A stretch of DNA of 64,000 bases from Sphingomonas mollis (GTDB lineage Bacteria > Pseudomonadota > Alphaproteobacteria > Sphingomonadales > Sphingomonadaceae). The notes beneath the pieces were generated by a model. The model had not been told where the DNA came from. It saw only the letters and a program-made list of their open reading frames with translations, and did not search any database. This document shows, piece by piece, positions 1 through 64,000 of the stretch; the stretch's first letter is position 1; the number at the start of each line of letters is the position of its first letter. The stretch spans positions 124,001 to 188,000 of the forward strand of contig NZ_JAELXS010000003.1 in NCBI RefSeq assembly GCF_016427505.1. Reading direction: 5' to 3'. Both the position numbers and the translations under genes were made by a program.

Positions 1-901
1 TCAGCACCGTGCCCGGCACCGTCGCCGCATACCAGCGGCTCGCATCGAAACCGGCGCGGCTTAGGACAGCCCCCGCTGCCGTCACCTTCGGCGCCTCGGC
101 CAGCCGCCAGCCGGCGATGTCCCACTTGCCCGGTGCGGTCGCGACCAGCGCGGGGCCGGTCGGCAGCGGCTTGGCGACGGGAGCGGGGATCGGCGCCTTC
201 GACCGGGGCAGCGTCCACGCGTCCTGCGGCACCTTCTGCCCGTACATCTGCTGCACCTGCACCGGCCAGTGCGGGCTGCCGGTCTGGAAGGTGATGGCGG
301 CGACATCGGGCTGCGTCGCGGCCCGGCCGCGCAGGTCTGCGGCGGTCAACGCCCCCTGTTCCAGCTGGAACCCGGCGACCCGTCCGGCAAACGCCGTGGC
401 GCCGATACGCGGCGCCAGCGTCGCCACGGGGGCGACCGGCGCGGCGGCAACGCGGCCCTGCGCCACCTGCCGCCCATCGACGAACAACCGCGCGACACCG
501 GCATCCACCGTCGCCGCGACATAGCGCCAGCGCCCGGCCACCAGCCGCGCCGGCGCGGTCAGCGTGCCACTATCGGTGACGAGGGCGGGGCGGCCATCGG
601 TCAGTGCCAGATACCGCCTTGGCCCCGTCGCCGCCTCGCCGAAACCCGCCACCAGTACGGTGCCGGTCGCGATGGCGCGCGGCTCGACCCAGCCGGACAG
701 CGTCCAGGCCGGTGCCGCCACCGCCGCCGCACCATCGCCGCCGATCGCGCGGACATAGCTGTCGCCGCCGGGGGGCAGGTCCGCATTGATCGGGCCATAG
801 GTCTGCGCCGTCGCGATCGCGGGCAGGGTGCCCGCCAGTATCGTCACCAAAATTCCCAGTCTTGCCGAGCGCGATACCGCCGCCGTCCGTGCCTTGCGCA
901 T
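1..901 (-). CDS. Secreted glycoside hydrolase family 2 enzyme with N-terminal LamG-like domain (partial)
   Basis: The N-terminal 300 codons of a minus-strand gene whose 3' part lies left of the window. It starts at an ATG (901) behind a clear GGAGGA ribosome site. A signal peptide (twin basic start, then LGILVTILAGTLPAIATA) is followed at about residues 40-180 by a concanavalin/LamG-like beta-sandwich (WTLSGWVEPR, WRYVAATVD, LFVDGRQV). Near residue 255 comes a segment typical of the sugar-binding entry of GH2 enzymes of the exo-glucosaminidase/mannosidase kind (GKWDIAGWRL, then SRWYAATVPGTVL). The catalytic barrel is outside the window, so the substrate cannot be told. It is divergent from the GH3 gene at 1070 and shares its promoter region, which suggests co-regulation in saccharide breakdown. 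Confidence 0.75.
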   Translation of the reverse strand, partial: MRKARTAAVSRSARLGILVTILAGTLPAIATAQTYGPINADLPPGGDSYVRAIGGDGAAAVAAPAWTLSGWVEPRAIATGTVLVAGFGEAATGPRRYLALTDGRPALVTDSGTLTAPARLVAGRWRYVAATVDAGVARLFVDGRQVAQGRVAAAPVAPVATLAPRIGATAFAGRVAGFQLEQGALTAADLRGRAATQPDVAAITFQTGSPHWPVQVQQMYGQKVPQDAWTLPRSKAPIPAPVAKPLPTGPALVATAPGKWDIAGWRLAEAPKVTAAGAVLSRAGFDASRWYAATVPGTVL

Positions 902-987
902 GTCATCCTCCCGTATCGCGGTCGTTGCCGCCGCCCGCGCGGCATCAAGCACAGCGTCCGGAAAAAGCCAAATTGAAATACGAATTA

Positions 988-1006
988 TTGACAGGTAGCG
1001 CTAACC
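988..1006. promoter_or_regulatory. LacI-type operator overlapping a TTGACA promoter element
   Basis: The 168-bp divergent gap between the GH2 and GH3 genes contains TTGACA (988-993) running directly into GGTAGCGCTAACC (994-1006), a near-palindrome centred on AGCGCT. This resembles the motif bound by LacI-family sugar repressors in Caulobacter and sphingomonads (TGGTAGCGCTACCA type). No LacI-family gene is in the window, so the regulator must be elsewhere. I could not define a convincing -10 element. Confidence 0.5.
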
Positions 1007-1069
1007 AGTCTTTGGTCCGGTCATGGCCGCATAGTAGACGGCAATTACGGTTGAGGATGCGAAGGGCAG

Positions 1070-3559
1070 ATGACGATGCGCAACACGATATGGGCCGCCG
1101 GTGCGGCGATGGGTCTGGTGCTGACGACGGTGGCCGCCGCGCCCCTGATGGCGCAGCAGACGATGGCGCAGCAATTGTCGCCCTTAGCCCACCCTGCGCA
1201 GTGGCCACTCCTGAACCTGAAGCGCAAGCCGGACCCGAAGGTCGAGGCGCGCGTCGATGCCATGCTGAAACGCATGTCGATCGAGGACAAGGTCGGCCAG
1301 TTGCTTCAGGTCGACATCGCCAGCATCACGCCGAAGGATCTGGAAACCTACAAGCTCGGCTCGATCCTGAACGGCGGCAACTCCGCGCCGAACAATGACG
1401 AACTCGCCCCCGCGCCCGAATGGCTGAAGCTGTTCGACGCGTTCTACGACGCATCGGTGAAGCGCACCGATGACCGCCCCGTCGTCCCCGTCATCTGGGG
1501 GACCGATGCGGTCCACGGCGCCAACAATATCGTCGGCGCCACGCTCTTCCCACACAACATCGGCCTCGGCGCGATGCGCGATCCCGCGCTCATCAAGCGG
1601 ATCGGCGCGGCCACCGCCGCCGAAACCGCCGCCACCGGCATCGACTGGAGCTTCGCCCCCACCGTCGCCGTCGTGCAGGACGACCGCTGGGGTCGCACCT
1701 TTGAAAGCTATTCCGAGGACCCCGCGATCGTCGCCTCCTATGCCGGCCAGATGGTCGAGGGCATTCAGGGAGCGGTCGGCGCCGACTTCATGAAGCCTGG
1801 TCACGTCATCTCGTCGGTGAAGCATTTCCTTGGCGACGGCGGCACCGGCGGCCGCGATCAGGGCGACACCCGCGTCCCCGAAGCGGTGCTGCGCGACGTC
1901 CACGCGGCCGGCTATCGCACCTCGCTGGAGGCCGGGGCGCTGACCGTGATGCCCAGCTTCTCCAGCTGGAACGGCGAGAAGATGACCGGCAACAAGAGCC
2001 TGCTGACCGGCGTGCTGAAGGAGCGTTGGGGCTTCGACGGCTTCACCATCGGCGACTGGAACGCGCATGGTCAGGTGCAGGGCTGCACCAACGAGGATTG
2101 CCCGGCGGCGATCAACGCCGGCCTCGACATGTTCATGTATTCCGGCCCCGGCTGGAAGCAGCTGTACGACAACACCCTGCGTGAGGCGAAGTCGGGCCAG
2201 ATCACGCCCGCGCGCCTCGACGATGCGGTCCGCCGCATCCTGCGCGTCAAGGTGCTGGCCGGCACGTTCGAGGCGGGTCGCCCCTCGTCGCGCCCGACCG
2301 CCGGCAAGTTCGACCTGCTCGGCAGTCCCGAACACCGCGCCATCGCGCGTCAGGCGGTCGCCGAATCGCTCGTCCTGCTGAAGAACAACGGCAGCGTCCT
2401 GCCGCTGAAGGCTGGCGCCAACATCCTCGTCGCCGGTCGCGCAGCGGACGATATCGGCATGCAGTCCGGCGGCTGGTCGATCACGTGGCAGGGCACCGAC
2501 GTCAGGAACAAGGATTTCCCCAACGGCCAGTCGATCTGGTCCGGCATGGATCAGGCGATCCGCGCCGCCGGGGGCAAGGCGACGCTGTCGGCGGACGGCA
2601 GCTATGCCGCGAAGCCCGATGTCGCCGTCGTCGTGTTCGGCGAGACGCCCTATGCCGAATTCACCGGCGATCGCCCGACGCTGGAATACAGTCCTGAGGA
2701 CAAGTCCGATATCGCGCTGCTCAAGAAGCTGAAGGCGGCGGGCATTCCCACCGTCGCGGTGTTCCTGTCCGGCCGACCGCTCTGGGTGAACCCGGAGATG
2801 AACGTCGCCGACGCCTTCGTCGCAGCGTTTCTGCCGGGTACCGAGGGTGGCGGCGTCGCCGACGTGCTGGTCGCGGCAAAGAACGGCCGGCCGCAGCGCG
2901 ATTTCCACGGCAAGCTCAGCTTCAGCTGGCCGAAGCGGCTCGACCAGTATGTCCTTAACAGGCGTGATCCGAATTATGACCCGCTGTTCCCGATCGGTTA
3001 CGGCCTGACCTATGCCGCGCCCGCGACGGTGGCGACGCTGGACGAGACGCGCCCGGCCGTGACCGGCGGCGATCAGAACGCGCTGTTCACCCGTGGCCGC
3101 GCCGCCGCCGGTGCCCGTCTGGAAACGACCGGCGCCGTCCTCCTGACCCGCACCGATCGCAATGCGCAGGAGGATACGCTGCGCCTTGCGTGGAGCGGCA
3201 CCGGCAAGGGCCGCCTCGCCGTCGAACAGGCGATGCCGATCGACGTCAGCCGCGAAAGCAATGGCCAGCTCAGCATCGTGGTCGATTACCGCCTGCGCGC
3301 CAAGCCGACCGGCCCGGTGACGATCGGGATGGAGGGCGGCAAGACCGCCACCGTGCCGGTCGGCGGCGCACTCACGGCGGCGGCGAACAGCTGGGGCACG
3401 ATGGCCGTGCCGCTCCATTGCTTCGCCGATGGCGGTGTCGACATGAAGAAAATGACGCGCAGCTTCATGATGGAGACCGCCGGCAAGCTCGACATCGACA
3501 TCTCGGGCATCCGCATCGCCAGCGCCCCGCCGGGGCCGGTCAGCTGCGGCGCGAACTGA
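1070..3559 (+). CDS. Exported GH3 exo-1,4-beta-glucosidase (glucan glucohydrolase)
   Basis: Glycoside hydrolase family 3 enzyme of the CelD/ExoP type (829 aa), expected to remove glucose from beta-glucan chain ends in the periplasm or outside the cell. A signal peptide (AAGAAMGLVLTTVAAAPLMAQQ) precedes the barrel domain, with WGTDAVHGANN and KHFLGDGGT substrate-binding motifs. The nucleophile motif is FTIGDW with Asp329; the second domain carries GETPYAE with Glu530 as candidate acid/base. FPIGYGLTY closes domain 2, and about 190 further residues form a C-terminal beta-sandwich as in ExoP. The first ATG lies 3 nt after GAAGGG; the ATG at 1076 has better spacing and may be the real start. The gene is monocistronic, followed by a strong terminator at 3675. 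Substrate is inferred from subfamily. Confidence 0.9.
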   Translation: MTMRNTIWAAGAAMGLVLTTVAAAPLMAQQTMAQQLSPLAHPAQWPLLNLKRKPDPKVEARVDAMLKRMSIEDKVGQLLQVDIASITPKDLETYKLGSILNGGNSAPNNDELAPAPEWLKLFDAFYDASVKRTDDRPVVPVIWGTDAVHGANNIVGATLFPHNIGLGAMRDPALIKRIGAATAAETAATGIDWSFAPTVAVVQDDRWGRTFESYSEDPAIVASYAGQMVEGIQGAVGADFMKPGHVISSVKHFLGDGGTGGRDQGDTRVPEAVLRDVHAAGYRTSLEAGALTVMPSFSSWNGEKMTGNKSLLTGVLKERWGFDGFTIGDWNAHGQVQGCTNEDCPAAINAGLDMFMYSGPGWKQLYDNTLREAKSGQITPARLDDAVRRILRVKVLAGTFEAGRPSSRPTAGKFDLLGSPEHRAIARQAVAESLVLLKNNGSVLPLKAGANILVAGRAADDIGMQSGGWSITWQGTDVRNKDFPNGQSIWSGMDQAIRAAGGKATLSADGSYAAKPDVAVVVFGETPYAEFTGDRPTLEYSPEDKSDIALLKKLKAAGIPTVAVFLSGRPLWVNPEMNVADAFVAAFLPGTEGGGVADVLVAAKNGRPQRDFHGKLSFSWPKRLDQYVLNRRDPNYDPLFPIGYGLTYAAPATVATLDETRPAVTGGDQNALFTRGRAAAGARLETTGAVLLTRTDRNAQEDTLRLAWSGTGKGRLAVEQAMPIDVSRESNGQLSIVVDYRLRAKPTGPVTIGMEGGKTATVPVGGALTAAANSWGTMAVPLHCFADGGVDMKKMTRSFMMETAGKLDIDISGIRIASAPPGPVSCGAN

Positions 3560-3674
3560 TTCCGACAACCGATTGCAATCTTTGCATGCTGAAGATTGCA
3601 TAAAGCAATTGATTTAATCTTCGCTGCACTGCAAAAGGAAATCGCCTTTCAGGCATCCTCTCCTAAAAACTTTT

Positions 3675-3700
3675 GGCCGGGCTAGTCCCGGCCTTTTTTT
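3675..3700 (+). terminator. Rho-independent terminator of the GH3 gene
   Basis: A perfect 7-bp stem GGCCGGG / CCCGGCC with a CTAGT loop is followed directly by seven T residues, 116 bp after the GH3 stop codon. It is the cleanest intrinsic terminator in the window. Confidence 0.85.
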
Positions 3701-3750
3701 GTCCGATCGCCTCGTGATCGAACAAATTGCGAGAAGTGGACCCATCCCCT

Positions 3751-3824
3751 AACCGTTCGGCCTGAGCGAAGTCGAAGGCTCCCTCTCCGAAAAGTGCTTC
3801 GACTTCGCTCAGCACGAACGGGTT
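3751..3824. repeat. Intergenic inverted repeat (sphingomonad CTGAGCGAAGTCGAAG type)
   Basis: Two arms, one holding CCTGAGCGAAGTCGAAG (3760-3776) and its complement in CTTCGACTTCGCTCAG (3797-3812), bracketed by CCGTTCG and CGAACGG, make an approximately 74-bp imperfect palindrome in the tail-to-tail gap between GH3 and the Nudix gene. I recognise this sequence as a common short interspersed repeat in Sphingomonas-type genomes; only one copy occurs here. The rest of the 3560-3938 gap holds only the terminator. Confidence 0.6.
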
Positions 3825-3938
3825 GGACTAAGCGCTCGATGCTCTAGAGAAGGTGGCAGGGCAAAGCCGTCCGAGCGGCAACGAAATAGCTTCTTGAGTG
3901 CGAACTTCTGTGAACTTCGATTCGCAATAACCCGGGGT

Positions 3939-4487
3939 TCAGCGGACTCCCATCAGGTCGATCAGTCCCAACGCAGCGACCGTCGTCGCGTCCTTGATCG
4001 TCCCGTCGCGGATCATCGCGACCACCGCCTCGCGCGTGAAAGTGCCGGTGACGAGGCCCTGTTCCTCCACCTCCAGCGCCGTCTCCGTCCGGGTCAGTTC
4101 CTCCGCCAGGAACACATGGCATCCTTGCGTCGAGTAACCCACCGCCGTGAACAGATGGCCGATCCGCGTCATCCGCCCCGCGACCAAGCCCGTCTCCTCA
4201 CGCAGCTCGCCGCGCGCCAGCTCGACCGGATCGGCGTCCGGCGCATGTTCCCATGCCCCTTGTGGAAACTCCCAGTACCGCCCCTTCACCGGATACCGGT
4301 ACTGCTCCACCAGATGCAGCGACCCGTCCGCATCCACCGGCACGATCACCGCGAAGTCGGGCTTCTCGACCACGCCGTAGATGCCCGTCGACCCATCCGC
4401 CCGCCGTACCTGATCCTCGCGGACATGCATCCATCGGTTGCGATAGGCGGTGCGGCTCTCGATCGTCTCGATCTCATGGGTCGTCAT
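3939..4487 (-). CDS. Nudix hydrolase, ADP-ribose pyrophosphatase-like
   Basis: A 182-aa Nudix family pyrophosphohydrolase, expected to cleave a nucleoside diphosphate linked to another moiety (ADP-ribose or a nucleotide sugar are the usual guesses). The Nudix box is recognisable as EFPQGAWE followed by ELARGELREETGL. It carries a two-residue insertion relative to GX5EX7REUXEEXGU, and Gly replaces the usual Arg before Glu; the metal-binding REET acidic cluster is intact. Its ATG overlaps the stop of the upstream gene (4484) by 4 bp, so the two are translationally coupled. Substrate is not evident. Confidence 0.85.
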   Translation of the reverse strand: MTTHEIETIESRTAYRNRWMHVREDQVRRADGSTGIYGVVEKPDFAVIVPVDADGSLHLVEQYRYPVKGRYWEFPQGAWEHAPDADPVELARGELREETGLVAGRMTRIGHLFTAVGYSTQGCHVFLAEELTRTETALEVEEQGLVTGTFTREAVVAMIRDGTIKDATTVAALGLIDLMGVR

Positions 4488-6835
4488 CGGGTCACCTCGA
4501 TACTGGCCGCCACATCGGGCGCATCGCGCAGGCTGACGGGCAGGGGGCCGCTCGCCGGCTTCGGCGCGGACAGGCTGTCGCCGGTAAAGCCCTCCGGCAT
4601 CGCCGCGCCGCCCACCGACCGCAGCAGGAACAGGTCGCTGCCGGTCACCGTACAGCTATCCTTGCACGCCGCCGTCCGCAGCGTCGGTACCCGGGCCAGT
4701 GTCCCCAGCGGCTGCCAGTCGCTCGCCACGCCACCCTGCACCAACCGGAACCGCAACGGCCCCGCCGCCCCGACACCCAGCACCGCCCCCGGCGTCAGGC
4801 TGACGACCGCGACCTGCGGGTCCTGCAAACTGACACCGACCGTCGTCGTCGCGTCGTCGGCGGTCGCCACCTCCACCCGGTCATCCGTCGCGAACCGCGT
4901 GCCGCCCGCCGCCCGTAATGAAAAGGTCAGGCGGCCATATTGCGACACGACCCCCTCGGGCAGCGCGATCGCGACGGGCGTCGCCGGCACCGTCACGCTC
5001 CGCCCGATCAGCGTCGCGGCCGGTCGCGGCGGGGCCACCGTCACCCGCGCGTTCACGATCCGCTTGTCGATCAGCGTCACCTTGCCCGTCTTCGCATCGC
5101 CCACCGCCAGCGCCGGCGCCGCCTCGGCAGTCAGCGTCAGCCGGTCGCCCCCCTCCACGCGTGCCAGCGCGCCCGGCACGAAGCGACTGCCGTCGATCGT
5201 CAGCGCCGCCACCTTGTCCAGCCGCGCCCCCGTCAGCACGCCCGACCGGTCGTCCGCATGCAGCGTGAACGAATCGATCCGGCTCGCTTCGGCATAGGCA
5301 GTCAGCTTGAACTCGATCGGATCGGCCACGCCATATTGCCCGATCCGCACCGTGACGTCGCCCGGCGGCACGTCGCCGAGCGGCAGTTTGGCCGTTAGCC
5401 CGTTGGCGCCACGCTGCTCCCACGTCACCGCCCGCGTGTTGCCGCCCGGCAGCTTTATCTCGATGTTCGCGACACAGGCCGGTGCCGCGCCGGTCAGCGC
5501 CAGCGCATTGTCGCGCCCCGCCACCAGCGTCGCGCCGTCGCCATCGTCGGGATGCCATGACGGCCCTTGCGGACTTTGCAGCGCAAAGCGGGGACCATCG
5601 AAGGGTACGAAGCCCCACTCGCCATGCAGCCGCCCGGTAAGTTCCGGTTCGAACGCCGATGCCCTCGGCAGATCGCCCTTCACCACGAAGCCGCCCTTTT
5701 CCGCATCCGCCACCACCGGCAGGTCGATCTCGCGCCCGTCCCGCCCCGCCACGCGCAGCGCGACGTTGCGGGCATAGCGGGTGGCATAGATCAGCGGCGC
5801 CCCCTCCACCGGCAACGCCAGTCCCGGTCGCGCCAGACAGTATCGCGCCGCCGGCTCCGTCGCGCGCAGCGGCGGCAATGACGCCGGGCCGACCGGCGGC
5901 AGGGCCGTCACCAGTACCGATAGCGGTTTGCTGAACGAGGGGGCCGCATTCAACAGTAGGGCGAGCGCATCGCCGTCATGCGTCGCCAGTGCCGGGATAT
6001 ACTGATAATTGGCCGTCCGGAATGCACCCAGCAGGCGCGCCACGTCGCGCACCACGCCGATATACGGACTGTAATAGCCCAGGCCGCCCTGCGGCGTCGC
6101 CGCCAGCTGGAACGCCAGATCGGTCGGCGTGCCGGTCAACGCCTCCGCCAGCGAACTGCTATGCCCGTCGCTCAACACCAGCGAGTCCCGCCCCGCGGTC
6201 AAGCACCCCGCCTGCAACTCGGCCGGTTTCGCCAGGCAATCCGCCTTCAACTGGATCGCCAGACTGCGCGCCAGCAAGGGGGAGGCGACCTCGACCCGGC
6301 TACCCCCCTCCGCATCGCGGCGGTTGACGCCGGCGACATAGGTATCGAGCCGCGCCCGGTCGAGCGCCGCCTGGTTCAGGTCCTGAGACGCCCGCACGAA
6401 CGCGCCCGGTCGGCCCCGCACCGCGCCGGTCAGCGTCCCGAAATCGCCCCCCGTCTCCGGCGCCAGAAACGCGACGACCTGTTGCGCGCCCTTCGGCACG
6501 GTCAGCCGCAGGTCTCGATTCTTGGGCTTCCACGTCTCGGCCTTGAAGAACCAGTTCTTGGGCGGCGGATTGGTCGCGCCGCGCAGGAAGCCGACGACCA
6601 GCAGATACCGCGCACCCTGATCGACCGGCAGGTCGGCGCGCACCAGCACCTCGTCGCCCGCCGACAGATTGGGCACCTGCGTGATCGGCAGAGTGACGCC
6701 GCCATGCTTCACCGTCACCGTCAGGCGCGGCCCGGCCAGATCGAACGCCGCGATCTCCGCCCGGCCATCGCCGGTCGATATCAGGGCGCAGGCCGCAGCC
6801 GCGATGCCGCCGACCATCCGTCTCGTCATCATCAT
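4484..6835 (-). CDS. Large exported protein of unknown function
   Basis: I do not recognise this 783-aa protein. I start it at ATG 6835, the first of three consecutive ATGs, because a typical signal sequence follows (RRMVGGIAAAACALISTGDGRAE) and the open frame further upstream would overlap tlyA and reads as non-protein. The mature part is rich in beta-strand-like stretches, with no membrane helices. Visible marks are a repeated style of domain of about 90 residues in the last third (LPGGNTRAVTWEQRG; LTIDGSRFVPGALARVEGGDRL) resembling Ig/TIG-like folds, and paired cysteines (ACKDSCT near the C-terminus; CLAK..CLTAG mid-protein) compatible with periplasmic disulfides. It is coupled to the Nudix gene by ATGA. 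A surface or periplasmic scaffold is possible but not shown. Confidence 0.7.
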   Translation of the reverse strand: MMMTRRMVGGIAAAACALISTGDGRAEIAAFDLAGPRLTVTVKHGGVTLPITQVPNLSAGDEVLVRADLPVDQGARYLLVVGFLRGATNPPPKNWFFKAETWKPKNRDLRLTVPKGAQQVVAFLAPETGGDFGTLTGAVRGRPGAFVRASQDLNQAALDRARLDTYVAGVNRRDAEGGSRVEVASPLLARSLAIQLKADCLAKPAELQAGCLTAGRDSLVLSDGHSSSLAEALTGTPTDLAFQLAATPQGGLGYYSPYIGVVRDVARLLGAFRTANYQYIPALATHDGDALALLLNAAPSFSKPLSVLVTALPPVGPASLPPLRATEPAARYCLARPGLALPVEGAPLIYATRYARNVALRVAGRDGREIDLPVVADAEKGGFVVKGDLPRASAFEPELTGRLHGEWGFVPFDGPRFALQSPQGPSWHPDDGDGATLVAGRDNALALTGAAPACVANIEIKLPGGNTRAVTWEQRGANGLTAKLPLGDVPPGDVTVRIGQYGVADPIEFKLTAYAEASRIDSFTLHADDRSGVLTGARLDKVAALTIDGSRFVPGALARVEGGDRLTLTAEAAPALAVGDAKTGKVTLIDKRIVNARVTVAPPRPAATLIGRSVTVPATPVAIALPEGVVSQYGRLTFSLRAAGGTRFATDDRVEVATADDATTTVGVSLQDPQVAVVSLTPGAVLGVGAAGPLRFRLVQGGVASDWQPLGTLARVPTLRTAACKDSCTVTGSDLFLLRSVGGAAMPEGFTGDSLSAPKPASGPLPVSLRDAPDVAASIEVTR

Positions 6836-6926
6836 GTCTTTCGCCTTACCCGCCGGACATCGCATCGCAAACCCGGCGGCGTCGCTCTCCTTGCACCGGG
6901 ACATGTGTTCGCCGTAGGGCCGTCGC

Positions 6927-7661
6927 ATGGCCAAGATGCGCGCAGACCAGATGCTCGTCGACCGGGGCCTCGTCGAATCGCGGGCACGGGCGCAGGCGCT
7001 CATCATGGCCGGGCTGGTCTTCGCGGGCGATCGCAAGATCGACAAGCCGGGCCAGCAACTGGCCGACGGTGTCCTGCTGGACGTCCGGGGCCGCGACCAT
7101 CCCTGGGTGTCGCGGGGCGGTATCAAGCTGGCGCATGGCCTCGACCATTTCGGCTGGGACGTTACCGATGCGGTCGCGATCGATGTCGGCTCGTCCACCG
7201 GCGGCTTCACCGACGTGATGCTCCAGCGCGGGGCAGCCCGCGTCTATGCGATCGACAGCGGCACCAACCAACTGGCGTGGAAGCTGCGCCAGGACCCGCG
7301 CGTCGTGGTCCACGAACAGACCAGCGCCCGTATCCTTACCGCCGCGCACATCCCCGAACCGATCGACCTGATCGTCTGCGATGCCAGCTTCATCGGTCTG
7401 GCCAAGGTGCTGGAACGCCCCCTCAGTTTCGCCGGCCCGAAGGCCCGTCTATGCGCGCTCATCAAGCCCCAGTTCGAGGCGGGGCGCGAGGAGGTGGGCA
7501 AGGGCGGCGTCGTCCGCGATCCCGCCGTGCATGCCCGCGTCTGCGCAGCCGTGACGGACTGGCTCACCCAACAGGGTTGGCATGTCATGGGTGTGGTGCC
7601 CAGCCCGATCACCGGCCCGGAAGGTAATGTCGAGTTCCTGATCGGCGCCATCCGCGGCTGA
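6927..7661 (+). CDS. tlyA: TlyA-family rRNA (cytidine-2'-O)-methyltransferase
   Basis: A 244-aa protein with an N-terminal S4 RNA-binding domain (residues 3-60, RADQMLVDRGLVESRARAQALI) and a FtsJ/RrmJ-like methyltransferase domain. The domain shows SRGGIKL, the SAM-binding loop DVGSSTGGFTDVML, VCDASFI and KPQFEAGREEVGKGG, all standard TlyA motifs. In mycobacteria TlyA methylates 16S and 23S rRNA; in other bacteria it is often annotated as haemolysin A. It leads a run of plus-strand genes to 10003. A small hairpin (GCGGAC/GTCCGC, 7667-7683) follows the stop. The start is ATG 6927; the later ATG at residue 4 is also possible. Confidence 0.9.
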   Translation: MAKMRADQMLVDRGLVESRARAQALIMAGLVFAGDRKIDKPGQQLADGVLLDVRGRDHPWVSRGGIKLAHGLDHFGWDVTDAVAIDVGSSTGGFTDVMLQRGAARVYAIDSGTNQLAWKLRQDPRVVVHEQTSARILTAAHIPEPIDLIVCDASFIGLAKVLERPLSFAGPKARLCALIKPQFEAGREEVGKGGVVRDPAVHARVCAAVTDWLTQQGWHVMGVVPSPITGPEGNVEFLIGAIRG

Positions 7662-7757
7662 CCCCGGCGGACATTTCGTCCGCAAGGTTTACCGATCGAT
7701 ATCGTTGCGGCAGGAAGATGCGGAAGCGCCCCGGCGGGCGGCAATGACGGAGGTAAT

Positions 7758-8309
7758 GTGGGCGCGATCGCATCGAAGGGGCAACTCCGCATGTCGTTGC
7801 TGCGCTGGGCGGTGGTCACGGTGCCGCTCGTCCTGCTGTTGGGTTTCGCGTCGGGCAGGACGGCGCCTGCGGGTTCGGACAATATCTGGTATCAGGCGCT
7901 GGCCAAGCCGGCCCAGACGCCACCCGACTGGGCTTTCCCGGTCGCCTGGACGACGATCTACATCCTGATGGGCGTGGCGCTGGCGATCGTGCTGAACGCG
8001 CGCGGGGCGCGGGGGCGGGCGCTGGCGACGGGGTTGTTCATGCTGGGGTTCGCGCTGTCGCTCGGCTGGATGCCGCTGTTCTTCGGCGCCCACCGCGTCA
8101 CGGCGGCGATCGGCCTGATCGCGGCGATGGTCGTCGTCGGGATCGCCACCACCATCGCCTTCGCCCGCGTACGGACGATCGCGGCATGGTTGATGGTGCC
8201 GTATCTGGTGTGGATCAGTTTTGCCGGCGTGCTGACATGGAGCATCGACCGGATGAACCCCGACGCCGAAACCCTTGTGCCGTCGGCCCGCACATCCCAA
8301 ATGTTGTGA
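7758..8309 (+). CDS. tspO: TspO/MBR family tryptophan-rich sensory protein
   Basis: A 183-aa five-helix membrane protein of the TspO/peripheral benzodiazepine receptor family, which binds porphyrins and is implicated in photosynthetic or stress signalling. Diagnostic segments are WYQALAKPAQTPPDWAFPVAW, WTTIYILMGVALA and LGWMPLFFGAHRV. It starts at GTG 7758, 4 nt after GGAGG; homologues carry the same short ASKGQLRMS lead-in, favouring this start over the ATG at 7791. The helix between residues 45 and 80 and the four that follow are strongly hydrophobic. Nothing nearby indicates the ligand. Confidence 0.88.
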   Translation: MGAIASKGQLRMSLLRWAVVTVPLVLLLGFASGRTAPAGSDNIWYQALAKPAQTPPDWAFPVAWTTIYILMGVALAIVLNARGARGRALATGLFMLGFALSLGWMPLFFGAHRVTAAIGLIAAMVVVGIATTIAFARVRTIAAWLMVPYLVWISFAGVLTWSIDRMNPDAETLVPSARTSQML

Positions 8310-8338
8310 CGATACCGATCTGTAGCAGGAATACCGCC

Positions 8339-8602
8339 ATGCAATCCGACAATCGCATTTTCGATGACCTGTCCAAGTTCGTCAACGGGGCAGCGGGCAC
8401 CATCGCCGGCATGGGTCGCGAGGCGGAGTCGAGCGCCCGCACGCGTGCCCGCGAATGGATCGGCGGTCTCGATTTCGTCAGCCGCGAGGAATTCGACGCG
8501 GTGAAGGCGATGGCAGCGGCGGCGCGTGACGAAGCCGTCGTCCTGCGCGCCCGGCTCGATGCGCTGGAAGCCAGGTCGAGCGATCCGATCCCCACCGTGT
8601 AA
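8339..8602 (+). CDS. UbiK-like accessory factor (BMFP / membrane fusogenic family)
   Basis: A small 87-aa protein with the layout of the YqiC/UbiK (BMFP) family: an amphipathic N-terminal helix (FDDLSKFVNGAAGTIAGM) and a C-terminal coiled coil (SREEFDAVKAMAAAARDEAVVLRARL). UbiK assists aerobic ubiquinone biosynthesis in Escherichia and Salmonella. The start ATG 8339 is chosen because the family begins just before the amphipathic helix; the frame is open further upstream but overlaps tspO. It lies 29 bp after tspO and is likely co-transcribed with it and the next gene. Confidence 0.75.
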   Translation: MQSDNRIFDDLSKFVNGAAGTIAGMGREAESSARTRAREWIGGLDFVSREEFDAVKAMAAAARDEAVVLRARLDALEARSSDPIPTV

Positions 8603-8693
8603 AGACGGCAGGGCCGCTTTTGCTGCCCCATCTAACCCCGGATATCACGCGCCACCGCTTCCCCGCGGTGCGCACACGTGCGAAAAGGAGCCG

Positions 8694-9197
8694 ATGCTCA
8701 ATCAAGCCGATCATGACGAGGACGATGCCGCCCCCATCGATATGCTCGAAGCCTATTATGCCGCGCATAGCTGGGAGCATGAACGTCAGGACGACGAGAT
8801 CGTCGCGTCGGTAAAGGGCAGTTGGGCGACGTACGAGTTGCGCGCCTTGTGGCGCGAGGACGACAGCGTGCTGCAGTTCCTCGCCTTCCCCGATATCAAG
8901 GTGACGGATGATCGTCGGGCCGCGATCTACGAGACGATCGGGCTGGTCAACGAGCAACTGTGGATCGGTCATTTCGAGCTTTGGTCGTCGAGCGGCATCC
9001 TGCTGTTCCGCCATGCCGCAATGATCGATGGCGATGAGGATCGCACGCTGACGCTGAGCGGTGCGGAGCTGCTGGTCGAATCGGCGATCGAGGAATGCGA
9101 ACGCTTCTATCCAGTGTTCCAGTTCGTCCTCTGGGGCGGCAAAAGCCCCAAGGAAGCACTGGCGGCGGCGCTGGTCGAGACGCAGGGCGAGGCATGA
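8694..9197 (+). CDS. YbjN domain-containing protein
   Basis: A 167-aa protein dominated by a YbjN (DUF1790-like) fold, which resembles type III secretion chaperones. Characteristic pieces are SVKGSWATYELRALWREDDSVLQFLAFPDI, VNEQLWIGHFELWS and a C-terminal FQFVLWGGKSPKEALAAALVET. The start is ATG 8694 behind AAAAGGAG; the open frame upstream is not coding. Its stop overlaps the proC start (ATGA at 9194-9197), so the two are translationally coupled, a pairing I believe is common in sphingomonads. Function is not established; a role in protein stability or stress is suggested for family members. Confidence 0.85.
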   Translation: MLNQADHDEDDAAPIDMLEAYYAAHSWEHERQDDEIVASVKGSWATYELRALWREDDSVLQFLAFPDIKVTDDRRAAIYETIGLVNEQLWIGHFELWSSSGILLFRHAAMIDGDEDRTLTLSGAELLVESAIEECERFYPVFQFVLWGGKSPKEALAAALVETQGEA

Positions 9198-10003
9198 GCA
9201 TCCCCGCGTTCCCCTCCGGCCCGCTGTGGTCGATCGGTTGCGGCAATATGGGCGGCGCGATGCTGCGGCGCTGGATCGCGGCCGGACTCGATCCGGCGAG
9301 CGTGACGGTCGTAACCCGTAGCGGCGCAAGCGCGCCGGCCGGCGTTCGCTCGCTGACGGCCATTCCTGCCGACGAACGCCCCGCCACGCTGATGCTGGCG
9401 GTAAAGCCGCAACAACTCGACATCGTCGCACCGATGCTGGCCGGGTTGCGGCCCACGATGCTGGTGTCGATCCTGGCCGGGGTCGAGGTGGCGGCACTGG
9501 CCCGGCGCATCCCGGCGGATGCGATCGTGCGGGCGATGCCGAACCTGCCCGTGGCGATCGGGCATGGGGTGACGGCGCTCTATACGGATACGTCCAATGC
9601 CGCCGTCCGCGATGCCGCCTATGCGCTGGCCGCCGCGCTCGGCCATGCCGAATGGGTGGCGGACGAAAGCGCGTTCGATGCGGTGACGGCGCTGGCGGGC
9701 TGCGGCCCGGGCTTCGTGTTTCGCTTTGCGGATGCGCTGGCGGAGGCGGGTGCGGCACTGGGTTTGTCCGCCGAACAGGCCCAACGGCTGGCGCTGGCGA
9801 CGCTGGCGGGCTCTGCCGCGATGGCAGTGGCGGCGGACGATTCGCCTGCGACGCTGGCCGATCGCGTCGCCAGCCCGGGTGGATCGACGCGCGAGGGGCT
9901 CAACGTACTGGACTCGGATCAGGCCTTGATCCGGTTGATGACGGCCACATTGGCGGCGTCTGCCCGGCGTAATGCGGAGATGGCGTCGGCCGCGAGGGGC
10001 TGA
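9194..10003 (+). CDS. proC: Pyrroline-5-carboxylate reductase
   Basis: A 269-aa enzyme catalysing the last step of proline biosynthesis, NAD(P)H-dependent reduction of pyrroline-5-carboxylate. The N-terminal Rossmann motif is GCGNMGGAMLRRW (residues 15-27), followed by LAVKPQQ and VSILAGVE. The C-terminal dimer domain has GCGPGFVFRFADALAEAG and the family signature LASPGGSTREGL. The length is normal. It starts at ATG 9194, overlapping the ybjN-like stop by 4 bp, and is the last gene of the plus-strand run; it converges on the marR gene 15 bp further on. Confidence 0.95.
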   Translation: MSIPAFPSGPLWSIGCGNMGGAMLRRWIAAGLDPASVTVVTRSGASAPAGVRSLTAIPADERPATLMLAVKPQQLDIVAPMLAGLRPTMLVSILAGVEVAALARRIPADAIVRAMPNLPVAIGHGVTALYTDTSNAAVRDAAYALAAALGHAEWVADESAFDAVTALAGCGPGFVFRFADALAEAGAALGLSAEQAQRLALATLAGSAAMAVAADDSPATLADRVASPGGSTREGLNVLDSDQALIRLMTATLAASARRNAEMASAARG

Positions 10004-10018
10004 CGCTTACGAACGAAC

Positions 10019-10507
10019 TCAGCGGCGTAGTGCCTCGACCTGCGGGCGGCCGGGTTCCGGGATTAGCCCCTCCAGCACTGCCCAGAATCCCGCCACTGCG
10101 GCGGGGCCGGCGCTGGAATAGGCCTCGGATATCTTCAGCCGGGCCTGTTCGAACAACTCGCTTTCCAGCTTGCGACCCGATTCGGTTAGCCGCAGCAACC
10201 GCTGGCGCCGGTCGCGATCGCCGGGTCGGTTCTCTACCAGACCGCGGTCGGTCAACTCATTCAGCACGCGGCCCAGCGATTGTTTGGTGATCGCCAGCAA
10301 CGACAACAGCTCGCTCACGGTCAGGTCGGGCTTGCGGCTGATGAAATACAGCGCACGGTGATGCGCCCGGCCCAGTCCCTGGGTCGCCAGATCCTGATCG
10401 ATTGACCGGTTGAGGTAGCTATGACCGAAGTATAAGAGTTCCAGGCCGCGGCGCAGTTCGGGCTCGCGGAGGAATTGGGCGGGTGCGGAGTGTGCTGGGG
10501 CAGCCAT
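10019..10507 (-). CDS. MarR family transcriptional regulator
   Basis: A 162-aa winged-helix regulator. The central DNA-binding domain shows GLGRAHHRALYFISRKPDLTVSELLSLL, the recognition helix region TKQSLGRVLNELTDRGLV, and the wing DRDRRQRLLRLTESG, which are typical MarR features. N- and C-terminal helices would form the dimer interface. It is divergent from ilvE with a 62-bp gap, so autoregulation and control of ilvE are both possible. No ligand can be inferred. Confidence 0.9.
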   Translation of the reverse strand: MAAPAHSAPAQFLREPELRRGLELLYFGHSYLNRSIDQDLATQGLGRAHHRALYFISRKPDLTVSELLSLLAITKQSLGRVLNELTDRGLVENRPGDRDRRQRLLRLTESGRKLESELFEQARLKISEAYSSAGPAAVAGFWAVLEGLIPEPGRPQVEALRR

Positions 10508-10569
10508 GTTGACCCGTCTAACCAGCCCTCATACGCGTCCGCAACCCATCACGAACGAGATCGTCGCGA

Positions 10570-11664
10570 ATGTCTGTTCTTCAACCTTCCGTTTTCCGCC
10601 TCGATGCCCATGCCGCGCCCGTCGCGGCGGCGGAGCGTGCCGAGCGTCTGATCGATCCCGGTTTCGGTCGGGTCTTCACCGATCACATGGCCGTCATCCG
10701 CTTCTCGGATGCCAAGGGATGGCATGACGCGCATGTCACCGCCCGCGTGCCGCTGACGATCGATCCGGCCTCGTCCGTGCTGCATTACGCGCAGGAGATT
10801 TTCGAGGGGATGAAGGCGTACCGGCTGGCCGATGGCGGCACGGCGCTGTTCCGCCCCGAAGCGAACGCTGCCCGTTTCCGTGATTCGGCGCGCCGGATGG
10901 CGATGGCCGAACTGCCCGAGGATATGTTCATCGAATCGATCGAGCGGCTGGTCGCGGTCGATCGCGACTGGATCCCGGACGGCGACGGCGCGCTGTATCT
11001 GCGCCCGTTCATGTTCGCGTCCGAGGTGTTCCTGGGCGTCAAACCGTCAGCGGAATATCTCTACATGGTCATCGCTTCGTCGGTCGGCGCCTATTGGAAG
11101 GGCGGCGTACGGGCGATCAAGGTCTGGGTCAGCCGCGAACATACCCGCGCCGCGGCCGGTGGCACCGGGGCGGCCAAGTGCGGCGGCAACTACGCCGCCA
11201 GCCTGATCGCGCAAAAGGATGCGATCGCGCGTGGTTGCGACCAGGTGGTGTTTCTCGATGCGGCCGAGCGCCGGTGGATCGAGGAACTGGGCGGCATGAA
11301 CCTGTTCTTCGTCCATGCAGACGGCAGCCTGCGCACCCCGCCGCTGACGGGCACCATCTTGCCGGGCATCACCCGCGATTCGATTCTGACGCTGGCCCGC
11401 GATGCGGGCATGACCGTGTATGAGCAGCCCTATTCGATCGACCAATGGCGCGACGATGCCAAAAGCGGCCAGTTGATCGAGGCGTTCGCCTGCGGCACCG
11501 CCGCGGTCGTGACGCCGATCGGTCAGGTAGCGGATCGTGACGGCGACTTCACGATCGGCAACGGCGCCGGCGGCTCGGTGACGGATCGCCTGCATCAGGC
11601 GCTGGTCGCGATCCAGCGTGGTACGGCGCCCGATCCGCATGGCTGGCTGCACCGGCTGGACTGA
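10570..11664 (+). CDS. ilvE: Branched-chain amino acid aminotransferase
   Basis: A 364-aa PLP-dependent fold-type IV transaminase of the class that interconverts leucine, isoleucine and valine with their keto acids. It shows HYAQEIFEGMKAYR, the catalytic lysine in GGTGAAKCGGNYAAS (Lys203), EELGGMNLFFV, and GTAAVVTPIG in the PLP phosphate-binding region. The length fits the eukaryotic-like BCAT type common in alphaproteobacteria. It is divergent from the MarR gene and ends before a hairpin terminator at 11676. Confidence 0.95.
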   Translation: MSVLQPSVFRLDAHAAPVAAAERAERLIDPGFGRVFTDHMAVIRFSDAKGWHDAHVTARVPLTIDPASSVLHYAQEIFEGMKAYRLADGGTALFRPEANAARFRDSARRMAMAELPEDMFIESIERLVAVDRDWIPDGDGALYLRPFMFASEVFLGVKPSAEYLYMVIASSVGAYWKGGVRAIKVWVSREHTRAAAGGTGAAKCGGNYAASLIAQKDAIARGCDQVVFLDAAERRWIEELGGMNLFFVHADGSLRTPPLTGTILPGITRDSILTLARDAGMTVYEQPYSIDQWRDDAKSGQLIEAFACGTAAVVTPIGQVADRDGDFTIGNGAGGSVTDRLHQALVAIQRGTAPDPHGWLHRLD

Positions 11665-11675
11665 AGTGATTTGGT

Positions 11676-11696
11676 CCCCGATGCTTATCGGGGTTT
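11676..11696 (+). terminator. Probable intrinsic terminator of ilvE
   Basis: A perfect 7-bp stem CCCCGAT / ATCGGGG with GCTT loop lies 12 bp after the ilvE stop and is followed by TTT. The short T-run makes it weaker than the one after GH3. Confidence 0.6.
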
Positions 11697-11734
11697 CCAA
11701 CGCCGCTGACGCCGGTATAAGCCCGGCCGGTTGC

Positions 11735-11809
11735 TGGGGCGTCGCCAAGCGGTAAGGCAGCGGCTTTTGGTGCCGCCATGCGCAGGTTCGAATCCTGCCG
11801 CCCCAGCCA
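11735..11809 (+). tRNA. tRNA-Gln (anticodon TTG)
   Basis: A complete cloverleaf is visible. The acceptor arm TGGGGCG pairs with CGCCCCA, followed by discriminator G and an encoded CCA. The anticodon loop CTTTTGGT reads TTG, and the T arm has GGTTCGAATCC. The discriminator and anticodon agree with glutamine. Confidence 0.95.
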
Positions 11810-11905
11810 ACGATAATCTTAAGTGGTCGTTGATGAAGCATGGTGGTGCGCCGCGGAAGCGATGGGGCCATGGCTTGGCACCATCGGCATGCTACGGCCG
11901 ATCAC

Positions 11906-12226
11906 ATGTCGAACTCCCGAAGCAATAATGGCGCCGTCGATGTGGATGGCGAGACGTACGACTGGCAACTTCAGCGTGAGCCGCAATGGTCGGATGACGA
12001 TGGCTGGAAAGGCATGATCGTTTCCCTTCGGCAGCGGGATACCCAACGCGAGGCGTTGCTGGAGTTCCCGCCGCCCAAACGCTTGTTGAAGGGGTTGCAG
12101 CGGGGGCGTCTTCAACTCGATGACGCAACGGTTTCCCGCGGGATACGAGCGGCACTGGCGGCGGGATGGGAGCCCATGTCGCGCGGCAAGCCGATGGTTT
12201 TTACGGTGGATGCCGAGGGCCGCTGA
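11906..12226 (+). CDS. Small conserved hypothetical protein
   Basis: A 106-aa hydrophilic protein without signal or membrane segments. I believe homologues with the same pattern occur across sphingomonads: DGETYDWQLQREPQWS, GMIVSLRQRDTQREALLEFPPP, RGIRAALAAGWEPMSRGKPM. The start ATG 11906 is chosen at the beginning of that pattern; the frame is open upstream to 11840. The sequence looks like a compact two-sheet domain. It follows tRNA-Gln and faces the GH43 gene tail to tail. Function unknown. Confidence 0.6.
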   Translation: MSNSRSNNGAVDVDGETYDWQLQREPQWSDDDGWKGMIVSLRQRDTQREALLEFPPPKRLLKGLQRGRLQLDDATVSRGIRAALAAGWEPMSRGKPMVFTVDAEGR

Positions 12227-12255
12227 AGCGTCCACCCGCTTCAGCGAATTATTCC

Positions 12256-13284
12256 TCAATCGGTGGAGGCACCGGCCAGGTCGCCATCCAGTTCGGTGGC
12301 TTCCCGCACCACCTCGATCCGATCGCCAGCGTCGTGCATCTGGTACAGCTTGCCGCGGGCGTTGTTGAAGGGGCGGTGCAGGACCATCATCAGTGTCCCG
12401 TCCAGTCGGCGGAACAACATACCGTGCCCGCTGTCGCCGCGGACCAGCGGCGGCAATTGCTCCCACGGTCCCTCGATCCCGCCACTCTTCGATCGCGCGA
12501 TACCCTGGACATAGCCCTGCTTGTCGTAACTGGACCACAGCATCAGCAGCACGCCCGTCCGCGTCCGGAATAGTTCGGGCCCGTCGGTGACGTAGATCGT
12601 ATCGCCTTCCTTCTGCAGCTTGCCATCCGCCCATTCGGCCTCGGACGCCTTGAACAACACCTTCGGCGGGCCGGCGGCGGCGAGGTCGTCGGTCAGCGGC
12701 AGCGCCTCGATCGTCCCGTCGCCGACCTGTACCCACTCATGGGCATAGACCATCCACGGCTTGCCCGCCGGATCGACATAGAGCGTCCCGTCCAGCGTCA
12801 TCTGCCCTTCATCGACCACCGGCGCGCCACCGCGCACCAGCCGGAAAGGCCCACCCAGCTGATCCGCCACCGCCAGGATCGTGCTGCGACGGACCGGCTG
12901 GCGTTTACCTTCGGCCGGCAGCCTGGCGTTATCGTTGTAAAAGGTCGCGAACAGATACCAGCGGTTCTTCCACCGGTGGACCTCCGGTGCCCAGCCACCG
13001 TCGTTCGCCCAAGTACCCGGCGGCAGCGTGAAGATCATGCGCGGTCTGGTCCAGTGTTTCAGGTCGCGGCTGGTGTAGGCCATGATCCCGAGCCTTCCGT
13101 CGCCCGTCATCCGTCGCTCGTTACGGGTGAACAGGTGGTAGGTCCCGGTTGCGCTATCCACGACGATCCAAGGATCGTGAAGCGGCATGTCCGGCATCAG
13201 CAGCGGCGCGGGCGCGATCGCGCGGGTGTCCCCCGGTGTCGACATGACCATCATCAGGGCCAGTGCGATCAATGGTCGAAACAT
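12256..13284 (-). CDS. Secreted glycoside hydrolase family 43 protein
   Basis: A 342-aa five-bladed beta-propeller enzyme of the GH43 type (arabinofuranosidase/xylosidase/arabinanase group). The start is ATG 13284 behind GAGAAGGAG, giving a signal peptide (MFRPLIALALMMVMSTPGDTRA). The triad is visible: catalytic Asp in PLHDPWIVVD, the pKa-tuning Asp in MTLDGTLYVD and the acid Glu in TDGPELFRT. DGGWAPEVHRWKNRWYLFATFY is the classic blade-2 motif. The gene stands alone; upstream on the same strand is a small exported protein 70 bp away. Its specificity is not predictable by eye. Confidence 0.85.
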   Translation of the reverse strand: MFRPLIALALMMVMSTPGDTRAIAPAPLLMPDMPLHDPWIVVDSATGTYHLFTRNERRMTGDGRLGIMAYTSRDLKHWTRPRMIFTLPPGTWANDGGWAPEVHRWKNRWYLFATFYNDNARLPAEGKRQPVRRSTILAVADQLGGPFRLVRGGAPVVDEGQMTLDGTLYVDPAGKPWMVYAHEWVQVGDGTIEALPLTDDLAAAGPPKVLFKASEAEWADGKLQKEGDTIYVTDGPELFRTRTGVLLMLWSSYDKQGYVQGIARSKSGGIEGPWEQLPPLVRGDSGHGMLFRRLDGTLMMVLHRPFNNARGKLYQMHDAGDRIEVVREATELDGDLAGASTD

Positions 13285-13354
13285 GGGTTCTCCTTCTCCC
13301 GCCCGTGGGTCGGCACCTTCGGCACCGCAGAATGAACATCTTGTTTGCTGATGA

Positions 13355-13894
13355 CTACGGCACCGAGAGTGGTCCCGGCAACGGTCGAGGAAACCGCGCG
13401 AACAGTGCCTCGGACAAGGCGGCTGCAACAGTGGCGGGCGCACCAGCCCGGGTTCCATCGACACGCGCCGTGGTCGCCGTGCCGGACCAGACTATTTGGC
13501 CATCGCTGCGGAGCGTGACGATCACGTCGAGGCGGGTCACGACGAGCCCGTGCAACTGACGTTTTCCCGACGGAAGGCTTAGGGACAGACCGGAACCCTG
13601 ATAATTCACACCGGGTGCCGACGCCGATCCATTGCCGGAGGACGTGACGACGCCGCGCGATGTCTGCGACACTTCCACCTTGGCGACGTAACGGCTGTGA
13701 CCCGTATCGGGTAGGGGGGCGAAACCGGTCTGAAGGACGGCATGGCTGACAGCACCCACGAACGTCGCCACCACCGGATCGGTCGCCGTCTGGGTACCGC
13801 CGGCCACGATGGTGATCGTGCCGGGTTTCGGGGCCGGCGCGTCCGATACCACCGGCATCAGGGTAACGGCTGTGGCCAGAAGGGCAGGGTGCAT
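13355..13894 (-). CDS. Exported protein of unknown function
   Basis: A 179-aa protein with a short signal-like N-terminus (MHPALLATAVTLMPVVSDA) behind AAAAGG. The mature part has alternating strands, for example SRYVAKVEVSQTSRGVV, RLDVIVTLRSDGQIVWSGTATT and a final helix VAAALSEALFARFPRPLPG. This layout resembles DUF4136-like outer-membrane-associated proteins, but I cannot confirm the family. There is no lipobox. It lies between pncB and the GH43 gene on the same strand. Confidence 0.6.
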   Translation of the reverse strand: MHPALLATAVTLMPVVSDAPAPKPGTITIVAGGTQTATDPVVATFVGAVSHAVLQTGFAPLPDTGHSRYVAKVEVSQTSRGVVTSSGNGSASAPGVNYQGSGLSLSLPSGKRQLHGLVVTRLDVIVTLRSDGQIVWSGTATTARVDGTRAGAPATVAAALSEALFARFPRPLPGPLSVP

Positions 13895-13951
13895 GCGAGG
13901 ACCTTTTCTGATTCAGTCGGCTGGCGGTATCGTTCGAACCGGTCTTCAGGG

Positions 13952-15256
13952 CTAGACCGTGACGGGCAGGGACGATCTACCTTCTTCGCCGAAGATGCGC
14001 AGATAGCGCGCGATTTCCGCAGGCTCGCCGGTCGCCTTGGCGGGATTGTCGGATAGCTTGACGGCGGGGCGGCCGTCGACCGTCACGACCTTGGCGACCA
14101 GCGAAATGGGCTCCAGCCCGCCGGTGGCATCAGGCGCGCAGCCGCGGAAGTCGTTGGTGAGATTGGTGCCCCAGCCGAAGCTCATTCGCACCCGACCGTG
14201 GAAGTGGCGATAGGTCGCCTCGATGGAATCCACGTCCATGCCGTCCGAAAAGATCAGCAGCTTGGTCGCCGGATCACGGCCATGCGCCTGCCACCAGCGG
14301 ATGATCTGCTCGCCGCCAACGATCGGTGGCGCGCTGTCGGGGCGAAAGCCTGTCCAGTCCGCGACCCAGTCAGGTGCCTGCGCCAGAAAGGACGCGGTGC
14401 CGAACGCATCTGGCAGAACGATCAGCAGGTTGCCGGCATAATGTCGCCGCCAGTCGTCGAGAACGCGATACGGGGCCGCGGCGACACCTTCGTCGCTGTC
14501 GGCCAGCGCGGCGAGCACCATCGGCAGTTCATGCGCATTGGTGCCGATCGCCTCAAGGTCGTTGTCCATCGCCAGCAGGACATTGGACGTGCCGATGAAA
14601 CGACTTCCCAATCCCTCCTTCAAGGCCTCGACGCACCAGCGTTGCCACAGGAAGCCATGGCGCCGACGCGTGCCGAAGTCGGAAATGACGAGATCGGGCA
14701 AGGCGCGCAATCGCTCCACCTTGTCCCAAAGCTTCGCCTTGGCGCGGGCATAGAGGACGTCGAGGGTGAAGCGGCCCATGTCCCGCGTAGCGGCGCGCGA
14801 GCGGAGTTCGTTGATGATCGTCAGCGCCGGGATTTCCCACATCGTCGTGTGCGCCCACGGTCCCGCAAAGCGAAGTTCAAACTGCCCCTCGACGCGACGC
14901 AGGTCATAGTCGGGCAGTTGGAAACCAGCGAGCCAGGCGATGAAATCGGGCTCGAAAATCCGTGCCTGTCCCGCAAAGCTGTTGCCCGCGAGCCAGATCA
15001 ACTCCTTCTTGGTGAAGCGCACCGTGCGCGCATGGTCGAGTTGGGCGCGTAACTCGCCCTCGTCGATGTCGTCGGCCAGGCGCACGGCCTTCGTCCGGTT
15101 GATAAGAGCGAAAGTCGCCTGCACATCCGGGTAGAGGTGCCGGATCATCTGCAGCATCAACAGCTTGTAGAAGTCCGTGTCCAGCAGGCTGCGGACGATC
15201 GGATCGAGGCGGAAACCGTGGTCGTAGGTGCGGGTCGCGATGTCGGTGACGGCCAT
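13952..15256 (-). CDS. pncB: Nicotinate phosphoribosyltransferase
   Basis: A 434-aa enzyme that converts nicotinate and PRPP to nicotinate mononucleotide in the NAD salvage (Preiss-Handler) pathway. Family marks are [15 protein letters not shown] at the N-terminus, [23 protein letters not shown], and [11 protein letters not shown], which contains the histidine phosphorylated during ATP-driven turnover. IFSDGMDVD and [11 protein letters not shown] form the phosphate-binding end of the barrel. It reads in the same direction as the five-gene operon upstream, 106 bp after the DedA stop, so could be a sixth member or separate. Confidence 0.95.
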
Positions 15257-15362
15257 GATGCTCCCGGTGCCGAACTGATGATCTCGCCATCAATGCACAA
15301 GATCGCGGGCGGCGTCCCTTCGTTTCACGAGGCGGCGCGGATCAGCATCGATGAGCGGCCAA

Positions 15363-15959
15363 TTACACCGCTTCTACGCGTTGCTTGCCGAACAGCTTCC
15401 ATCCAAGGAATCCGGCAACGAGCAGACCAACGACGACCCAGGTGAGATTTCCAAGCAGGCTCGCCACGGTCTGCACCTGATCGCTGAAGGCGCGACCGAG
15501 CGAGACGTAGATCAGCAGCCAGAGCAGCTCTCCGGCGACATCAAGCACGACGAACCACCGCCAGGGATATTCCGTCAGACCACTGGTGACGTTGATCCAG
15601 GGACCCAGCGGACCGATCAACCAGCGGCTGAAGAAAATGCCCCAGCCTGCCCATTTGCGCGAATACGCCTCGGCCTGTGCGACCTTGTCGGCGCCGCCAA
15701 TCCGCTTCGTCACCGCCGCTAGCAGAGGGCGCCCCCCGTATCGGCCGAAGGCGTAACCGATCTGGTCACCCAGCACGGCACCGGCTGCGCCCGACAGCAC
15801 GACAGGCCAGAAGTCGAGCTCACCCTGCGCGACGAATGATCCCATCGCGATCAGCGTCAGCGAACTTGGGAAGGGCATGCCCGCCGCCGCCAGCACCATC
15901 GCACCAAAGAGCGCGGGCAAGCCATAGGTCGTCAGCAATTCGAGAAGCTGCTCGGTCAC
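15363..15959 (-). CDS. DedA family membrane protein
   Basis: A 198-aa DedA/SNARE-associated (VTT-fold) membrane protein. It shows the family hallmarks FGAMVLAAAGMPFPSSLTLIAMG, GAVLGDQIGYAFGRYGGRPLL and FFSRWLIGPLGPWINVTSGL, with re-entrant and transmembrane segments. DedA members flip undecaprenyl phosphate or affect membrane lipid handling and drug or pH tolerance. It is the last gene of a five-gene minus-strand operon and overlaps the preceding gene by 4 bp. Confidence 0.9.
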   Translation of the reverse strand: MTEQLLELLTTYGLPALFGAMVLAAAGMPFPSSLTLIAMGSFVAQGELDFWPVVLSGAAGAVLGDQIGYAFGRYGGRPLLAAVTKRIGGADKVAQAEAYSRKWAGWGIFFSRWLIGPLGPWINVTSGLTEYPWRWFVVLDVAGELLWLLIYVSLGRAFSDQVQTVASLLGNLTWVVVGLLVAGFLGWKLFGKQRVEAV

Positions 15960-16333
15960 GATTTCGGCATTGCCGGCCGCGAGATATTCTCAGGCGGCGC
16001 GGGAGGCGGGTAAGGCGGCCTCGCATGGACGATGGCATAGGTCAGCCTTGCCTCGATCTCCGTCATCGATCGCCCGCTGTCGTGCGCGATACGGCCCAGC
16101 GGGCGTCGGTCGGGTTCCGGCGGCAAGCCCAATGCGCGGTGCAGGATGTGCGGAGGGACGTGGTAGGAATGCGCGACATAGCCGATCGTCATCCAGCGTT
16201 CGATCGGCTCGTCCCGGTGCGCATTCCAGTAGATCGCATCACCGACGGTACGCACCGCGTGATAGCCGGTGAATGCCAGCACGGCGACGAACAGCGCCAT
16301 TAACACGCGTCGCCACAATAGTTCCCGCGTCAT
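15956..16333 (-). CDS. Small membrane-anchored protein of unknown function
   Basis: A 125-aa protein with one N-terminal membrane helix (VLMALFVAVLAFTGYHAV) and a soluble domain: EPIERWMTIGYVAHSYHVPPHILHRALGL, followed by a proline-rich tail (PPYPPPAPPENISRP). The soluble stretch resembles a small helical DNA-binding-like or regulatory fold; I do not recognise it. The start ATG 16333 overlaps the permease stop by 4 bp, and its own stop overlaps the DedA start by 4 bp. Position suggests it works with the permease or DedA. Confidence 0.75.
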   Translation of the reverse strand: MTRELLWRRVLMALFVAVLAFTGYHAVRTVGDAIYWNAHRDEPIERWMTIGYVAHSYHVPPHILHRALGLPPEPDRRPLGRIAHDSGRSMTEIEARLTYAIVHARPPYPPPAPPENISRPAMPKS

Positions 16334-17580
16334 CCGAGGGCGATCCGTGCGCCGAGTGCGGCGATCAGCGCCAGCGGCATCGCCACCGCGCCAACCTTCA
16401 GGAACCGCCAGAAGCGGATATCCTCGCCCTCCCGCCGGATCGCCTGCAACCACAGGATCGTCGCCAGGCTGCCGGTGATGGACAGATTGGGGCCGAGATC
16501 GACGCCGATCAGCAGGCCGTCGACGACCAGTCGCGGCGGCTGAGCCTGTGCCACGGCGGTGCTGGCAACGAGGCCGGCGGGCAGATTGTTCATCAGGTTC
16601 GATGCGAAGGCCAGGATCGTTCCGGACACTGCCGATGCCTGTGCCGGATCGGCCGACGCGGCGCGGATCATCTGCGCGACCCAGCCGATCACGCCGGTCA
16701 GGTCCAGCGCCTCGACCAGCACGAACAGTCCGGCGACCAGCGGCAACACGCTCCACGAGATATCCCGCAGCAGCGTGACCGGCGACGACCGGGCGATCGC
16801 GCAAACCGCCAGCGTCGTGAAGATACCGGCGATCGCGGTCGGCAATCCCAGTTCGATATCGAGGGCGGACACGACCAGCAGTACGATCGCAGTGGCGACG
16901 ATCCCGACGAACGCAGCCTTGCCGCCCGCGGTCAGCGGCGTGCGCTCGACCTCGCTGATGCAGTTACCCGCCAGCCGCTTGCGCTCAAGCCAGCGCAGCA
17001 CGAGGAAGGTGACCACGATCGACGCCACCGACGGCAGCGCGAATGAAGCGAACCATTGGGCGAGCGGCGGCATCTTGCCACCGTACAGCACCAGATTGGC
17101 CGGATTGGAGATCGGCAACACGAAACTCGCCGCATTGGCGATCAGGGCGCACGCGAACAGCAGGGGCAGCGGATCGGCCTTGGCCTTCTTGGCCGCTGCA
17201 TAGACCGCCGGGGTCAGCACCACCGCGGTCGCGTCGTTCGACAGGAAGGTCGTGGTGACGATGCCGGTGACATAGACGAGCGCAAACAGTCGTGCCGTCG
17301 ATCCCTTCGCATGGATGGCGGCGGTGGCGGCGACCCAATCGAACAGCCCTTCCGCCCGCGCGACTTCACTGAGCAGCATCATGCCGATCAGGAACAGATA
17401 GACGTCCAGCCCCTTGGCCACCGCGCCGACCGCCGCGGGGAAAGGCATCAGGCCGAACAGCAACAGCAGCGCCGCGCCCGCCACCGCCCAGATCGCTTCC
17501 GGCCATCGGAACGGGCGCGCGATCACTGCCGCGGTGGAGGCGGCACAGATTCCCCAGGTCGCACCCGTCGCAAGGATCAC
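16330..17580 (-). CDS. ArsB/SLC13-like anion permease
   Basis: A 416-aa integral membrane protein with about 10-12 helices in the ion-transporter superfamily that holds ArsB and SLC13/DASS carriers. FLSNDATAVVLTPAVYAAAKKAKADP is followed by FVLPISNPANLVLYGGKMP; the second half has SNLMNNLPAGLVAS and GVDLGPNLSITGSLATILW, the paired motifs of the family. The start is GTG 17580 inside a GTGA overlap with the phosphoesterase stop; the frame upstream is not coding. It is often annotated as an arsenic transporter, but no arsR, arsC or acr3 is in the window, so the substrate is open. Confidence 0.85.
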   Translation of the reverse strand: MILATGATWGICAASTAAVIARPFRWPEAIWAVAGAALLLLFGLMPFPAAVGAVAKGLDVYLFLIGMMLLSEVARAEGLFDWVAATAAIHAKGSTARLFALVYVTGIVTTTFLSNDATAVVLTPAVYAAAKKAKADPLPLLFACALIANAASFVLPISNPANLVLYGGKMPPLAQWFASFALPSVASIVVTFLVLRWLERKRLAGNCISEVERTPLTAGGKAAFVGIVATAIVLLVVSALDIELGLPTAIAGIFTTLAVCAIARSSPVTLLRDISWSVLPLVAGLFVLVEALDLTGVIGWVAQMIRAASADPAQASAVSGTILAFASNLMNNLPAGLVASTAVAQAQPPRLVVDGLLIGVDLGPNLSITGSLATILWLQAIRREGEDIRFWRFLKVGAVAMPLALIAALGARIALG

Positions 17581-18704
17581 CAATGCTTCCCGTTCTTGTT
17601 GGGGCCAAGTTGCGTGCCGGCGATGCCGTGTTTCGGCCACGCACCGATACTGTGGATATCGCGACCCGGCGCGACGGGAATGCCACGCCGGGGAATATCC
17701 TTCTCGTCGCGCACCAGTACCTCGATGACGTCGCGATCGGTGCCGGCGCTGGCGGCAATGCGGTGAAGCCCGGCGCCGAGGACGATACGGAGCGACCAAT
17801 AGGTAGTGCCGGACATGGACGTCATCGGTTGGGCGACGCCATCGTCGATCGACAGCATGACGGGTTGTGCCGTGTTCCCGAACAGCTTGGCGACGATCTC
17901 GACCTCGCCCGGACGTGGGACCTGCGTTGCATCGGCGGGTCGCGTCACCAGCCGGACGTCGGCCGGCGCGATGATCTGGACGAATGGCCAGTCGCCGCCC
18001 GTCTCCTTGAACCGCCAGCTCGGCACGCGACCGTGGATCGTCGTGATCGAAAAACCGGGTTTGCCCCCACCCTCCTCGATCTCGCCGGTCGAACGGGTAG
18101 CGCCATAGATGACGCGGCCGTCGTTGAGCAATTCGCTGTAATGGGTATGCCCGGTATCGACGAAGGCAACGCGCGCGTCGGCGAAAATGCGGGCGATATC
18201 CTCGCCGTCCGCTGCGAGATCGCCGGGATAGGCGTGCATGAACACGACGGGCGTTTGTCCCTCCGCCTCTGCTCGTGCCAGTTCCTCGAGCAGTCGATTG
18301 CGGTGGTGCGTCGTCAGCCGGAAATCGGGTCCGCCGGCGCCTGCGGAAATGATATCGAGGAAGATGCAGCGATGGCCGGCGATGACTTCCGCCTCCGGCC
18401 GGTTCGCCTCGGGAAAGGCGGCGTCGTAATGGGCAAGGTTGCCCAATTCGAAATCGTGATCGCCCGGAATGACCCGGTAGGGCAGGCGCAGCGGAGCGAG
18501 GGTTTCGGTGATGACGCGATATTGTTCGACCGTCGCGTGATTGGCGTTGTCGCCGGGCAGAAACACAAAATCCGCCGCGTCACCGATCTGATCGTTGATC
18601 TCGACGATGATCGCCGCAAGCCGGTCACGGCTTTGCCAGCCATTCGCTTCGTCCATATGCAGATCGCCGATATGGACCCAGCTCAGGCAGGGAACACCGG
18701 TCAC
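17577..18704 (-). CDS. Cytoplasmic metallophosphoesterase with C-terminal beta domain
   Basis: A 375-aa calcineurin-like phosphoesterase. All metal motifs are present in the first 210 residues: GDLHMDE, LPGDNANH, IPGDHDFE, FMHAYPGD and DTGHTHYSE. There is no signal peptide, so it should act in the cytoplasm. From about residue 225 a beta-rich Ig-like domain follows (VEIVAKLFGNTAQPVMLSIDDG; YWSLRIVLGAGLHRI). It overlaps the MFS gene and the permease gene by 4 bp each. Operon context suggests it hydrolyses a phosphate ester handled by the transporters; that is inference only. Confidence 0.88.
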   Translation of the reverse strand: MTGVPCLSWVHIGDLHMDEANGWQSRDRLAAIIVEINDQIGDAADFVFLPGDNANHATVEQYRVITETLAPLRLPYRVIPGDHDFELGNLAHYDAAFPEANRPEAEVIAGHRCIFLDIISAGAGGPDFRLTTHHRNRLLEELARAEAEGQTPVVFMHAYPGDLAADGEDIARIFADARVAFVDTGHTHYSELLNDGRVIYGATRSTGEIEEGGGKPGFSITTIHGRVPSWRFKETGGDWPFVQIIAPADVRLVTRPADATQVPRPGEVEIVAKLFGNTAQPVMLSIDDGVAQPMTSMSGTTYWSLRIVLGAGLHRIAASAGTDRDVIEVLVRDEKDIPRRGIPVAPGRDIHSIGAWPKHGIAGTQLGPNKNGKHW

Positions 18705-19954
18705 TTATGCGTCTCCGGCATGGCGGTGAGATAGAGGACGAAACCGGCGGCCGCGATGCCTGCAAGCGTCAGGAAGCTGGCGCTGTATCCCGCCCAGACG
18801 ATGATCGATCCCGCCAGCGTCGCCGACAGGGCCGCACCCAACCCGAATACGCTCGATACCACGCCCTGGCTGACGTTGAACCGACCCGATCCCTTGGTCA
18901 GGTCGGCGACGATTACGGGGAACAACGCGCCGAATATTCCCGCGCCGATACCATCCAGTGCCTGCACACCGACCAGCCACCATGGATCGTTGGATACCGT
19001 GTAGAGGGCACCACGCGCGGCCAGGAAGCCGAACGCGACGAGAAAAATCGGCTTGGTCCCCCAACGCTCGGTGTTCCGCCCGACCACGATCGCGACCGGC
19101 ACCATCACCAGCTGCGCCGCGACGATGCAGGCGGCGGTCAGCGAAGTCGCCTTGTCGGTGCCCACGGTCCGGCCCAGCAACTGGCTGACCGACGTCAGCA
19201 TTGCCGCATTGGCCAGATGAAACGTGAAGGTCGCGGCAGCGAAGATCATCAGCGGCCGGTTTTCGATCAGCGTCTTCCAGCCGCTCGGCTCCTCGCATCC
19301 CTCCTCTGGTTCGCAGTCGAGACCGCGCGCGACGGCATTGTCGATGTCGTCGTTGTTCAGCCTTGCCGATACGATGACGCTGGCGACGGTCAGCACCGCC
19401 ATCAACCAGAAGACCACGACGGGACCGAACGACCAGGCGAGCACGCCGGCGAGCGCAGCGGATACCGCATTGCCGGCATGGTTGAACGCCTCGTTACGGC
19501 CGACCCGTTTGGCGAACAGCTTCGGCCCGACCAGACCCAGCGTGATGGCCGAGATCGCCGGCGCGAACACCGCCCCCGCCGCCGCGGCGATCGATTGGGT
19601 GATCGTCACCATCGTGAAGCCCGATACGATCGGTAGCGAGAGGCTGCTCAACGTGACCAGCAACGCGGCAGCGATGACGATCCGTGGCTTGTTCTTCGCC
19701 CGGTCGATCAGGCCGCCGGCGGGCGTCTGCGACAGCAGGCCGACGATACCGGCGATAGTGAGCACAAGCCCGACGGTCGCCTCGTTCCAGCCATGCGACG
19801 GGCCGCGAACGACCAGCAGATAGATGGCAAGGTAGGGTCCGAGCCCATCGCGCACGTCCGCCAGGAAGAAGTTGAGCGCATCAAGCGTGCCGGTGGGCGT
19901 GTGGCCTTTGGGCGACCCCGTCGTTTCAGGCATGGCTGCCGCAGATGCCATCAT
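18701..19954 (-). CDS. MFS transporter heading a five-gene operon
   Basis: A 417-aa major facilitator with 12 predicted helices and a central loop (residues 200-230) with DCEPEEGCEEPSGW, an unusual acidic, cysteine-bearing linker between the halves. DVRDGLGPYLAIYLL, GLLSQTPAGGLIDRAKNKPR (the loop 2-3 motif) and DGIGAGIFGALFPVIVADLTKGSGRFN are typical of the MFS group found near metallophosphoesterases. The start is one of ATG 19954 or ATG 19951, behind GGAGA. It is coupled to the phosphoesterase by ATGA. Two palindromes upstream at 19986-20035 may be the operator of the operon. Confidence 0.88.
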   Translation of the reverse strand: MMASAAAMPETTGSPKGHTPTGTLDALNFFLADVRDGLGPYLAIYLLVVRGPSHGWNEATVGLVLTIAGIVGLLSQTPAGGLIDRAKNKPRIVIAAALLVTLSSLSLPIVSGFTMVTITQSIAAAAGAVFAPAISAITLGLVGPKLFAKRVGRNEAFNHAGNAVSAALAGVLAWSFGPVVVFWLMAVLTVASVIVSARLNNDDIDNAVARGLDCEPEEGCEEPSGWKTLIENRPLMIFAAATFTFHLANAAMLTSVSQLLGRTVGTDKATSLTAACIVAAQLVMVPVAIVVGRNTERWGTKPIFLVAFGFLAARGALYTVSNDPWWLVGVQALDGIGAGIFGALFPVIVADLTKGSGRFNVSQGVVSSVFGLGAALSATLAGSIIVWAGYSASFLTLAGIAAAGFVLYLTAMPETHK

Positions 19955-19985
19955 GTGTCTCCAGAATTCGCGCGAAGAAGTGCGA

Positions 19986-20035
19986 AGCGCTCGGTAGAGC
20001 GCTCCGACGAAAGCAGACTGAACGACGCCGTTCAG
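19986..20035. promoter_or_regulatory. Two perfect palindromes upstream of the MFS operon
   Basis: AGCGCTC-GGTA-GAGCGCT (19986-20003) and CTGAACG-ACGC-CGTTCAG (20018-20035) are separated by 14 bp, 32-81 bp upstream of the MFS start on the other strand. The second also sits just upstream of a TATAAT on the plus strand. They could be regulator sites or leader hairpins; the sequence alone does not decide. Confidence 0.4.
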
Positions 20036-20043
20036 GTTCGGTT

Positions 20044-20300
20044 TATAATGGGCTGAGGTCGCAGTGAATGACTGCGCGGTATCGCTTCACCGAGCACATC
20101 AGTTCCGGATCGGAATGAAAATAGCTCCGAAGCGGCATAAGAATTGTACCGGCCAACGCGGGTATCGCGTTGGTGACACAGCCAGCGTTGCCAAGGCGGA
20201 AGGAATGAAAGCGTTTAAGCGTGGGAAAGAGGGGGGGGCTTGGAAGTACCATATCGTGCTGCAATCCACTGCGCTCAAAGCCACGCCGAACCTCGCAGTC
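20044..20300 (+). ncRNA. Hairpin-rich intergenic region, possible small RNA
   Basis: No convincing protein gene lies in 19955-20303. A consensus -10 TATAAT (20044-20049) is followed by a chain of perfect stems: CGCAGT/ACTGCG (20058-20074), TTCCG/CGGAA (20103-20115) and CCAACGCG/CGCGTTGG (20153-20173). The stretch is less GC-rich than its neighbours and has no terminator I can define; a G8 run lies near 20230. A good -35 is missing. Treat the start, end and strand as a hypothesis. Confidence 0.25.
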
Positions 20301-20303
20301 CGC

Positions 20304-20642
20304 TTAGCGCTGCTTCTTCGTCGTGGTGGCGGTGAAGTCGGGGTCCTTGTTCGCCACCCAATCCACGAATTTGCGCACGGCGGGGTTGGCCAGCAGGGCC
20401 TCCATGTCCATCGCGTGGCGCTGCAGTTCGGAATTGGTGAAGTTCGCGGTCAGCGTCTGTTGGCAGATGGGATGCATGGGAACCACATCGCGACCGCCCC
20501 GGCTCTTGGGAACGGGATGATGCCAGACGATGGTCTTGCCCGTCGGCCGGCCGCAGAGCCAGCATGAGATGATTTCCGCCGGGGCTTCGTCGTCGCGCTG
20601 CACATCCTCATAGGGACCATGTTTCGAATGTTTGCGGGCCAT
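20304..20642 (-). CDS. HNH endonuclease-like zinc protein
   Basis: A 112-aa protein carrying an HNH-type zinc finger: CWLCGRPTG, then WHHPVPKSRGGRD (the HH of the beta-beta-alpha-metal fold), VVPMHPICQQTLTANFTNSEL. The usual last histidine (ICHxT) is replaced by glutamine (ICQQT), which may weaken catalysis. The C-terminus is a helical extension with a basic end. Such stand-alone small HNH proteins are common in sphingomonads and not linked here to phage genes or restriction genes. Divergent from the paoA-like gene. Confidence 0.75.
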   Translation of the reverse strand: MARKHSKHGPYEDVQRDDEAPAEIISCWLCGRPTGKTIVWHHPVPKSRGGRDVVPMHPICQQTLTANFTNSELQRHAMDMEALLANPAVRKFVDWVANKDPDFTATTTKKQR

Positions 20643-20734
20643 GACGTTACCTTAATCCCTCTGTCGCCGCTTCATTAGCGGGGTGGAGCCGGCCGCGCCA
20701 TTCGCCGCTTGGCAGATCGGGCACGACCCGAGTA

Positions 20735-20746
20735 TACCGGTCGGTA
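20735..20746. promoter_or_regulatory. Candidate TetR-type operator upstream of the aldehyde oxidase operon
   Basis: TACCG-GT-CGGTA (20735-20746) is a short palindrome 56-67 bp upstream of the first subunit gene, of the ACCGnnCGGT kind often bound by TetR/AcrR regulators. It is followed by an AT-rich TTAAATAAA stretch that may form the promoter. No TetR gene is nearby. Confidence 0.35.
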
Positions 20747-20801
20747 GTTAAATAAAGGCCCGGCGGACCATCCGATATCGCCGGCGTATCTGGAGATGAC
20801 G

Positions 20802-21308
20802 ATGCCGATACTCGTCAACGGTTCCGCGGTCGCGCTGCCCAATGATCCCCGCGTTTCTCTGCTCGACCTGTTGCGGGAGGGTTTGCATCTTTCCGGCACG
20901 AAGAAGGGCTGCAATCAGGGCGCATGTGGCGCCTGCACGGTGCTGGTAGACGGCGAGCGCATCCTTTCCTGCCTGGCACTGGCGGTGCAGTACGAGGGGC
21001 GCTCCGTCACCACGATCGAGGGGCTGAGCGACGGCGACGGACTGCATCCGTTGCAGCAGGCGTTCATCGATCATGACGGCTTCCAGTGCGGTTATTGCAC
21101 GCCCGGCCAAATCTGTTCCGCGATCGGCATGGCGGCCGAGGCGAAGCGCGGCGTGCCGAGCCACGTCAGCGCGGATCTCTCCACCGATGTCAGGTTGACA
21201 CGCGAGGAGCTACAGGAGCGGATGAGCGGCAATCTATGTCGATGCGGCGCGCATAACGGGATCATCGACGCGATCCGCGATACGGTTGCCGCGGAGCTGG
21301 CGGCATGA
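20802..21308 (+). CDS. Molybdenum hydroxylase [2Fe-2S] subunit (PaoA-like)
   Basis: A 168-aa iron-sulfur subunit of an aldehyde oxidase/xanthine dehydrogenase family enzyme. The plant-type [2Fe-2S] site is CNQGACGACTVL with a distal Cys in RILSCLALAV; the second cluster is bound by CGYCTPGQIC and LCRCG. The ATG at 20802 is 6 nt after GGAG, better placed than the one at 20796. E. coli PaoA carries a Tat leader before this domain; here the protein begins directly with the ferredoxin fold (MPILVNGSAVAL), so the complex should be cytoplasmic. Its stop overlaps the next gene by 4 bp. Confidence 0.93.
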   Translation: MPILVNGSAVALPNDPRVSLLDLLREGLHLSGTKKGCNQGACGACTVLVDGERILSCLALAVQYEGRSVTTIEGLSDGDGLHPLQQAFIDHDGFQCGYCTPGQICSAIGMAAEAKRGVPSHVSADLSTDVRLTREELQERMSGNLCRCGAHNGIIDAIRDTVAAELAA

Positions 21309-22291
21309 CCCCGTTCTCCTATGCACGCGCGAACAACGCCGCGGAAGCGCTGCAACTGGGACGGGGCGGCGCGGCAAACTATCTGGGCGGCGGCACCAAT
21401 CTGGTCGACCTGATGCGCGAGACGATCGCGAAGCCGGACAGGCTGGTCGACGTCACCGGATTGTCGGACGCGATCACCGACACAGCGGACGACGGTCTGT
21501 TGATCGGGGCGGCGGTGCGCAACACCGCGCTGGCCGAGCACCCGGCGGTGCGGACGCGTTATCCGATGCTGTCGCGCGCGATCCTGGCGGGTGCGTCGGC
21601 GCAGATTCGCAACATGGCGACGGTTGGCGGCAACCTGCTCCAGCGGACACGATGCACCTATTTCTACGACACGGATGGATCGCGGTGTAACAAGCGCGTC
21701 CCCGGTTCGGGTTGCGACGCGGTCGGCGGGTTCACCCGAATCCATGCGGTCCTCGGCGCGTCGCCGGCGTGCGTGGCGACGCATCCGTCGGACATGTGCG
21801 TGGCGCTCGCGGCGCTGGATGCGGTCGTGCATGTCGAGGGTGCGGGCGGCGCGCGTACGCTGTCGTTCGGCGATCTGCACCGTCTTCCGGGCGATCGTCC
21901 CGAACTCGATACAGTTCTAGAGGTCGGCGAATTGATTACCGCGATCGAGCTGCCACCGCTGCCGTTCGCGGCATCCTCGACCTATCGAAAGGTGCGGGAC
22001 CGGGCGAGTTATGCCTTTGCGCTGATCTCGGTCGCTGCGGCGATCGATGTGGTCGATGGCGAGATCAGGGACGTGCGCCTCGCGCTGGGCGGGGTAGCGC
22101 ACAAGCCGTGGCGTGCGACGACGGCGGAGGCACTGTTGCGCGGACGGCCGGCGACCGAGGCTGCGTTCCGCGACGCCGCCATCGCCGAACTCGCCGATGC
22201 CAGGCCGTTGCGCGACAATGGTTTCAAGATCGAACTCGCCAAACGCACGATCGTCGCCGTTCTTGGCGACCTGTCGGGAGCCACCGCATGA
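21305..22291 (+). CDS. Molybdenum hydroxylase FAD/[4Fe-4S] subunit (PaoB-like)
   Basis: A 328-aa FAD-binding subunit. The FAD motif is YLGGGTNLVDLMRE and the second one MATVGGNLLQRTRC. The loop with CTYFYD, RCNKR, SGCDA and SPACVATHPSDM matches the extra [4Fe-4S] cluster insertion of the E. coli periplasmic aldehyde oxidase PaoB, which ordinary xanthine dehydrogenase FAD subunits lack. The C-terminal CO-dehydrogenase-type domain is complete. It overlaps both neighbours by 4 bp. Confidence 0.93.
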   Translation: MTPFSYARANNAAEALQLGRGGAANYLGGGTNLVDLMRETIAKPDRLVDVTGLSDAITDTADDGLLIGAAVRNTALAEHPAVRTRYPMLSRAILAGASAQIRNMATVGGNLLQRTRCTYFYDTDGSRCNKRVPGSGCDAVGGFTRIHAVLGASPACVATHPSDMCVALAALDAVVHVEGAGGARTLSFGDLHRLPGDRPELDTVLEVGELITAIELPPLPFAASSTYRKVRDRASYAFALISVAAAIDVVDGEIRDVRLALGGVAHKPWRATTAEALLRGRPATEAAFRDAAIAELADARPLRDNGFKIELAKRTIVAVLGDLSGATA

Positions 22292-24621
22292 GCATCCTCG
22301 ATACCGCCAGGGAAGCCGCACAGGGTCTGGTGCAGGGCGCGATGGCAAAGTTGGTGCCGCTGGCGCCGGACAGCTGGATTCCGGGTGGCGTCCCCGATCC
22401 GTTGATCGCGCGGAAGCATGGGTTGATCGGCACGTCGGTGTCGCGGCTCGACGGAGCGCTGAAGGTGAAGGGCGCGGCACGGTTCGCGGCCGAATTCGCG
22501 CTCGACGACATGGTCTATGCCGCGCTTGCCTTCGCGACGATCCCGCGCGGACGGATCGCGACGCTAGACGTGGCGGCAGCCGAGGCCGCGTCCGGCGTCG
22601 TGGTGGTGATGACGCACCGGAATGCGCCGCGTATGAAGCAACCAGCCGTGTTCGGATCGTCACCGACCGCCGCCGGTCCGGCCGACCTGCCGATCATGCA
22701 GGACGATCGTATTCATTGGAACGGGCAGCCGATCGCGGTCGTGCTGGCCGGGACTCAGGAACAGGCGGACCATGCCGTTTCTCTGATCGTCACGACCTAC
22801 GACGTCGAGGAGTCGGTCACGTCATTTGCTGCGGCCAAGGAGAAAGGCGCGGCCCCGGCGTCCTTCATGGGGCAGCCGTTATTGAACGAGATCGGCGATG
22901 CCGATGCGATGCTGGCGGCGGCACCGCACAAGGTCGATCAGGTCTATCGTACGCCCCGGCACAATCACAACGCGATCGAACCGCATGCGGCGACGATCGC
23001 CTGGGTCGGTGGCGATCTGGTCGTCCACGACGCCAGCCAGCTCGTCTCGATGGAAGCGGCGACGATCGCCGGCGTGTTCGACCTGAAGGTTGAGCAGGTT
23101 CGCGTGACCTCTCCCTATGTCGGCGGTGGCTTCGGAGGCAAATGCCTGTGGGATCACCAGATACTGGGCGCGGCGGCGGCGAAGCTGGCGGGGCGCCCGG
23201 TGCGGATCGTGCTGACCCGCGAAGGGGTCTATCGCGGCGTCGGCGGGCGGACGTTGACCGAACAGCGGGTTGCCATCGGTGCGGCCGCCGGCGGACATTT
23301 CCAAGCGCTGATCCATGCCGGCACGACAGCGACGACGCCGCACAACAATATGCCCGAACCGTTTATTCTCGGCACGCGGGCGGGTTATGCGGCGGATAGC
23401 TTCAAGCTGTCGGTCGATGTCGTGCGGATGAACATGCTCGCCAACACGTTCATGCGCGCGCCCGGGGAGTCGGTCGGTACGTTCGCGCTGGAGTCGGCGA
23501 TCGACGAACTGGCGGCCGATCTGGGTATCGACCCAATCGAACTGCGCATTCGTAACGAGCCGGAGGTGGATCCAACCTCCGGTCTGCCCTTCTCGTCGCG
23601 GCATATCGTCGAGGCATGGCGCGCAGGCGCAGCGAAATTCGGCTGGGACAAGCGTGGACTGCCGGGTGCGCGGCGGGAGGGTGAGTGGCTGATTGGCATG
23701 GGCTGTGCGACCGGCACCTATCCCTATTACCGGATGCCGGGCGCGGCGGCGCGGATCACGCTGGATCGGGCCGGCACCGCACTGGTCGAGGTCGCCGCGC
23801 ACGAAATGGGCATGGGGACGTCGACGACGACGACGATGGTCGCCGCCGAACGGCTCGGATTGCCGCTGGAGGCAGTCGAGGTCCGCTATGGCGATTCGAT
23901 CATTCCCGGCGCGATCCTGGCGGGGGGATCGCAACAGACGGCCGCGATCGGTGCCGCGGTGATCGCGGCACATAACGCGCTCGTCGCGGAACTACTGAAG
24001 CTGGCGGGCAATGACTCGCCGCTGGCGGGGCTATCACCCGACGAGGTCGGCAGCGAGGATGGTGGGCTCGCCAAGCTGGACGATCCGGCACGACGCGAAA
24101 GCTATGCCTCTATCCTCCACCGGGCGCAGCGCGATCATGTCAGCGTATCGGCGGAAGGATCGCCACCGCTGGAACTGATGCATTGGTCGATGCACTCGCA
24201 CAGTGCGATCTTCTGCGAGGCGCGCGTTAACGCCGTAACGCGCGAGGTCCGCGTCAGCCGCTTCCTCGGCTCGTTCGATTGCGGCCGCATCCTCAACCCG
24301 AAGACCGCGCGCAGTCAGTTCCGGGGCGGTATGATCATGGGCCTGGGCCTCGCGTTGATGGAGGAGACCGAATTTGACGAGCGCAACGGCCGGATCATGA
24401 ATCCCAGCCTCGCCGAATATCACGTGCCGGTGCATCTCGACGTGCCCGAGATTGATGTGATCTGGACCGATATCGCCGATCCACATACGCCGATGGGCGC
24501 ACACGGGGTCGGCGAAATCGGCATCACCGGTGTCGCGGCGGCCGTCGCGAACGCTGTCTACAACGCGACCGGCACCCGCGTCCGCGACCTGCCGATCACG
24601 CTGGACAAGTTGCTGGTGTAG
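22288..24621 (+). CDS. Molybdenum hydroxylase large molybdopterin subunit (PaoC-like)
   Basis: A 777-aa catalytic subunit, expected to bind molybdopterin cytosine dinucleotide and oxidise aldehydes to acids. It has the family's KVKGAARFAAEF entry, RVTSPYVGGGFGGK, TFMRAPGESVGTFALESAIDELA, GGSQQTAAIGAA and the catalytic glutamate in GAHGVGEIGITG near the C-terminus. The length agrees with PaoC (about 730). The start is ATG 22288, in a 4-bp overlap. A PaoD/XdhC-type maturation factor is not in the window, so the enzyme must rely on one elsewhere. Confidence 0.93.
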   Translation: MSILDTAREAAQGLVQGAMAKLVPLAPDSWIPGGVPDPLIARKHGLIGTSVSRLDGALKVKGAARFAAEFALDDMVYAALAFATIPRGRIATLDVAAAEAASGVVVVMTHRNAPRMKQPAVFGSSPTAAGPADLPIMQDDRIHWNGQPIAVVLAGTQEQADHAVSLIVTTYDVEESVTSFAAAKEKGAAPASFMGQPLLNEIGDADAMLAAAPHKVDQVYRTPRHNHNAIEPHAATIAWVGGDLVVHDASQLVSMEAATIAGVFDLKVEQVRVTSPYVGGGFGGKCLWDHQILGAAAAKLAGRPVRIVLTREGVYRGVGGRTLTEQRVAIGAAAGGHFQALIHAGTTATTPHNNMPEPFILGTRAGYAADSFKLSVDVVRMNMLANTFMRAPGESVGTFALESAIDELAADLGIDPIELRIRNEPEVDPTSGLPFSSRHIVEAWRAGAAKFGWDKRGLPGARREGEWLIGMGCATGTYPYYRMPGAAARITLDRAGTALVEVAAHEMGMGTSTTTTMVAAERLGLPLEAVEVRYGDSIIPGAILAGGSQQTAAIGAAVIAAHNALVAELLKLAGNDSPLAGLSPDEVGSEDGGLAKLDDPARRESYASILHRAQRDHVSVSAEGSPPLELMHWSMHSHSAIFCEARVNAVTREVRVSRFLGSFDCGRILNPKTARSQFRGGMIMGLGLALMEETEFDERNGRIMNPSLAEYHVPVHLDVPEIDVIWTDIADPHTPMGAHGVGEIGITGVAAAVANAVYNATGTRVRDLPITLDKLLV

Positions 24622-24634
24622 CGCGCGAGGGAAT

Positions 24635-25111
24635 GTGGACATACGATCGGCGTCTCTGGACGATGCGGCAGGCATGAGCCGTGTCTTGCGGGAGATCATC
24701 GCGCTGACCGGACGCGAGCGCCCCAACGATGCCGCCTTCATCACCGCGCACTACATCGCCAATCCGGCAAGCATCCGGTGCAGTATTGCCGCCGATGAGG
24801 CGGGCAATATTCTGGGATTTCAGTCCCTGGTCGAGGCCATTGCGGGCAATCGATATGGCGTGCCCATGGGTTGGGGAATCATCGGCACGCACATCGGTCC
24901 GCGCGCGCATCGACGAGGTGTCGGGACGGCACTGTTTGCAGCCAGCAGGGCGGCGGCAATGCAGGCTAGGTTGGAGAAGATCGACGCGTATATCGGTGCC
25001 GACAATGTTTCGGGGCTGCGCTATTATGAGGCGATGGGTTTCCGTACCTACCGCGAGACAGATGGCATCGTTCAGAAGATGTTCGTGGTCGGTCGAGAGA
25101 ATGTTGCATGA
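24635..25111 (+). CDS. GNAT family N-acetyltransferase
   Basis: A 158-aa GCN5-related acetyltransferase. VDIRSASLDDAAGMSRVLREI is a typical first strand-helix unit; GTHIGPRAHRRGVGTALFAA holds the acetyl-CoA pyrophosphate loop (RRGVGT); NVSGLRYYEAMGFRTYRE is motif B. The start is GTG 24635, 13 bp after the large-subunit stop; no in-frame ATG gives a full domain. Its stop overlaps the next gene (ATGA at 25108). It is closest in style to the phosphinothricin/amino-acid acetyltransferase group, but the acceptor is unknown. Confidence 0.85.
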   Translation: MDIRSASLDDAAGMSRVLREIIALTGRERPNDAAFITAHYIANPASIRCSIAADEAGNILGFQSLVEAIAGNRYGVPMGWGIIGTHIGPRAHRRGVGTALFAASRAAAMQARLEKIDAYIGADNVSGLRYYEAMGFRTYRETDGIVQKMFVVGRENVA

Positions 25112-25923
25112 GCGGCGGTGAACGGGAGCGAGCATGTACCGCCGCACTCGTCCCCGAATCCATGGCAGCCGCAGTGGAGGGATATGAATGGGCGCGGGAT
25201 ATTGTCGGTGAATCCGGCGGGGTCGTTTATCGGCTTCACGGAAAATCGGACGCGCCCGACCTGTTCCTGAAGCACGGGACCGATGCCGTGGCCGATGAGG
25301 TGACCGACGAGATGGTCAGGATGCGCTGGCTGGCGGCGTACCTTCCCGTTCCACGGGTGACGCACTTCGTCCGGACGCACGATCAGGCGTGGTTGTTGAT
25401 GACGGCGATGCACGGTCGGACGGCGTATCAGTTGTTGCGGTCGGATGAGCAAGCGCGGTTTGCGATCGTCGATGCGCTGGTCGCATTCCTGCGCCGGTTG
25501 CATGCTATCCCGGTAAGCGAATGTCCCTTCAACAGCGATCACCTGTTCCGGTTGTCCCGCGCTCGCACGCGGATCGATGCCGGTCTGATCGAGATCGATG
25601 ACTTCGACGATGAGCGGCAGGGTTGGACGGCCGAACAGGTGTGGACGGCCATGCAGGGGCTTTTGCCGATGGCACTCGATCCCGTGGTGACGCACGGCGA
25701 TTTCTCGCTCGACAATCTGTTGATCCATGACGGCGAGGTCGTCGGCGTTATCGACCTGGGGCGGGTGGGTATCGCCGATCGCTATCAGGATCTCGCGATC
25801 CTTTGGAACTGCCTCGATGAATTTGACCCGTCGCTGCAGGATCGGCTCTGGCAGCAATATGGCATCGCCGATCCCGATCGAAGCAAGCTGCAATTCCACC
25901 TGATGCTGGACGAGCTTTTCTGA
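25108..25923 (+). CDS. APH(3')-type aminoglycoside O-phosphotransferase
   Basis: A 271-aa kinase of the aminoglycoside 3'-phosphotransferase family, normal length. VTHGDFSLDNLLI carries the catalytic Asp198 and GVIDLGRVGIADRYQDLAI the metal-binding Asp216; their 18-residue spacing equals that of Asp190/Asp208 in APH(3')-IIIa. LFLKHG supplies the ATP-binding Lys. The C-terminal helix ends MLDELF, as in true APH(3') enzymes where it lines the drug site. It is coupled to the GNAT gene by ATGA at the end of the aldehyde oxidase operon. Base composition matches the neighbourhood, so it looks chromosomal rather than newly acquired. Whether it confers resistance is not known. Confidence 0.85.
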   Translation: MSGGERERACTAALVPESMAAAVEGYEWARDIVGESGGVVYRLHGKSDAPDLFLKHGTDAVADEVTDEMVRMRWLAAYLPVPRVTHFVRTHDQAWLLMTAMHGRTAYQLLRSDEQARFAIVDALVAFLRRLHAIPVSECPFNSDHLFRLSRARTRIDAGLIEIDDFDDERQGWTAEQVWTAMQGLLPMALDPVVTHGDFSLDNLLIHDGEVVGVIDLGRVGIADRYQDLAILWNCLDEFDPSLQDRLWQQYGIADPDRSKLQFHLMLDELF

Positions 25924-25946
25924 ACGACCGGGCCGCTCGCGTGTAT

Positions 25947-26555
25947 CTATTCCGCGGGCACCGCGCGGCGGATGGTGAGGATGCGAACGGGTGGCCGCAG
26001 CATTTGGCCCTTCATCGCGCCTTCGCCGGCATTGGGATCGGTCGGCGCGGACCAGATGCGTCGCACGACGTCCATTCCCTCCACGATCCGGCCGAATACC
26101 GCATAGCCCGCATTGTCGCCTGGACCGCCGGGCTTGGCATCGAGCCCGGTCATGTCGCCGATCGTGATCGACCAGTCGCCCTGCGCAGTGCCGGGCTCCC
26201 GCCGGGCCATCGACAGCATGCCCTCGACATGGCTCAGCCCGCTCGTACTTGTCGGTTCGTGGGCGATCGCCGGATAGAGCTTCTTCGCATCATGCTGTCC
26301 CGCCTGAATGATGCCGGCGTTCCACGGCAGTTTCATCGACCGGAAGAACGTGATGCCGTCGAACCGCTTGGCATCGACGTAGCGCAGGAAATTGGCCGTC
26401 GAGACAGGCGCGTGCACGGCGTCCAGTTCAGCGACGATCGGTCCGTCGGCGGTCGTGATCGTCACACGCACTGGTGGCGGCACGACGGCCGGCTGCTGCG
26501 CTACGGCGGGAAGCGCCATCAGGGTGAGGAAGAGGGCGAGAAGCGGACGGATCAT
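25947..26555 (-). CDS. Periplasmic cyclophilin-type peptidyl-prolyl isomerase
   Basis: A 202-aa cyclophilin-fold prolyl isomerase. ATG 26555 gives a clean signal peptide (IRPLLALFLTLMALPAVAQQ). The fold is marked by APVSTANFLRYVDAKRFDGITFFRS, GMLSMARREPGTAQGDWSITIGDM and YAVFGRIVEGMDVVRRI. The canonical FxxxIPGFMIQGGD motif is changed (RSMKLPWNAGIIQAG), so catalytic activity may be low, as in many proteobacterial periplasmic cyclophilins. It converges with the APH gene. Confidence 0.88.
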   Translation of the reverse strand: MIRPLLALFLTLMALPAVAQQPAVVPPPVRVTITTADGPIVAELDAVHAPVSTANFLRYVDAKRFDGITFFRSMKLPWNAGIIQAGQHDAKKLYPAIAHEPTSTSGLSHVEGMLSMARREPGTAQGDWSITIGDMTGLDAKPGGPGDNAGYAVFGRIVEGMDVVRRIWSAPTDPNAGEGAMKGQMLRPPVRILTIRRAVPAE

Positions 26556-26628
26556 GGCCGATACGATAGCGCCGTGCCGGTGAGAGGCAACCGGGGCCGT
26601 CATGTATCGACGGCACATGGAGTCGGCA

Positions 26629-28005
26629 TCATCGCGTCCAGATCAGCTTGGCATTGGCGAACTCGCGCACGCCGAACCAGGACAGTTCACGGCCATAACC
26701 CGATCGCTTGATGCCGCCGATCGGCACGCGGGGATCGGAGGCGGAGATGCCGTTGACGAACACCGCGCCCGCCTCGATCCGGCGGGCGAGTTTGTCGGCG
26801 CGGACGGCATCGCCTGACCAGAGCGCGGCGGACAGGCCGTATTCGGTGGCATTGGCCAGCGCGATCGCGTGATCGGCATCGTCGGCGGTCATGATCGCGG
26901 CGACCGGTCCGAACAACTCGTTGCAGCCCGCCGCCATCGTCGGCGTCACATCGGCAAGGATGGTGGGAGCATAGAAATTGCCGGGGCCGGGCAGGGGCTC
27001 GCCGCCGAGCAACAGTCGCGCCCCCGCATCGATGCTGGCGACGACATGCGCGTGGAGTTCGTCGCGGCCGCGCGGGCGGGCGAGCGGGCCGATGAATGTC
27101 GCCTCGTCCATCGGATCGCCGATTACCAACCGGCGGGTCGCCGCCACGAAGCGTTCGGTGAACGCCGCCAGCACGGGTGCCTCCACGATCAGGCGCTTGG
27201 CCGCGATGCAGACCTGCCCGGCGTTGGCGAAGCGCGACGTCACCGCCGCCGCGACCGCCGCATCCAGATCGGCATCGGCCAGCACGATGAACGGATCGAC
27301 GCCGCCCAGTTCGAGTACCGATTTCTTCAGATGCCGGCCCGCCTCCGCCGCGATCGCAGCACCCGCCGCCGGACCGGCGGTGACGGTGACGGCGGCGATG
27401 CGTGGATCGCCGACGACGCCGATGCTGGCTTCCTGCGCGATGGCGATGTTGGTGAAGGCGCCGACGGGTATACCCGCCGCCACCGCCGTCTCCGCCAGCA
27501 GCGTGGCGCACCCTTGCACATTGTCGGCATGTTTCAGGACGAACCCGTTGCCGGCCAGCATGATCGGCACCGCCGCGCGCAGCGCCTGCCAGATCGGGAA
27601 ATTCCACGGCATGACCGCGAAGACGATGCCGATCGGCTGCCAGTAGACGATCGCCCGACCGTCGTCGGTGACCGGCAGCGGTTCGTCGGCGAGCAGGGCG
27701 GGGCCGTTGGCGGCATACCAGTCGCACAGGCCGGCGCATTTCTCGACCTCGGCACGGGCCTGCGCGATCGGCTTGCCCATCTCGGCGGTGATCAGCCGCG
27801 CAAAGCGATCTGCGCGATCGCGCAAGGCGGCGCCGAGCGCGGCCAGCGTGGCGGCGCGGTCGGGCAGCGGCCGGTCCCGCCATGTGATCCATCCGGCATG
27901 GGCTGTGTCGATCGCCGCATTCAGCGCGGCCGCATCCATCAGCACGTGGCGGGCGATGACCTCACCGGTGGCGGGATTGATCGATTCGACGAAATCACGG
28001 CTCAT
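26629..28005 (-). CDS. NAD(P)-dependent aldehyde dehydrogenase (succinate-semialdehyde type)
   Basis: A 458-aa aldehyde dehydrogenase. It shows VFAVMPWNFPIWQALRAAVP, the general-base Glu in SVLELGGVDPFIV and the nucleophile Cys in NAGQVCIAAKR; the C-terminus has FVNGISASDPRVPIGGIKRSGYGRELS. That end signature is typical of the SSADH-like GabD/Sad branch. ATG 28005 is chosen because it overlaps the alcohol dehydrogenase stop by 4 bp; the frame upstream is a shadow of that gene. Together the pair could oxidise an alcohol via its aldehyde to the acid. Confidence 0.92.
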   Translation of the reverse strand: MSRDFVESINPATGEVIARHVLMDAAALNAAIDTAHAGWITWRDRPLPDRAATLAALGAALRDRADRFARLITAEMGKPIAQARAEVEKCAGLCDWYAANGPALLADEPLPVTDDGRAIVYWQPIGIVFAVMPWNFPIWQALRAAVPIMLAGNGFVLKHADNVQGCATLLAETAVAAGIPVGAFTNIAIAQEASIGVVGDPRIAAVTVTAGPAAGAAIAAEAGRHLKKSVLELGGVDPFIVLADADLDAAVAAAVTSRFANAGQVCIAAKRLIVEAPVLAAFTERFVAATRRLVIGDPMDEATFIGPLARPRGRDELHAHVVASIDAGARLLLGGEPLPGPGNFYAPTILADVTPTMAAGCNELFGPVAAIMTADDADHAIALANATEYGLSAALWSGDAVRADKLARRIEAGAVFVNGISASDPRVPIGGIKRSGYGRELSWFGVREFANAKLIWTR

Positions 28006-29129
28006 TGTGGAAACCTCACGATCTGGCGCACGGCGGTACCGGCGTGGAGTGCATCGAACCCTTCGTTGATCCGGTCGAGCGTCAGATAGCCGCTGACCAG
28101 CCGGTCGATCGGCAGTCGCCCGGCCCGATACAACGCGACATATCGCGGAATGTCGCGGGTGGGTACGCAGGTGCCGATATAGCTGCCCTTCAACGTCCGC
28201 TCCTCGGCGACCAGCGCGACGACGTTGACCGGCAGCGTGGCATCCGGTGGCGGCAGGCCGGCGGTGACGGTGGTGCCGCCGCGCCGCGTCATCGCCACCG
28301 CGCTTTCCAGCGCACGGATCGCGCCGGCCATCTCCAGCACCACGTCGCAGCCACCATCGGTCAGCGCCCGCACCTCGGCGGCGGCGTCCGGCCCGGCTAG
28401 GACGGTGGCCGTCGCACCCAGATCGCGGGCGAGCGCCAGCTTGTCGGGCGACAGGTCGACCGCGATCACCTGTGCCGCGCCCGCCGCGATCGCCCCCAGC
28501 ACCGCCGCCAATCCGACACCGCCCAGCCCGATCACCGCCACGGTCTGCCCGGCCTGCACCTTCGCCGTATTCACGACCGCGCCGACCCCGGTCAAGACGG
28601 CGCACCCGAACAGCGCCGCTTCCTCCAATGGCAGATCGGCGTCGATCTTCACCAGCGAACGCCGCGAAACGACGGCATGGCTGGCAAAGGCGGAACAGCC
28701 GAGGTGATGATGCACCGCCGCTTCACCGTCATGCAGCCGCAGCCCGCCGCCCAGCAAAGTACCCGCGCCGTTCGCCGCCGCGCCGGGCGCGCACAGCGCC
28801 GGCCGCCCCTCCGCGCACGGCAGGCAATGGCCGCAACTGGGCATGAAGACCATCACGACATGATCGCCCACCGCCAGATCGTCGACATCCGGGCCGAGCG
28901 CCTCGACCACGCCGGCCGCCTCATGCCCCAGCGCCATCGGTACCGGGCGGGCGCGATCGCCGTTGATGACGGACAGGTCGGAATGGCACAGCCCGGCGGC
29001 GGCGATGCGGACCAGCACCTCGCCTTTGCCCGGCGGATCGAGGTCCAGCGTCTCGATGACCAGCGGGCGGCTGTCCGCATAGGGAAGCGCCGCGCCGCGG
29101 TGGCGCAGGACGGCGGCCTCGATCTTCAT
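28002..29129 (-). CDS. Zinc-dependent alcohol dehydrogenase
   Basis: A 375-aa medium-chain dehydrogenase. Catalytic zinc ligands lie in GLCHSD, GHEAAGVVE and FGCAVLTG, the structural zinc site is CGHCLPCAEGRPALC, and the NAD fold is GLGGVGLAAVLGAIAAG. It belongs to the class III-like/AdhC group. ATG 29129 is 7 nt behind GGGAGAGG; the ATG two codons earlier touches that site and is less likely. It heads a two-gene operon with the aldehyde dehydrogenase and is divergent from the thioesterase. Confidence 0.92.
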   Translation of the reverse strand: MKIEAAVLRHRGAALPYADSRPLVIETLDLDPPGKGEVLVRIAAAGLCHSDLSVINGDRARPVPMALGHEAAGVVEALGPDVDDLAVGDHVVMVFMPSCGHCLPCAEGRPALCAPGAAANGAGTLLGGGLRLHDGEAAVHHHLGCSAFASHAVVSRRSLVKIDADLPLEEAALFGCAVLTGVGAVVNTAKVQAGQTVAVIGLGGVGLAAVLGAIAAGAAQVIAVDLSPDKLALARDLGATATVLAGPDAAAEVRALTDGGCDVVLEMAGAIRALESAVAMTRRGGTTVTAGLPPPDATLPVNVVALVAEERTLKGSYIGTCVPTRDIPRYVALYRAGRLPIDRLVSGYLTLDRINEGFDALHAGTAVRQIVRFPQ

Positions 29130-29230
29130 GGGCATTCCTCTCCCGTCGACGATATCCGCCTTTGCGGTTTTGCGAACCCGCTTTCACGTCCGTCGTTCGT
29201 CATGCTAGCCGATGATCGACCGATGGAGGG

Positions 29231-29665
29231 ATGATGGCGCGGGAAGCATTACGACCACGCGACGCGTATCGCTGGTGGCAACCGATCGTGACACGGTGGA
29301 GCGACAACGACGCCTATGGCCACGTCAACAATGCGGTCTATTACCATTGGTTCGATACGGCGGTGAACGGATGGCTGATCGAGGCCGGGCTGCTGGATGT
29401 TGCGGCGGGCGATCCGATCGGCCTCGTGGTCGAGACGGGCTGCCGCTACGCTCATTCCGTCACCTATCCAAAGCCCGTCGAGATCGGGCTTGCGCTGGGG
29501 CGACTGGGCGGTTCCAGCGTCACCTATCATTTCGGTGTGTTCACGGCCGGTGAAAAGGCGGCAGCGGCAGAGGCGCATTTCACGCATGTCTATGTCGGAC
29601 GCGACAGCCGCCGCCCGGTGCCGCTCCCGGCCATGTGGCGGGAGCGGCTGATGACGCTCGGTTGA
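29231..29665 (+). CDS. Hotdog-fold acyl-CoA thioesterase
   Basis: A 144-aa 4-hydroxybenzoyl-CoA thioesterase (4HBT) family protein. TRWSDNDAYGHVNNAVYYHWFDTA carries the catalytic Asp, and VVETGCRYAHSVTYPKPVEIGL and VTYHFGVF are standard strands. GGAGGG touches the first ATG (29231); the second ATG (29234) is equally possible. It is divergent from the alcohol dehydrogenase, with a 101-bp gap, and converges on metQ. The acyl substrate is unknown. Confidence 0.88.
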   Translation: MMAREALRPRDAYRWWQPIVTRWSDNDAYGHVNNAVYYHWFDTAVNGWLIEAGLLDVAAGDPIGLVVETGCRYAHSVTYPKPVEIGLALGRLGGSSVTYHFGVFTAGEKAAAAEAHFTHVYVGRDSRRPVPLPAMWRERLMTLG

Positions 29666-29672
29666 GCAGGTT

Positions 29673-30473
29673 TCAGAAGGCAGGGAGGACCGCACCCATG
29701 TACGTCGTCTCGATGTAGTTCTTGATTGCCGGGCTGCGGAGAGCGGCGATCAGTTTCACGACGCGAGGGTCGGTCGCCGCGCCTGGGCGGCCGACCACGT
29801 AATTGACGTAGGGCGAATCCTTGTCCTCGATCGCCAATGCGTCGCGGACGGGATTCAGCTTCGCATCCAGCGCGTAATTGGTGTTGATAAGCGCCAGATC
29901 GACCTCCCCCAGCACGCGCGGCAAGGTGGCGGCTTCCAGTTCGCGGAATTGTAGGCTCTTCGGATTGGCGGTGATGTCGCGCAGGGACGACAGCGGATTG
30001 GCCGGATTCTTCAGCCGGATCAGCCCGGCCTTTTGCAAGAGCAACAGCGCGCGACCGCCATTGCTCGGCTCGTTGGGGATGGCGACGCTGGCGCCGTTCG
30101 GCAGCGCGGCGATGGTCTTCCACTTGCGTGAATAGGCGCCCAGCGGCTCGACATGGATGCCCGCGATCGGCACCAGCTTCGTGCCGCGCGAGGCGTTGAA
30201 GTCGTCGAGATACGGCTTGGTCTGGAAATAATTCACGTCGATCTGCCCCTGATCGACCTGCATGTTGGGCTGCACATAATCGTTGAACACGCGGATATCG
30301 AGCGTCAGGCCCTCCTTCGCCAGCACCGGCTTCACCTGTTCCAGTATCTCGGCATGCGGCACCGCGGTCGCGGCCACCGACAGGTGGTTGGCGTCGGATT
30401 TTGCGCCACCGCTACCGCAGGCGGCCAGCAACAGCGCGGGGGCGAGGGTCAGGAGAAGGCGGCGGTCGATCAT
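29673..30473 (-). CDS. metQ: MetQ/NlpA-type substrate-binding lipoprotein
   Basis: A 266-aa periplasmic binding protein of the NlpA/MetQ family, anchored as a lipoprotein (LLAACGSGG, acylated Cys19). VAATAVPHAEILEQVKPVLAKEG, DVNYFQTKPYL and SVAIPNEPSNGGRALLLLQKAG are the family hallmarks. It is the last gene of an operon with MetI, MetN, a flavin monooxygenase and an ATP-grasp protein, 9 bp after metI. Family members bind methionine and related sulfur compounds; see the operon note for why another ligand is likely. Confidence 0.9.
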   Translation of the reverse strand: MIDRRLLLTLAPALLLAACGSGGAKSDANHLSVAATAVPHAEILEQVKPVLAKEGLTLDIRVFNDYVQPNMQVDQGQIDVNYFQTKPYLDDFNASRGTKLVPIAGIHVEPLGAYSRKWKTIAALPNGASVAIPNEPSNGGRALLLLQKAGLIRLKNPANPLSSLRDITANPKSLQFRELEAATLPRVLGEVDLALINTNYALDAKLNPVRDALAIEDKDSPYVNYVVGRPGAATDPRVVKLIAALRSPAIKNYIETTYMGAVLPAF

Positions 30474-30482
30474 GGGATACCT

Positions 30483-31148
30483 CTAACGATGGTCGACCCG
30501 GCGCGCGAGCCAGTCGCCGCCGAGCTGAATGATCTGGACGAGCAGCACCATCAACGCGACGGTGACCAGCATCACGTCGATCTGGAATCGCTGATAGCCG
30601 TAGCGGATGGCGAGATCGCCCAGCCCGCCCGCACCGACGACACCGGCCATTGCGGTGAACGACACCAGCGCGACGGCGGTAACGGTGGCGCCGGAGACGA
30701 GACCCGGCAAGGCCTCAGGCAACAGCGCCCTCGTCACGATCTGCCACCGGCTGGCACCCATCGCCTGTGTCGCCTCGATCGTCGCACGTGGCACGTCGCG
30801 CAGCGCCTGTTCGACCAGCCGCGCATAGAAGGGGGCAGCGCCGACGACCAGCGGCGGGATTGCCCCCGCTACGCCCAGCGACGTGCCGACGATCAGCAAC
30901 GTCAGCGGGATCATCACGATCAGCAGGATGACGAACGGAATCGATCGCAGGATATTAACCACGACGCCCAGCGTCCGGTTGATCCAGCCGCTCTGCGCCA
31001 ATTGCCCCCGGTCGGTCAGGAACAGCAGCACGCCCAGCGGCACACCCAGCAGGATAGTGAGCGCCAGCGAGGCGCCGAGCATGACGAGCGTGTCGAGCGT
31101 CGCCTGCCCGATATCGCCCCACACGATGTTGGCGAACCAGCCGGTCAT
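30483..31148 (-). CDS. metI: MetI-type ABC transporter permease
   Basis: A 221-aa five-helix permease of the methionine/D-methionine uptake family. It shows [39 protein letters not shown] and the coupling loop [29 protein letters not shown]. Length is normal. It overlaps metN by 4 bp. Confidence 0.92.
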
Positions 31149-31873
31149 GCCGGCTCGCCCAGCAGCGACAGCGTCGCGGCATGGCCGGTCGTGCCGAATA
31201 CCGCCTCAACCGGCCCGTGTTCGATCAGTCGACCACGGTCGAGCACCGCAACGCGGTCGCAGATTTCGCGGACCACCGACATTTCGTGGGTGATGAGAAC
31301 GATCGTCAGCCCCAGTTCGCGGTTGAGTTCGCCGAGCAGCGCCAGCACCGATCGCGTCGTTTCCGGGTCGAGCGCGCTGGTCGCCTCGTCGCACAGCAGG
31401 ATGTCGGGGCGGGTGGCGAGTGCGCGGGCGATGCCGACGCGCTGACGCTGCCCGCCCGACAGGCGTGCGGGATACGCATCTGCCTTGTCCGACAGCCCGA
31501 CGCGGTCGAGCAGTTCGGCGACACGAGCATCCCGCTCGCTGCGGCCGATACCGGCGAGTTCCAGCGGCAGGGCGACGTTGCCCGCTACGGTGCGGTTGGC
31601 GAGCAGTCCGAACGACTGGAAGATCATGCCCACCCGCCGACGCAGTGCTGTCAGGCCAGCCCGGTCGAGCGACGACAACGCGACGCCATCGACGCTGACC
31701 TCACCCTCGCTCGGCTGTTCCAGACCGTTGACGATCCTGAGCAGCGTCGATTTGCCCGCCCCGGACCGTCCGATCACCCCGAACAACGATCCGCGCGGGA
31801 TGTCGAGCAACACACCATCCAGCGCGGCGGTGCCGTCAGGGAACCGCTTGGATACGCGATCGATCTTGATCAT
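31145..31873 (-). CDS. metN: MetN-type ABC transporter ATPase lacking the regulatory domain
   Basis: A 242-aa ABC ATPase with Walker [10 protein letters not shown], signature [15 protein letters not shown], Walker [13 protein letters not shown] and the switch His in [10 protein letters not shown]. coli MetN is about 343 aa because of a C-terminal NIL domain that binds methionine and shuts the pump off (trans-inhibition). Here the protein stops just after the ATPase core ([21 protein letters not shown]), so that sensor is absent. It is coupled to metI and the monooxygenase gene by 4-bp overlaps. Confidence 0.9.
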
Positions 31874-32886
31874 GCGGTGCCCATCACCTGCACGGCGAAA
31901 CGCTCCATCTCTTCATGTTGCGGGCTCATCTGCAACAGGAGCAGGTCCAGCCCGGCGGCTTCATATTCGGCGATGCGTTCCTTCAACTGCTCGGGCGTGC
32001 CGACCAGATGCGGGCGCAGGCCGCGGTTCGAGACCGAATATTCCTGCAGCTTCAACTCGCGCTCCAACTGCGTGCCGGACAGCCACTGGTCGAAATTGGC
32101 GAAGCCGGGAGGCAGGTCGGTGACGGTGGTGATCCGCTCCAGCTCGCGTTTCGCCTCCGCCTCGCTGTCGCGGACGATGGCATAGGCGGCCATACCGAAC
32201 TGCATCGGCGCACCACCCGTGGCCTCACGCCGCACCGCCATATCCGCGATCTTCGGGGCAATCGCCGCGACGGGATCGCCGTGCATGACATAGGCGTCGC
32301 ACTGCGCCGCAATCATCGTCTTCGCCTTCTCGCTCTCGCCACCGGCGTAGACGGTGGGGCGGCTGGCCGGCTTGGGTGCGCAGATCGCGCCTTGCGTGCG
32401 ATAAAATTGACCGTCGAAGCTGAACCGGTCCTCGGTCCACAGCCCGTCGACCACGGTCAGCCATTCCTGCGTGCGGGCGTAGCGATCGTCATGCTGGTCG
32501 AATTGCAGGCCATATTGCGTCGCCTCGTCCGCCCACCAACTCGACACGACGTTCAGCGCCAGCCGGCCGCCGGCGATACGATCGATATTGGCCGCCGCCT
32601 TGGCGAACAGTGCCGGATGGTGGAAATTGGGCCGCACCGCGACCATCAGCTCCAGCCGCTCTGTCACCGCCGCCATCGCCGCCGCGGTCGACCATGCATC
32701 GAGCGCGGGCTGATCGATGCCCTTGATGTCGTTCAGGTTCAGCTCTGCGATCAGCGTCAGGTCGTAACCCCAGTGCTCCGCGTCCTGCGTCAGCCGCTTC
32801 GTATAGTCCCAGCTGGCCTCCATCCCCTCGTCCGGGACATTGCGCAGCCAGCCGCCGAACACCGGCGTCCAATATCCATAACGCAT
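31870..32886 (-). CDS. LLM-class FMN-dependent monooxygenase (SsuD-like)
   Basis: A 338-aa luciferase-like flavin monooxygenase of the alkanesulfonate/dimethylsulfone monooxygenase branch. It shows [71 protein letters not shown] and [14 protein letters not shown]. These correspond to SsuD segments around the FMN site. It needs reduced FMN from a reductase that is not in the operon. It sits between the ATP-grasp gene (1-bp overlap, TGATG) and metN (4-bp overlap), which points to cleavage of a C-S bond in the imported sulfur compound. Confidence 0.9.
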
Positions 32887-33791
32887 CAGCGTGCTTTCCC
32901 GATCTGTTCGACCAGATAATCGACGAGGCGGTCATGCGGGTCCCAGCCCAGAACGTCGAGCGGCCGTGCAACGAAATTCGACAGCGCATTGATGTCGTAG
33001 AAGCGCGCCACGCCGTCGCGGTCGTCGATCATCACCTCGACCCCGCCGACGTCGAGATCGATGGCGTCGGCGATCCGCTCTGCCGCAACGCTCAACTCGG
33101 TTGCCGGGTCGACCGCCGTCATGCCGATGCCCGACCCCGGCACCACGCACGCGTCCGCCGGGCACAGGTCGAATGCGCCGCCACCCGCGACCTCGATCGC
33201 ATAGAGCAGGCGGCGATCGAGCGTTTCGATCCGGGTGATGATGCCATCGCGGGCAGGAACATAATCCTGTACCAGCAGCACGCCATCGACACTGGTCGGC
33301 AGGCCGCCATCGGCAACCGCAGCGCGCAACGCGTCGAGGCTGTCGAACTTGACGATGCCGGCACCGGAGCCGCCGATATTGGCCTTCACCACCAGCGGGA
33401 AGGGCAGTGTACGCGCCGCCTCCACCACGTCGGCGGCACGGTGGACGACCCGCGTGTCGGGGACGGCGAGGCCGAGCGAGGCGATCAGCGACAATTGCCG
33501 TGCCTTGGACGCATCGATCGCCAGCACGTCGGCGCCATTGATGACGTGCGCGCCGGCCCGTCGCCAGTGATCGAGCATCGCCATCGCATGGAAAATGGGA
33601 TGCTCGTCCGATCGCAGGAAGCTCGACATGGCGATCCGGTTGAACACCACGCGGGCCGGTGGTGTCAGATCGGCCGGGTTCCAGTCGCCATCAGGCGAGC
33701 ATTTGGCGACATCGATCCCGCGCTTCTCCAACGCGGCGAACAGCGGCGCGAACCAGAGCGGGTGTTCGTAGAGGACGGCGAGATCGGTCAT
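32886..33791 (-). CDS. RimK-like ATP-grasp ligase
   Basis: A 301-aa ATP-grasp protein. LPFPLVVKANIGGSGAGIVKFDS is the ATP-binding strand and glycine-rich loop, VQDYVPARDGIITRIETLDRRLLYAIEV the central domain, and VGGVEVMIDDRDGVARFYDINALSNF the metal-binding end (Glu and Asp-Asn). It resembles RimK-type and glutathione-synthetase-like peptide or alpha-glutamate ligases. The start is ATG 33791; an extension upstream is open but lacks a ribosome site. As first gene of the operon it may activate a carboxylate and join it to an amine; the substrate is unknown. Confidence 0.82.
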   Translation of the reverse strand: MTDLAVLYEHPLWFAPLFAALEKRGIDVAKCSPDGDWNPADLTPPARVVFNRIAMSSFLRSDEHPIFHAMAMLDHWRRAGAHVINGADVLAIDASKARQLSLIASLGLAVPDTRVVHRAADVVEAARTLPFPLVVKANIGGSGAGIVKFDSLDALRAAVADGGLPTSVDGVLLVQDYVPARDGIITRIETLDRRLLYAIEVAGGGAFDLCPADACVVPGSGIGMTAVDPATELSVAAERIADAIDLDVGGVEVMIDDRDGVARFYDINALSNFVARPLDVLGWDPHDRLVDYLVEQIGKAR

Positions 33792-33911
33792 GAAGCCTCG
33801 AATGCGTGAGGGCGGCTTTTGCCATCGTCGGAGTGTCGCCACCACCGACCAAGCCCTTGTGGAAGGGAAAGCTTTGGTTTCGCGTCCGGGAGTCGTTCCG
33901 GATGCGGGATG

Positions 33912-35552
33912 TCAGACGCGATAGCGCGCTTCGAGCAGGTCGAGTTCCCGCATCAGCTTCTGCGCCGTCGTACTGCCGACGCGGCGGTCGCGGACCAGAT
34001 CGATCATCGATGCGCGTTCGGCCTGAATGCCGGCCAACCGAAAATCGCGTTCCAGGCGATCCTGCAACCGGGCCTCGGCGGTGGCCTTGGCCGATCCGCT
34101 GCGGCTGTCGATCCGCTCGCGGTACAGGTCCATCACCCTCGTCCCGGCAGCGGCATAGAAATCTGCATTGCCCTCACGCTCCGCCAGATCATGTTGCGAT
34201 CGTTCTATGGCACGGATCGCCGCCTCGGCTGCCAGCACTCGGGCGGCGTCCTCCTCGGCCTGCAACGATGGCTCGGGCGGCATGGTCAGGCCCTTCAGCA
34301 GGATCGGCAGGGCGACGCTGGCGATGACCAGCGACACGATGATGACGCCGGCCGCCAGAAAGATCGCCAGATCGCGCGCCGGAAACGGGGCGCCGTCGTT
34401 CAGGGTCAGTGGAATGGTCAGCACGCCCGCCAGCGTGATCGCCCCCCGGACACCGGCCAGCGACATCGCCGCGACCAGTCGCCAGTCGGGACTGTGCAGC
34501 GTCGCACCATCGCGGTGCCGCCGGCGCAACAGCGTCAGCCGGAGCGACACCCATACCCAGCCGAACCGAAGCGCGATCAGGCTGCCGACGATCGCCAGCA
34601 CGTAGAGGCCGAGCCAGCCGGTGCCGTGATGCCCCGTCAGCAGGACGGTTGCCTTGGCGCCAGCGAGAATAGCGGGAAGCTGTTCGCCCAGCAGCACGAA
34701 GATAATGCCGTTCAGCGCGAACTGGATCGTGTCCCACACCGAATTGCGGCGCATCCGGGTCGTCGCCAGTGCCTGACGCGAGATCTCGGCGAACGTCATC
34801 GTCACCCCGGCCGACACGGCCGCCAGAATGCCGGACGCATGGATATGCTCGGCCAGCAGATAGGAGCCGAACGGGATCAGCAGGCTGACGAGGATCTGCG
34901 ATCCGGACTCCTCCCCGAACCGCTTCGACACCCATGCCTTGGCTCGCGTGGCGGCAATCGTCACGCCGACGCCGACCGCCAGACCGATGCCGGCCACCCA
35001 CAGGAAACTGGTCGCCGCCGCCGAGGCCGAGAAGGTGCCGGTCAGCGCCGCCGTGATGGCGAAGCGCAGGCAGACGAGGCCGGAGGCATCGTTCAGCAAC
35101 GATTCTCCCTCCAGAATATGCATCATCCGCTTCGGGATCGGCACGCGGGCGGCGATCGCGGACACCGCGATCGGATCGGTCGGCGACACCACCGCCGCCA
35201 GCGCGAACGCCACCGCCAGCGGCATCGCCGGGATCATCCAGTGGATGAACAGCCCCATGCCGATCACCGTCAGCAGGACAAGACCCAGCGCCAGCTCGAC
35301 GACGGTGGACAGATCCTTGAGCAATTCGTCCTTGGGAATGCGCCACCCGTCTAGGAACAGCAGCGGCGGCAGGAACAGCAGCAGGAACAGCTCGGGATCG
35401 AGTTCCACCCGGTACGAGGTCGACAGACCGATGACCGCGCCGAGCATGATCTGCACCAGCGGTGTCGGGACCGACAGCGGCAACATGCGGGAAAGCGATC
35501 CGCTCACCACGACGGCGAGCAGGAGAAACAGAACGATCGATACGGCTTCCAA
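33912..35552 (-). CDS. NhaP-type Na+/H+ antiporter
   Basis: A 546-aa CPA1 family cation/proton antiporter with about 12 helices over residues 1-410. The ion-binding motif is LLNDASGLVCLRFA (the ND pair); AVVSPTDPIAVSAIAARVP and SLAGVRGAITLAGVLTIPL are family hallmarks. A cytoplasmic helical tail of about 120 residues follows (AEEDAARVLAAEAAIRAIE). Expected role: pH and sodium homeostasis. It reads toward the ATP-grasp operon with a 120-bp gap. Confidence 0.92.
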   Translation of the reverse strand: MEAVSIVLFLLLAVVVSGSLSRMLPLSVPTPLVQIMLGAVIGLSTSYRVELDPELFLLLFLPPLLFLDGWRIPKDELLKDLSTVVELALGLVLLTVIGMGLFIHWMIPAMPLAVAFALAAVVSPTDPIAVSAIAARVPIPKRMMHILEGESLLNDASGLVCLRFAITAALTGTFSASAAATSFLWVAGIGLAVGVGVTIAATRAKAWVSKRFGEESGSQILVSLLIPFGSYLLAEHIHASGILAAVSAGVTMTFAEISRQALATTRMRRNSVWDTIQFALNGIIFVLLGEQLPAILAGAKATVLLTGHHGTGWLGLYVLAIVGSLIALRFGWVWVSLRLTLLRRRHRDGATLHSPDWRLVAAMSLAGVRGAITLAGVLTIPLTLNDGAPFPARDLAIFLAAGVIIVSLVIASVALPILLKGLTMPPEPSLQAEEDAARVLAAEAAIRAIERSQHDLAEREGNADFYAAAGTRVMDLYRERIDSRSGSAKATAEARLQDRLERDFRLAGIQAERASMIDLVRDRRVGSTTAQKLMRELDLLEARYRV

Positions 35553-35769
35553 ACGACACTCCCGAACCAGGCATTGCGGGTTCTATCGGGCGTGGGCCGG
35601 TCGGAACAGGGCATATGACCACTGCAACGTATGAAGCAGCCCTCACCCGCCCCCGATCCTTCCTGCGGCCGGCCAAGATTTTCTTGCCTGTCGAGGACCG
35701 CCAGAGCGGATAGTTGGGGAAGAAAGGCTGCACGATCATGTCGGTGCCAGCGATCAAAAGGGACCTGCC

Positions 35770-38178
35770 ATGATTATCATCCCCCACGCGCTGGCGGCCG
35801 CGGCTTCGCTGATGGCTCCCACGGTGCAGGAGGCAGCGCCGCAGCAACCGGCCGAGGCGGCCCCTACCGCCGGTGCCGCGACGGTCGCGGACGAGGGCGA
35901 CGACATCATCGTTACCGGCACCCGCGTCGAGGGGCGAACGCGCCTCGACAGCGCTTCGCCCGTCGATGTCCTGAGCGGCGCCAGCCTGCAACGACAGGGT
36001 ATGACCGAACTGGGCACGGCACTGTCCGCCGTAGCACCGTCGATCACCTTCCCGCGCCCCTCCGCCACCGACGGTACCGACGCGATCCGGCCGGCGACGC
36101 TGCGCGGTCTGTCGCCGGATCAGACGCTGGTGCTCATCAACGGCGTGCGCGGCCACACCTCGGCGCTGCTCAACACCAACGGATCGGTGGGGCGCGGATC
36201 GGCGGCGGTCGATCTCAACACCATCCCCACGGTCGCGCTCGACCGGATCGAGGTGCTGCGCGACGGTGCGTCGGCGCAATATGGGTCGGACGCGATCGCC
36301 GGCGTCGTCAACCTGCGGCTGCGCCAGGCGCGGTCGGGCGGCGGCGCGCAGGTGAATTACGGTTTCTACAACACCGACGTCGATACCGCGCGGGGCAGCC
36401 GCGACGTGACCGGCGAGCATAGCGTCACCGCCTCGCTCTGGCAGGGTATCGGCTTCGGCCAGGACGGTTACATCACCGTGTCGGGCGAATATCTGAATCG
36501 TCAGCCGACCAACCGTGCGGATTTCGATCCGCGCGTCACGCCCACCCGCGTGACGGGTCGCTTCGGTGATCCCAAGGTCGAGCAATATACCGGCTTCATC
36601 AACGCGGGCACCTCGCTGACCGATACGTGGAGCCTGTATGGCTGGGTCGGTTATCAGGATCGCGACACGCGCGGCGCCGCCTTCCCGCGCCTCGCCAGCG
36701 CGACGACGGCGCTCGCCGGCTATCCCAATGGTTTCCTGCCGATCATCAATACCAAGTCGAAGGACCTGAACTCTGCACTCGGACTGCGCGGCGCGGTGGC
36801 GGGGTTCGATGTCGATCTGAACGTCAGCTATGGCCGCAACAAGATCGATTTCCGCACGCTGAATTCGGCGAACTACGCGTTCGGCGCGGCCACGCCCAAG
36901 CAGTTCGACGACGGGTCGCTGATCTATGACCAGTATGTCGCCGGACTGGACGTGACGCGCAAGTTCGACGTCTTCCAGTCGCTGAACGTCGCCTTCGGTA
37001 TCGAAGGCCGACGCGAGGGCTTCAAGATCGAGGCCGGCGAGCCTGCCTCCTACGGCTATCCCGCCACCGGGGCGGTGGCGGGTGCGGCGCCGGGCGCGCA
37101 GGGCTTTGGCGGCTTCTCGCCCCTGAACCAGATCGAGCGCAGCCGGCGCAGCGGCAGCGTCTATCTCGATCTGGACGCGCAGATCACCGACAAGCTGCTG
37201 CTCGGCATCGCCGGGCGGGGCGAGCATTATTCCGATTTCGGCACCACCGGCACCGGCAAGATATCCGCCCGCTACGACTTCGCGCCGTGGTTCGCGCTGC
37301 GCGCCACCGCCTCGACCGGTTTTCGCGCGCCGGCGTTGCAGCAGCAGTTCTTCACCTCGATCGCCTCGGTCATCCAGAACGGATTGCCGATCCTGACCGG
37401 CACCTTCCCCTCGACCAGCGCGGTCGGTGCGGCGCTGGGCGGCCTGCCGCTGGAGCCGGAGCGGTCGACCAATCTGTCGGCGGGCGCCGTGTTGCGGTTC
37501 GGCGGCTTCGACCTGACGGTGGACGCCTATCGCATTCGCATCCGCGACCAGATCGGCCTATCGGAGAATATCCAGGCCAGCTTCAGCCCGCAGGTCGCCG
37601 CCATTCTGGCGCCGTTCAACGTGTCGGCCGGGCGCTTCTTCATCAACGGTCTCGCATCCACCACCAAGGGGATCGACGCGGTCGCGCATTACCGGTTGCG
37701 GACCGACGCGGCCGGCGCGTTCGACTTCACGATCGCGGGCAACATCAACGACGTGAACGTGACGCGCGTGCCGACATCGACCGCGACGATCAATCCCGCC
37801 CCCGTCCTGTTCGCCCGCAGCCGCATCCTGACGCTTGAGGATGGCACGCCGCCGCAGAAGGTGACGGGGACGATCGACTGGTCGCTGGACGAACTCGGCG
37901 CGCTGGCCCGCGTCACCTATTATGGCGACGTCAACCAGCCCGGCACCACGCCCGCCGCCGACATCCACACCGGCCGCAAGGCGATCACCGATCTCGAATT
38001 GCGATACGGCGCGTTCAAGGGCGGTCAGATCGGCCTGGGCGTCAGCAACCTGTTCGACGTCTATCCCGATCGGACGATCCCGGCGAACAACACGACCGGC
38101 GTGGTCGGTTTCCCCTATTACTCGCCATTCGGGTTCAACGGCCGGTATCTCTACGCCCGCATCGGTCTGAACTGGTAA
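35770..38178 (+). CDS. TonB-dependent outer membrane receptor
   Basis: An 802-aa TonB-dependent receptor. The N-terminal signal-like stretch ends near residue 20, the TonB-box region is DDIIVTGTRVEG, and the plug has LRGLSPDQTLVLINGVR and DRIEVLRDGASAQYGSDAIAGVVNL. The 22-strand barrel ends in RYLYARIGLNW with a terminal aromatic. The ribosome site is AAAAGGGA before ATG 35770. It has no enzyme partner next to it, so the ligand (a siderophore, vitamin or oligosaccharide) is not evident. It is unrelated in detail to the twin receptors at 48144 and 54863. Confidence 0.92.
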   Translation: MIIIPHALAAAASLMAPTVQEAAPQQPAEAAPTAGAATVADEGDDIIVTGTRVEGRTRLDSASPVDVLSGASLQRQGMTELGTALSAVAPSITFPRPSATDGTDAIRPATLRGLSPDQTLVLINGVRGHTSALLNTNGSVGRGSAAVDLNTIPTVALDRIEVLRDGASAQYGSDAIAGVVNLRLRQARSGGGAQVNYGFYNTDVDTARGSRDVTGEHSVTASLWQGIGFGQDGYITVSGEYLNRQPTNRADFDPRVTPTRVTGRFGDPKVEQYTGFINAGTSLTDTWSLYGWVGYQDRDTRGAAFPRLASATTALAGYPNGFLPIINTKSKDLNSALGLRGAVAGFDVDLNVSYGRNKIDFRTLNSANYAFGAATPKQFDDGSLIYDQYVAGLDVTRKFDVFQSLNVAFGIEGRREGFKIEAGEPASYGYPATGAVAGAAPGAQGFGGFSPLNQIERSRRSGSVYLDLDAQITDKLLLGIAGRGEHYSDFGTTGTGKISARYDFAPWFALRATASTGFRAPALQQQFFTSIASVIQNGLPILTGTFPSTSAVGAALGGLPLEPERSTNLSAGAVLRFGGFDLTVDAYRIRIRDQIGLSENIQASFSPQVAAILAPFNVSAGRFFINGLASTTKGIDAVAHYRLRTDAAGAFDFTIAGNINDVNVTRVPTSTATINPAPVLFARSRILTLEDGTPPQKVTGTIDWSLDELGALARVTYYGDVNQPGTTPAADIHTGRKAITDLELRYGAFKGGQIGLGVSNLFDVYPDRTIPANNTTGVVGFPYYSPFGFNGRYLYARIGLNW

Positions 38179-38183
38179 GGGCG

Positions 38184-38226
38184 ATCACCGATGGCGGCCC
38201 GCAATTTTGCGGCCGTCATCGGCGAT
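38184..38226 (+). terminator. Long hairpin downstream of the TonB receptor
   Basis: The strand ATCACCGATGGCGGCCCGCAA pairs with TTGCGGCCGTCATCGGCGAT across a TT loop, giving a roughly 20-bp imperfect stem 5 bp after the stop codon. It lacks a T-run, so it may act as a Rho-assisted terminator or RNA stabiliser rather than a classical intrinsic terminator. Confidence 0.45.
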
Positions 38227-38275
38227 GAGGGCCGTTCGCTAAGGCGAGGGGAATAGCCGAAAGGGCTTGCCATAC

Positions 38276-38368
38276 TGGCGGAGACGGAGGGATTCGAACC
38301 CTCGGTACCAGTAATCCCGGTACGGCGGTTTAGCAAACCGCTGGTTTCAGCCGCTCACCCACGTCTCC
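38276..38368 (-). tRNA. tRNA-Ser (anticodon GCT)
   Basis: On the minus strand the acceptor GGAGACG pairs with CGTCTCC, followed by discriminator G and an encoded CCA. The anticodon stem-loop GCGGTTTGCTAAACCGC reads GCT. There is a long variable arm as expected for serine, and the T arm has GGGTTCGAATCCC. Confidence 0.95.
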
Positions 38369-38522
38369 GGCTCGGCAGAGGGCGGCTATAGCCAGCGGTG
38401 GGGCCGGGATCAACGGCCTTGTCGCGATTGTTTGTCGATGATCGATCATTGCCATCGTTCATTGCACGGCAAGGCGGGAATTGCTTAACGGGGCGCGGTC
38501 GAACAATCGGGGTGAACGGGTC

Positions 38523-39266
38523 ATGCGCAGTATCTGGACGGGTCTGGTCGTCGCCATGACGGTGGCGACGGCGCCGGTGGGTGCGCAGGTGCGGACGATC
38601 GACCCCAACCGGGCGGTCGATGGCGATCTGGCCGGGCCGCCGCCGGCCTCCACCCCCGCCCCACGGCAGTCGGTGCCGGCGTCCGAGCCGGTGCCGGTCG
38701 ATCCGGTTCCCTCGCAGGAGCCGGCACGCTCCCCCGCCGATCAGGCGGCCGCCACGCGGGCGGAGAATACGACGCAGGCGGCCGACACCTATCAGCGCGA
38801 TGACCTGATGGCGGCGGGCGAGGGCGTGTTCGGCAAGGGGGCCGAGGGTCTTGCCGGCATATTGGAGAAGATCCTGAAGGAGCAGGGGCGCCCCAACGCC
38901 TATATCGCCGGGCGTGAGGCGTCGGGCGCGTTCATCGTCGGCCTGCGGTACGGCTCGGGCGTGATGACGCACAAGGTCGAGGGGCAGCAGCCGGTGTACT
39001 GGACGGGGCCGTCGGTGGGCTTCGACGTCGGCGGCGATGCCAACAAGGTCTTCGTGCTGGTGTACAACCTTTATGATACGGCGGACCTGTTCCACCGGTT
39101 TCCGGGGGCGGAGGGGCGGCTATATCTGGTCGGCGGGTTCGCCGCGACGTATCTGCGGCGGGGGAATGTGGTGCTGATCCCGATCCGTCTGGGCGTCGGC
39201 TGGCGGGCGGGCGTGAACGTCGGTTACATGAATTTCACCCACAAGACGCGCTGGCTGCCGTTCTGA
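38523..39266 (+). CDS. eipA: EipA/DUF1134 envelope integrity protein
   Basis: A 247-aa exported protein of the DUF1134 family, whose Brucella and Caulobacter members (EipA) are periplasmic beta-barrel-like proteins needed for envelope integrity. The start is ATG 38523, giving a signal peptide (WTGLVVAMTVATAPVGA); a Pro/Ala-rich linker runs from about residue 30 to 80. The domain has VFGKGAEGLAGILEKILKEQG, YIAGREASGAFIVGLRYGSG, YWTGPSVGFDVGGDANKVFVL and VGWRAGVNVGYMNFT. Stands alone next to tRNA-Ser and converges on a GH43 gene. Confidence 0.88.
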   Translation: MRSIWTGLVVAMTVATAPVGAQVRTIDPNRAVDGDLAGPPPASTPAPRQSVPASEPVPVDPVPSQEPARSPADQAAATRAENTTQAADTYQRDDLMAAGEGVFGKGAEGLAGILEKILKEQGRPNAYIAGREASGAFIVGLRYGSGVMTHKVEGQQPVYWTGPSVGFDVGGDANKVFVLVYNLYDTADLFHRFPGAEGRLYLVGGFAATYLRRGNVVLIPIRLGVGWRAGVNVGYMNFTHKTRWLPF

Positions 39267-39275
39267 TCTCTACCG

Positions 39276-39424
39276 CGGAAAGTCTCTAAAGTCACACTCA
39301 CGCACGTGCGCGGGGGCATGCGTGCATACGCGCGGGCGCGCGAGGCCTGATTATAATCCGGCTGGCCGGTGAGAAGGAGCGGGCGAGAAGATCGTCATAA
39401 TCTACCGCGGCTGTGTAGGACATG
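39276..39424 (+). repeat. Intergenic repeat element, copy 1
   Basis: Begins GCGGAAAGTC, then CTAAAGTCACACTCACG, continues into an alternating C/G tract, holds a GAGAAGGAGC block and ends in TGTGTAGGACA. A second copy with the same order of blocks is at 45757-45894. Both start within 10 bp of the stop codon of a plus-strand gene and lie in a tail-to-tail gap. Confidence 0.65.
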
Positions 39425-39466
39425 GTGTTTTGGGGCGGCTATCGGCCATCGGTATCGCACCTGCCT

Positions 39467-39545
39467 TGCTGCGGGGGCAGGAAGCTGAAATCGTCAACGG
39501 TATCGCTTCCGGCTCTGGGCTCCTGCCTTCGCAGGAGCACGGATG
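39467..39545. repeat. Hairpin element between convergent genes
   Basis: A perfect stem GCTCCTGC / GCAGGAGC with CTTC loop (39519-39538) lies inside a wider imperfect palindrome starting at GGGGGCAGGAAGC (39473). It sits 17-25 bp before the stop of the GH43 gene read on the minus strand and may end transcription of both convergent genes. Confidence 0.5.
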
Positions 39546-39562
39546 CTTGATCGAAGGTCGTT

Positions 39563-40504
39563 TCAGCCCAGCGCGGCGAGAGCATTGTAGCGGGCGGGGT
39601 CGATCGGGATGATCGTGCCGTGGTTGGCGCCGGGCGGCATGGTGATGCGATCGGACACGTCGCGCCAGGTCTTCAGATCGCGCGAAGCGACGGCAGCGTA
39701 GCGTTTGTCGATGTAGCGGTCGAAGAAGACGACGGTCTCGCCATCCACCTGGATCGCGGTGGGGCCTTCGCTCCACGCCGGGGTGATGGGGGGTGACAGC
39801 GGGCCGAACGGGCCGGTCGGCGATTTCGCCTCGCACCACTGGATCACCTTGCGCAGCGGTTCCTTGCGCTCGTCTTTCACGAACATGATGAGGCGGTGGC
39901 CGATGCGCTGGAAGGTGGCGTCGATCACGCTGAAACCGGGGTCGTAGATCTTGCGCGTCGGGGTGAAGGTGCGGAAATCGGTGGTCGTGGTGGCATAGAG
40001 GCGGTGATCGCCCTCCTTGCCTGCCGCGCCCACGGTGCTCGACCAGAAGATGACGAAATGGCGTTTGGTGTCGTCCCAGATCAGCTCTGGCGCCCAGCTG
40101 TTGCGGGTGCCGGGGAAGGCCGCCATCACCGGCACCGCCTGTTGCGCGGACCAGTCGATCAGGTCGCGAGACGAGGCATGGCCGATCGTCTGGCCGGTCC
40201 AGCTTGTGGTCCAGACCATGTGATAGAGGCCGGTGCGCGGATCGCGGGCGACGCAAGGGTCGCGCATCAGCTTGTTCTCGCCGACCTGCGGCACGACCAC
40301 CGGCGCGCCACCGCGGACGGGGCGATAGGTGAAGCCGTCGTCGCTGATCGCCAGCCGCATCCCCGCGCCGCCGTCATCGGCGTTGCGGAAATAGGTGAAG
40401 GCGAAATGACGGTCCTTCGCTGCGGCCAGCGCGGGCGCGGCGGCGGTGGCGGCGGTGGCGGCGAGGCCGGCGCAGAACAGGCGGCGGGTGGGCTGCATCG
40501 TCAT
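39563..40504 (-). CDS. GH43-like glycosidase with Tat-type signal
   Basis: A 313-aa five-bladed propeller hydrolase. The leader PTRRLFCAGLAATAATAAAPALA has a twin-arginine motif and AxA cleavage site, so Tat export is likely. The three acidic residues fit GH43: Asp in LMRDPCVARDP, Asp in FSVIDATFQRI, Glu in AWSEGPTAIQ. WAPELIWDDTKRHFVIFWSS marks blade 2. ATG 40504 is preceded by GGGG; ATG 40498 is an alternative. It probably acts on arabinose- or galactose-decorated hemicellulose, but specificity is not clear. A REPIN-like repeat separates it from the GH92 gene upstream. Confidence 0.8.
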   Translation of the reverse strand: MTMQPTRRLFCAGLAATAATAAAPALAAAKDRHFAFTYFRNADDGGAGMRLAISDDGFTYRPVRGGAPVVVPQVGENKLMRDPCVARDPRTGLYHMVWTTSWTGQTIGHASSRDLIDWSAQQAVPVMAAFPGTRNSWAPELIWDDTKRHFVIFWSSTVGAAGKEGDHRLYATTTTDFRTFTPTRKIYDPGFSVIDATFQRIGHRLIMFVKDERKEPLRKVIQWCEAKSPTGPFGPLSPPITPAWSEGPTAIQVDGETVVFFDRYIDKRYAAVASRDLKTWRDVSDRITMPPGANHGTIIPIDPARYNALAALG

Positions 40505-40540
40505 ATCCCCATGGTCGCCGATCGGCGACATCAGCAAAAT

Positions 40541-40634
40541 CGTTCCCCGGCGGAGGCCGGGGTCCAGTGGGGTGAAGGGCCGTGATGACCTACCATGGCC
40601 TACCCAAATGGACCCCGGCTTCTGCCGGGGAACG
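40541..40634. repeat. REPIN-like inverted repeat, copy A
   Basis: Left arm CCCCGGCGGAGGCCGGGG followed by TCCAGT; right arm is its near-complement ending CCGGGGAACGG, with about 40 bp between. The right arm has diverged (CTTCTGCCGGGG). One of four copies in the window. Confidence 0.75.
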
Positions 40635-40640
40635 GTGTCG

Positions 40641-42839
40641 TCATCGCCCCCATGTCGTCGGCTTGTCGGCGAGCGTCAACGCCAGCGTGCCGCCGCCGGT
40701 GATGTCGGCCTGACGCACGAAGGGGGTAGTCAGCGGCCGGCCGTCGAGCGTGGCGGACGCGATGTAGATGCGGCCGGGCTTCCAGTTGCGGGCGGTGATG
40801 GTGAAGGTCTTGCCGTCCTCCAGCATGATCGTGCTGCGCGGCTGGTGGGGGGCGTGGAGGTAGAACAGGTCGGTCGTCAGCTTGGGGAACAGGCCGATGC
40901 GGTTGAAGACATAGTGCGAACTCATCGCGCCATTGTCCTCGTCACCCGGATAGGCGTCGGGCGTGAAGCGCTGGTAGATGCGGTTCGCCCAATAGCTGGC
41001 GAGATCGGGGCGGCCAACATCGCTGAACAGCCACGGCGTTGCGAAGCTGGGTTCGTTGGTGATGTCGATCAGGTTGGTGTCGAGCGCATGGCGGAGGCGT
41101 TCGACGAACCGGTCGCGACCGCCCATCGCGGCGATCATGCCGGGCAGGTCGTGCAGCATGGTGTAGGAATAGACCCACGCCGTGCCCTCGTAAAATCCGA
41201 CATTCTCGTATTTCTTGCCGTCCCAGCCGATCTTGGGATCGAGGTTCTGGAAGCGGCCATCGGGGTAACGCGGGATGATGAAGCCGGTATAGCCGTCGCT
41301 GGCGGCGTCCTTGTTCCACACGTTGCGCCAGTTGCCGGCGCGTTTGAGCAGGGCGGCGGCATCGTCGGGCTTGCCGGCGGCGGCGGCGAGTTTGCCAGCG
41401 TAGAAATCGTTGAGCGCGAAGGCGGGGGTGGACGAGCCGGAGCGGGCGCGCTGGTTGTCCGGTTCGGGGCTCTTGTCGCCGACGCCGAAATATCCGTCGA
41501 TCAGATAGCGCGGGCGGCGTTCTTCATAGGCGTTGTGCAGCGATACCTCGGCGGCCTTTTTCCAGTCGATATTGGGGACACCGCGGATCAGTCCTTCGCC
41601 CAGCACATTGTCCACCTCGTCGCCGCCCTGACCGACATGATAGTTGCGGCCGGCGATGAAGGCGGTGTGGGCGGCGCCGAACCGTTCGAACGTGCGGATG
41701 ATCGAGGCGGCGTTGCCGGCATAGACGCTGGGGCGCAGCAGCGACATCAGCGGGAAGCCGGTGTGGTACGTATCCCACAGCGTGTAGTAATCGTCCCAAT
41801 GCGGTGTCGCGCGATCGGCGGGTGCCTGATCGCGGGTGCGGTCGCGCGGCTGGATCGTGGTGTGGTAGAGCGCGGTATAGAAACGCCGCTTGTCCGCCGC
41901 GCCCACGCCGTCGATCGTGACGCGGGACAGTTCGCGATTCCATGTGGTTTGCGCGTTCCGGCGGACGGCGTCGAAGTCCCAGCCGGGAATATCCTCGGCC
42001 AGCAGTTCGGCTGCGCGTTCGGCGCTGGTGAACGAGACCGCCATCTTCATCATCACCGGCTTGCCGGCGTCGAATTGCCACCACGCGGCCAGTTTGGTGT
42101 CGGCGGGGACGCTGGCGCTGGTGGCGCCGGCCTGCACCGTGTCGCCGTTACGGATGCCCCATTTGGTCGGCGTACGATCGAGCTGGGCGACGAACCAGAT
42201 GTCGACGTTGGCGGGGTTCCAGTAATCCTTGGTCCGGACGCGGCCGACGATGCGGCCACGCACGGGATCGAGCGTGACGTCGGCCCCCGCGCTGCCGAGT
42301 TCGCCGCGAATCTTGCGGGTGATGTCGAACACCATCGTCGCGGGGGCGCCGGCGGGCGTGCCGGTGGGGTAGGCGAACCGATAGAGCGCGGCGTTGGCGG
42401 CGGGCGTTACCTCTGCCTTGATACCGTAGCGGGACAGGGTGACGGCGTAGCGATCCGCCGCCGCCGCCTCGTCCGCCTTGGGCGACAGGTGCTGCGCTTC
42501 GTCGAACTGCGGCTCGCCGGTCTGGGGCGAGACGAGGAAGGTGCCATAGGTGGTGCGGCCGCCGGACCCTTGGGTGTGCAACTGAGCGAAGCCGCTGAGT
42601 GGGGCGGCGGGGTCGTAACCGGCGTTGCTGCCAGTCAGGGTTTCGGGGCTGGGGTGGATCGAACCGGCGGGCAGGGTCGGGCCGGGGACGGTATCGCCCT
42701 GATCGTCGTTGCCGGTGCCGACCAGCGGATCGACATAGCGATAGAGTGGGGTATCGGCGGGGGCGGCGACGCCGCTGGCCGACAGGAGCAGACCGGCCAG
42801 CGCGGCGGCACGGAGCGACGGGATAGACGCGCGGGACAT
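40641..42839 (-). CDS. GH92 family alpha-mannosidase-like enzyme
   Basis: A 732-aa secreted GH92 enzyme, a family of calcium-dependent exo-alpha-mannosidases. The start is ATG 42839 behind AGGAGGG, giving a signal peptide ending in SGVAAPA; the long frame upstream is a shadow of the GH115 gene. Family signatures include YVDPLVGTGNDDQGDTVPGPTLP, YYTLWDTYHTGFPLM, and PGDEDNGAMSSHYVFNRIGLFP with the EDNG calcium/catalytic motif. The C-terminal beta-sandwich is present. It is divergent from the GH115 gene with a 126-bp gap. Mannose on hemicellulose or glycoproteins is the expected target. Confidence 0.9.
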   Translation of the reverse strand: MSRASIPSLRAAALAGLLLSASGVAAPADTPLYRYVDPLVGTGNDDQGDTVPGPTLPAGSIHPSPETLTGSNAGYDPAAPLSGFAQLHTQGSGGRTTYGTFLVSPQTGEPQFDEAQHLSPKADEAAAADRYAVTLSRYGIKAEVTPAANAALYRFAYPTGTPAGAPATMVFDITRKIRGELGSAGADVTLDPVRGRIVGRVRTKDYWNPANVDIWFVAQLDRTPTKWGIRNGDTVQAGATSASVPADTKLAAWWQFDAGKPVMMKMAVSFTSAERAAELLAEDIPGWDFDAVRRNAQTTWNRELSRVTIDGVGAADKRRFYTALYHTTIQPRDRTRDQAPADRATPHWDDYYTLWDTYHTGFPLMSLLRPSVYAGNAASIIRTFERFGAAHTAFIAGRNYHVGQGGDEVDNVLGEGLIRGVPNIDWKKAAEVSLHNAYEERRPRYLIDGYFGVGDKSPEPDNQRARSGSSTPAFALNDFYAGKLAAAAGKPDDAAALLKRAGNWRNVWNKDAASDGYTGFIIPRYPDGRFQNLDPKIGWDGKKYENVGFYEGTAWVYSYTMLHDLPGMIAAMGGRDRFVERLRHALDTNLIDITNEPSFATPWLFSDVGRPDLASYWANRIYQRFTPDAYPGDEDNGAMSSHYVFNRIGLFPKLTTDLFYLHAPHQPRSTIMLEDGKTFTITARNWKPGRIYIASATLDGRPLTTPFVRQADITGGGTLALTLADKPTTWGR

Positions 42840-42965
42840 GAACCCTCCTGAAACGGCCGCGGCTGACGGACCCCGCGGTTCTGCACTCGACGTAGCGCGA
42901 AGCAGGTGGCATGACCAGCCTGTCAAACCGGCGACAGACTGGCCAATCCAATATCGGAGGGATCG

Positions 42966-45752
42966 ATGACATACGGGCGTCGGATGATCGTGGCGACCTG
43001 CGCGGCAACGACCCTTGCGGCACCGGCGACGGCGGCGCCGGTCGATCTGGGCCGGGCGACGATCGTGGCGGGTGACGATGCGACGATGCGGCTGGCGGCC
43101 GACATGCTGGCGGGCGATCTGGCCGATCTGGGCGCGCGGCGGCCGGCGATCGTGGCGCGGCTGGCCGATTGCGCGGCGACGTGCATCGTCATCGGGGTCC
43201 GGGGTACGCCGTTGGTGGCCGAGGTCGCGCGGGCGGGCCGGGTCGATCTGTCGATGCTGGCGGGGGCTTGGGAACGGCATGTGCGCGCGGTCGTGACGAT
43301 GGGTGATCGCCGCGTGCTCTTGATCGCGGGGTCCGACCGGCGCGGGGCGATCTATGGTGCGGTCGATCTGTCGCGGGGCCTGGGGATTTCGCCATGGCGC
43401 TGGTGGGCTGATGTGACGCCGCGGCGGCGGGCGAGCGTGACCGTGGACGATGCGACCTTCGTGTCGAAAGCGCCGTCGGTGAAGTATCGCGGCATCTTCC
43501 TGAACGACGAGGATTGGGGGCTGAAGCAATGGGCGGCCAAGACCCATGATCGGGCGAAGGGGAACATCGGGCCGCGCACCTACGAGCGCGTCTACGAACT
43601 GATGTGGCGGCTGAAGGCGAATACGCTGTGGCCGGCCATGCATTCGATCTCGACGCCCTTTTACGGCGACCCCGACAATGCGCCGCTGGCGGATCGCTAT
43701 GCGATCGTCGTCGGGACCAGCCATGCCGAACCGATGATGCGCAACAATCTGCGCGAATGGGACGAGGCGACGCGGGGTGCGTTCGACTTCACCCGGCGGC
43801 CCGATGCGCTGGTCGATTACTGGCGCGAGCGGGTGACGGCGACGCGGGGGCAGGAGGATATCTATACGCTCGGCCTGCGTGGCATTCACGATGGGCCGAT
43901 GCAGGGGGCGACCAGTACCGCGGCACGGCAGGCGATCCTGGAGCGGGTGATCGGGCTGCAACAGGATCTGCTGGCGAAGACGTTGCAGCGGCCGATCGGC
44001 GATATTCCGCAGGTGTTCGTGGCGTATCACGAATTGCAGGAGGCGTATGACGCCGGGCTGACCGTGCCCAACGACGTGACGCTGATGTGGACGGACGACA
44101 ATTACGGCTATCTGCGGCGGCTGAGTACGCCCCAGGAACAGAAACGGCCGGGCGGGGCGGGGGTGTATTACCATCTGTCATACTGGGGTCGGCCGCATGA
44201 CTATCTGTGGCTGGGGACGACGCACCCGGCGCTGATCCGCGAGCAGATGGAGCGCGCCTGGAATACCGACGCGCGGCGGATGTGGATCGTCAATGTCGGC
44301 GACATCAAGCCGATCGAATATCTGTCGCACTATTTCGTCGATCTCGCCTTCGATGCCGATCTGTTGCGTGCCGATCCGGTGGCGCATCTGCGCGGGTTTA
44401 TGGGCGAGCAGTTCGGCGCGGGCGAAGCGGACGGGATCGCGGCGATCATGATGCGCTTTTATACGCTGGCGTGGGATCGACGGCCGGAGTTCATGGGCTT
44501 CGGCCAGACCGAATGGGTGACGCCGAACCGGCCGACTGATTACGTCCAGTCCGATGGCGAGGAGGCGCAGGCGCGGCTGGCGGCCTATGCCGATATCGTG
44601 CGGCAGGCGGAGGCGATCGCGGCGCGGATGCCGGCGGATCGCCGCGACGCGTTTTTCGAGCTGGTGCTGTATCCGGTGCGGGCGGCGGCGAAACTGAACG
44701 AGCGTATTCTCTCGCTCGATCTGGCGCAGCTTTATGCGCGGCAACAGCGGGCGAGCGCCAATGTCTGGGTCACGCGGGCGCAGGCGGCGCACGGGGTGCT
44801 GGTCGCCGATACCGCCGCCTATAACGGGCTGGCGAACGGCAAGTGGCGATACATGATGGACATGGCGCCACGCCGGTTGCCGGTGTTCGACGAGCCGATG
44901 TGGCCGGGCTGGGCGGCCTCCACGAAAACGGGCTGCGACAGCGCGCTGTGGGGCGGGTGGATCAACGACGAGAACACGCTGACCTTTGCCGCCGGTCAGC
45001 CAGCCACGCGCACGGCGACGGTGTACGGGCATCAGCCGCGCGACGTGGCGTGGAAGGTCGCGCGCGGGGCGGGGGGCGTGTCGCTGTCCGCGTCGTCGGG
45101 CACGCTGTCCGCCGGCAATGGATATGAGCAGCGGTTGACGGTCAGCTATGACGGCCGGGGGGCGGGCGGTACGGTCGATCTGGTTTGCGACGGCCGTGCG
45201 CTGCCGCTGCATACCGCGGTGGTGACGGCGCCGGTCGCGGCGGCGGGTGTCGTGGCCGAGCGGGAGCGGCGGGTGGTGGTGCCGGCGCTGGCCGGGGTGG
45301 CCGGTGCGGACTGGCAGGCGGTGGCGGGGCTGGGCAGCCAAAGCGGGGCGCTGCGGTCGCGGCTCGATCTGCCGAGCCGTTCGCCGGCGCAGGTGGCGGG
45401 CCTGACGCCGGCCGTGTTCCGGGTGGCGACCGTCACCGCGACGGGGGCCGTGCTGCGCATCGTCGGCCTGCCGGTGCATCCGCGCGATCCGCAGCATGGA
45501 TTGCGGGTGATGGTCGGCATCGATGGCGGCACACCGGTGATGGTCGATCTGGCTACGACGGGGCGGAGCGATCAGTGGCGGCTGAACGTGCTGGCGAACA
45601 CCGCGACGGGGACGATCGCGCTGAAGTCTTTGCGGCCGGGCGAGCATGTCGTCAGGGTCTATGCGCTCGATCCGGGGGTGGTGCTGGACCGGATCGAACT
45701 CGTGTTCGATGGGGCGCGGCCGTTGTACGGGGCGACGACGCCGGGCGGGTAG
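42966..45752 (+). CDS. GH115 xylan alpha-1,2-glucuronidase
   Basis: A 928-aa secreted GH115 enzyme, expected to remove (4-O-methyl-)glucuronic acid from glucuronoxylan. ATG 42966 follows CGGAGGG; the leader is short (IVATCAATTLAAPATAAP). Family motifs appear in order: VKYRGIFLNDEDWGL, ANTLWPAMHSIS, GTSHAEPMMRNN, LMWTDDNYGYLRRL, YYHLSYWGRPHDYLWLGTTHP, MWIVNVGDIKPIEY. The catalytic centre spans residues 170-480, followed by a helical bundle and a C-terminal beta domain. Its product feeds the ManD step two genes on. The upstream gap contains GGCCAATCCAATA (42941-42953), like one half of the manD operator. Confidence 0.93.
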   Translation: MTYGRRMIVATCAATTLAAPATAAPVDLGRATIVAGDDATMRLAADMLAGDLADLGARRPAIVARLADCAATCIVIGVRGTPLVAEVARAGRVDLSMLAGAWERHVRAVVTMGDRRVLLIAGSDRRGAIYGAVDLSRGLGISPWRWWADVTPRRRASVTVDDATFVSKAPSVKYRGIFLNDEDWGLKQWAAKTHDRAKGNIGPRTYERVYELMWRLKANTLWPAMHSISTPFYGDPDNAPLADRYAIVVGTSHAEPMMRNNLREWDEATRGAFDFTRRPDALVDYWRERVTATRGQEDIYTLGLRGIHDGPMQGATSTAARQAILERVIGLQQDLLAKTLQRPIGDIPQVFVAYHELQEAYDAGLTVPNDVTLMWTDDNYGYLRRLSTPQEQKRPGGAGVYYHLSYWGRPHDYLWLGTTHPALIREQMERAWNTDARRMWIVNVGDIKPIEYLSHYFVDLAFDADLLRADPVAHLRGFMGEQFGAGEADGIAAIMMRFYTLAWDRRPEFMGFGQTEWVTPNRPTDYVQSDGEEAQARLAAYADIVRQAEAIAARMPADRRDAFFELVLYPVRAAAKLNERILSLDLAQLYARQQRASANVWVTRAQAAHGVLVADTAAYNGLANGKWRYMMDMAPRRLPVFDEPMWPGWAASTKTGCDSALWGGWINDENTLTFAAGQPATRTATVYGHQPRDVAWKVARGAGGVSLSASSGTLSAGNGYEQRLTVSYDGRGAGGTVDLVCDGRALPLHTAVVTAPVAAAGVVAERERRVVVPALAGVAGADWQAVAGLGSQSGALRSRLDLPSRSPAQVAGLTPAVFRVATVTATGAVLRIVGLPVHPRDPQHGLRVMVGIDGGTPVMVDLATTGRSDQWRLNVLANTATGTIALKSLRPGEHVVRVYALDPGVVLDRIELVFDGARPLYGATTPGG

Positions 45753-45756
45753 GGCG

Positions 45757-45894
45757 GCGGAAAGTCACTAAAGTCACACTCACGGCCGCGCGCGCTTGCG
45801 CGGGCGCGCGCGAGTATATCGCGGTACGTCGGGATGGACGTTTGAGAAAGAGCCGTTTCGATCCGGGTATGCGAGTTTGGTGGTGTAGGACAGC
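45757..45894 (+). repeat. Intergenic repeat element, copy 2
   Basis: Same block order as copy 1: GCGGAAAGTC, CTAAAGTCACACTCACG, an alternating CG tract, a GAGAAAGAGC block and GTGTAGGACA at the end. It starts 4 bp after the GH115 stop. Confidence 0.65.
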
Positions 45895-45898
45895 CCTT

Positions 45899-45980
45899 GC
45901 GGAAGGCCGGGCTGCGATTGCCTCTTTAGCAATCCCACCGCTGCGCTCGCAACGACGGACAGGGACCCCCCGGCCTTCGG
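45899..45980. repeat. Composite inverted repeat before the GntR stop
   Basis: Outer arms CGGAAGGCCGGG and CCCGGCCTTCGG enclose GATTGC...GCAATCCC and GCTGCGCTCGCAACGACGG. The last piece is the widespread GTCGTTGCGAGCGCAGCG-type intergenic repeat. It could end transcription of the convergent GH115 and GntR genes. Nothing else is seen in 45753-45991. Confidence 0.5.
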
Positions 45981-45991
45981 CAGGAAACGCC

Positions 45992-46786
45992 TCAGCCAGC
46001 CGTCGCGCGCGGCCGTTCGTTCGTGTCGCTATGGCCGATGCCCAGCCGGCGGGCCACCTGGACGCGGCGCTGGTGAATCTCGCTGCGGGCGCGTTCCATC
46101 ACGTCGAGTTCGGTGGCGGAGAGCAGGTCCTCGACCACGCGGCGCAGGTGCAGGTGCATCGTCCGGCGGGCCTGTTCGGGATCGCGGGCGCGCAGGGCAT
46201 CGACGATCAGTTGATGTTCGTCGACGCGCGGATTGACGCCCTCGCCCCGCGCCTCGGCGAACATGTGCGCACAGAGCGGCGAGTGTTCGCGGATATTCCA
46301 CAGATTCTCGACGACCGAGCTGATGACGGTGTTGCCCGTCGATTCGGCGATCAGCGTGTGGAACCGGCGATCCGCGTGCAACGCCTCGGCGCTGGCGGGG
46401 TCGAAGGCGGTCATGTCGGCCAGTGCCCTGTCCAGTTCGGCGAGCGTCGCATCGTCGATCACGGTGGCGGCGACGGCGCAGGCCTCGCCCTCGAACAGGA
46501 TGCGGGCCTCGATCAGTTCGAAGGCGCCGACATCGAGTTCGGGTGCCGCCTCGCTCTGGTTCGGCAGGCTGGTGACATAGAGGCCTGACCCATGTCGCGC
46601 CTCGACCAGGCCACGTATCTCCAGCGCGATCATCGCTTCGCGTACGGTGGGGCGACTCACCGAGAAGTCCTCCGCCAGCTCGCGTTCGCCCGGCAGGCGG
46701 GTGCCGATCGCGTACTGGCCCTCACCGATGGCGGTGGCGATGGCGTTCGCGACCTTCTGGTACAGTTTTTCTACACGGGGTTTCAC
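45992..46786 (-). CDS. GntR family regulator with FCD domain (UxuR/ExuR-like)
   Basis: A 264-aa regulator with an N-terminal winged helix ([44 protein letters not shown]) and a helical FCD ligand domain (residues 85-235) with metal-binding residues in [14 protein letters not shown] and [14 protein letters not shown]. This is the FadR subfamily to which UxuR and ExuR belong. I place the start at GTG 46786 ([13 protein letters not shown]); an in-frame ATG at 46822 would put the start inside the operator, so is less likely. Divergent from manD; ligand is probably a uronate or mannonate. Confidence 0.88.
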
Positions 46787-46813
46787 GAGCGCATGGTTCC
46801 CACATCGACGCGA

Positions 46814-46855
46814 TTGACACAATAGGCCAATCGGATCATATTGGCCTTACCAAAA
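46814..46855 (+). promoter_or_regulatory. manD promoter overlapped by a palindromic operator
   Basis: TTGACA (46814-46819), 17 bp, then CATATT (46837-46842) forms a plausible promoter for manD. A perfect 8-bp inverted repeat AGGCCAAT (46824-46831) / ATTGGCCT (46840-46847) lies in its spacer and over its -10, followed by TTACCAAAA. The parts TTGG and ACCAA recall UxuR/ExuR sites. The position is ideal for repression by the adjacent GntR protein. Confidence 0.65.
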
Positions 46856-46869
46856 CAGGGAGGGGTCAT

Positions 46870-48081
46870 TTGCCACGGATCGTGTCCGCGCGCGTCATCG
46901 TCACATGTCCGGGGCGGAACTTCGTCACGCTCAGGATCGAGTGCGACGATGGTACCACCGGCGTCGGCGACGCGACGCTGAACGGGCGCGAACTGTCGGT
47001 GGCGAGCTATCTGGCCGACCATGTCGTCCCCCTGCTGATCGGACGCGATGCCCACCGGATCGAGGATATCTGGCAGTATCTGTACCGCGGGGCCTATTGG
47101 CGGCGCGGACCGGTGACGATGACCGCGATCGCGGCGGTCGACATGGCGCTGTGGGATATCAAGGGGAAGGTCGCGGGCCTGCCCGTCTATCAGTTATTGG
47201 GCGGCGCCAGTCGCGAAGGCGTGATGGTGTATGGTCATGCCAATGGCGCGACGATCGACGACACGATCGAGGCGGCGCTGGATTACCAGCGGCAGGGATA
47301 CAAGGCGATCCGCCTGCAATGCGGCGTGCCGGGGATGGCATCGACCTATGGCGTCAGCAAGGATCGCTATTTCTACGAGCCCGCCGATGCCGACCTGCCG
47401 AGCGAGAATGTGTGGTCGACCAGTAAATATCTACGCGTCGTGCCGGAATTGTTCGAGCGGGCGCGCGAGGCACTGGGGTGGGACGTCCATCTGCTTCACG
47501 ACATCCATCACCGGTTGACCCCGATCGAGGCGGGACGGCTGGGCAAGGACCTGGAACCGTATCGCCCGTTCTGGCTGGAGGATGCGACGCCGGCCGAGAA
47601 TCAGGAGGCGTTCAGGCTGATCCGCCAGCACACCACCGCGCCGCTGGCGGTGGGCGAGATATTCAATTCGATCTGGGACGCCAAGGAGCTGATCGAGAAC
47701 CAGCTGATCGATTACATCCGCGCGACCGTGGTCCATGCCGGCGGCATCACGCACCTGCGCCGGATCGCGGCGCTGGCGGATCTGTATCAGGTGCGCACCG
47801 GTTGCCACGGCGCGACCGATCTGTCGCCGGTGTGCATGGCCGCGGCGCTGCATTTCGACCTGTCGGTGCCCAATTTCGGCATTCAGGAATATATGCGCCA
47901 CACGGCCGAGACCGATGCGGTCTTCCCGCACGCGTACACTTTTTCCGATGGGATGATGCATCCGGGCGACGCGCCCGGCCTGGGCGTCGACATCGATGAA
48001 GAACTTGCCAAGGGGTATGAATATCGACGCGCCTACCTGCCGGTGAACCGGCTGGAGGACGGCACCCTGTGGAACTGGTGA
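46870..48081 (+). CDS. manD: D-mannonate dehydratase, enolase superfamily
   Basis: A 403-aa enolase-superfamily dehydratase of the ManD type, converting D-mannonate to 2-keto-3-deoxygluconate in glucuronate breakdown. Metal ligands are Asp211 (HDIHHR, with His213), Glu237 (WLEDATP) and Glu263 (VGEIFNS), each one residue from the numbering I recall for the Novosphingobium enzyme (210, 236, 262). HGATDLSPV and NFGIQEYM are also conserved. It starts at TTG 46870, behind AGGGAGGGG; no in-frame ATG lies nearby, and [18 protein letters not shown] is the expected N-terminus. It reads into the TonB receptor gene 62 bp later. Confidence 0.92.
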
Positions 48082-48143
48082 GCGACCGGGAGCGACGACG
48101 ACGCGCCTGAAAAGGCGTGCAAACAACGACAAGAGGGGATGAG

Positions 48144-51100
48144 ATGATGAAGACGATCTACGAGGCACGTCGGGTGGCGATGGCGACGGCGTTGCTGGGG
48201 GCGACGATGCTGACGGCGGTGCCGGCCTTCGCGCAGGACACGCAGACGACGGCGCCGGCCGATGCGCCGGCCGAAGCGCCAATCGTCAGTACGCCGACGC
48301 CCACCGTCGCCACGCCGGCCAATCCGTCGCAGACGACCGCCGCCGATCCGCAGTCGCAGCCCGAGGCGATCGAACAGCCCGGCGCCGACATCGTCGTCAC
48401 CGGTTTCCGCCAGAGCTATGCCGATGCGATCCGGTCGAAGAAGAACGAGATCGCGATCACCGACGGCATCTCGTCGGACGGTCTGGGCCGCTTTCCCGAC
48501 CTGAACGTCGGCGAGGCGTTGCAGCGGGTGCCGGGCGTTCAGATCAACCGCGAGGCCGAAGGCCGCAACGCGACGATCAACCTGCGCGGCCTGCCCGGCG
48601 AATATGCCCGCCTGACCATCAACGGCGTCGCCTTTGCAGAGCCGGTGCTGGCGGAAGCGGCGCCGCTGGGCGCATTCAACGCCGACATCTTCAGCGCGAT
48701 CGTGATCGACAAGTCGCCGCTCGCCAATGCGCAATCGGGTGGCCTGTCGGGCAATGTCGACCTCCAGATCGCGCCCGCGCTCAGCCGCAAGGAAGGCGGT
48801 TTCGTCAAGGCCGCGCTGGAATTCAACCAGCTCGGCGATCGCTTCGCACCGGGCGCGACGGTCGGTTACAATCACCTGTTTTCCGACAGCTTCGCGATCT
48901 TCGGCGTGCTGGCGTACAAGAAGGAGAATTTCCGCCGCGATACGCTGCAATTCAACAGCTATTCGGCGTTCTCGCCCGCACAGGCGCAGGCCAATGCCTC
49001 GACGCTCGGCGCCTATTACCCGACATCGGCCGCGTGCCCGTCCTGCACCGGAGCGACGACCACGGCCGGCGTCCTCTACAATTCGCAGCTGCGCCAATAT
49101 TCGCGCATCAATCCCGGCGACCTCTATACCGGCGCGGCGGGGGCGGAATGGAAGCCGAACGACCGGACGCGCATCGGCGTCACCGGCTTCTACACCGATC
49201 GCCGGCTGCCCAAGACGATGCAGTATCTCTCGATCGTCGGGAACAACAATGTCAGCACGCTGACGCCGCGGTCGCAGCCGATCGCGCTGGACGACGGGCG
49301 TTATGTCGTCACCGACATCGATTTCACCAACGCCGCCGATCCGCGCGCCTCGACCCGTCGGCTGGGCATCGTCCAGCGCGCCTGGGGCATCAACGGCAAG
49401 GCGGAATATAGCGACGATGTCTGGCGGTTGAGCACGGTGCTGACCGCGTCCAAGGCACGCAACGAATCGGCGGAGCTTTCGCTCGATTTCGACCGGCTTC
49501 AGACGGCGAACGGCAATGGCGGGTCCGGCACGCTGCGTACCGGTGCCGGCAATCTGAACGATTTCTATTATTCGCTCAGCCCCGACCCCCTCATCAGCAG
49601 CGCGGTGCCGACCTGGTACTGGGGTGGCGTCGCCGATCCCACGCAATATTACAACTCGCCCACCGCCGCCGGTCGCACCAATCGCCTGCAGCTGACCGGC
49701 ACCGAAAGCTATGTCACGACCGAAGTGCTGGCGTATCAGGGGGATGTCGAGCGCAGCTTCGCCGACAGCGTGCTGACCGGCATCCAGGCGGGTTTCCGCT
49801 TCGAGCATAACGATTTCCGGTCCGAGGGCTATCGCATCTCGGCGTTCGGCATCCAGACCCAGAACATCAACGGCAGCTTCCTGCAGCAGTCGCCGACTGC
49901 CAACGATTTCTTCGGCGGCAAGGCGGGTACGTACACCACCAACTGGCAGACGTCGCGGTTCCAGTATGCGATCGACCAGTTGCAGCCTGTCACGGTCTTT
50001 CCGGGCGGGGCGCTGTCGCCGCAGGGTTTCAACATCCGCTACAACGACAACAACTACTCGCTCTATAATTTCGACAACACGACCGATCTGGCGATCGGTT
50101 ATGGACAGCTGAAGTATAGTTTCGACGTCGGTGGCATCCGCATCCGTGGCAATGGCGGTTTGCGGTATGAATATGCCCGCAACACGATCGACGCGCTGAA
50201 CCGCGTATCGCTGACCGGCACGATCGGTTCGCCCGCCGATTTCCGGACGGTCACCTATGAGAACAAATACGGCAAGCTGTTGCCGTCGTTCATCCTGGTG
50301 GCGGACCTCAGCGACAAGCTGTTGCTGCGCGGTGCGGCGTATCGCACCTATGTCCGTCCGCAGCCGCGCCAGTTCACGCCGGTCACGATCGTCGGCAATC
50401 CGGTCAACGGCGTCTATTCGCTGACGCTCGGCAATCCCGATCTGAAGCCGTATGACTCGACGTCGCTCGATCTGTCGCTGGAATGGTACAACCGGCCCAA
50501 CGGCATCATCTCGGTCGCCGGTTTCCAGAAGCGGATCACCGGGCTGATCGCCACCATCTCCGACCCGCGCCAGCTCTGCCCGCCGAACGCGACCGCACTC
50601 GGTTTGGGTACGCTGACCGTGAACGGCGACCGGTGCGAAAGCAGCCTGATCTATACGGGCGGCGCGGTGCCGACGCCGTTCCTCGTCGCGGCCAGCGGTT
50701 TCGTCAATCAGGACAGCCCGATCACGGTGCGCGGCCTGGAATTCAACCTCCAGCAGACGCTCGATTTCCTGCCGGGCGCGCTGCGTCACCTGGGCGGCGG
50801 CTTCAACTATGCCTTCACCGACATCAGCGGCAAGACCGCGTCGGGCGCACAGGCGACGTTGCCGGGCGTGTCGCGGCACAACGCCAACGTCATCGGCTAT
50901 TATGAAACCGACGAATACGGCCTTCGCCTGGTTTACAATGTGCGCAGCAAGTACGACCTCGCCTCGGCCGGCACCTTCACCGGCGCGGCGCGTCAGGTGC
51001 GGTCGCGCGGTCAGCTCGATCTGTCCGCGTCGTACAATGTCAGCGAGACGGTATCGCTGTCGTTCGACGCCTATAACCTGACCAATGCGATCCGCGTCGA

Positions 51101-51182
51101 ATATGAAGGTGATCCGCGCCTGATCCGTCGTGCGGATTATGACGGGCGGACGTTCACGGTCACGGCGCGCGCCACGTTCTAG
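48144..51182 (+). CDS. TonB-dependent receptor of the uronate/xylan locus
   Basis: A 1012-aa TonB-dependent receptor. ATG 48144 follows AGAGGGG; the leader ends in AVPAFAQ. A Pro/Ala/Thr-rich stretch of about 55 residues precedes the TonB box region IVVTGFRQSYADAI. The plug has SDGLGRFPDLNVGEALQRVPGV and NLRGLPGEYARLTINGV, the signature of sphingomonad and Xanthomonas saccharide receptors. The C-terminus is FTVTARATF. Co-transcription with manD is likely (62 bp gap, no terminator), so it probably imports glucurono-xylooligosaccharides. Paralogous to the receptor at 54863. Confidence 0.92.
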   Translation: MMKTIYEARRVAMATALLGATMLTAVPAFAQDTQTTAPADAPAEAPIVSTPTPTVATPANPSQTTAADPQSQPEAIEQPGADIVVTGFRQSYADAIRSKKNEIAITDGISSDGLGRFPDLNVGEALQRVPGVQINREAEGRNATINLRGLPGEYARLTINGVAFAEPVLAEAAPLGAFNADIFSAIVIDKSPLANAQSGGLSGNVDLQIAPALSRKEGGFVKAALEFNQLGDRFAPGATVGYNHLFSDSFAIFGVLAYKKENFRRDTLQFNSYSAFSPAQAQANASTLGAYYPTSAACPSCTGATTTAGVLYNSQLRQYSRINPGDLYTGAAGAEWKPNDRTRIGVTGFYTDRRLPKTMQYLSIVGNNNVSTLTPRSQPIALDDGRYVVTDIDFTNAADPRASTRRLGIVQRAWGINGKAEYSDDVWRLSTVLTASKARNESAELSLDFDRLQTANGNGGSGTLRTGAGNLNDFYYSLSPDPLISSAVPTWYWGGVADPTQYYNSPTAAGRTNRLQLTGTESYVTTEVLAYQGDVERSFADSVLTGIQAGFRFEHNDFRSEGYRISAFGIQTQNINGSFLQQSPTANDFFGGKAGTYTTNWQTSRFQYAIDQLQPVTVFPGGALSPQGFNIRYNDNNYSLYNFDNTTDLAIGYGQLKYSFDVGGIRIRGNGGLRYEYARNTIDALNRVSLTGTIGSPADFRTVTYENKYGKLLPSFILVADLSDKLLLRGAAYRTYVRPQPRQFTPVTIVGNPVNGVYSLTLGNPDLKPYDSTSLDLSLEWYNRPNGIISVAGFQKRITGLIATISDPRQLCPPNATALGLGTLTVNGDRCESSLIYTGGAVPTPFLVAASGFVNQDSPITVRGLEFNLQQTLDFLPGALRHLGGGFNYAFTDISGKTASGAQATLPGVSRHNANVIGYYETDEYGLRLVYNVRSKYDLASAGTFTGAARQVRSRGQLDLSASYNVSETVSLSFDAYNLTNAIRVEYEGDPRLIRRADYDGRTFTVTARATF

Positions 51183-51204
51183 GACGGATAGCGGACTGTC
51201 GAAG

Positions 51205-51234
51205 GAGGCGTGGGCGGGAGCCTGCGCCTCTTTT
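51205..51234 (+). terminator. Intrinsic terminator after the TonB receptor
   Basis: GAGGCG-tg-GGC-ggga-GCC-tg-CGCCTC is a two-tier stem followed by TTTT, 22 bp after the stop codon. Confidence 0.65.
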
Positions 51235-51317
51235 CGTGCGATATTGTATCACGGATTGATCTTGGGCGTGATGGGCGTCACGATGCCGGCATGTCCCTTT
51301 CGGTGCGAGATCGTTTC

Positions 51318-53264
51318 ATGGTGAAGTCCGTCCTGTTTGCCGCTGCCGCGTCGTTGGTGGTGGCGCCCGTCTTCGCGCAGCAGGGGCCGGCGCCCAAGGC
51401 GGCCACCGCGCCGGCGGGCGGCGATATCCCGGCCGGTTTCACGCCGCCGACCGCGCAGAACGATTACGACAAGCGCGTGGTGATGGTGCCGATGCGCGAC
51501 GGCACCAAGTTGTACACCGTCATCGTCGTAAAGAAGGGCGCGACGAATGCGCCGATCGTGCTGACGCGTACGCCGTACAACGCCAAGGGCCGCGCGAGCC
51601 GCAGCGACAGCTCGTCCATGCTCGCCACGCTGCCGCTGGCGGACGAGATGTTCGTGAAGGGCGGGTACATCCGCGTGTATCAGGACGTGCGCGGCAAATA
51701 CGGGTCGGAGGGCGATTACGTCGTGACGCGCCCCGTCATCGGGCCGCTGAACCAGACCAAGGTCGATCACGTCACCGATGCGTACGACACGATCGACTGG
51801 CTGGTGAACAAGGCGAATCTGCCAGAATCGAACGGCAAGGTCGGGATGATCGGATCGTCGTACGAGGGCTTCACCGTCGTCATGGCGCTGCTCAATCCGC
51901 ATCCGGCGTTGAAGGTGGCGGCCCCGGAAAGCCCGATGATCGACGGCTGGATGGGCGACGACTGGTTCCATTACGGCGCCTTCCGCCTCGCCAATATCGC
52001 GTGGCTGGGATCGCAGACCGGATACAAGGGCGCCGGCTCCGCGCCGCCGACCGGCGGCTGGGACGATTACGAGAATTTCCGCGACATCGGATCGGCGGGC
52101 GATTGGGCGAAGAAATCGGGATACGACCAGTTGCCGTACTGGCAGCGGATGGTGTCGCACCCCGCCTATGACGGGTTCTGGTCCGGGCAGGCGCTCGACA
52201 AGCTGCTCGCGGCCAATCCATCGAACGTGCCGACGATCTGGGAACAGGGGCTGTGGGATCAGGAGGACATGTATGGCGCGATCACCGCGTGGGAGGCGCT
52301 GAAGGCGAAGGGGAAGACGGGCAACAACTTCCTAGTGATGGGGCCGTGGCGGCATAGCCAGGTGAACCGCGACGGCCGCTCGCTGGGGCCGTTCCAGTGG
52401 AATGGCGACACCGCCGCGCAGTTCCGCGAACAGATGGTGCTGCCGTTGTTCGACCAGTATCTGAAGGACGGGCCGGCGGCGAACCTGCCCGCCGCCGCGA
52501 TCTATAACACCGGCGAGAATCACTGGGACAAGCTGACCAGCTGGCCGCTGGCGTGCGAGCAGGGCTGCGCCGCGCCGCTGACCGCGATCAATTTCGGTGC
52601 GGACGGCAGTCTGGGGTTCGGCAAGCAGGCGGCGGGGGATGACAGCTACGTCTCCGATCCTGCCAAGCCGGTGCCGCATCTGCCGCGACCGGTGAATTTC
52701 GGCGATGGCCGCTGGGGCGACTGGCTGGTCAGCGACCAGCGCGGCGTCGATGGGCGGACCGATGTGATGACGTACAGCACGCCGGTACTGACCGCGCCGG
52801 TCCGCGTATCGGGCGCGCCGATCGCCGACCTGTTCGCGCGGACGACGGGGACGGACGGCGATTTCGTGGTGAAGGTGATCGACGTCTATCCGGCGGAGAA
52901 CGCGACCGATCCCAAGATGGGCGGGTATCAACTGCCGATCAGTCTCGACATCTTTCGCGGGCGGTATCGCCAGAGTTTCGCCAAACCATCGGCGATTCCG
53001 GCGGGCAAGGTGCAGGAGTATAAGTTCCGCCTGCCGACGGTGAACCATGTTTTCCAGCCGGGACACCGGATCATGGTGCAGGTGCAGTCGAGCTTGTTTC
53101 CGCTCTATGACCGCAACCCGCAAAAATACGTGCCCAACATCTTCCTGGCGAAGAAGGCGGATTACCAGAAGGCGACGGTGACGATCGAACGCGGCGGCAC
53201 GACGCCGAGCCGGGTGTGGTTGCCGGTGGTGCCGGTGGATCAGGCGGCGGTGACGGCGCGGTAG
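51318..53264 (+). CDS. Secreted S15/CocE-family hydrolase (alpha-amino acid ester hydrolase-like)
   Basis: A 648-aa serine hydrolase of the X-Pro dipeptidyl-peptidase S15/CocE group, closest in style to alpha-amino acid ester hydrolases of Xanthomonas and acetic acid bacteria. The nucleophile is Ser181 in IGSSYEGF; YQDVRGKYGSEGDY supplies the oxyanion tyrosine region; NHVFQPGHRIMVQVQSS contains the C-terminal jelly-roll strand. The leader ends PVFAQQ. ATG 51318 is the start giving a normal signal peptide; an ATG at 51291 is in frame but has no ribosome site. It lies between twin TonB receptors, so an ester in the imported glycan (acetyl, feruloyl, uronoyl) is an attractive but unproved substrate. 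Confidence 0.88.
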   Translation: MVKSVLFAAAASLVVAPVFAQQGPAPKAATAPAGGDIPAGFTPPTAQNDYDKRVVMVPMRDGTKLYTVIVVKKGATNAPIVLTRTPYNAKGRASRSDSSSMLATLPLADEMFVKGGYIRVYQDVRGKYGSEGDYVVTRPVIGPLNQTKVDHVTDAYDTIDWLVNKANLPESNGKVGMIGSSYEGFTVVMALLNPHPALKVAAPESPMIDGWMGDDWFHYGAFRLANIAWLGSQTGYKGAGSAPPTGGWDDYENFRDIGSAGDWAKKSGYDQLPYWQRMVSHPAYDGFWSGQALDKLLAANPSNVPTIWEQGLWDQEDMYGAITAWEALKAKGKTGNNFLVMGPWRHSQVNRDGRSLGPFQWNGDTAAQFREQMVLPLFDQYLKDGPAANLPAAAIYNTGENHWDKLTSWPLACEQGCAAPLTAINFGADGSLGFGKQAAGDDSYVSDPAKPVPHLPRPVNFGDGRWGDWLVSDQRGVDGRTDVMTYSTPVLTAPVRVSGAPIADLFARTTGTDGDFVVKVIDVYPAENATDPKMGGYQLPISLDIFRGRYRQSFAKPSAIPAGKVQEYKFRLPTVNHVFQPGHRIMVQVQSSLFPLYDRNPQKYVPNIFLAKKADYQKATVTIERGGTTPSRVWLPVVPVDQAAVTAR

Positions 53265-53268
53265 CCCT

Positions 53269-53374
53269 GTTCCCCGGCGGAGGCCGGGGTCCAGTTGGGG
53301 GACGTTGCCGAACGAGCGCTGCGCTCCGTTACGACGACCTTTCCAACTGGGCCCCGGCCTCCGCCGGGGAACGG
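53269..53374. repeat. REPIN-like inverted repeat, copy B
   Basis: Arms CCCCGGCGGAGGCCGGGG + TCCAGTTGGGG and CCAACTGGGCCCCGG + CCTCCGCCGGGGAACGG flank a spacer with CCGTTACGACGACCTT. It fills the whole gap between the convergent S15 and BNR genes, so it may also end both transcripts. Confidence 0.8.
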
Positions 53375-53377
53375 TAT

Positions 53378-54703
53378 TTACCGCGGCATCACCAGCCGCA
53401 ACACGGTGGGGTCGGGGATATCCTCGCTCGGCAGGTCGCGATGCGGGGGGCGGGTGGGCCAGGCCAGCGCAATGCCGCTGGTGTCCTCGACCGTGTTGAG
53501 CATCATCCCCGCCGGCGTCGCGATCGATCCGGCCAGCTTTTCGGCCAGCAGCACGCCCGGTTTCTCCTCCAGCCGCTTCAGCGTCCTGGCATCGAGCAGG
53601 AAGTCGATCGGCTTGCCGTCGCGGATCACCGATACGCGGATGCGGTCGCGGCCGACGGGCTCGGCGCCCTTCACGAACAACCGGCTTTCCAGCGAGCCGC
53701 CGCCCCGGAAATCCCAGCGGAAGCCCTGCCAGTCACTGACCTGCGCGATCCGCCAGCCCTTCGCCTCGTGCCGGGCGACGTAGATCTGGGTGTTCCCCTT
53801 GGCATCGAACTTGTGGAAGGTAATCATCGCGGTGCCGGCGGGGTCGAAGCCGATGATCGTGTTGTTGTTTATCATCCCGCCCTCGACCGGCACGGGATCG
53901 ACGATCTCGGCGGTGGACAGCTTGATCGGCAGCGGCAGGGGGGTGCCGTCCGCGCGTTCCCAGTGCACCAGATCGCGGCTGCGGGCATAGGACAGGTCGT
54001 GGTTGGTTTCCGCCATCGGCGTCTCGCGCCAGACCCAGGCGATGTGGAAATATTTGTCCGGCCCGAGCACCGGCCCCATGAAATACGCGTTCCGCTGACC
54101 CTCGCCATCGGTCAGCGGGGTCTGGAGCAGGTGCGTCCACGTCTTCGTCGCGGTGTCGTAGACATTGTAGATCTCGTTGCCGTTGCCGCTGCTGCCGTCG
54201 CGATATTTATAGACCAGCCGGCCGGCGCCATCGCGCAGGAAGATGGGATAGGTCATCTTCGCCTCGACCGCGGGATCGACCATCACGCGTACGCGCGCCA
54301 GCGTGCGAACGTCGCCCGCCACCGTGCTGCGGTAATAGACCATCGGGTCGCCGTGCATGTTGGCGGCGACGTGGATCTGGCCGGTCGAATCCAGCGCCAT
54401 CGCGGTGTAGTTGTGGCTGTCCCACCCCAGCCAGCTGTCGAGCTTTTGATACACCCACGCCGCCGACCGGCGCGGGCGTGAGGCGACGGTCAGTTGCCGG
54501 TTGGCGTCGTAATAGGCGACGATGATCGCGTCGGCCGTCACCTGCAACGCGAAGCGGGCGCTGTGGCCGGACCAGACGCGGTCGATCGCCGACAGTTCGG
54601 GACCGGCCGGTACTTCGGCGCTGGCGCCCGCCGGCCGCTGCGCGGCGATGGCTGGCAGGGCACAGGCGGCCAGCAGGGCGGTTATCAACGGGCGGTGAAA
54701 CAT
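53378..54703 (-). CDS. BNR repeat-containing beta-propeller protein
   Basis: A 441-aa secreted protein with a seven-blade propeller layout of the BNR_4 type. ATG 54703 gives a leader ending LPAIAAQRP; the frame upstream runs into a repeat and is not coding. Recognisable strands are HNYTAMALDSTGQIHVAANMHGDPMVYYRS, MTYPIFLRDGAGRLVYKYRDGSSGNG, HIAWVWRETPMAETNHDLSYARS and GGMINNNTIIGFDP. Some propellers of this kind are polysaccharide lyases acting at uronic acids (ulvan lyases PL24/PL25 are propellers), others are uncharacterised. In a uronate-rich locus a lyase or hydrolase is plausible; no catalytic residues can be assigned. Confidence 0.72.
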   Translation of the reverse strand: MFHRPLITALLAACALPAIAAQRPAGASAEVPAGPELSAIDRVWSGHSARFALQVTADAIIVAYYDANRQLTVASRPRRSAAWVYQKLDSWLGWDSHNYTAMALDSTGQIHVAANMHGDPMVYYRSTVAGDVRTLARVRVMVDPAVEAKMTYPIFLRDGAGRLVYKYRDGSSGNGNEIYNVYDTATKTWTHLLQTPLTDGEGQRNAYFMGPVLGPDKYFHIAWVWRETPMAETNHDLSYARSRDLVHWERADGTPLPLPIKLSTAEIVDPVPVEGGMINNNTIIGFDPAGTAMITFHKFDAKGNTQIYVARHEAKGWRIAQVSDWQGFRWDFRGGGSLESRLFVKGAEPVGRDRIRVSVIRDGKPIDFLLDARTLKRLEEKPGVLLAEKLAGSIATPAGMMLNTVEDTSGIALAWPTRPPHRDLPSEDIPDPTVLRLVMPR

Positions 54704-54740
54704 CGGGCGGCACTTTCCGTCAAAGGAGTATGTGAAACCC

Positions 54741-54834
54741 TGTTCCCCGGCGGAGGCCGGGGTCCAGTCGGGATAGCGTTGGTGACCGACCATCGACGCC
54801 CCCCAACTGGATCCCGGCCTACGCCGGGGAACGG
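54741..54834. repeat. REPIN-like inverted repeat, copy C
   Basis: Left arm CCCCGGCGGAGGCCGGGG + TCCAGTCGGG, right arm CCCAACTGGATCCCGG + CCTACGCCGGGGAACGG. It lies between the BNR gene and the TonB receptor upstream of it on the minus strand. Confidence 0.8.
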
Positions 54835-54862
54835 GGGGTGTCGGGGAAGAGGGGGTATCAAA

Positions 54863-57796
54863 TTACAGCGCGAACCGTACCCCGATCTGGTACGTCCGGC
54901 CGTCATAATCGGCGCGGCGCGGTTTCAGCGCCGAATTCTCGAACTCGATGCGCTTGGCGTTGGTCAGGTTGAACGCGTCGGCGGTCAGCGAGATGCTGTC
55001 GTTGATGTTGAGCGAGGCGGAGGCATCGACCTGGCCACGCGCCTTCACCTGCCGTGCCGCGCCGGCAAAGGTGCCGCCGGCCGCCAGATCATATTTGCTG
55101 CGGTAGTTGTACGTGCCGCGGATGCCGAACAGCTTGGTTTCGTAATAGCCGATGACGTTGACGACATGCTTCGACACGCCGGGCAGGATCGCGTCGGTGC
55201 CGTTCGATGCGCGGCCGCTGACGTCGGTGAGCGAATAGTTCACCTGCCCGCCCAGACCCGACAGGACGCCGGGCAGGAAGTCGAAATTCTGCTGGACCGA
55301 GAATTCCAGGCCACGGACGGTGATCGGGCTGTCCGAATTGATGTTGCCGCCCACCACGACCTGCACCGGCTGGCCCGCCGACACGAGCGTCGTCGACTGG
55401 CAACTGTCGCCGACGAGGCGCAGCGGGCCGAGGCCGAAGCCGCCGCCATCCGCCGGGCAGAGCAGCGAGCGATCGGTGATCGGCGCGATCAGGCCGTCGA
55501 TCTTTTTCGAGAAGGCCGCCACCGAGAACACGCCGCCCGGCCGGTTGTAGAATTCCAGCGAGGCGTCGAACGAATTGGCGGTGAACGGCTTGATGCCGAC
55601 ATTGCCCAGCGTGACGTTGAACAGCGCGCCGCCGCCGCTGATGACGGTGGAGGGCGATACCTGACGCGGCTGGGGCCGGACGAACGAGCGGTAATAGGCG
55701 CCGCGCAGCACCAGCCTGTCGGTCAGGTCGGCGGCGATCAGGATCGACGGCAACCACTCGCCGTAACTGCTGCTGCGTTCCACCGTCGAGGGCTGGCCGA
55801 GCAGCAACTGCGTGGAATCGGTCTGTTGCCGAGTGTGTTCGTAGCGCAGGCCGACATTGCTGCGGATGTTGATGCCGAGCAACGTCGTGTCGAGCTTCGC
55901 CATCGCATAGCTGGATACGATGTCGTTGGTCAGGTTGAAGTTGAGCGAGCCGACGCCGCCATCGGCGGTGTTGTTGACGAAGCCGTTCGCGGTCAGCGTC
56001 TGGCCCGGCGCCAGCGTCACCGGTTTCAGCGCGGCATTGACGGCGGCGAAGTCGAGTGTCTGCCAGTTGGTGCTGTAGCCGGCGAGGTTGCCGCCGAAGA
56101 AGTCGCCGGCGAACGGGCTTTGCTTGATAAGGCCGGCGTTGATGTTCTGCTGCTGCACGCCGAACACGGTCGACCGGTATTGCTGCGACGTGAACTTGGT
56201 CTTTTCGAACCGTGCGCCGATCTGGATGCTTTTCAGCAGGTTACCGTCGAAATAGCGTTCGAGGTCGGTCTGGCCGGCGTACAGGTTGTTCTTGGCGATG
56301 CTCTCGCTGCCCGCGACGATGAACACGTCGCCCGATGCGTTGCGCAACTGGTTGGCGTCGAGCACCGCGAACGGGCCCGGCGTGAAGGTGACGGCGGGCG
56401 AGGGGTTCAGCAGGAAGCGGAAATCCTCGATATCGCTGCCGCCCGAAAATGCCGAACCGCTGGTGCCGTTACCGGCGGCGCTGGGCAGTTTGCGGTAATC
56501 GAACTGCGTCTGGATGACCGAGTTGCTGGCATCCGAATAGGAGAAGGTGGTCAGCGACCGCCACTCGTCGGTCTTGTACCCGATATCGCCATAGATGCCG
56601 TATGACTGGATCTTCGACGGTTCGGCACGGGCGGAGGCGAAGACGCGCGCATTGCGGAAGTCGTACGAATTCACATAGCGGTTGCCGTCGGGCAGCGTGA
56701 AGGCGTCGCCGGTCGGGTTCACGACCGTGTTCGCATCGCGCATGTCGTAATCGATGATGTCGGTATTCGCGTCGCTGTAGTTGCGGCGGGTGTAGAGGCC
56801 GTTCAGGCCGAAGGTCAGCTCGTCCGTCGCCGCCCATTCCGCGCCCGAGGCGATGGTGAAGCGATCGCCCTTGTTGGTCTTCACGAACTGGCGGATGTCG
56901 GACGGGAACAGCACATTCGGGGTGCCGGCGGCACCGAAGCGGGTGACGTAATCGGGCGTCGTGGTGCGCGACAGCGGCGTGTACTGCGCGAAGGTGATCG
57001 AATCGCGGCGGAAATTCTGCTTCGAATAGGCGCCGACGAAATACACGCCGAGCGTGTCGTTCAGCAGATGTTTGGAATAGGAGAGCGAGCCGGCGGGATT
57101 GAACTTCTCGGTCAATTCCTCGTACGCGCCGGCCAGTTTCACCGACAGCGCGCCGTCCTTGCGGGCGAGCGCGCGCTGGATCTGGAGATCGACATTGCCG
57201 CTGATGCCGCCGGGTTGGTCGGCGGCGGAGGGCGACTTGATGATCTGGAACGCGCTGAACACGTCCGATTCGAATGCGCCGAGCGGGCTGGAGCCGTCGA
57301 GCACGGGATCGGCGAAGGTACTGCCGTTCAGCGTGGTGCGGGCATAGGTGCCGGGCAGGCCGCGCAGGTTGATCGTGGCGTCGCGGCTTTCCGCCTCGCG
57401 GTTGATCTGAACGCCGGGGATACGCTGCAACGCCTCGCCGACGTTCAGGTCGGGGAAGCGACCGATGCCGTCGGACGAGATGCCGTCGGTGACACCGACC
57501 GCGTTGCGCTTGGCGGCGAGCGCGTTGGCGTAGCTCTGGCGGATGCCGGTGACGACGATGAGGTTGTCGTCGACCGGGGCGTTGCCCTCTACCTGCGCCT
57601 GTACGGCGGCGTCGGCCTGCGCGGGCGGGGCGGTGTCGGTCTGGGGATCGGTGCCGGTGACGGGGGTCGGCGGGCGGTTGGTGGCCGAGGTCGCGGGCTG
57701 ATCGCGGGCGATCGACTGGCTCTGTGCCATCGCCGGCTGCACTGCGAACGCTGCGGCGGTGGCCATCAGCGTGACGTACACATTCCCCTTCATCAT
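54863..57796 (-). CDS. TonB-dependent receptor, paralogue of the 48144 receptor
   Basis: A 977-aa TonB-dependent receptor with leader ending VQPAMAQ, a Pro/Gln/Ala-rich linker, TonB box region IVVTGIRQSYANAL and plug motif SDGIGRFPDLNVGEALQRIPGVQINREAE. Through the plug it is near-identical in pattern to the receptor at 48144, and both share GQVD/SLSF-type C-terminal strands, so they are gene duplicates facing each other around the S15 and BNR genes. The start is ATG 57796 or 57793 behind a GGGGATGG stretch. It presumably takes up a related oligosaccharide. Confidence 0.92.
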   Translation of the reverse strand: MMKGNVYVTLMATAAAFAVQPAMAQSQSIARDQPATSATNRPPTPVTGTDPQTDTAPPAQADAAVQAQVEGNAPVDDNLIVVTGIRQSYANALAAKRNAVGVTDGISSDGIGRFPDLNVGEALQRIPGVQINREAESRDATINLRGLPGTYARTTLNGSTFADPVLDGSSPLGAFESDVFSAFQIIKSPSAADQPGGISGNVDLQIQRALARKDGALSVKLAGAYEELTEKFNPAGSLSYSKHLLNDTLGVYFVGAYSKQNFRRDSITFAQYTPLSRTTTPDYVTRFGAAGTPNVLFPSDIRQFVKTNKGDRFTIASGAEWAATDELTFGLNGLYTRRNYSDANTDIIDYDMRDANTVVNPTGDAFTLPDGNRYVNSYDFRNARVFASARAEPSKIQSYGIYGDIGYKTDEWRSLTTFSYSDASNSVIQTQFDYRKLPSAAGNGTSGSAFSGGSDIEDFRFLLNPSPAVTFTPGPFAVLDANQLRNASGDVFIVAGSESIAKNNLYAGQTDLERYFDGNLLKSIQIGARFEKTKFTSQQYRSTVFGVQQQNINAGLIKQSPFAGDFFGGNLAGYSTNWQTLDFAAVNAALKPVTLAPGQTLTANGFVNNTADGGVGSLNFNLTNDIVSSYAMAKLDTTLLGINIRSNVGLRYEHTRQQTDSTQLLLGQPSTVERSSSYGEWLPSILIAADLTDRLVLRGAYYRSFVRPQPRQVSPSTVISGGGALFNVTLGNVGIKPFTANSFDASLEFYNRPGGVFSVAAFSKKIDGLIAPITDRSLLCPADGGGFGLGPLRLVGDSCQSTTLVSAGQPVQVVVGGNINSDSPITVRGLEFSVQQNFDFLPGVLSGLGGQVNYSLTDVSGRASNGTDAILPGVSKHVVNVIGYYETKLFGIRGTYNYRSKYDLAAGGTFAGAARQVKARGQVDASASLNINDSISLTADAFNLTNAKRIEFENSALKPRRADYDGRTYQIGVRFAL

Positions 57797-57928
57797 CCAT
57801 CCCCTTGGATCGGGGCGGGCCGTATTCTCGGACCGTCCTCCCGCTGAGGCCGGATATGTACTATCAATTTCGGGATTGCAACCGGTATTCTAAACCTCCG
57901 ACACCCATCCCATATAATGGAATTGTCG

Positions 57929-59314
57929 CTATCGGTTGACGTCGGTGATGTCGGCGCTCGACCAGCCGCCCCCTAGCGCCTGATAGAGAGAGACATAGGC
58001 GTTCAGGCGATCGGTGCGGGCCTGGATCAGCGTCAGTTCGGCGGTCAGCAGGCCGCGCTGGGCATCTAGCTGGTCGATGTACGACGAATATCCGGCGCGG
58101 TAGCGGTTCGATGCGTTGCGCAGCGCGCCGGCCAGCGCCTCACGTTGCGCGGCCAGCGCGGTCGCCTGTTCGCCGGCGCGCAGGACACCGGCAAGGCTGT
58201 CGTCGACCTCGCGGAAGGCGGTCAGCGCGCTGCGGCGATAGGCGAAGGCGGCGGCGTCGCGGCGGGCGGCGGCGGCGCTGGCCTGTGCGCGCAACCGGCC
58301 GCCATCGAACAGCGGCGACAGGATGCTGCCGCCAAGCGAGAAGACGCCGATCGGGTTGGCCAGCGCGGTCGACAGGACGACGCCGGCCGAGCCGGTGAGC
58401 GAGATGCCGGGCAGCAGCGCGGCGCGGGCGCTGTCGAGGCTGCGGTCGGTGGCGACCAATGTCTGTTCCGCCTGGAAAAGGTCGGGGCGGCGGCGGAGCA
58501 GGTCGGCAGGCAGGCCATCGGGGATAGCGGGGGCGGTGAGGCGGTCGAGTGCCAAGCCACGCGTGATCGGGCCGGGCGGATCGCCGATCAGGACGCTGAG
58601 CGCATTTTCCTGCCGCGCGATCAGTAACTGCGCCTGTGGCACCAGTTGTTCGGCGGCGTGATATTCGCCCTCCGCCTGACGCAGTTCGAGGTTCGACGTG
58701 TAGCCGGTCTCCGCGCGGCGGCGAGCGATGCGTAGCGATTCCGCGCGCGCCGCCAGCGTCTGGCGCGCGACCAGCAACCGGTGGTCGAGCGCGCGGAGCG
58801 TGATGTAGCCGGTGGCAACACCGCTGGCGATCGCGAGGCGCACGGTGTCGCGCGCGCCCTCGCTGGCCAACGCCTGCGCGCGGGCGGCGGCGCTGGCCGA
58901 TTTCAGCCGGTCGAACAGGTCGAGGTCGTAACTGGCCTGCACCAGTGGCTGCGCGCCGATCGCGGTGCTAGGGGTGCCGAGCGGGCTGACGGTCTGGCCA
59001 TCGGTCAGGGGTACGCCGGCGGTGACGAGCGGCGATTGCTGCGCGCGTGCGAGGCGCTCGGCAGCGCGCGCTTCCTCGACACGGGCGGCGGCGGCACCGA
59101 GATCGGGACTGTTGGCGAGCGCGCGGACGACATAGCCGGTCAGCACCGGGTCGCCGAACGCGTTCCACCAGTCGGTCCGGATCGGCGCGCCGGGGCCGAG
59201 CGCGGTGCGCCATGCCGGCGGCGCGACCACCGCGACCCCGACGGGCGGCGCCGGGCGCGGGCCGGCACAGGCGGCGAGGGCCAGCAAAAACGTCAGCGAG
59301 CCGGGCTTCCTCAC
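57929..59314 (-). CDS. Outer membrane efflux lipoprotein (NodT/OprM family)
   Basis: A 461-aa outer membrane channel of a tripartite efflux system. Lipobox LALAAC (Cys16) follows a short leader. TolC-type repeats are visible as two halves: PDLGAAAARVEEARAAERLARAQQSP with YDLDLFDRLKSASAAARAQALA, and PDLFQAEQTLVATDRSLDSARAALLPGISLTGSAG with FRRSAL-type helices ending YSSYIDQLDAQRGLLTAELTLIQARTDRLNAYVSLYQALGGGW. It overlaps the HlyD gene by 4 bp and is the third gene of the operon. Confidence 0.92.
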   Translation of the reverse strand: MRKPGSLTFLLALAACAGPRPAPPVGVAVVAPPAWRTALGPGAPIRTDWWNAFGDPVLTGYVVRALANSPDLGAAAARVEEARAAERLARAQQSPLVTAGVPLTDGQTVSPLGTPSTAIGAQPLVQASYDLDLFDRLKSASAAARAQALASEGARDTVRLAIASGVATGYITLRALDHRLLVARQTLAARAESLRIARRRAETGYTSNLELRQAEGEYHAAEQLVPQAQLLIARQENALSVLIGDPPGPITRGLALDRLTAPAIPDGLPADLLRRRPDLFQAEQTLVATDRSLDSARAALLPGISLTGSAGVVLSTALANPIGVFSLGGSILSPLFDGGRLRAQASAAAARRDAAAFAYRRSALTAFREVDDSLAGVLRAGEQATALAAQREALAGALRNASNRYRAGYSSYIDQLDAQRGLLTAELTLIQARTDRLNAYVSLYQALGGGWSSADITDVNR

Positions 59315-60471
59315 CGGACGGCGGGTCCGCCCGCGGTGTCGACACGCGCCTGCACCGACATGCCGGGACGCAGCCGGTCGATCAGCGACTGGCCGGGATC
59401 GATGCGGATACGGACCGCGATGCGTTGCGGCACCTTGGTGAAATTGCCGGTCGCATTGTCCGATTTCAGCACCGCGAATTCCGATCCGGCGGCGGGCGAC
59501 AGCCGCTCGACATGGCCGGTCAGGCGAGCATTGGCGAGGCCATCGACGGTGAACGACGCCGGCTGGCCCACCGCCATCCGCGCGGTCTGCGCTTCCTTGA
59601 AATTGGCGATCACCCAGGTTTCGGGGGGCACGAGGAACATCAGTTGCGACCCGGCGGTGACATATTGCCCCAGCCGCACGCCGACTTCGCTGAGACGGCC
59701 GGTTTCCGGCGCGCGGATCAGCGTATTGGCGAGATCGATCTGGGCGAGGCGACGGGCAGCCTCCGCGCCGGATACGCCGGCCTGTTGACCGCCGCGACCG
59801 ACCTCGACGGTGCGGATGTCCTGACGGGCGATCTCGCGCGCGGCCTGCGCCTGACGGACGCCGGCTTGTGCCTGACGCAGCGCGGCCAGCGTCTGGTCAC
59901 GTTCGCGCAGACTGACCGATCCGTCGGTGACGAGGTCGTTGACGCGGTTCATGTCGGCCTGCGCGCGCATCAACTGCGCCTCGGCATTGGCGACGGCGGC
60001 GGTCTGGGCGGCGAGGCTGGCCTGACGGCTGCGCGCGGATTGCAACGCATTGTCGAGCGTGGCGGACTGGGCGGCGACCTGCGCCTCGGCCTGCTCGACG
60101 CGCTGGCGATAGATGCGGTCGTCGATCTGGACCAGCGGCGTGCCGGCGGTGACGGTGGCGAAGTCGCGGACCAGCACCTTCGTCACATAACCCGACACCT
60201 GCGGGCTGATGACGGTGGTGCGACCACGGACATAGGCGTTGTCGGTCGATTCATAGTCCGAGGTGAACGGCGGCAAGCGCCACGCCGCCAGCACCGCCAG
60301 CACGCCGGCGATGGCGATCAGGGTGATGACGGTGAGCGCGGTGCGGCTGGGGCGGGCGGGGCGCCAGCCGGAACCGACCGGCGCGGCGACCGGGGCAGCC
60401 GTCGGCGCAACTTCGGCGGCGCGTTCTTCGGTAACGGGGCCGGGGGAAACGGGGGATCGGGTATCGGTCAT
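59311..60471 (-). CDS. EmrA/HlyD-type membrane fusion protein
   Basis: A 386-aa periplasmic adaptor. One N-terminal membrane helix (ALTVITLIAIAGVLAVLAAW) is followed by the biotinyl-lipoyl-like domain STDNAYVRGRTTVISPQVSGYV, a long coiled-coil hairpin (residues 110-215, rich in Ala/Gln/Arg) and LIRAPETGRLSEVGVRLGQYV. This is the EmrA pattern for MFS partners. It lies 9 bp after the MFS gene and overlaps the outer membrane gene by 4 bp. Confidence 0.92.
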   Translation of the reverse strand: MTDTRSPVSPGPVTEERAAEVAPTAAPVAAPVGSGWRPARPSRTALTVITLIAIAGVLAVLAAWRLPPFTSDYESTDNAYVRGRTTVISPQVSGYVTKVLVRDFATVTAGTPLVQIDDRIYRQRVEQAEAQVAAQSATLDNALQSARSRQASLAAQTAAVANAEAQLMRAQADMNRVNDLVTDGSVSLRERDQTLAALRQAQAGVRQAQAAREIARQDIRTVEVGRGGQQAGVSGAEAARRLAQIDLANTLIRAPETGRLSEVGVRLGQYVTAGSQLMFLVPPETWVIANFKEAQTARMAVGQPASFTVDGLANARLTGHVERLSPAAGSEFAVLKSDNATGNFTKVPQRIAVRIRIDPGQSLIDRLRPGMSVQARVDTAGGPAVR

Positions 60472-60479
60472 GCGGGACC

Positions 60480-62126
60480 CTACATGGCCACCGCACGCCG
60501 TTCGCGCCAGCGCCGACGTGCGAGGATGAAGGCGAGATAGGCGGACGTCGCCGCCGCCAGGATCGCGACGAGGCGGAACACGTCGTCATAGGCGAGCACG
60601 TTCGCCTCGCGCGTCGCGGTCTGGGCCAGGATCGCGGCGCCCTCCGCCGATCGCAGCGCGGGATCGCCGACGACGCGACCCACCGCCGCGCCGCCCGCCT
60701 GGATACGCTGCGTCACGATCGGGTTGCTGGCGTCGAACTGTTCGACGATGGCGGCGCTGTTCTCCTTCTCGCGCACCACCTGATAGGTGCCGAGCAGCGC
60801 GGTGCCGCCGAGGCCGCCGATCGAATTGATGATGCCGAACAGCGCGATGAAGCTGATGATGTGGCCGCTGCCCTCCTTCAACGCGCGCGTCATGCCGAAC
60901 AGGAGCGATGGCCCGAGGAAGAAGGTGGCGGAGAAGGCGATCAGTCCTTGCGTCAGGTATAGCTGCGGCGCGCGGGTCAGGCTGGTCGAATATGAATCGA
61001 TCCAGGCGGCGACCGCGACGAGGCCGATCGACAGCATCACCGGATGCGCCAGCCTGTTCACGTCGAGCATCACCGCGCTTAGCACGACGCCCGCCACCGA
61101 GGCGGCGAAGATGATCGAGAAGAACGGCACGAGCTGGTCGTTGTTCTGCCCCAGCGTGGTCAACAGGCCGACCGCGGCATAGGTCTGTTCGGACAGGACG
61201 ATGCGCGCCATGATCGTGACGATGGTGAAGCGGACGATGTCGGCGCTGCCCAGCCAGCGGGTGTTGAGCAGCGGATTGGCGCGGTGATGCTCGATCATCA
61301 GCGCCGCCGCCAGCATCGGGATGGCGGCGATCAGCGCCCAGCCGATCCACCCGGCCTCCGTCCACCAGACGATCCGGCCGAGGCCGAGGACGGCGGAAAA
61401 CAGCGCCATCGATCCCGCGAACAGGACGAAGGTGAGGAAATCGAGCGGCTCGAACGCCTTTTGTCTGGTCGTCGGCGGCAGGCGCAGCGTCGCGACGGCG
61501 GCGAGGCTGAGCAGCGCCAGCCCGAGTTCGAACAGGTACAAGGTCCGCCACTGCGACATCGCCAGCAGATCGGGCGAGAACAGCCGCGCCAGCGGCGTCG
61601 CGCATTGCGGCACGCCGATGCCCAGCACCACCGCCTTCAGCCGCCATTTCGCGGGCAGCGACTGCATCATGTAATAAAGGCACAGGCTGGACACGGCGGC
61701 GCCCGCCATGCCGCTGGCCGCGCGCACCGCAATGGCGGAGGCGAAGCCGTGGACGAACAGATGTGCGAAGGTGAGCAGCGCATAGATACCGAGGAAGATC
61801 ATCGCGAACGGGCGCAGGCCGAATTGCTGCCTGAACTTTATCATGATGAGGTTGATCGACACGTTGGTCATCACATAGACCGTCGGCAACCACGCGATCT
61901 GGGCGGGATCGAGGCCCAGCGCGCCCTGCAGCGTATAGGTGTTCGCCGAGATCAGCGCGTTGCCGAACCCGGCGGTCAGGCCAAGGAGGACGGCGATCAG
62001 GCCGTAAGCGAGGCGACGATGATGCGGATGATCGGGCGAGCCGGGGGAGCCGGGCATCACCGGCACCTCGTGCGGGGCGAAGGTCCACTGCTCCTCCGAG
62101 AGGAATCGGCGCGCGCGGCTTATCAT
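60480..62126 (-). CDS. EmrB/DHA2-type MFS efflux transporter
   Basis: A 548-aa DHA2 family drug:proton antiporter with 14 predicted helices. It shows GFGNALISANTYTLQGALGLDPAQIAWLPTVYVMTNVS, FASAIAVRAASGMAGAAVSSLCLYYMM and motif C-like GIGVPQCATPLARLFSPDLL. The region after helix 13 carries the extended periplasmic loop EQFDASNPIVTQRIQAGGAAV. ATG 62126 is chosen behind GGGACGG; the frame upstream to 62168 has no ribosome site. First gene of the pump operon. Substrate unknown; phenolics from lignocellulose are one possibility suggested only by context. Confidence 0.9.
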   Translation of the reverse strand: MISRARRFLSEEQWTFAPHEVPVMPGSPGSPDHPHHRRLAYGLIAVLLGLTAGFGNALISANTYTLQGALGLDPAQIAWLPTVYVMTNVSINLIMIKFRQQFGLRPFAMIFLGIYALLTFAHLFVHGFASAIAVRAASGMAGAAVSSLCLYYMMQSLPAKWRLKAVVLGIGVPQCATPLARLFSPDLLAMSQWRTLYLFELGLALLSLAAVATLRLPPTTRQKAFEPLDFLTFVLFAGSMALFSAVLGLGRIVWWTEAGWIGWALIAAIPMLAAALMIEHHRANPLLNTRWLGSADIVRFTIVTIMARIVLSEQTYAAVGLLTTLGQNNDQLVPFFSIIFAASVAGVVLSAVMLDVNRLAHPVMLSIGLVAVAAWIDSYSTSLTRAPQLYLTQGLIAFSATFFLGPSLLFGMTRALKEGSGHIISFIALFGIINSIGGLGGTALLGTYQVVREKENSAAIVEQFDASNPIVTQRIQAGGAAVGRVVGDPALRSAEGAAILAQTATREANVLAYDDVFRLVAILAAATSAYLAFILARRRWRERRAVAM

Positions 62127-62227
62127 CGCCGTCCCGCTTAATCCTCCGGCGGGGCAGCGGAAAGCCACGATCGCGTCGCTGGTGCGTTGGGCGGCATGAC
62201 TGACCTTTTTTGACGGAGTGACCGACG

Positions 62228-62974
62228 ATGAAACCGACGGGCAATACGATCCTGATGACCGGCGGCGGCTCCGGCATCGGCCAGGCGCTGGCCCACCGGC
62301 TGCACGCCGATGGCAACCGGGTGATCGTGGCGGGACGCCGCCGGGCGGCGCTGGACGAGACGATCGCGGGGCGCGACGGGATGGCGGCGGCGGTGCTGGA
62401 TATCGAGGACCCGGCCGCGATCGCCGATTTCGCCGCGACGCTGATCGCCGATCATCCGGCGCTGAACGTCGTCATCAACAATGCCGGCATCATGCGGATG
62501 GAGGACCTGACCACGGCGCGCGATCTGGCGGCGGCGGAGGCGATGATCGTCACCAACCTGCTGGGGCCGATCCGGCTGACCAATGCGCTGGTCGATCATC
62601 TCATGGCGCAACCGGATGCGGCGATCGTCAACGTGACGTCGGGGCTGGCGTTCGTGCCGCTGGTGGCGGGGCCGACCTATTCGGCGACCAAGGCGGCGAT
62701 GCATTCCTACACGCTGTCGCTGCGTCATCAGTTGCATGGCCGGGTCGAGGTGATCGAGCTGGCGCCGCCGGGGGTGCAGACCGACCTGACACCGGGGCAG
62801 GCGGTGCGCGACGGGTATATGCCGCTGAAGGATTATATCGACGAGGTGATGGGCCTGTTCGGACAGCGCCCGACGCCGGCGGAGATACTGGTCGATCGGG
62901 TGAAGATGCTGCGCCATGCCGAGGCGGACGGGCAGTTCGATCAGGTGATGGCGGGGTTGAACGGGGCGGTTTGA
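62228..62974 (+). CDS. Short-chain dehydrogenase/reductase (DltE-like)
   Basis: A 248-aa SDR oxidoreductase. The NAD(P)-binding loop is TGGGSGIGQAL, with AGRRR after strand 2 favouring NADP; NNAG, the catalytic Ser in VNVTSGLAFVP and YSATK (YxxxK) are present. It resembles the DltE/short-chain SDR branch with unknown substrate. It lies 101 bp from the divergent pump gene on the other side and converges with the GH2 gene across a REPIN-like repeat. Confidence 0.92.
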   Translation: MKPTGNTILMTGGGSGIGQALAHRLHADGNRVIVAGRRRAALDETIAGRDGMAAAVLDIEDPAAIADFAATLIADHPALNVVINNAGIMRMEDLTTARDLAAAEAMIVTNLLGPIRLTNALVDHLMAQPDAAIVNVTSGLAFVPLVAGPTYSATKAAMHSYTLSLRHQLHGRVEVIELAPPGVQTDLTPGQAVRDGYMPLKDYIDEVMGLFGQRPTPAEILVDRVKMLRHAEADGQFDQVMAGLNGAV

Positions 62975-63020
62975 TGGTCGCCGGGTAAGGGTGAAACGCG
63001 CGTTGCTTTGGCCGTTTCGC

Positions 63021-63123
63021 CTCCCCGGCGGAGGCCGGGGTCCAGTTGGGAAGGTAGTCGTAACGAAGCGTTGTGCGTGGTCATGATCGTCCCCCAACTG
63101 GGCCCCGGCCTCCGCCGGGGAAA
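63021..63123. repeat. REPIN-like inverted repeat, copy D
   Basis: Arms CCCCGGCGGAGGCCGGGG + TCCAGTTGGG and CCCAACTGGGCCCCGG + CCTCCGCCGGGG. The spacer contains AAGGTAGTCGTAACG, which is the reverse complement type of the copy B spacer (CGTTACGACGACCTT), so copies B and D lie in opposite orientation. It fills the tail-to-tail gap between the SDR and GH2 genes. Confidence 0.8.
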
Positions 63124-63128
63124 GGATT

Positions 63129-64000
63129 TTATAGCGGCTCCACCTCGATGCCAGACACCAGCGCCTCGCCGGTCTGCCCCGCAAAGCCCAGATCGAGCAT
63201 TCCGTCACGGACATCGACCGTGAAGCGCCGGGTCAGCGCGGTCATCGCGCCGCCGGCCTCGCGCACCACGTCGATCGGTTTGCCCATCGCCTTGCCCTCC
63301 GCCGCGACGGTGAACACGCGCTGGCCGGGGCGCTTGTCAGCGACCGGTTCGAACAGGTGCAGCTTCACCCGGTAGCGGCCATGGGCGACGGGGATCGCAT
63401 AGGCGAAGCTTCCCTCGCGCCAGCTTTCGTACGGCGCCTGATCCATGGTGCCGGCGACCGGTCGGACCGGGCCGGGCTGGCCGCCCCGCGATGCGGAGGG
63501 CTGGTCGCGGAAATGGCCGGTGCCGCCGGTCATGAAGACGTCCGATCCCCATCGCTTGCCGTCCTTGCCCGTCGCACCGGTAAGGGTACCGGCGCGGATG
63601 GCGTAGGCGTTGGCGCGGCCGGCGAAGCGCCAGGTCATCGTGTCCGCCACGCCGTCGCCCGACGCCTCGAACCGGTTGTCGCCGGGGGTCAGCGCGACGT
63701 TCGGCCAGCGGCAGATGCCCAGCGCACACGTCGCCGTACCGATCGCGCGACCGTTCAGCGTCAGGCGCATCGTCGGCTGGTTGCTGTACGCCTTCACCTC
63801 GGCGAGCGGATAGGGGCGGTCGGCGTGACGGCTGCCGGTCAGGTGGACGAAGGGATCGGCGGACCAGTTCGCCTTGTAGAAATAATAGGCGTCTTTCTTC
63901 GTCCGGCGGTCGAACGTCACCAGCCCCTTGTCGTTGGTGTCGGTCAGGTCGCCTTCCAGCCGCAGTTCGTTCGAGAAATCGAACATGTTCCACACCCAGC
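63129..64000 (-). CDS. GH2 beta-galactosidase, C-terminal part with malectin-like domain (partial)
   Basis: The last 290 codons of a minus-strand gene that enters from the right edge. The first visible part, WVWNMFDFSNELRLEGDLTD with NDKGLVTFDRRTKKDAYYFYKANWS, is the end of the GH2 catalytic barrel of LacZ-type beta-galactosidases. An Ig-like domain follows (RPYPLAEVKAYSNQPTMRLTLNGRAIG). The final 110 residues form a malectin-like carbohydrate-binding domain (GRYRVKLHLFEPVADKRPGQRVFTV ... LDLGFAGQTGEALVSGIEVEPL). The catalytic nucleophile lies outside the window. Confidence 0.85.
   Translation of the reverse strand, partial: WVWNMFDFSNELRLEGDLTDTNDKGLVTFDRRTKKDAYYFYKANWSADPFVHLTGSRHADRPYPLAEVKAYSNQPTMRLTLNGRAIGTATCALGICRWPNVALTPGDNRFEASGDGVADTMTWRFAGRANAYAIRAGTLTGATGKDGKRWGSDVFMTGGTGHFRDQPSASRGGQPGPVRPVAGTMDQAPYESWREGSFAYAIPVAHGRYRVKLHLFEPVADKRPGQRVFTVAAEGKAMGKPIDVVREAGGAMTALTRRFTVDVRDGMLDLGFAGQTGEALVSGIEVEPL

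Follow-up and report, generated by a model that had tools for sequence, protein, structure and literature searches.

A recurrent, reshuffled module of a metallophosphoesterase and two transporters that is probably mislabelled as arsenic transport

What is the task of five overlapping genes in Sphingomonas mollis that place a metallophosphoesterase (MPE) among membrane proteins, and does it concern arsenic at all? The genes lie in the window, by which we mean the whole 64,000-nucleotide stretch of DNA that was analysed (Table 1). Re-reading of the sequence confirmed the five genes, their coordinates and the four 4-bp overlaps given in the initial annotation, which read GTGA, GTGA, ATGA and GTGA from the MFS gene to the DedA gene. 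No description of the module was found among the literature matches listed; the portions seen of three papers (PMC3926354, PMC7908345, PMC6111035) mention a metallophosphoesterase or ArsB only within longer gene lists.

Table 1. Genes of the locus in the window.
Feature	Coordinates	Strand	Characteristics
MFS transporter, type MFS_A	19954-18701	minus	417 aa; MFS_1 137 bits (Pfam)
Metallophosphoesterase MPE	18704-17577	minus	375 aa; Metallophos PF00149 40.5 bits (cut-off 21.5)
ArsB-like IT-superfamily permease PERM	17580-16330	minus	416 aa; CitMHS 137.4 bits, ArsB PF02040 93.8 bits
125-aa protein, accessory module 2	16333-15956	minus	one N-terminal hydrophobic helix and a small helical domain
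DedA/VTT-domain membrane protein, accessory module 2	15959-15363	minus	198 aa; VTT domain 64.7 bits

The overlaps had been taken to imply tight stoichiometric coupling of one five-gene unit. Among relatives, many of them close kin, a start codon that would give the overlap is present at the MFS-MPE junction in 48 of 55 and at the MPE-PERM junction in 39 of 60, but in only 1 of 20 where PERM is followed by a YdcZ-type DMT exporter and in 0 of 9 where it is followed by an MFS gene. As the overlaps recur at some junctions only, they do not by themselves demonstrate such coupling. Linkage was counted at 79 uncut MPE loci, after 14 of 93 with a contig end less than 4 kb from MPE had been left out; loci L022-L031, L124 and L125, from genomes fetched twice, were also left out of the residue, junction and linkage counts. 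An MFS gene lies near 69 of these loci, PERM near 70 and both near 65, in many gene orders, while the 125-aa protein and DedA are found as a pair near 9. A five-gene stoichiometric operon was rejected on these junction and linkage counts, and the genes are instead two joined modules, MFS-MPE-PERM (module 1) and the 125-aa protein with DedA (module 2).

Module 2 has a distribution of its own. The 4-bp overlaps at both of its junctions are kept in 9 of 9 relatives, the 125-aa protein occurs in 3 of 61 relatives, and plasmids of the Rhodobacterales Paracoccus and Jannaschia carry the pair in the absence of the trio. A further, cut locus (L066) carries the pair just downstream of module 1, although on the MPE tree it does not belong to the clade of the 9 relatives. 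At E≤0.01 neither Pfam nor NCBIfam has a match for the 125-aa protein; its predicted structure has a mean pLDDT of 80.7 and a pTM of 0.52, and its best PDB match, the N-terminal region of YtfE (Z 5.1, rmsd 3.0, 62 residues aligned), was rejected as an identity because it is too weak. DedA exceeds the VTT-domain cut-off of 33.9 bits and scores 58.7 bits against the 250 bits of the UptA equivalog model.

Module 1 is a real, recurrent and reshuffled unit shared by distantly related bacteria, so the linkage of its three genes across lineages, as first proposed, holds well. Its hosts include Sphingomonas, Comamonadaceae, Burkholderiaceae, Acetobacteraceae, a Methylobacterium-like genus, where enzyme matches occur in 62 of 79 genomes, and a Spirosoma plasmid. 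MPE was found in 11 of 61 relatives and the PERM subfamily (≥62% identity) in 18, including all 11 MPE genomes, a co-occurrence with hypergeometric probabilities, kinship ignored, of 7.6e-8 over the 61 genomes and 3.7e-5 over the 37 of the same genus. Of 17 MPE loci without PERM in the stretch around them, 11 were followed up in their genomes (one being the same genome as G022), and 10 of these 11 genomes encode PERM elsewhere, at 53-77% identity. The YdcZ-type DMT exporter is near 20 of the 79 uncut loci, and the 3 loci without MFS, PERM or DMT are all from Aureimonas. Scattering of the genes in relatives had been named as evidence against the unit, and this is partly the case: in Aureimonas, MPE lies apart from the permease (L102, L107, L108), and the permease loci L208-L210 of Aureimonas have an MFS gene beside the permease. 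Of 16 PERM loci without an adjacent MPE, 13 have an adjacent MFS gene, in 5 of 7 loci from MPE-free genomes and in 8 of 9 where MPE lies elsewhere. Such MFS-PERM pairs in MPE-free genomes mean that transport does not depend on hydrolysis, a point against the hydrolyse-and-export reading given below.

Two side observations concern the surroundings of the module. Clustering of the neighbours of 56 loci, with open-frame shadows of the same genes ignored, gave a Gfo/Idh-like oxidoreductase at 7 loci and a sugar-type ABC-transporter ATPase and an SDR protein at 6 each, all named by eye. Among the 80 titles listed of 170, at least 11 different strains bear 'Leaf' in their names and none bears 'Root', a count without a denominator; as to habitat, these names are no more than suggestive.

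Within the trio, the MFS member is exchanged. Between the window and its close relatives L037 and L039, MPE is 84-85% and PERM 90% identical, whereas the MFS position is filled by another type, MFS_B, of about 36% identity. On the MPE tree (69 rows, close copies and short rows left out) the MFS type changes 6 times, at least 5 of which are forced by well-supported branches. Since the MFS type changes while MPE and PERM remain similar, the MFS position is, as read from the tree, a slot that must be filled but whose occupant swaps. The odd acidic, cysteine-bearing linker noted earlier in the MFS protein (DCEPEEGCEEPSGW) is real: both cysteines are present in 14 of 14 relatives listed of 26 MFS_A proteins and the pair in 0 of 14 listed of 52 of the other type in the same slot. 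In NCBIfam the MFS protein scores highest with four models, for drug, H+-antiport, sugar-efflux and tetracycline-efflux proteins, and comes nowhere near the cut-off of any; a phosphate cotransporter and a lactate transporter are among its weaker matches. No PDB sequence matches it at E≤0.01.

MPE belongs to the calcineurin-like superfamily by its PF00149 score and by its predicted fold, and is probably cytoplasmic because it has no hydrophobic segment. Its closest solved folds are the glycerophosphodiesterase GpdQ (3d03; Z 24.9, rmsd 2.3, 223 residues aligned, about 20% identity) and Rv0805 (3ib7; Z 23.8, rmsd 4.5, 237 aligned). The class III cyclic-nucleotide phosphodiesterase signature is given as D-(X)n-GD-(X)n-GNH[E/D]-(X)n-H-(X)n-GHXH in the portions seen of PMC4222275 and PMC8366450. 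The initial annotation counted five metal motifs in MPE; motifs I, II, IV and V are canonical, but motif III is GDHD in place of GNH[D/E] in 92 of 93 sequences (one gapped), so that MPE falls outside this signature, and the change could lower its activity. The beta-rich C-terminal part reported before was recovered in a confident model (mean pLDDT 90.3). The protein also has a near-invariant C-terminal tail, GPNKNG (GPN.NG), which is of low confidence (disordered) when the protein is modelled alone. As the best NCBIfam match is SpdA at 34.9 bits (cut-off 400) and CpdA reaches 21.6 bits, also far below cut-off, and identity to GpdQ is so low, MPE also lies outside the characterised glycerophosphodiester families.

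We tentatively favour, at somewhat less than even confidence, a reading of the locus as one form of a mobile and modular system that hydrolyses and exports. The sequences themselves show the genes, their repeated linkage, the co-occurrence of MPE with PERM, the exchange of the MFS type, the predicted fold, the metal-site motifs and the pocket residues, whereas catalysis, direction of transport, substrate and regulation we infer as follows. The most stable pair is the MFS transporter and the ArsB-like secondary transporter, joined in many lineages by a predicted cytoplasmic dinuclear-metal phosphodiesterase, in some by a YdcZ-type DMT exporter, and here by the DedA pair. Export is suggested by the efflux-type models among the best, though weak, matches of the MFS protein, by the ArsB pocket residues kept in PERM, and by the description of the DMT family as putative exporters. 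A toxic or waste intracellular compound with a phosphodiester bond would be cleaved by MPE. The permease would then expel a small product, either a neutral polyhydroxy species or a small anion fitting an ArsB-type pocket, and the MFS or DMT protein would export the remainder. An unlikely addition is a partnership of enzyme and transporter in which the GPN.NG tail docks MPE on PERM or MFS, so that the product of cleavage passes directly into an elevator-type transporter with a rewired ArsB-like proton-coupling pair; if true, the name 'arsenic transporter' would conceal a means of detoxification that is widespread in bacteria of plant surfaces.

Putative sigma-54-like promoters lie ahead of the module in some Burkholderiaceae, where a neighbouring sigma-54 two-component system would probably switch it on in response to an outside signal. 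Ahead of the leading gene of the module, sites with at most one mismatch were found in L014 (two sites), L015, L016 (Paraburkholderia) and L019, the last without two-component genes in its 13-kb stretch, and sites with two mismatches in L106 and L111; a further site in L109 (one mismatch) lies inside a called ORF and was not counted. As background, 70 of 4000 random 300-bp windows, real sites included, reach one mismatch or fewer, and 8 of 16 upstream regions, including those of the window, Xenophilus L068 and the Methylobacterium-like L129, have no usable site at two mismatches or fewer. Searches for riboswitches or structured RNAs gave none at the gathering score in 8 loci and none at E≤1 in positions 12000-24000 of the window. 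A role in anti-phage defence was dismissed, with a single partial match of 15.6 bits and nothing more.

Against the export reading, proteins of the IT superfamily and the MFS also import, and the weaker matches of the MFS protein include the phosphate cotransporter and lactate transporter named above. Scavenging is a possible, although rather unlikely, alternative, in which the transporters would take up phosphodiesters or their products, such as glycerophosphodiesters from plant or bacterial lipids, MPE would free a usable alcohol and a phosphate monoester, and the second transporter would exchange or expel the by-product. The GpdQ and Rv0805 folds, the sugar-type ABC, Gfo/Idh-like and SDR neighbours and the many hosts whose names hint at plant association speak for it; however, three transporter types that swap and occur in any order are more usual for efflux, and none of the catabolic neighbours is seen at more than 7 of the 56 loci. 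It is doubtful, in turn, that MPE is a regulatory cyclic-nucleotide phosphodiesterase that travels with transporter genes and shares no pathway with them: the weak SpdA and CpdA similarity and the Rv0805 fold are consistent with such an enzyme, but the GNH[D/E] motif is replaced, and the co-occurrence of MPE with PERM, together with the many orders in which the genes are rejoined, points to a common task.

We consider it improbable that PERM is a divergent ArsB for arsenite or antimonite efflux, with MFS and MPE handling organic or phosphorylated arsenicals. The metalloid-pocket residues of Leptospirillum ferriphilum ArsB described in the portion seen of PMC13381914 (N111, D112, N158, N337, S380 and A382) are all kept in PERM; the first five, which are N115, D116, N159, N332 and S371 in its own numbering, are kept in 74-75 of 75 relatives, one of which has gaps at two of the positions. 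In addition, 9 of 11 MPE genomes have no Acr3 match, which makes PERM conceivable as a main arsenic pump there; the window's own genome is one of them, in agreement with the absence of acr3 noted earlier, and holds no second ArsB-like gene at E≤1e-20. However, Asp148 and Lys374 of ArsB, a pair implicated in proton coupling, are N149 and N365 in PERM and Asn/Asn in 75 of 75 relatives, whereas 6 of 6 plasmid ArsB controls keep the Asp-Lys pair, and according to the portion seen of the same source E. coli ArsB is impaired by D148N and by K374M (PMC13381914). Judged by this replaced pair, PERM is not a standard arsenite pump. It meets the broad Pfam ArsB model (cut-off 22.2 bits) but scores higher with CitMHS, and stays below all three NCBIfam ArsB cut-offs (147.1/457, 124.7/760 and 121.6/415 bits), and it does not fall within the characterised arsenic families. 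In six annotated plasmid loci, for which the PLSDB gene tables are incomplete, no arsR, arsC, arsA/D or arsH gene is named within 6 kb of the permease, while the control loci have arsR in 5 of 6 (4 also with arsC) and arsA in the sixth; ars genes do not stand out among the neighbour clusters of the 56 loci. As predicted initially, PERM is labelled 'arsenic transporter' in plasmid records although it stays below these cut-offs, and the module is probably wrongly annotated as arsenic transport. That DedA recycles a lipid carrier within one five-gene pathway, the route first suggested, is very improbable, because its pair is rare near MPE and occurs without the trio, although the weak UptA match, the conserved pair overlaps and L066 would fit it.

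The spread of the module between lineages and its frequency in the Methylobacterium-like genus make the probable mislabel matter, and the substrate of the module, once found, would probably point to a compound with which many plant-associated bacteria have to cope. The residue signatures, Asn/Asn in the permease and GDHD in the enzyme, are simple tests against ArsB controls and class III phosphodiesterases.

Compared with known systems, PERM aligns with L. ferriphilum ArsB (PDB 10tp) over residues 33-415 and keeps the equivalent of Asp370 besides the metalloid pocket, but differs from this protein and from ArsB of the E. coli and S. aureus ars operons in the Asn pair, and the arsR and arsC partners of an ars operon were not seen beside it. 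In the first 50 of 2280 plasmid records, which were those listed, two members of the PERM subfamily reach 52-73% identity, whereas matches of the ArsB type do not exceed 28%, apart from a 38-residue fragment at 68%. The DMT partner, which lies outside the window operon, belongs to PF04657 (111.9 bits in L016), a family described as putative exporters. SpdA, a 2',3'-cyclic nucleotide phosphodiesterase, is the best NCBIfam match of MPE, yet MPE is without the GNH[E/D] signature given in the portion seen of PMC4222275. MPE resembles GpdQ and Rv0805 in catalytic fold and in motifs I, II, IV and V, but differs from them in overall sequence, in GDHD, in its C-terminal beta domain with a conserved tail, and in its linkage to transporter genes.

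The five ORFs of the operon were found on the minus strand where the initial annotation had placed them, with the proposed 4-bp overlaps at 4/4 junctions. Pfam and NCBIfam assigned them to an MFS transporter, a metallophosphoesterase (MPE), a CitMHS/ArsB-like permease (PERM) and a DedA/VTT protein, and returned no match for the 125-aa protein. The host genome is Sphingomonas-type, and its MPE shares 90% identity with that of Sphingomonas sp. Leaf339. To assess linkage, the profile of each gene was run on the 93 MPE loci left after duplicate retrievals were discarded, and counts were taken on the 79 with ≥4 kb on both sides. MFS was near MPE in 69 of these, PERM in 70 and both in 65; a YdcZ-type DMT exporter, absent from the window operon, was near in 20, and the 125-aa protein and DedA in 9 each. 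Thus, the claim of a five-gene unit holds for the recurrent MFS-MPE-PERM trio but not for the 125-aa/DedA pair, which also occurs without the trio on Paracoccus and Jannaschia plasmids. The 125-aa protein was found in 3/61 relatives, all three with the operon, and full five-gene loci form a single clade on the MPE tree (SH-aLRT 89); locus L066 lies elsewhere on that tree, yet has both genes of the pair a short distance downstream of the module. Gene orders vary, including MFS-MPE-PERM, PERM-MFS-MPE, MPE-MFS-PERM-DMT, MPE-PERM-DMT-MFS, DMT-MPE-PERM (the order on a Spirosoma plasmid) and divergent forms.

Clustering of neighbours at 56 loci, with frame shadows set aside and clusters named partly by eye, revealed none nearly as widespread as the module genes. 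A sigma-54 regulator cluster of mixed families reached 13 loci, and several clusters reached 7 or 6, including secreted OB-fold-like proteins, PAS-domain proteins, a LysR regulator, an oxidoreductase and an ABC ATPase. In hosts other than Sphingomonas, the module is repeatedly accompanied by secreted-looking proteins, which match DUF5666 or OB-fold models weakly (L016 the one tested). A gene for a 2Fe-2S oxidoreductase subunit lies beside the window operon; in the S. faeni group (L088-L091, L093, L094, L097) such a gene is found close to a module of different arrangement.

Coordinates of features in and around the module loci
Feature	Location	Remark
2Fe-2S oxidoreductase subunit gene	window 20796-21308	flanks operon
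Secreted-looking protein	L016 4646-5966	beside module
Secreted-looking protein	L014 1436-2725	beside module
Secreted-looking protein	L068 10259-11098	beside module
Secreted-looking protein	L105 7958-8752	beside module
Secreted-looking protein	L109 168-965	beside module
Long DMT	L127 5867-6796	Methylobacterium-like genus (probable)
Long DMT	L129 10448-11377	Methylobacterium-like genus (probable)
Long DMT	L131 10523-11449	Methylobacterium-like genus (probable)
MPE match in two pieces	G017:C11:42288-43405 (L010/L012)	suggests broken gene
PERM over two overlapping ORFs	L089 10037-11411	likely frameshift
Second PERM-subfamily gene, 52% identity	L174 3908-5242	Caballeronia sp. SBC2, another plasmid; surroundings without annotation

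In L014, L015 and L016 (one Caballeronia pair, one Paraburkholderia plasmid), genes for a histidine kinase and a sigma-54 regulator lie next to the module. Sixteen upstream regions were scanned with TGGCAC-N5-TTGCW. Ahead of the first gene of the module, L014 (at two start regions), L015, L016 and L019 have sites with ≤1 mismatch; L019 shows no kinase-regulator pair within the fetched stretch. Sites this good occurred in 70/4000 random 300-bp windows, real sites included. L106 and L111 have sites with two mismatches. No good site was found at Xenophilus L068 or Methylobacterium-like L129, where the pair is present, nor was a sigma-54-like site found upstream of the window operon.

MPE was found in 11/61 relatives. 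The PERM subfamily, bounded by an identity gap (62-100% vs at most 32%) in a search at E≤1e-20, was present in 18, and every one of the 11 MPE carriers was in this set (hypergeometric, kinship ignored: 7.6e-8 for 61 genomes, 3.7e-5 for 37 same-genus genomes). For 17 loci with MPE but without PERM in the fetched stretch, PERM was located elsewhere in 10 of 11 checked genomes, the exception being a Rhodanobacter MAG. MFS lies beside PERM in 13/16 PERM loci without adjacent MPE (5/7 in MPE-less genomes, 8/9 where MPE sits elsewhere). On these counts, the core pair appears to be MFS-PERM, and MPE is rarely found in a genome without PERM. The genome with the split MPE retains a pair of window-type MFS and PERM on another contig (L203).

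MPE relatives occur in 3/385 class-wide (E≤1e-40) and 9/398 phylum-wide genomes (E≤1e-30; both counts include the genome of the window), in 11/150 genomes of one family (two partial), and in 62/79 genomes of one genus, g242 (E≤1e-30). Of those 62 matches, 30 are whole-model (E≤1e-110), 8 nearly whole, longer forms and 24 partial, 22 of these starting after residue 70; therefore, the genus also contains divergent variants. It is probably Methylobacterium-like, since the formaldehyde-activating enzyme (fae) is present in all five members tested and in none of genomes G000, G393 and G761. Its five fetched loci all carry PERM and DMT, and three have the window-type MFS beside MPE. Three Methylobacterium-like loci encode a DMT of 308-309 aa, double the length usual for YdcZ, which suggests a tandem fusion; L128 has two separate DMT hits. 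On the MPE tree, Comamonadaceae are nested among Sphingomonas, consistent with horizontal transfer, and MFS type changes 6 times, ≥5 of them forced by well-supported branches. Between the window and L037/L039, identity is 84-85% for MPE and 90% for PERM, but 36% for the MFS in the same position. A contig titled Arthrobacter sp. TPD3018 (L067), with an MFS-MPE pair, nests (98) with Sphingomonas aquatilis L072; the assembly is probably mislabelled or contaminated.

Open-access searches on the gene set, phosphodiesterase and setting yielded no paper on this module among the matches listed. We tentatively favour hydrolysis followed by export: MPE would cleave a phosphodiester and export would then follow, with the module linkage, predicted fold, motifs and pocket as the observed part and activity, direction and substrate all putative. 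Scavenging by the same genes is unlikely, though the strongest rival. Less probable still is cyclic-nucleotide regulation by MPE unrelated to the transporters. The AlphaFold2 model (mean pLDDT 90.3) best matches the solved GpdQ (Z 24.9) and Rv0805 (Z 23.8, rmsd 4.5), at about 20% identity. According to PMC4222275 and PMC8366450, the class III signature requires GNH[E/D], whereas MPE has GDHD in 92/93 (one gap); among seven other metallophosphoesterases of the same genome, the four caught by the motif pattern have GNHD or GNHE. The tail, residues 367-375, is the sole segment of ≥3 residues with pLDDT <50, and may be a docking candidate because it is conserved (n=93: GPN 93/93, Gly372 93, Asn371 91, Trp375 85) yet disordered.

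Arsenic efflux, as the annotation 'arsenic transporter' would have it, is the least probable of these readings. Aligned to solved ArsB (PDB 10tp), with residue roles from PMC13381914, PERM retains the As(OH)3-contacting residues and Asp370, whereas Asp148 and Lys374 are both Asn in 75/75 relatives. Six ArsB controls encoded on plasmids all retain Asp and Lys; arsR accompanies five of them, with arsC as well in four, and the sixth lies beside arsA. D148N and K374M are described in PMC13381914 as impairing E. coli ArsB. Because of these differences, PERM is, judged by sequence, a distinct subfamily beside ArsB.
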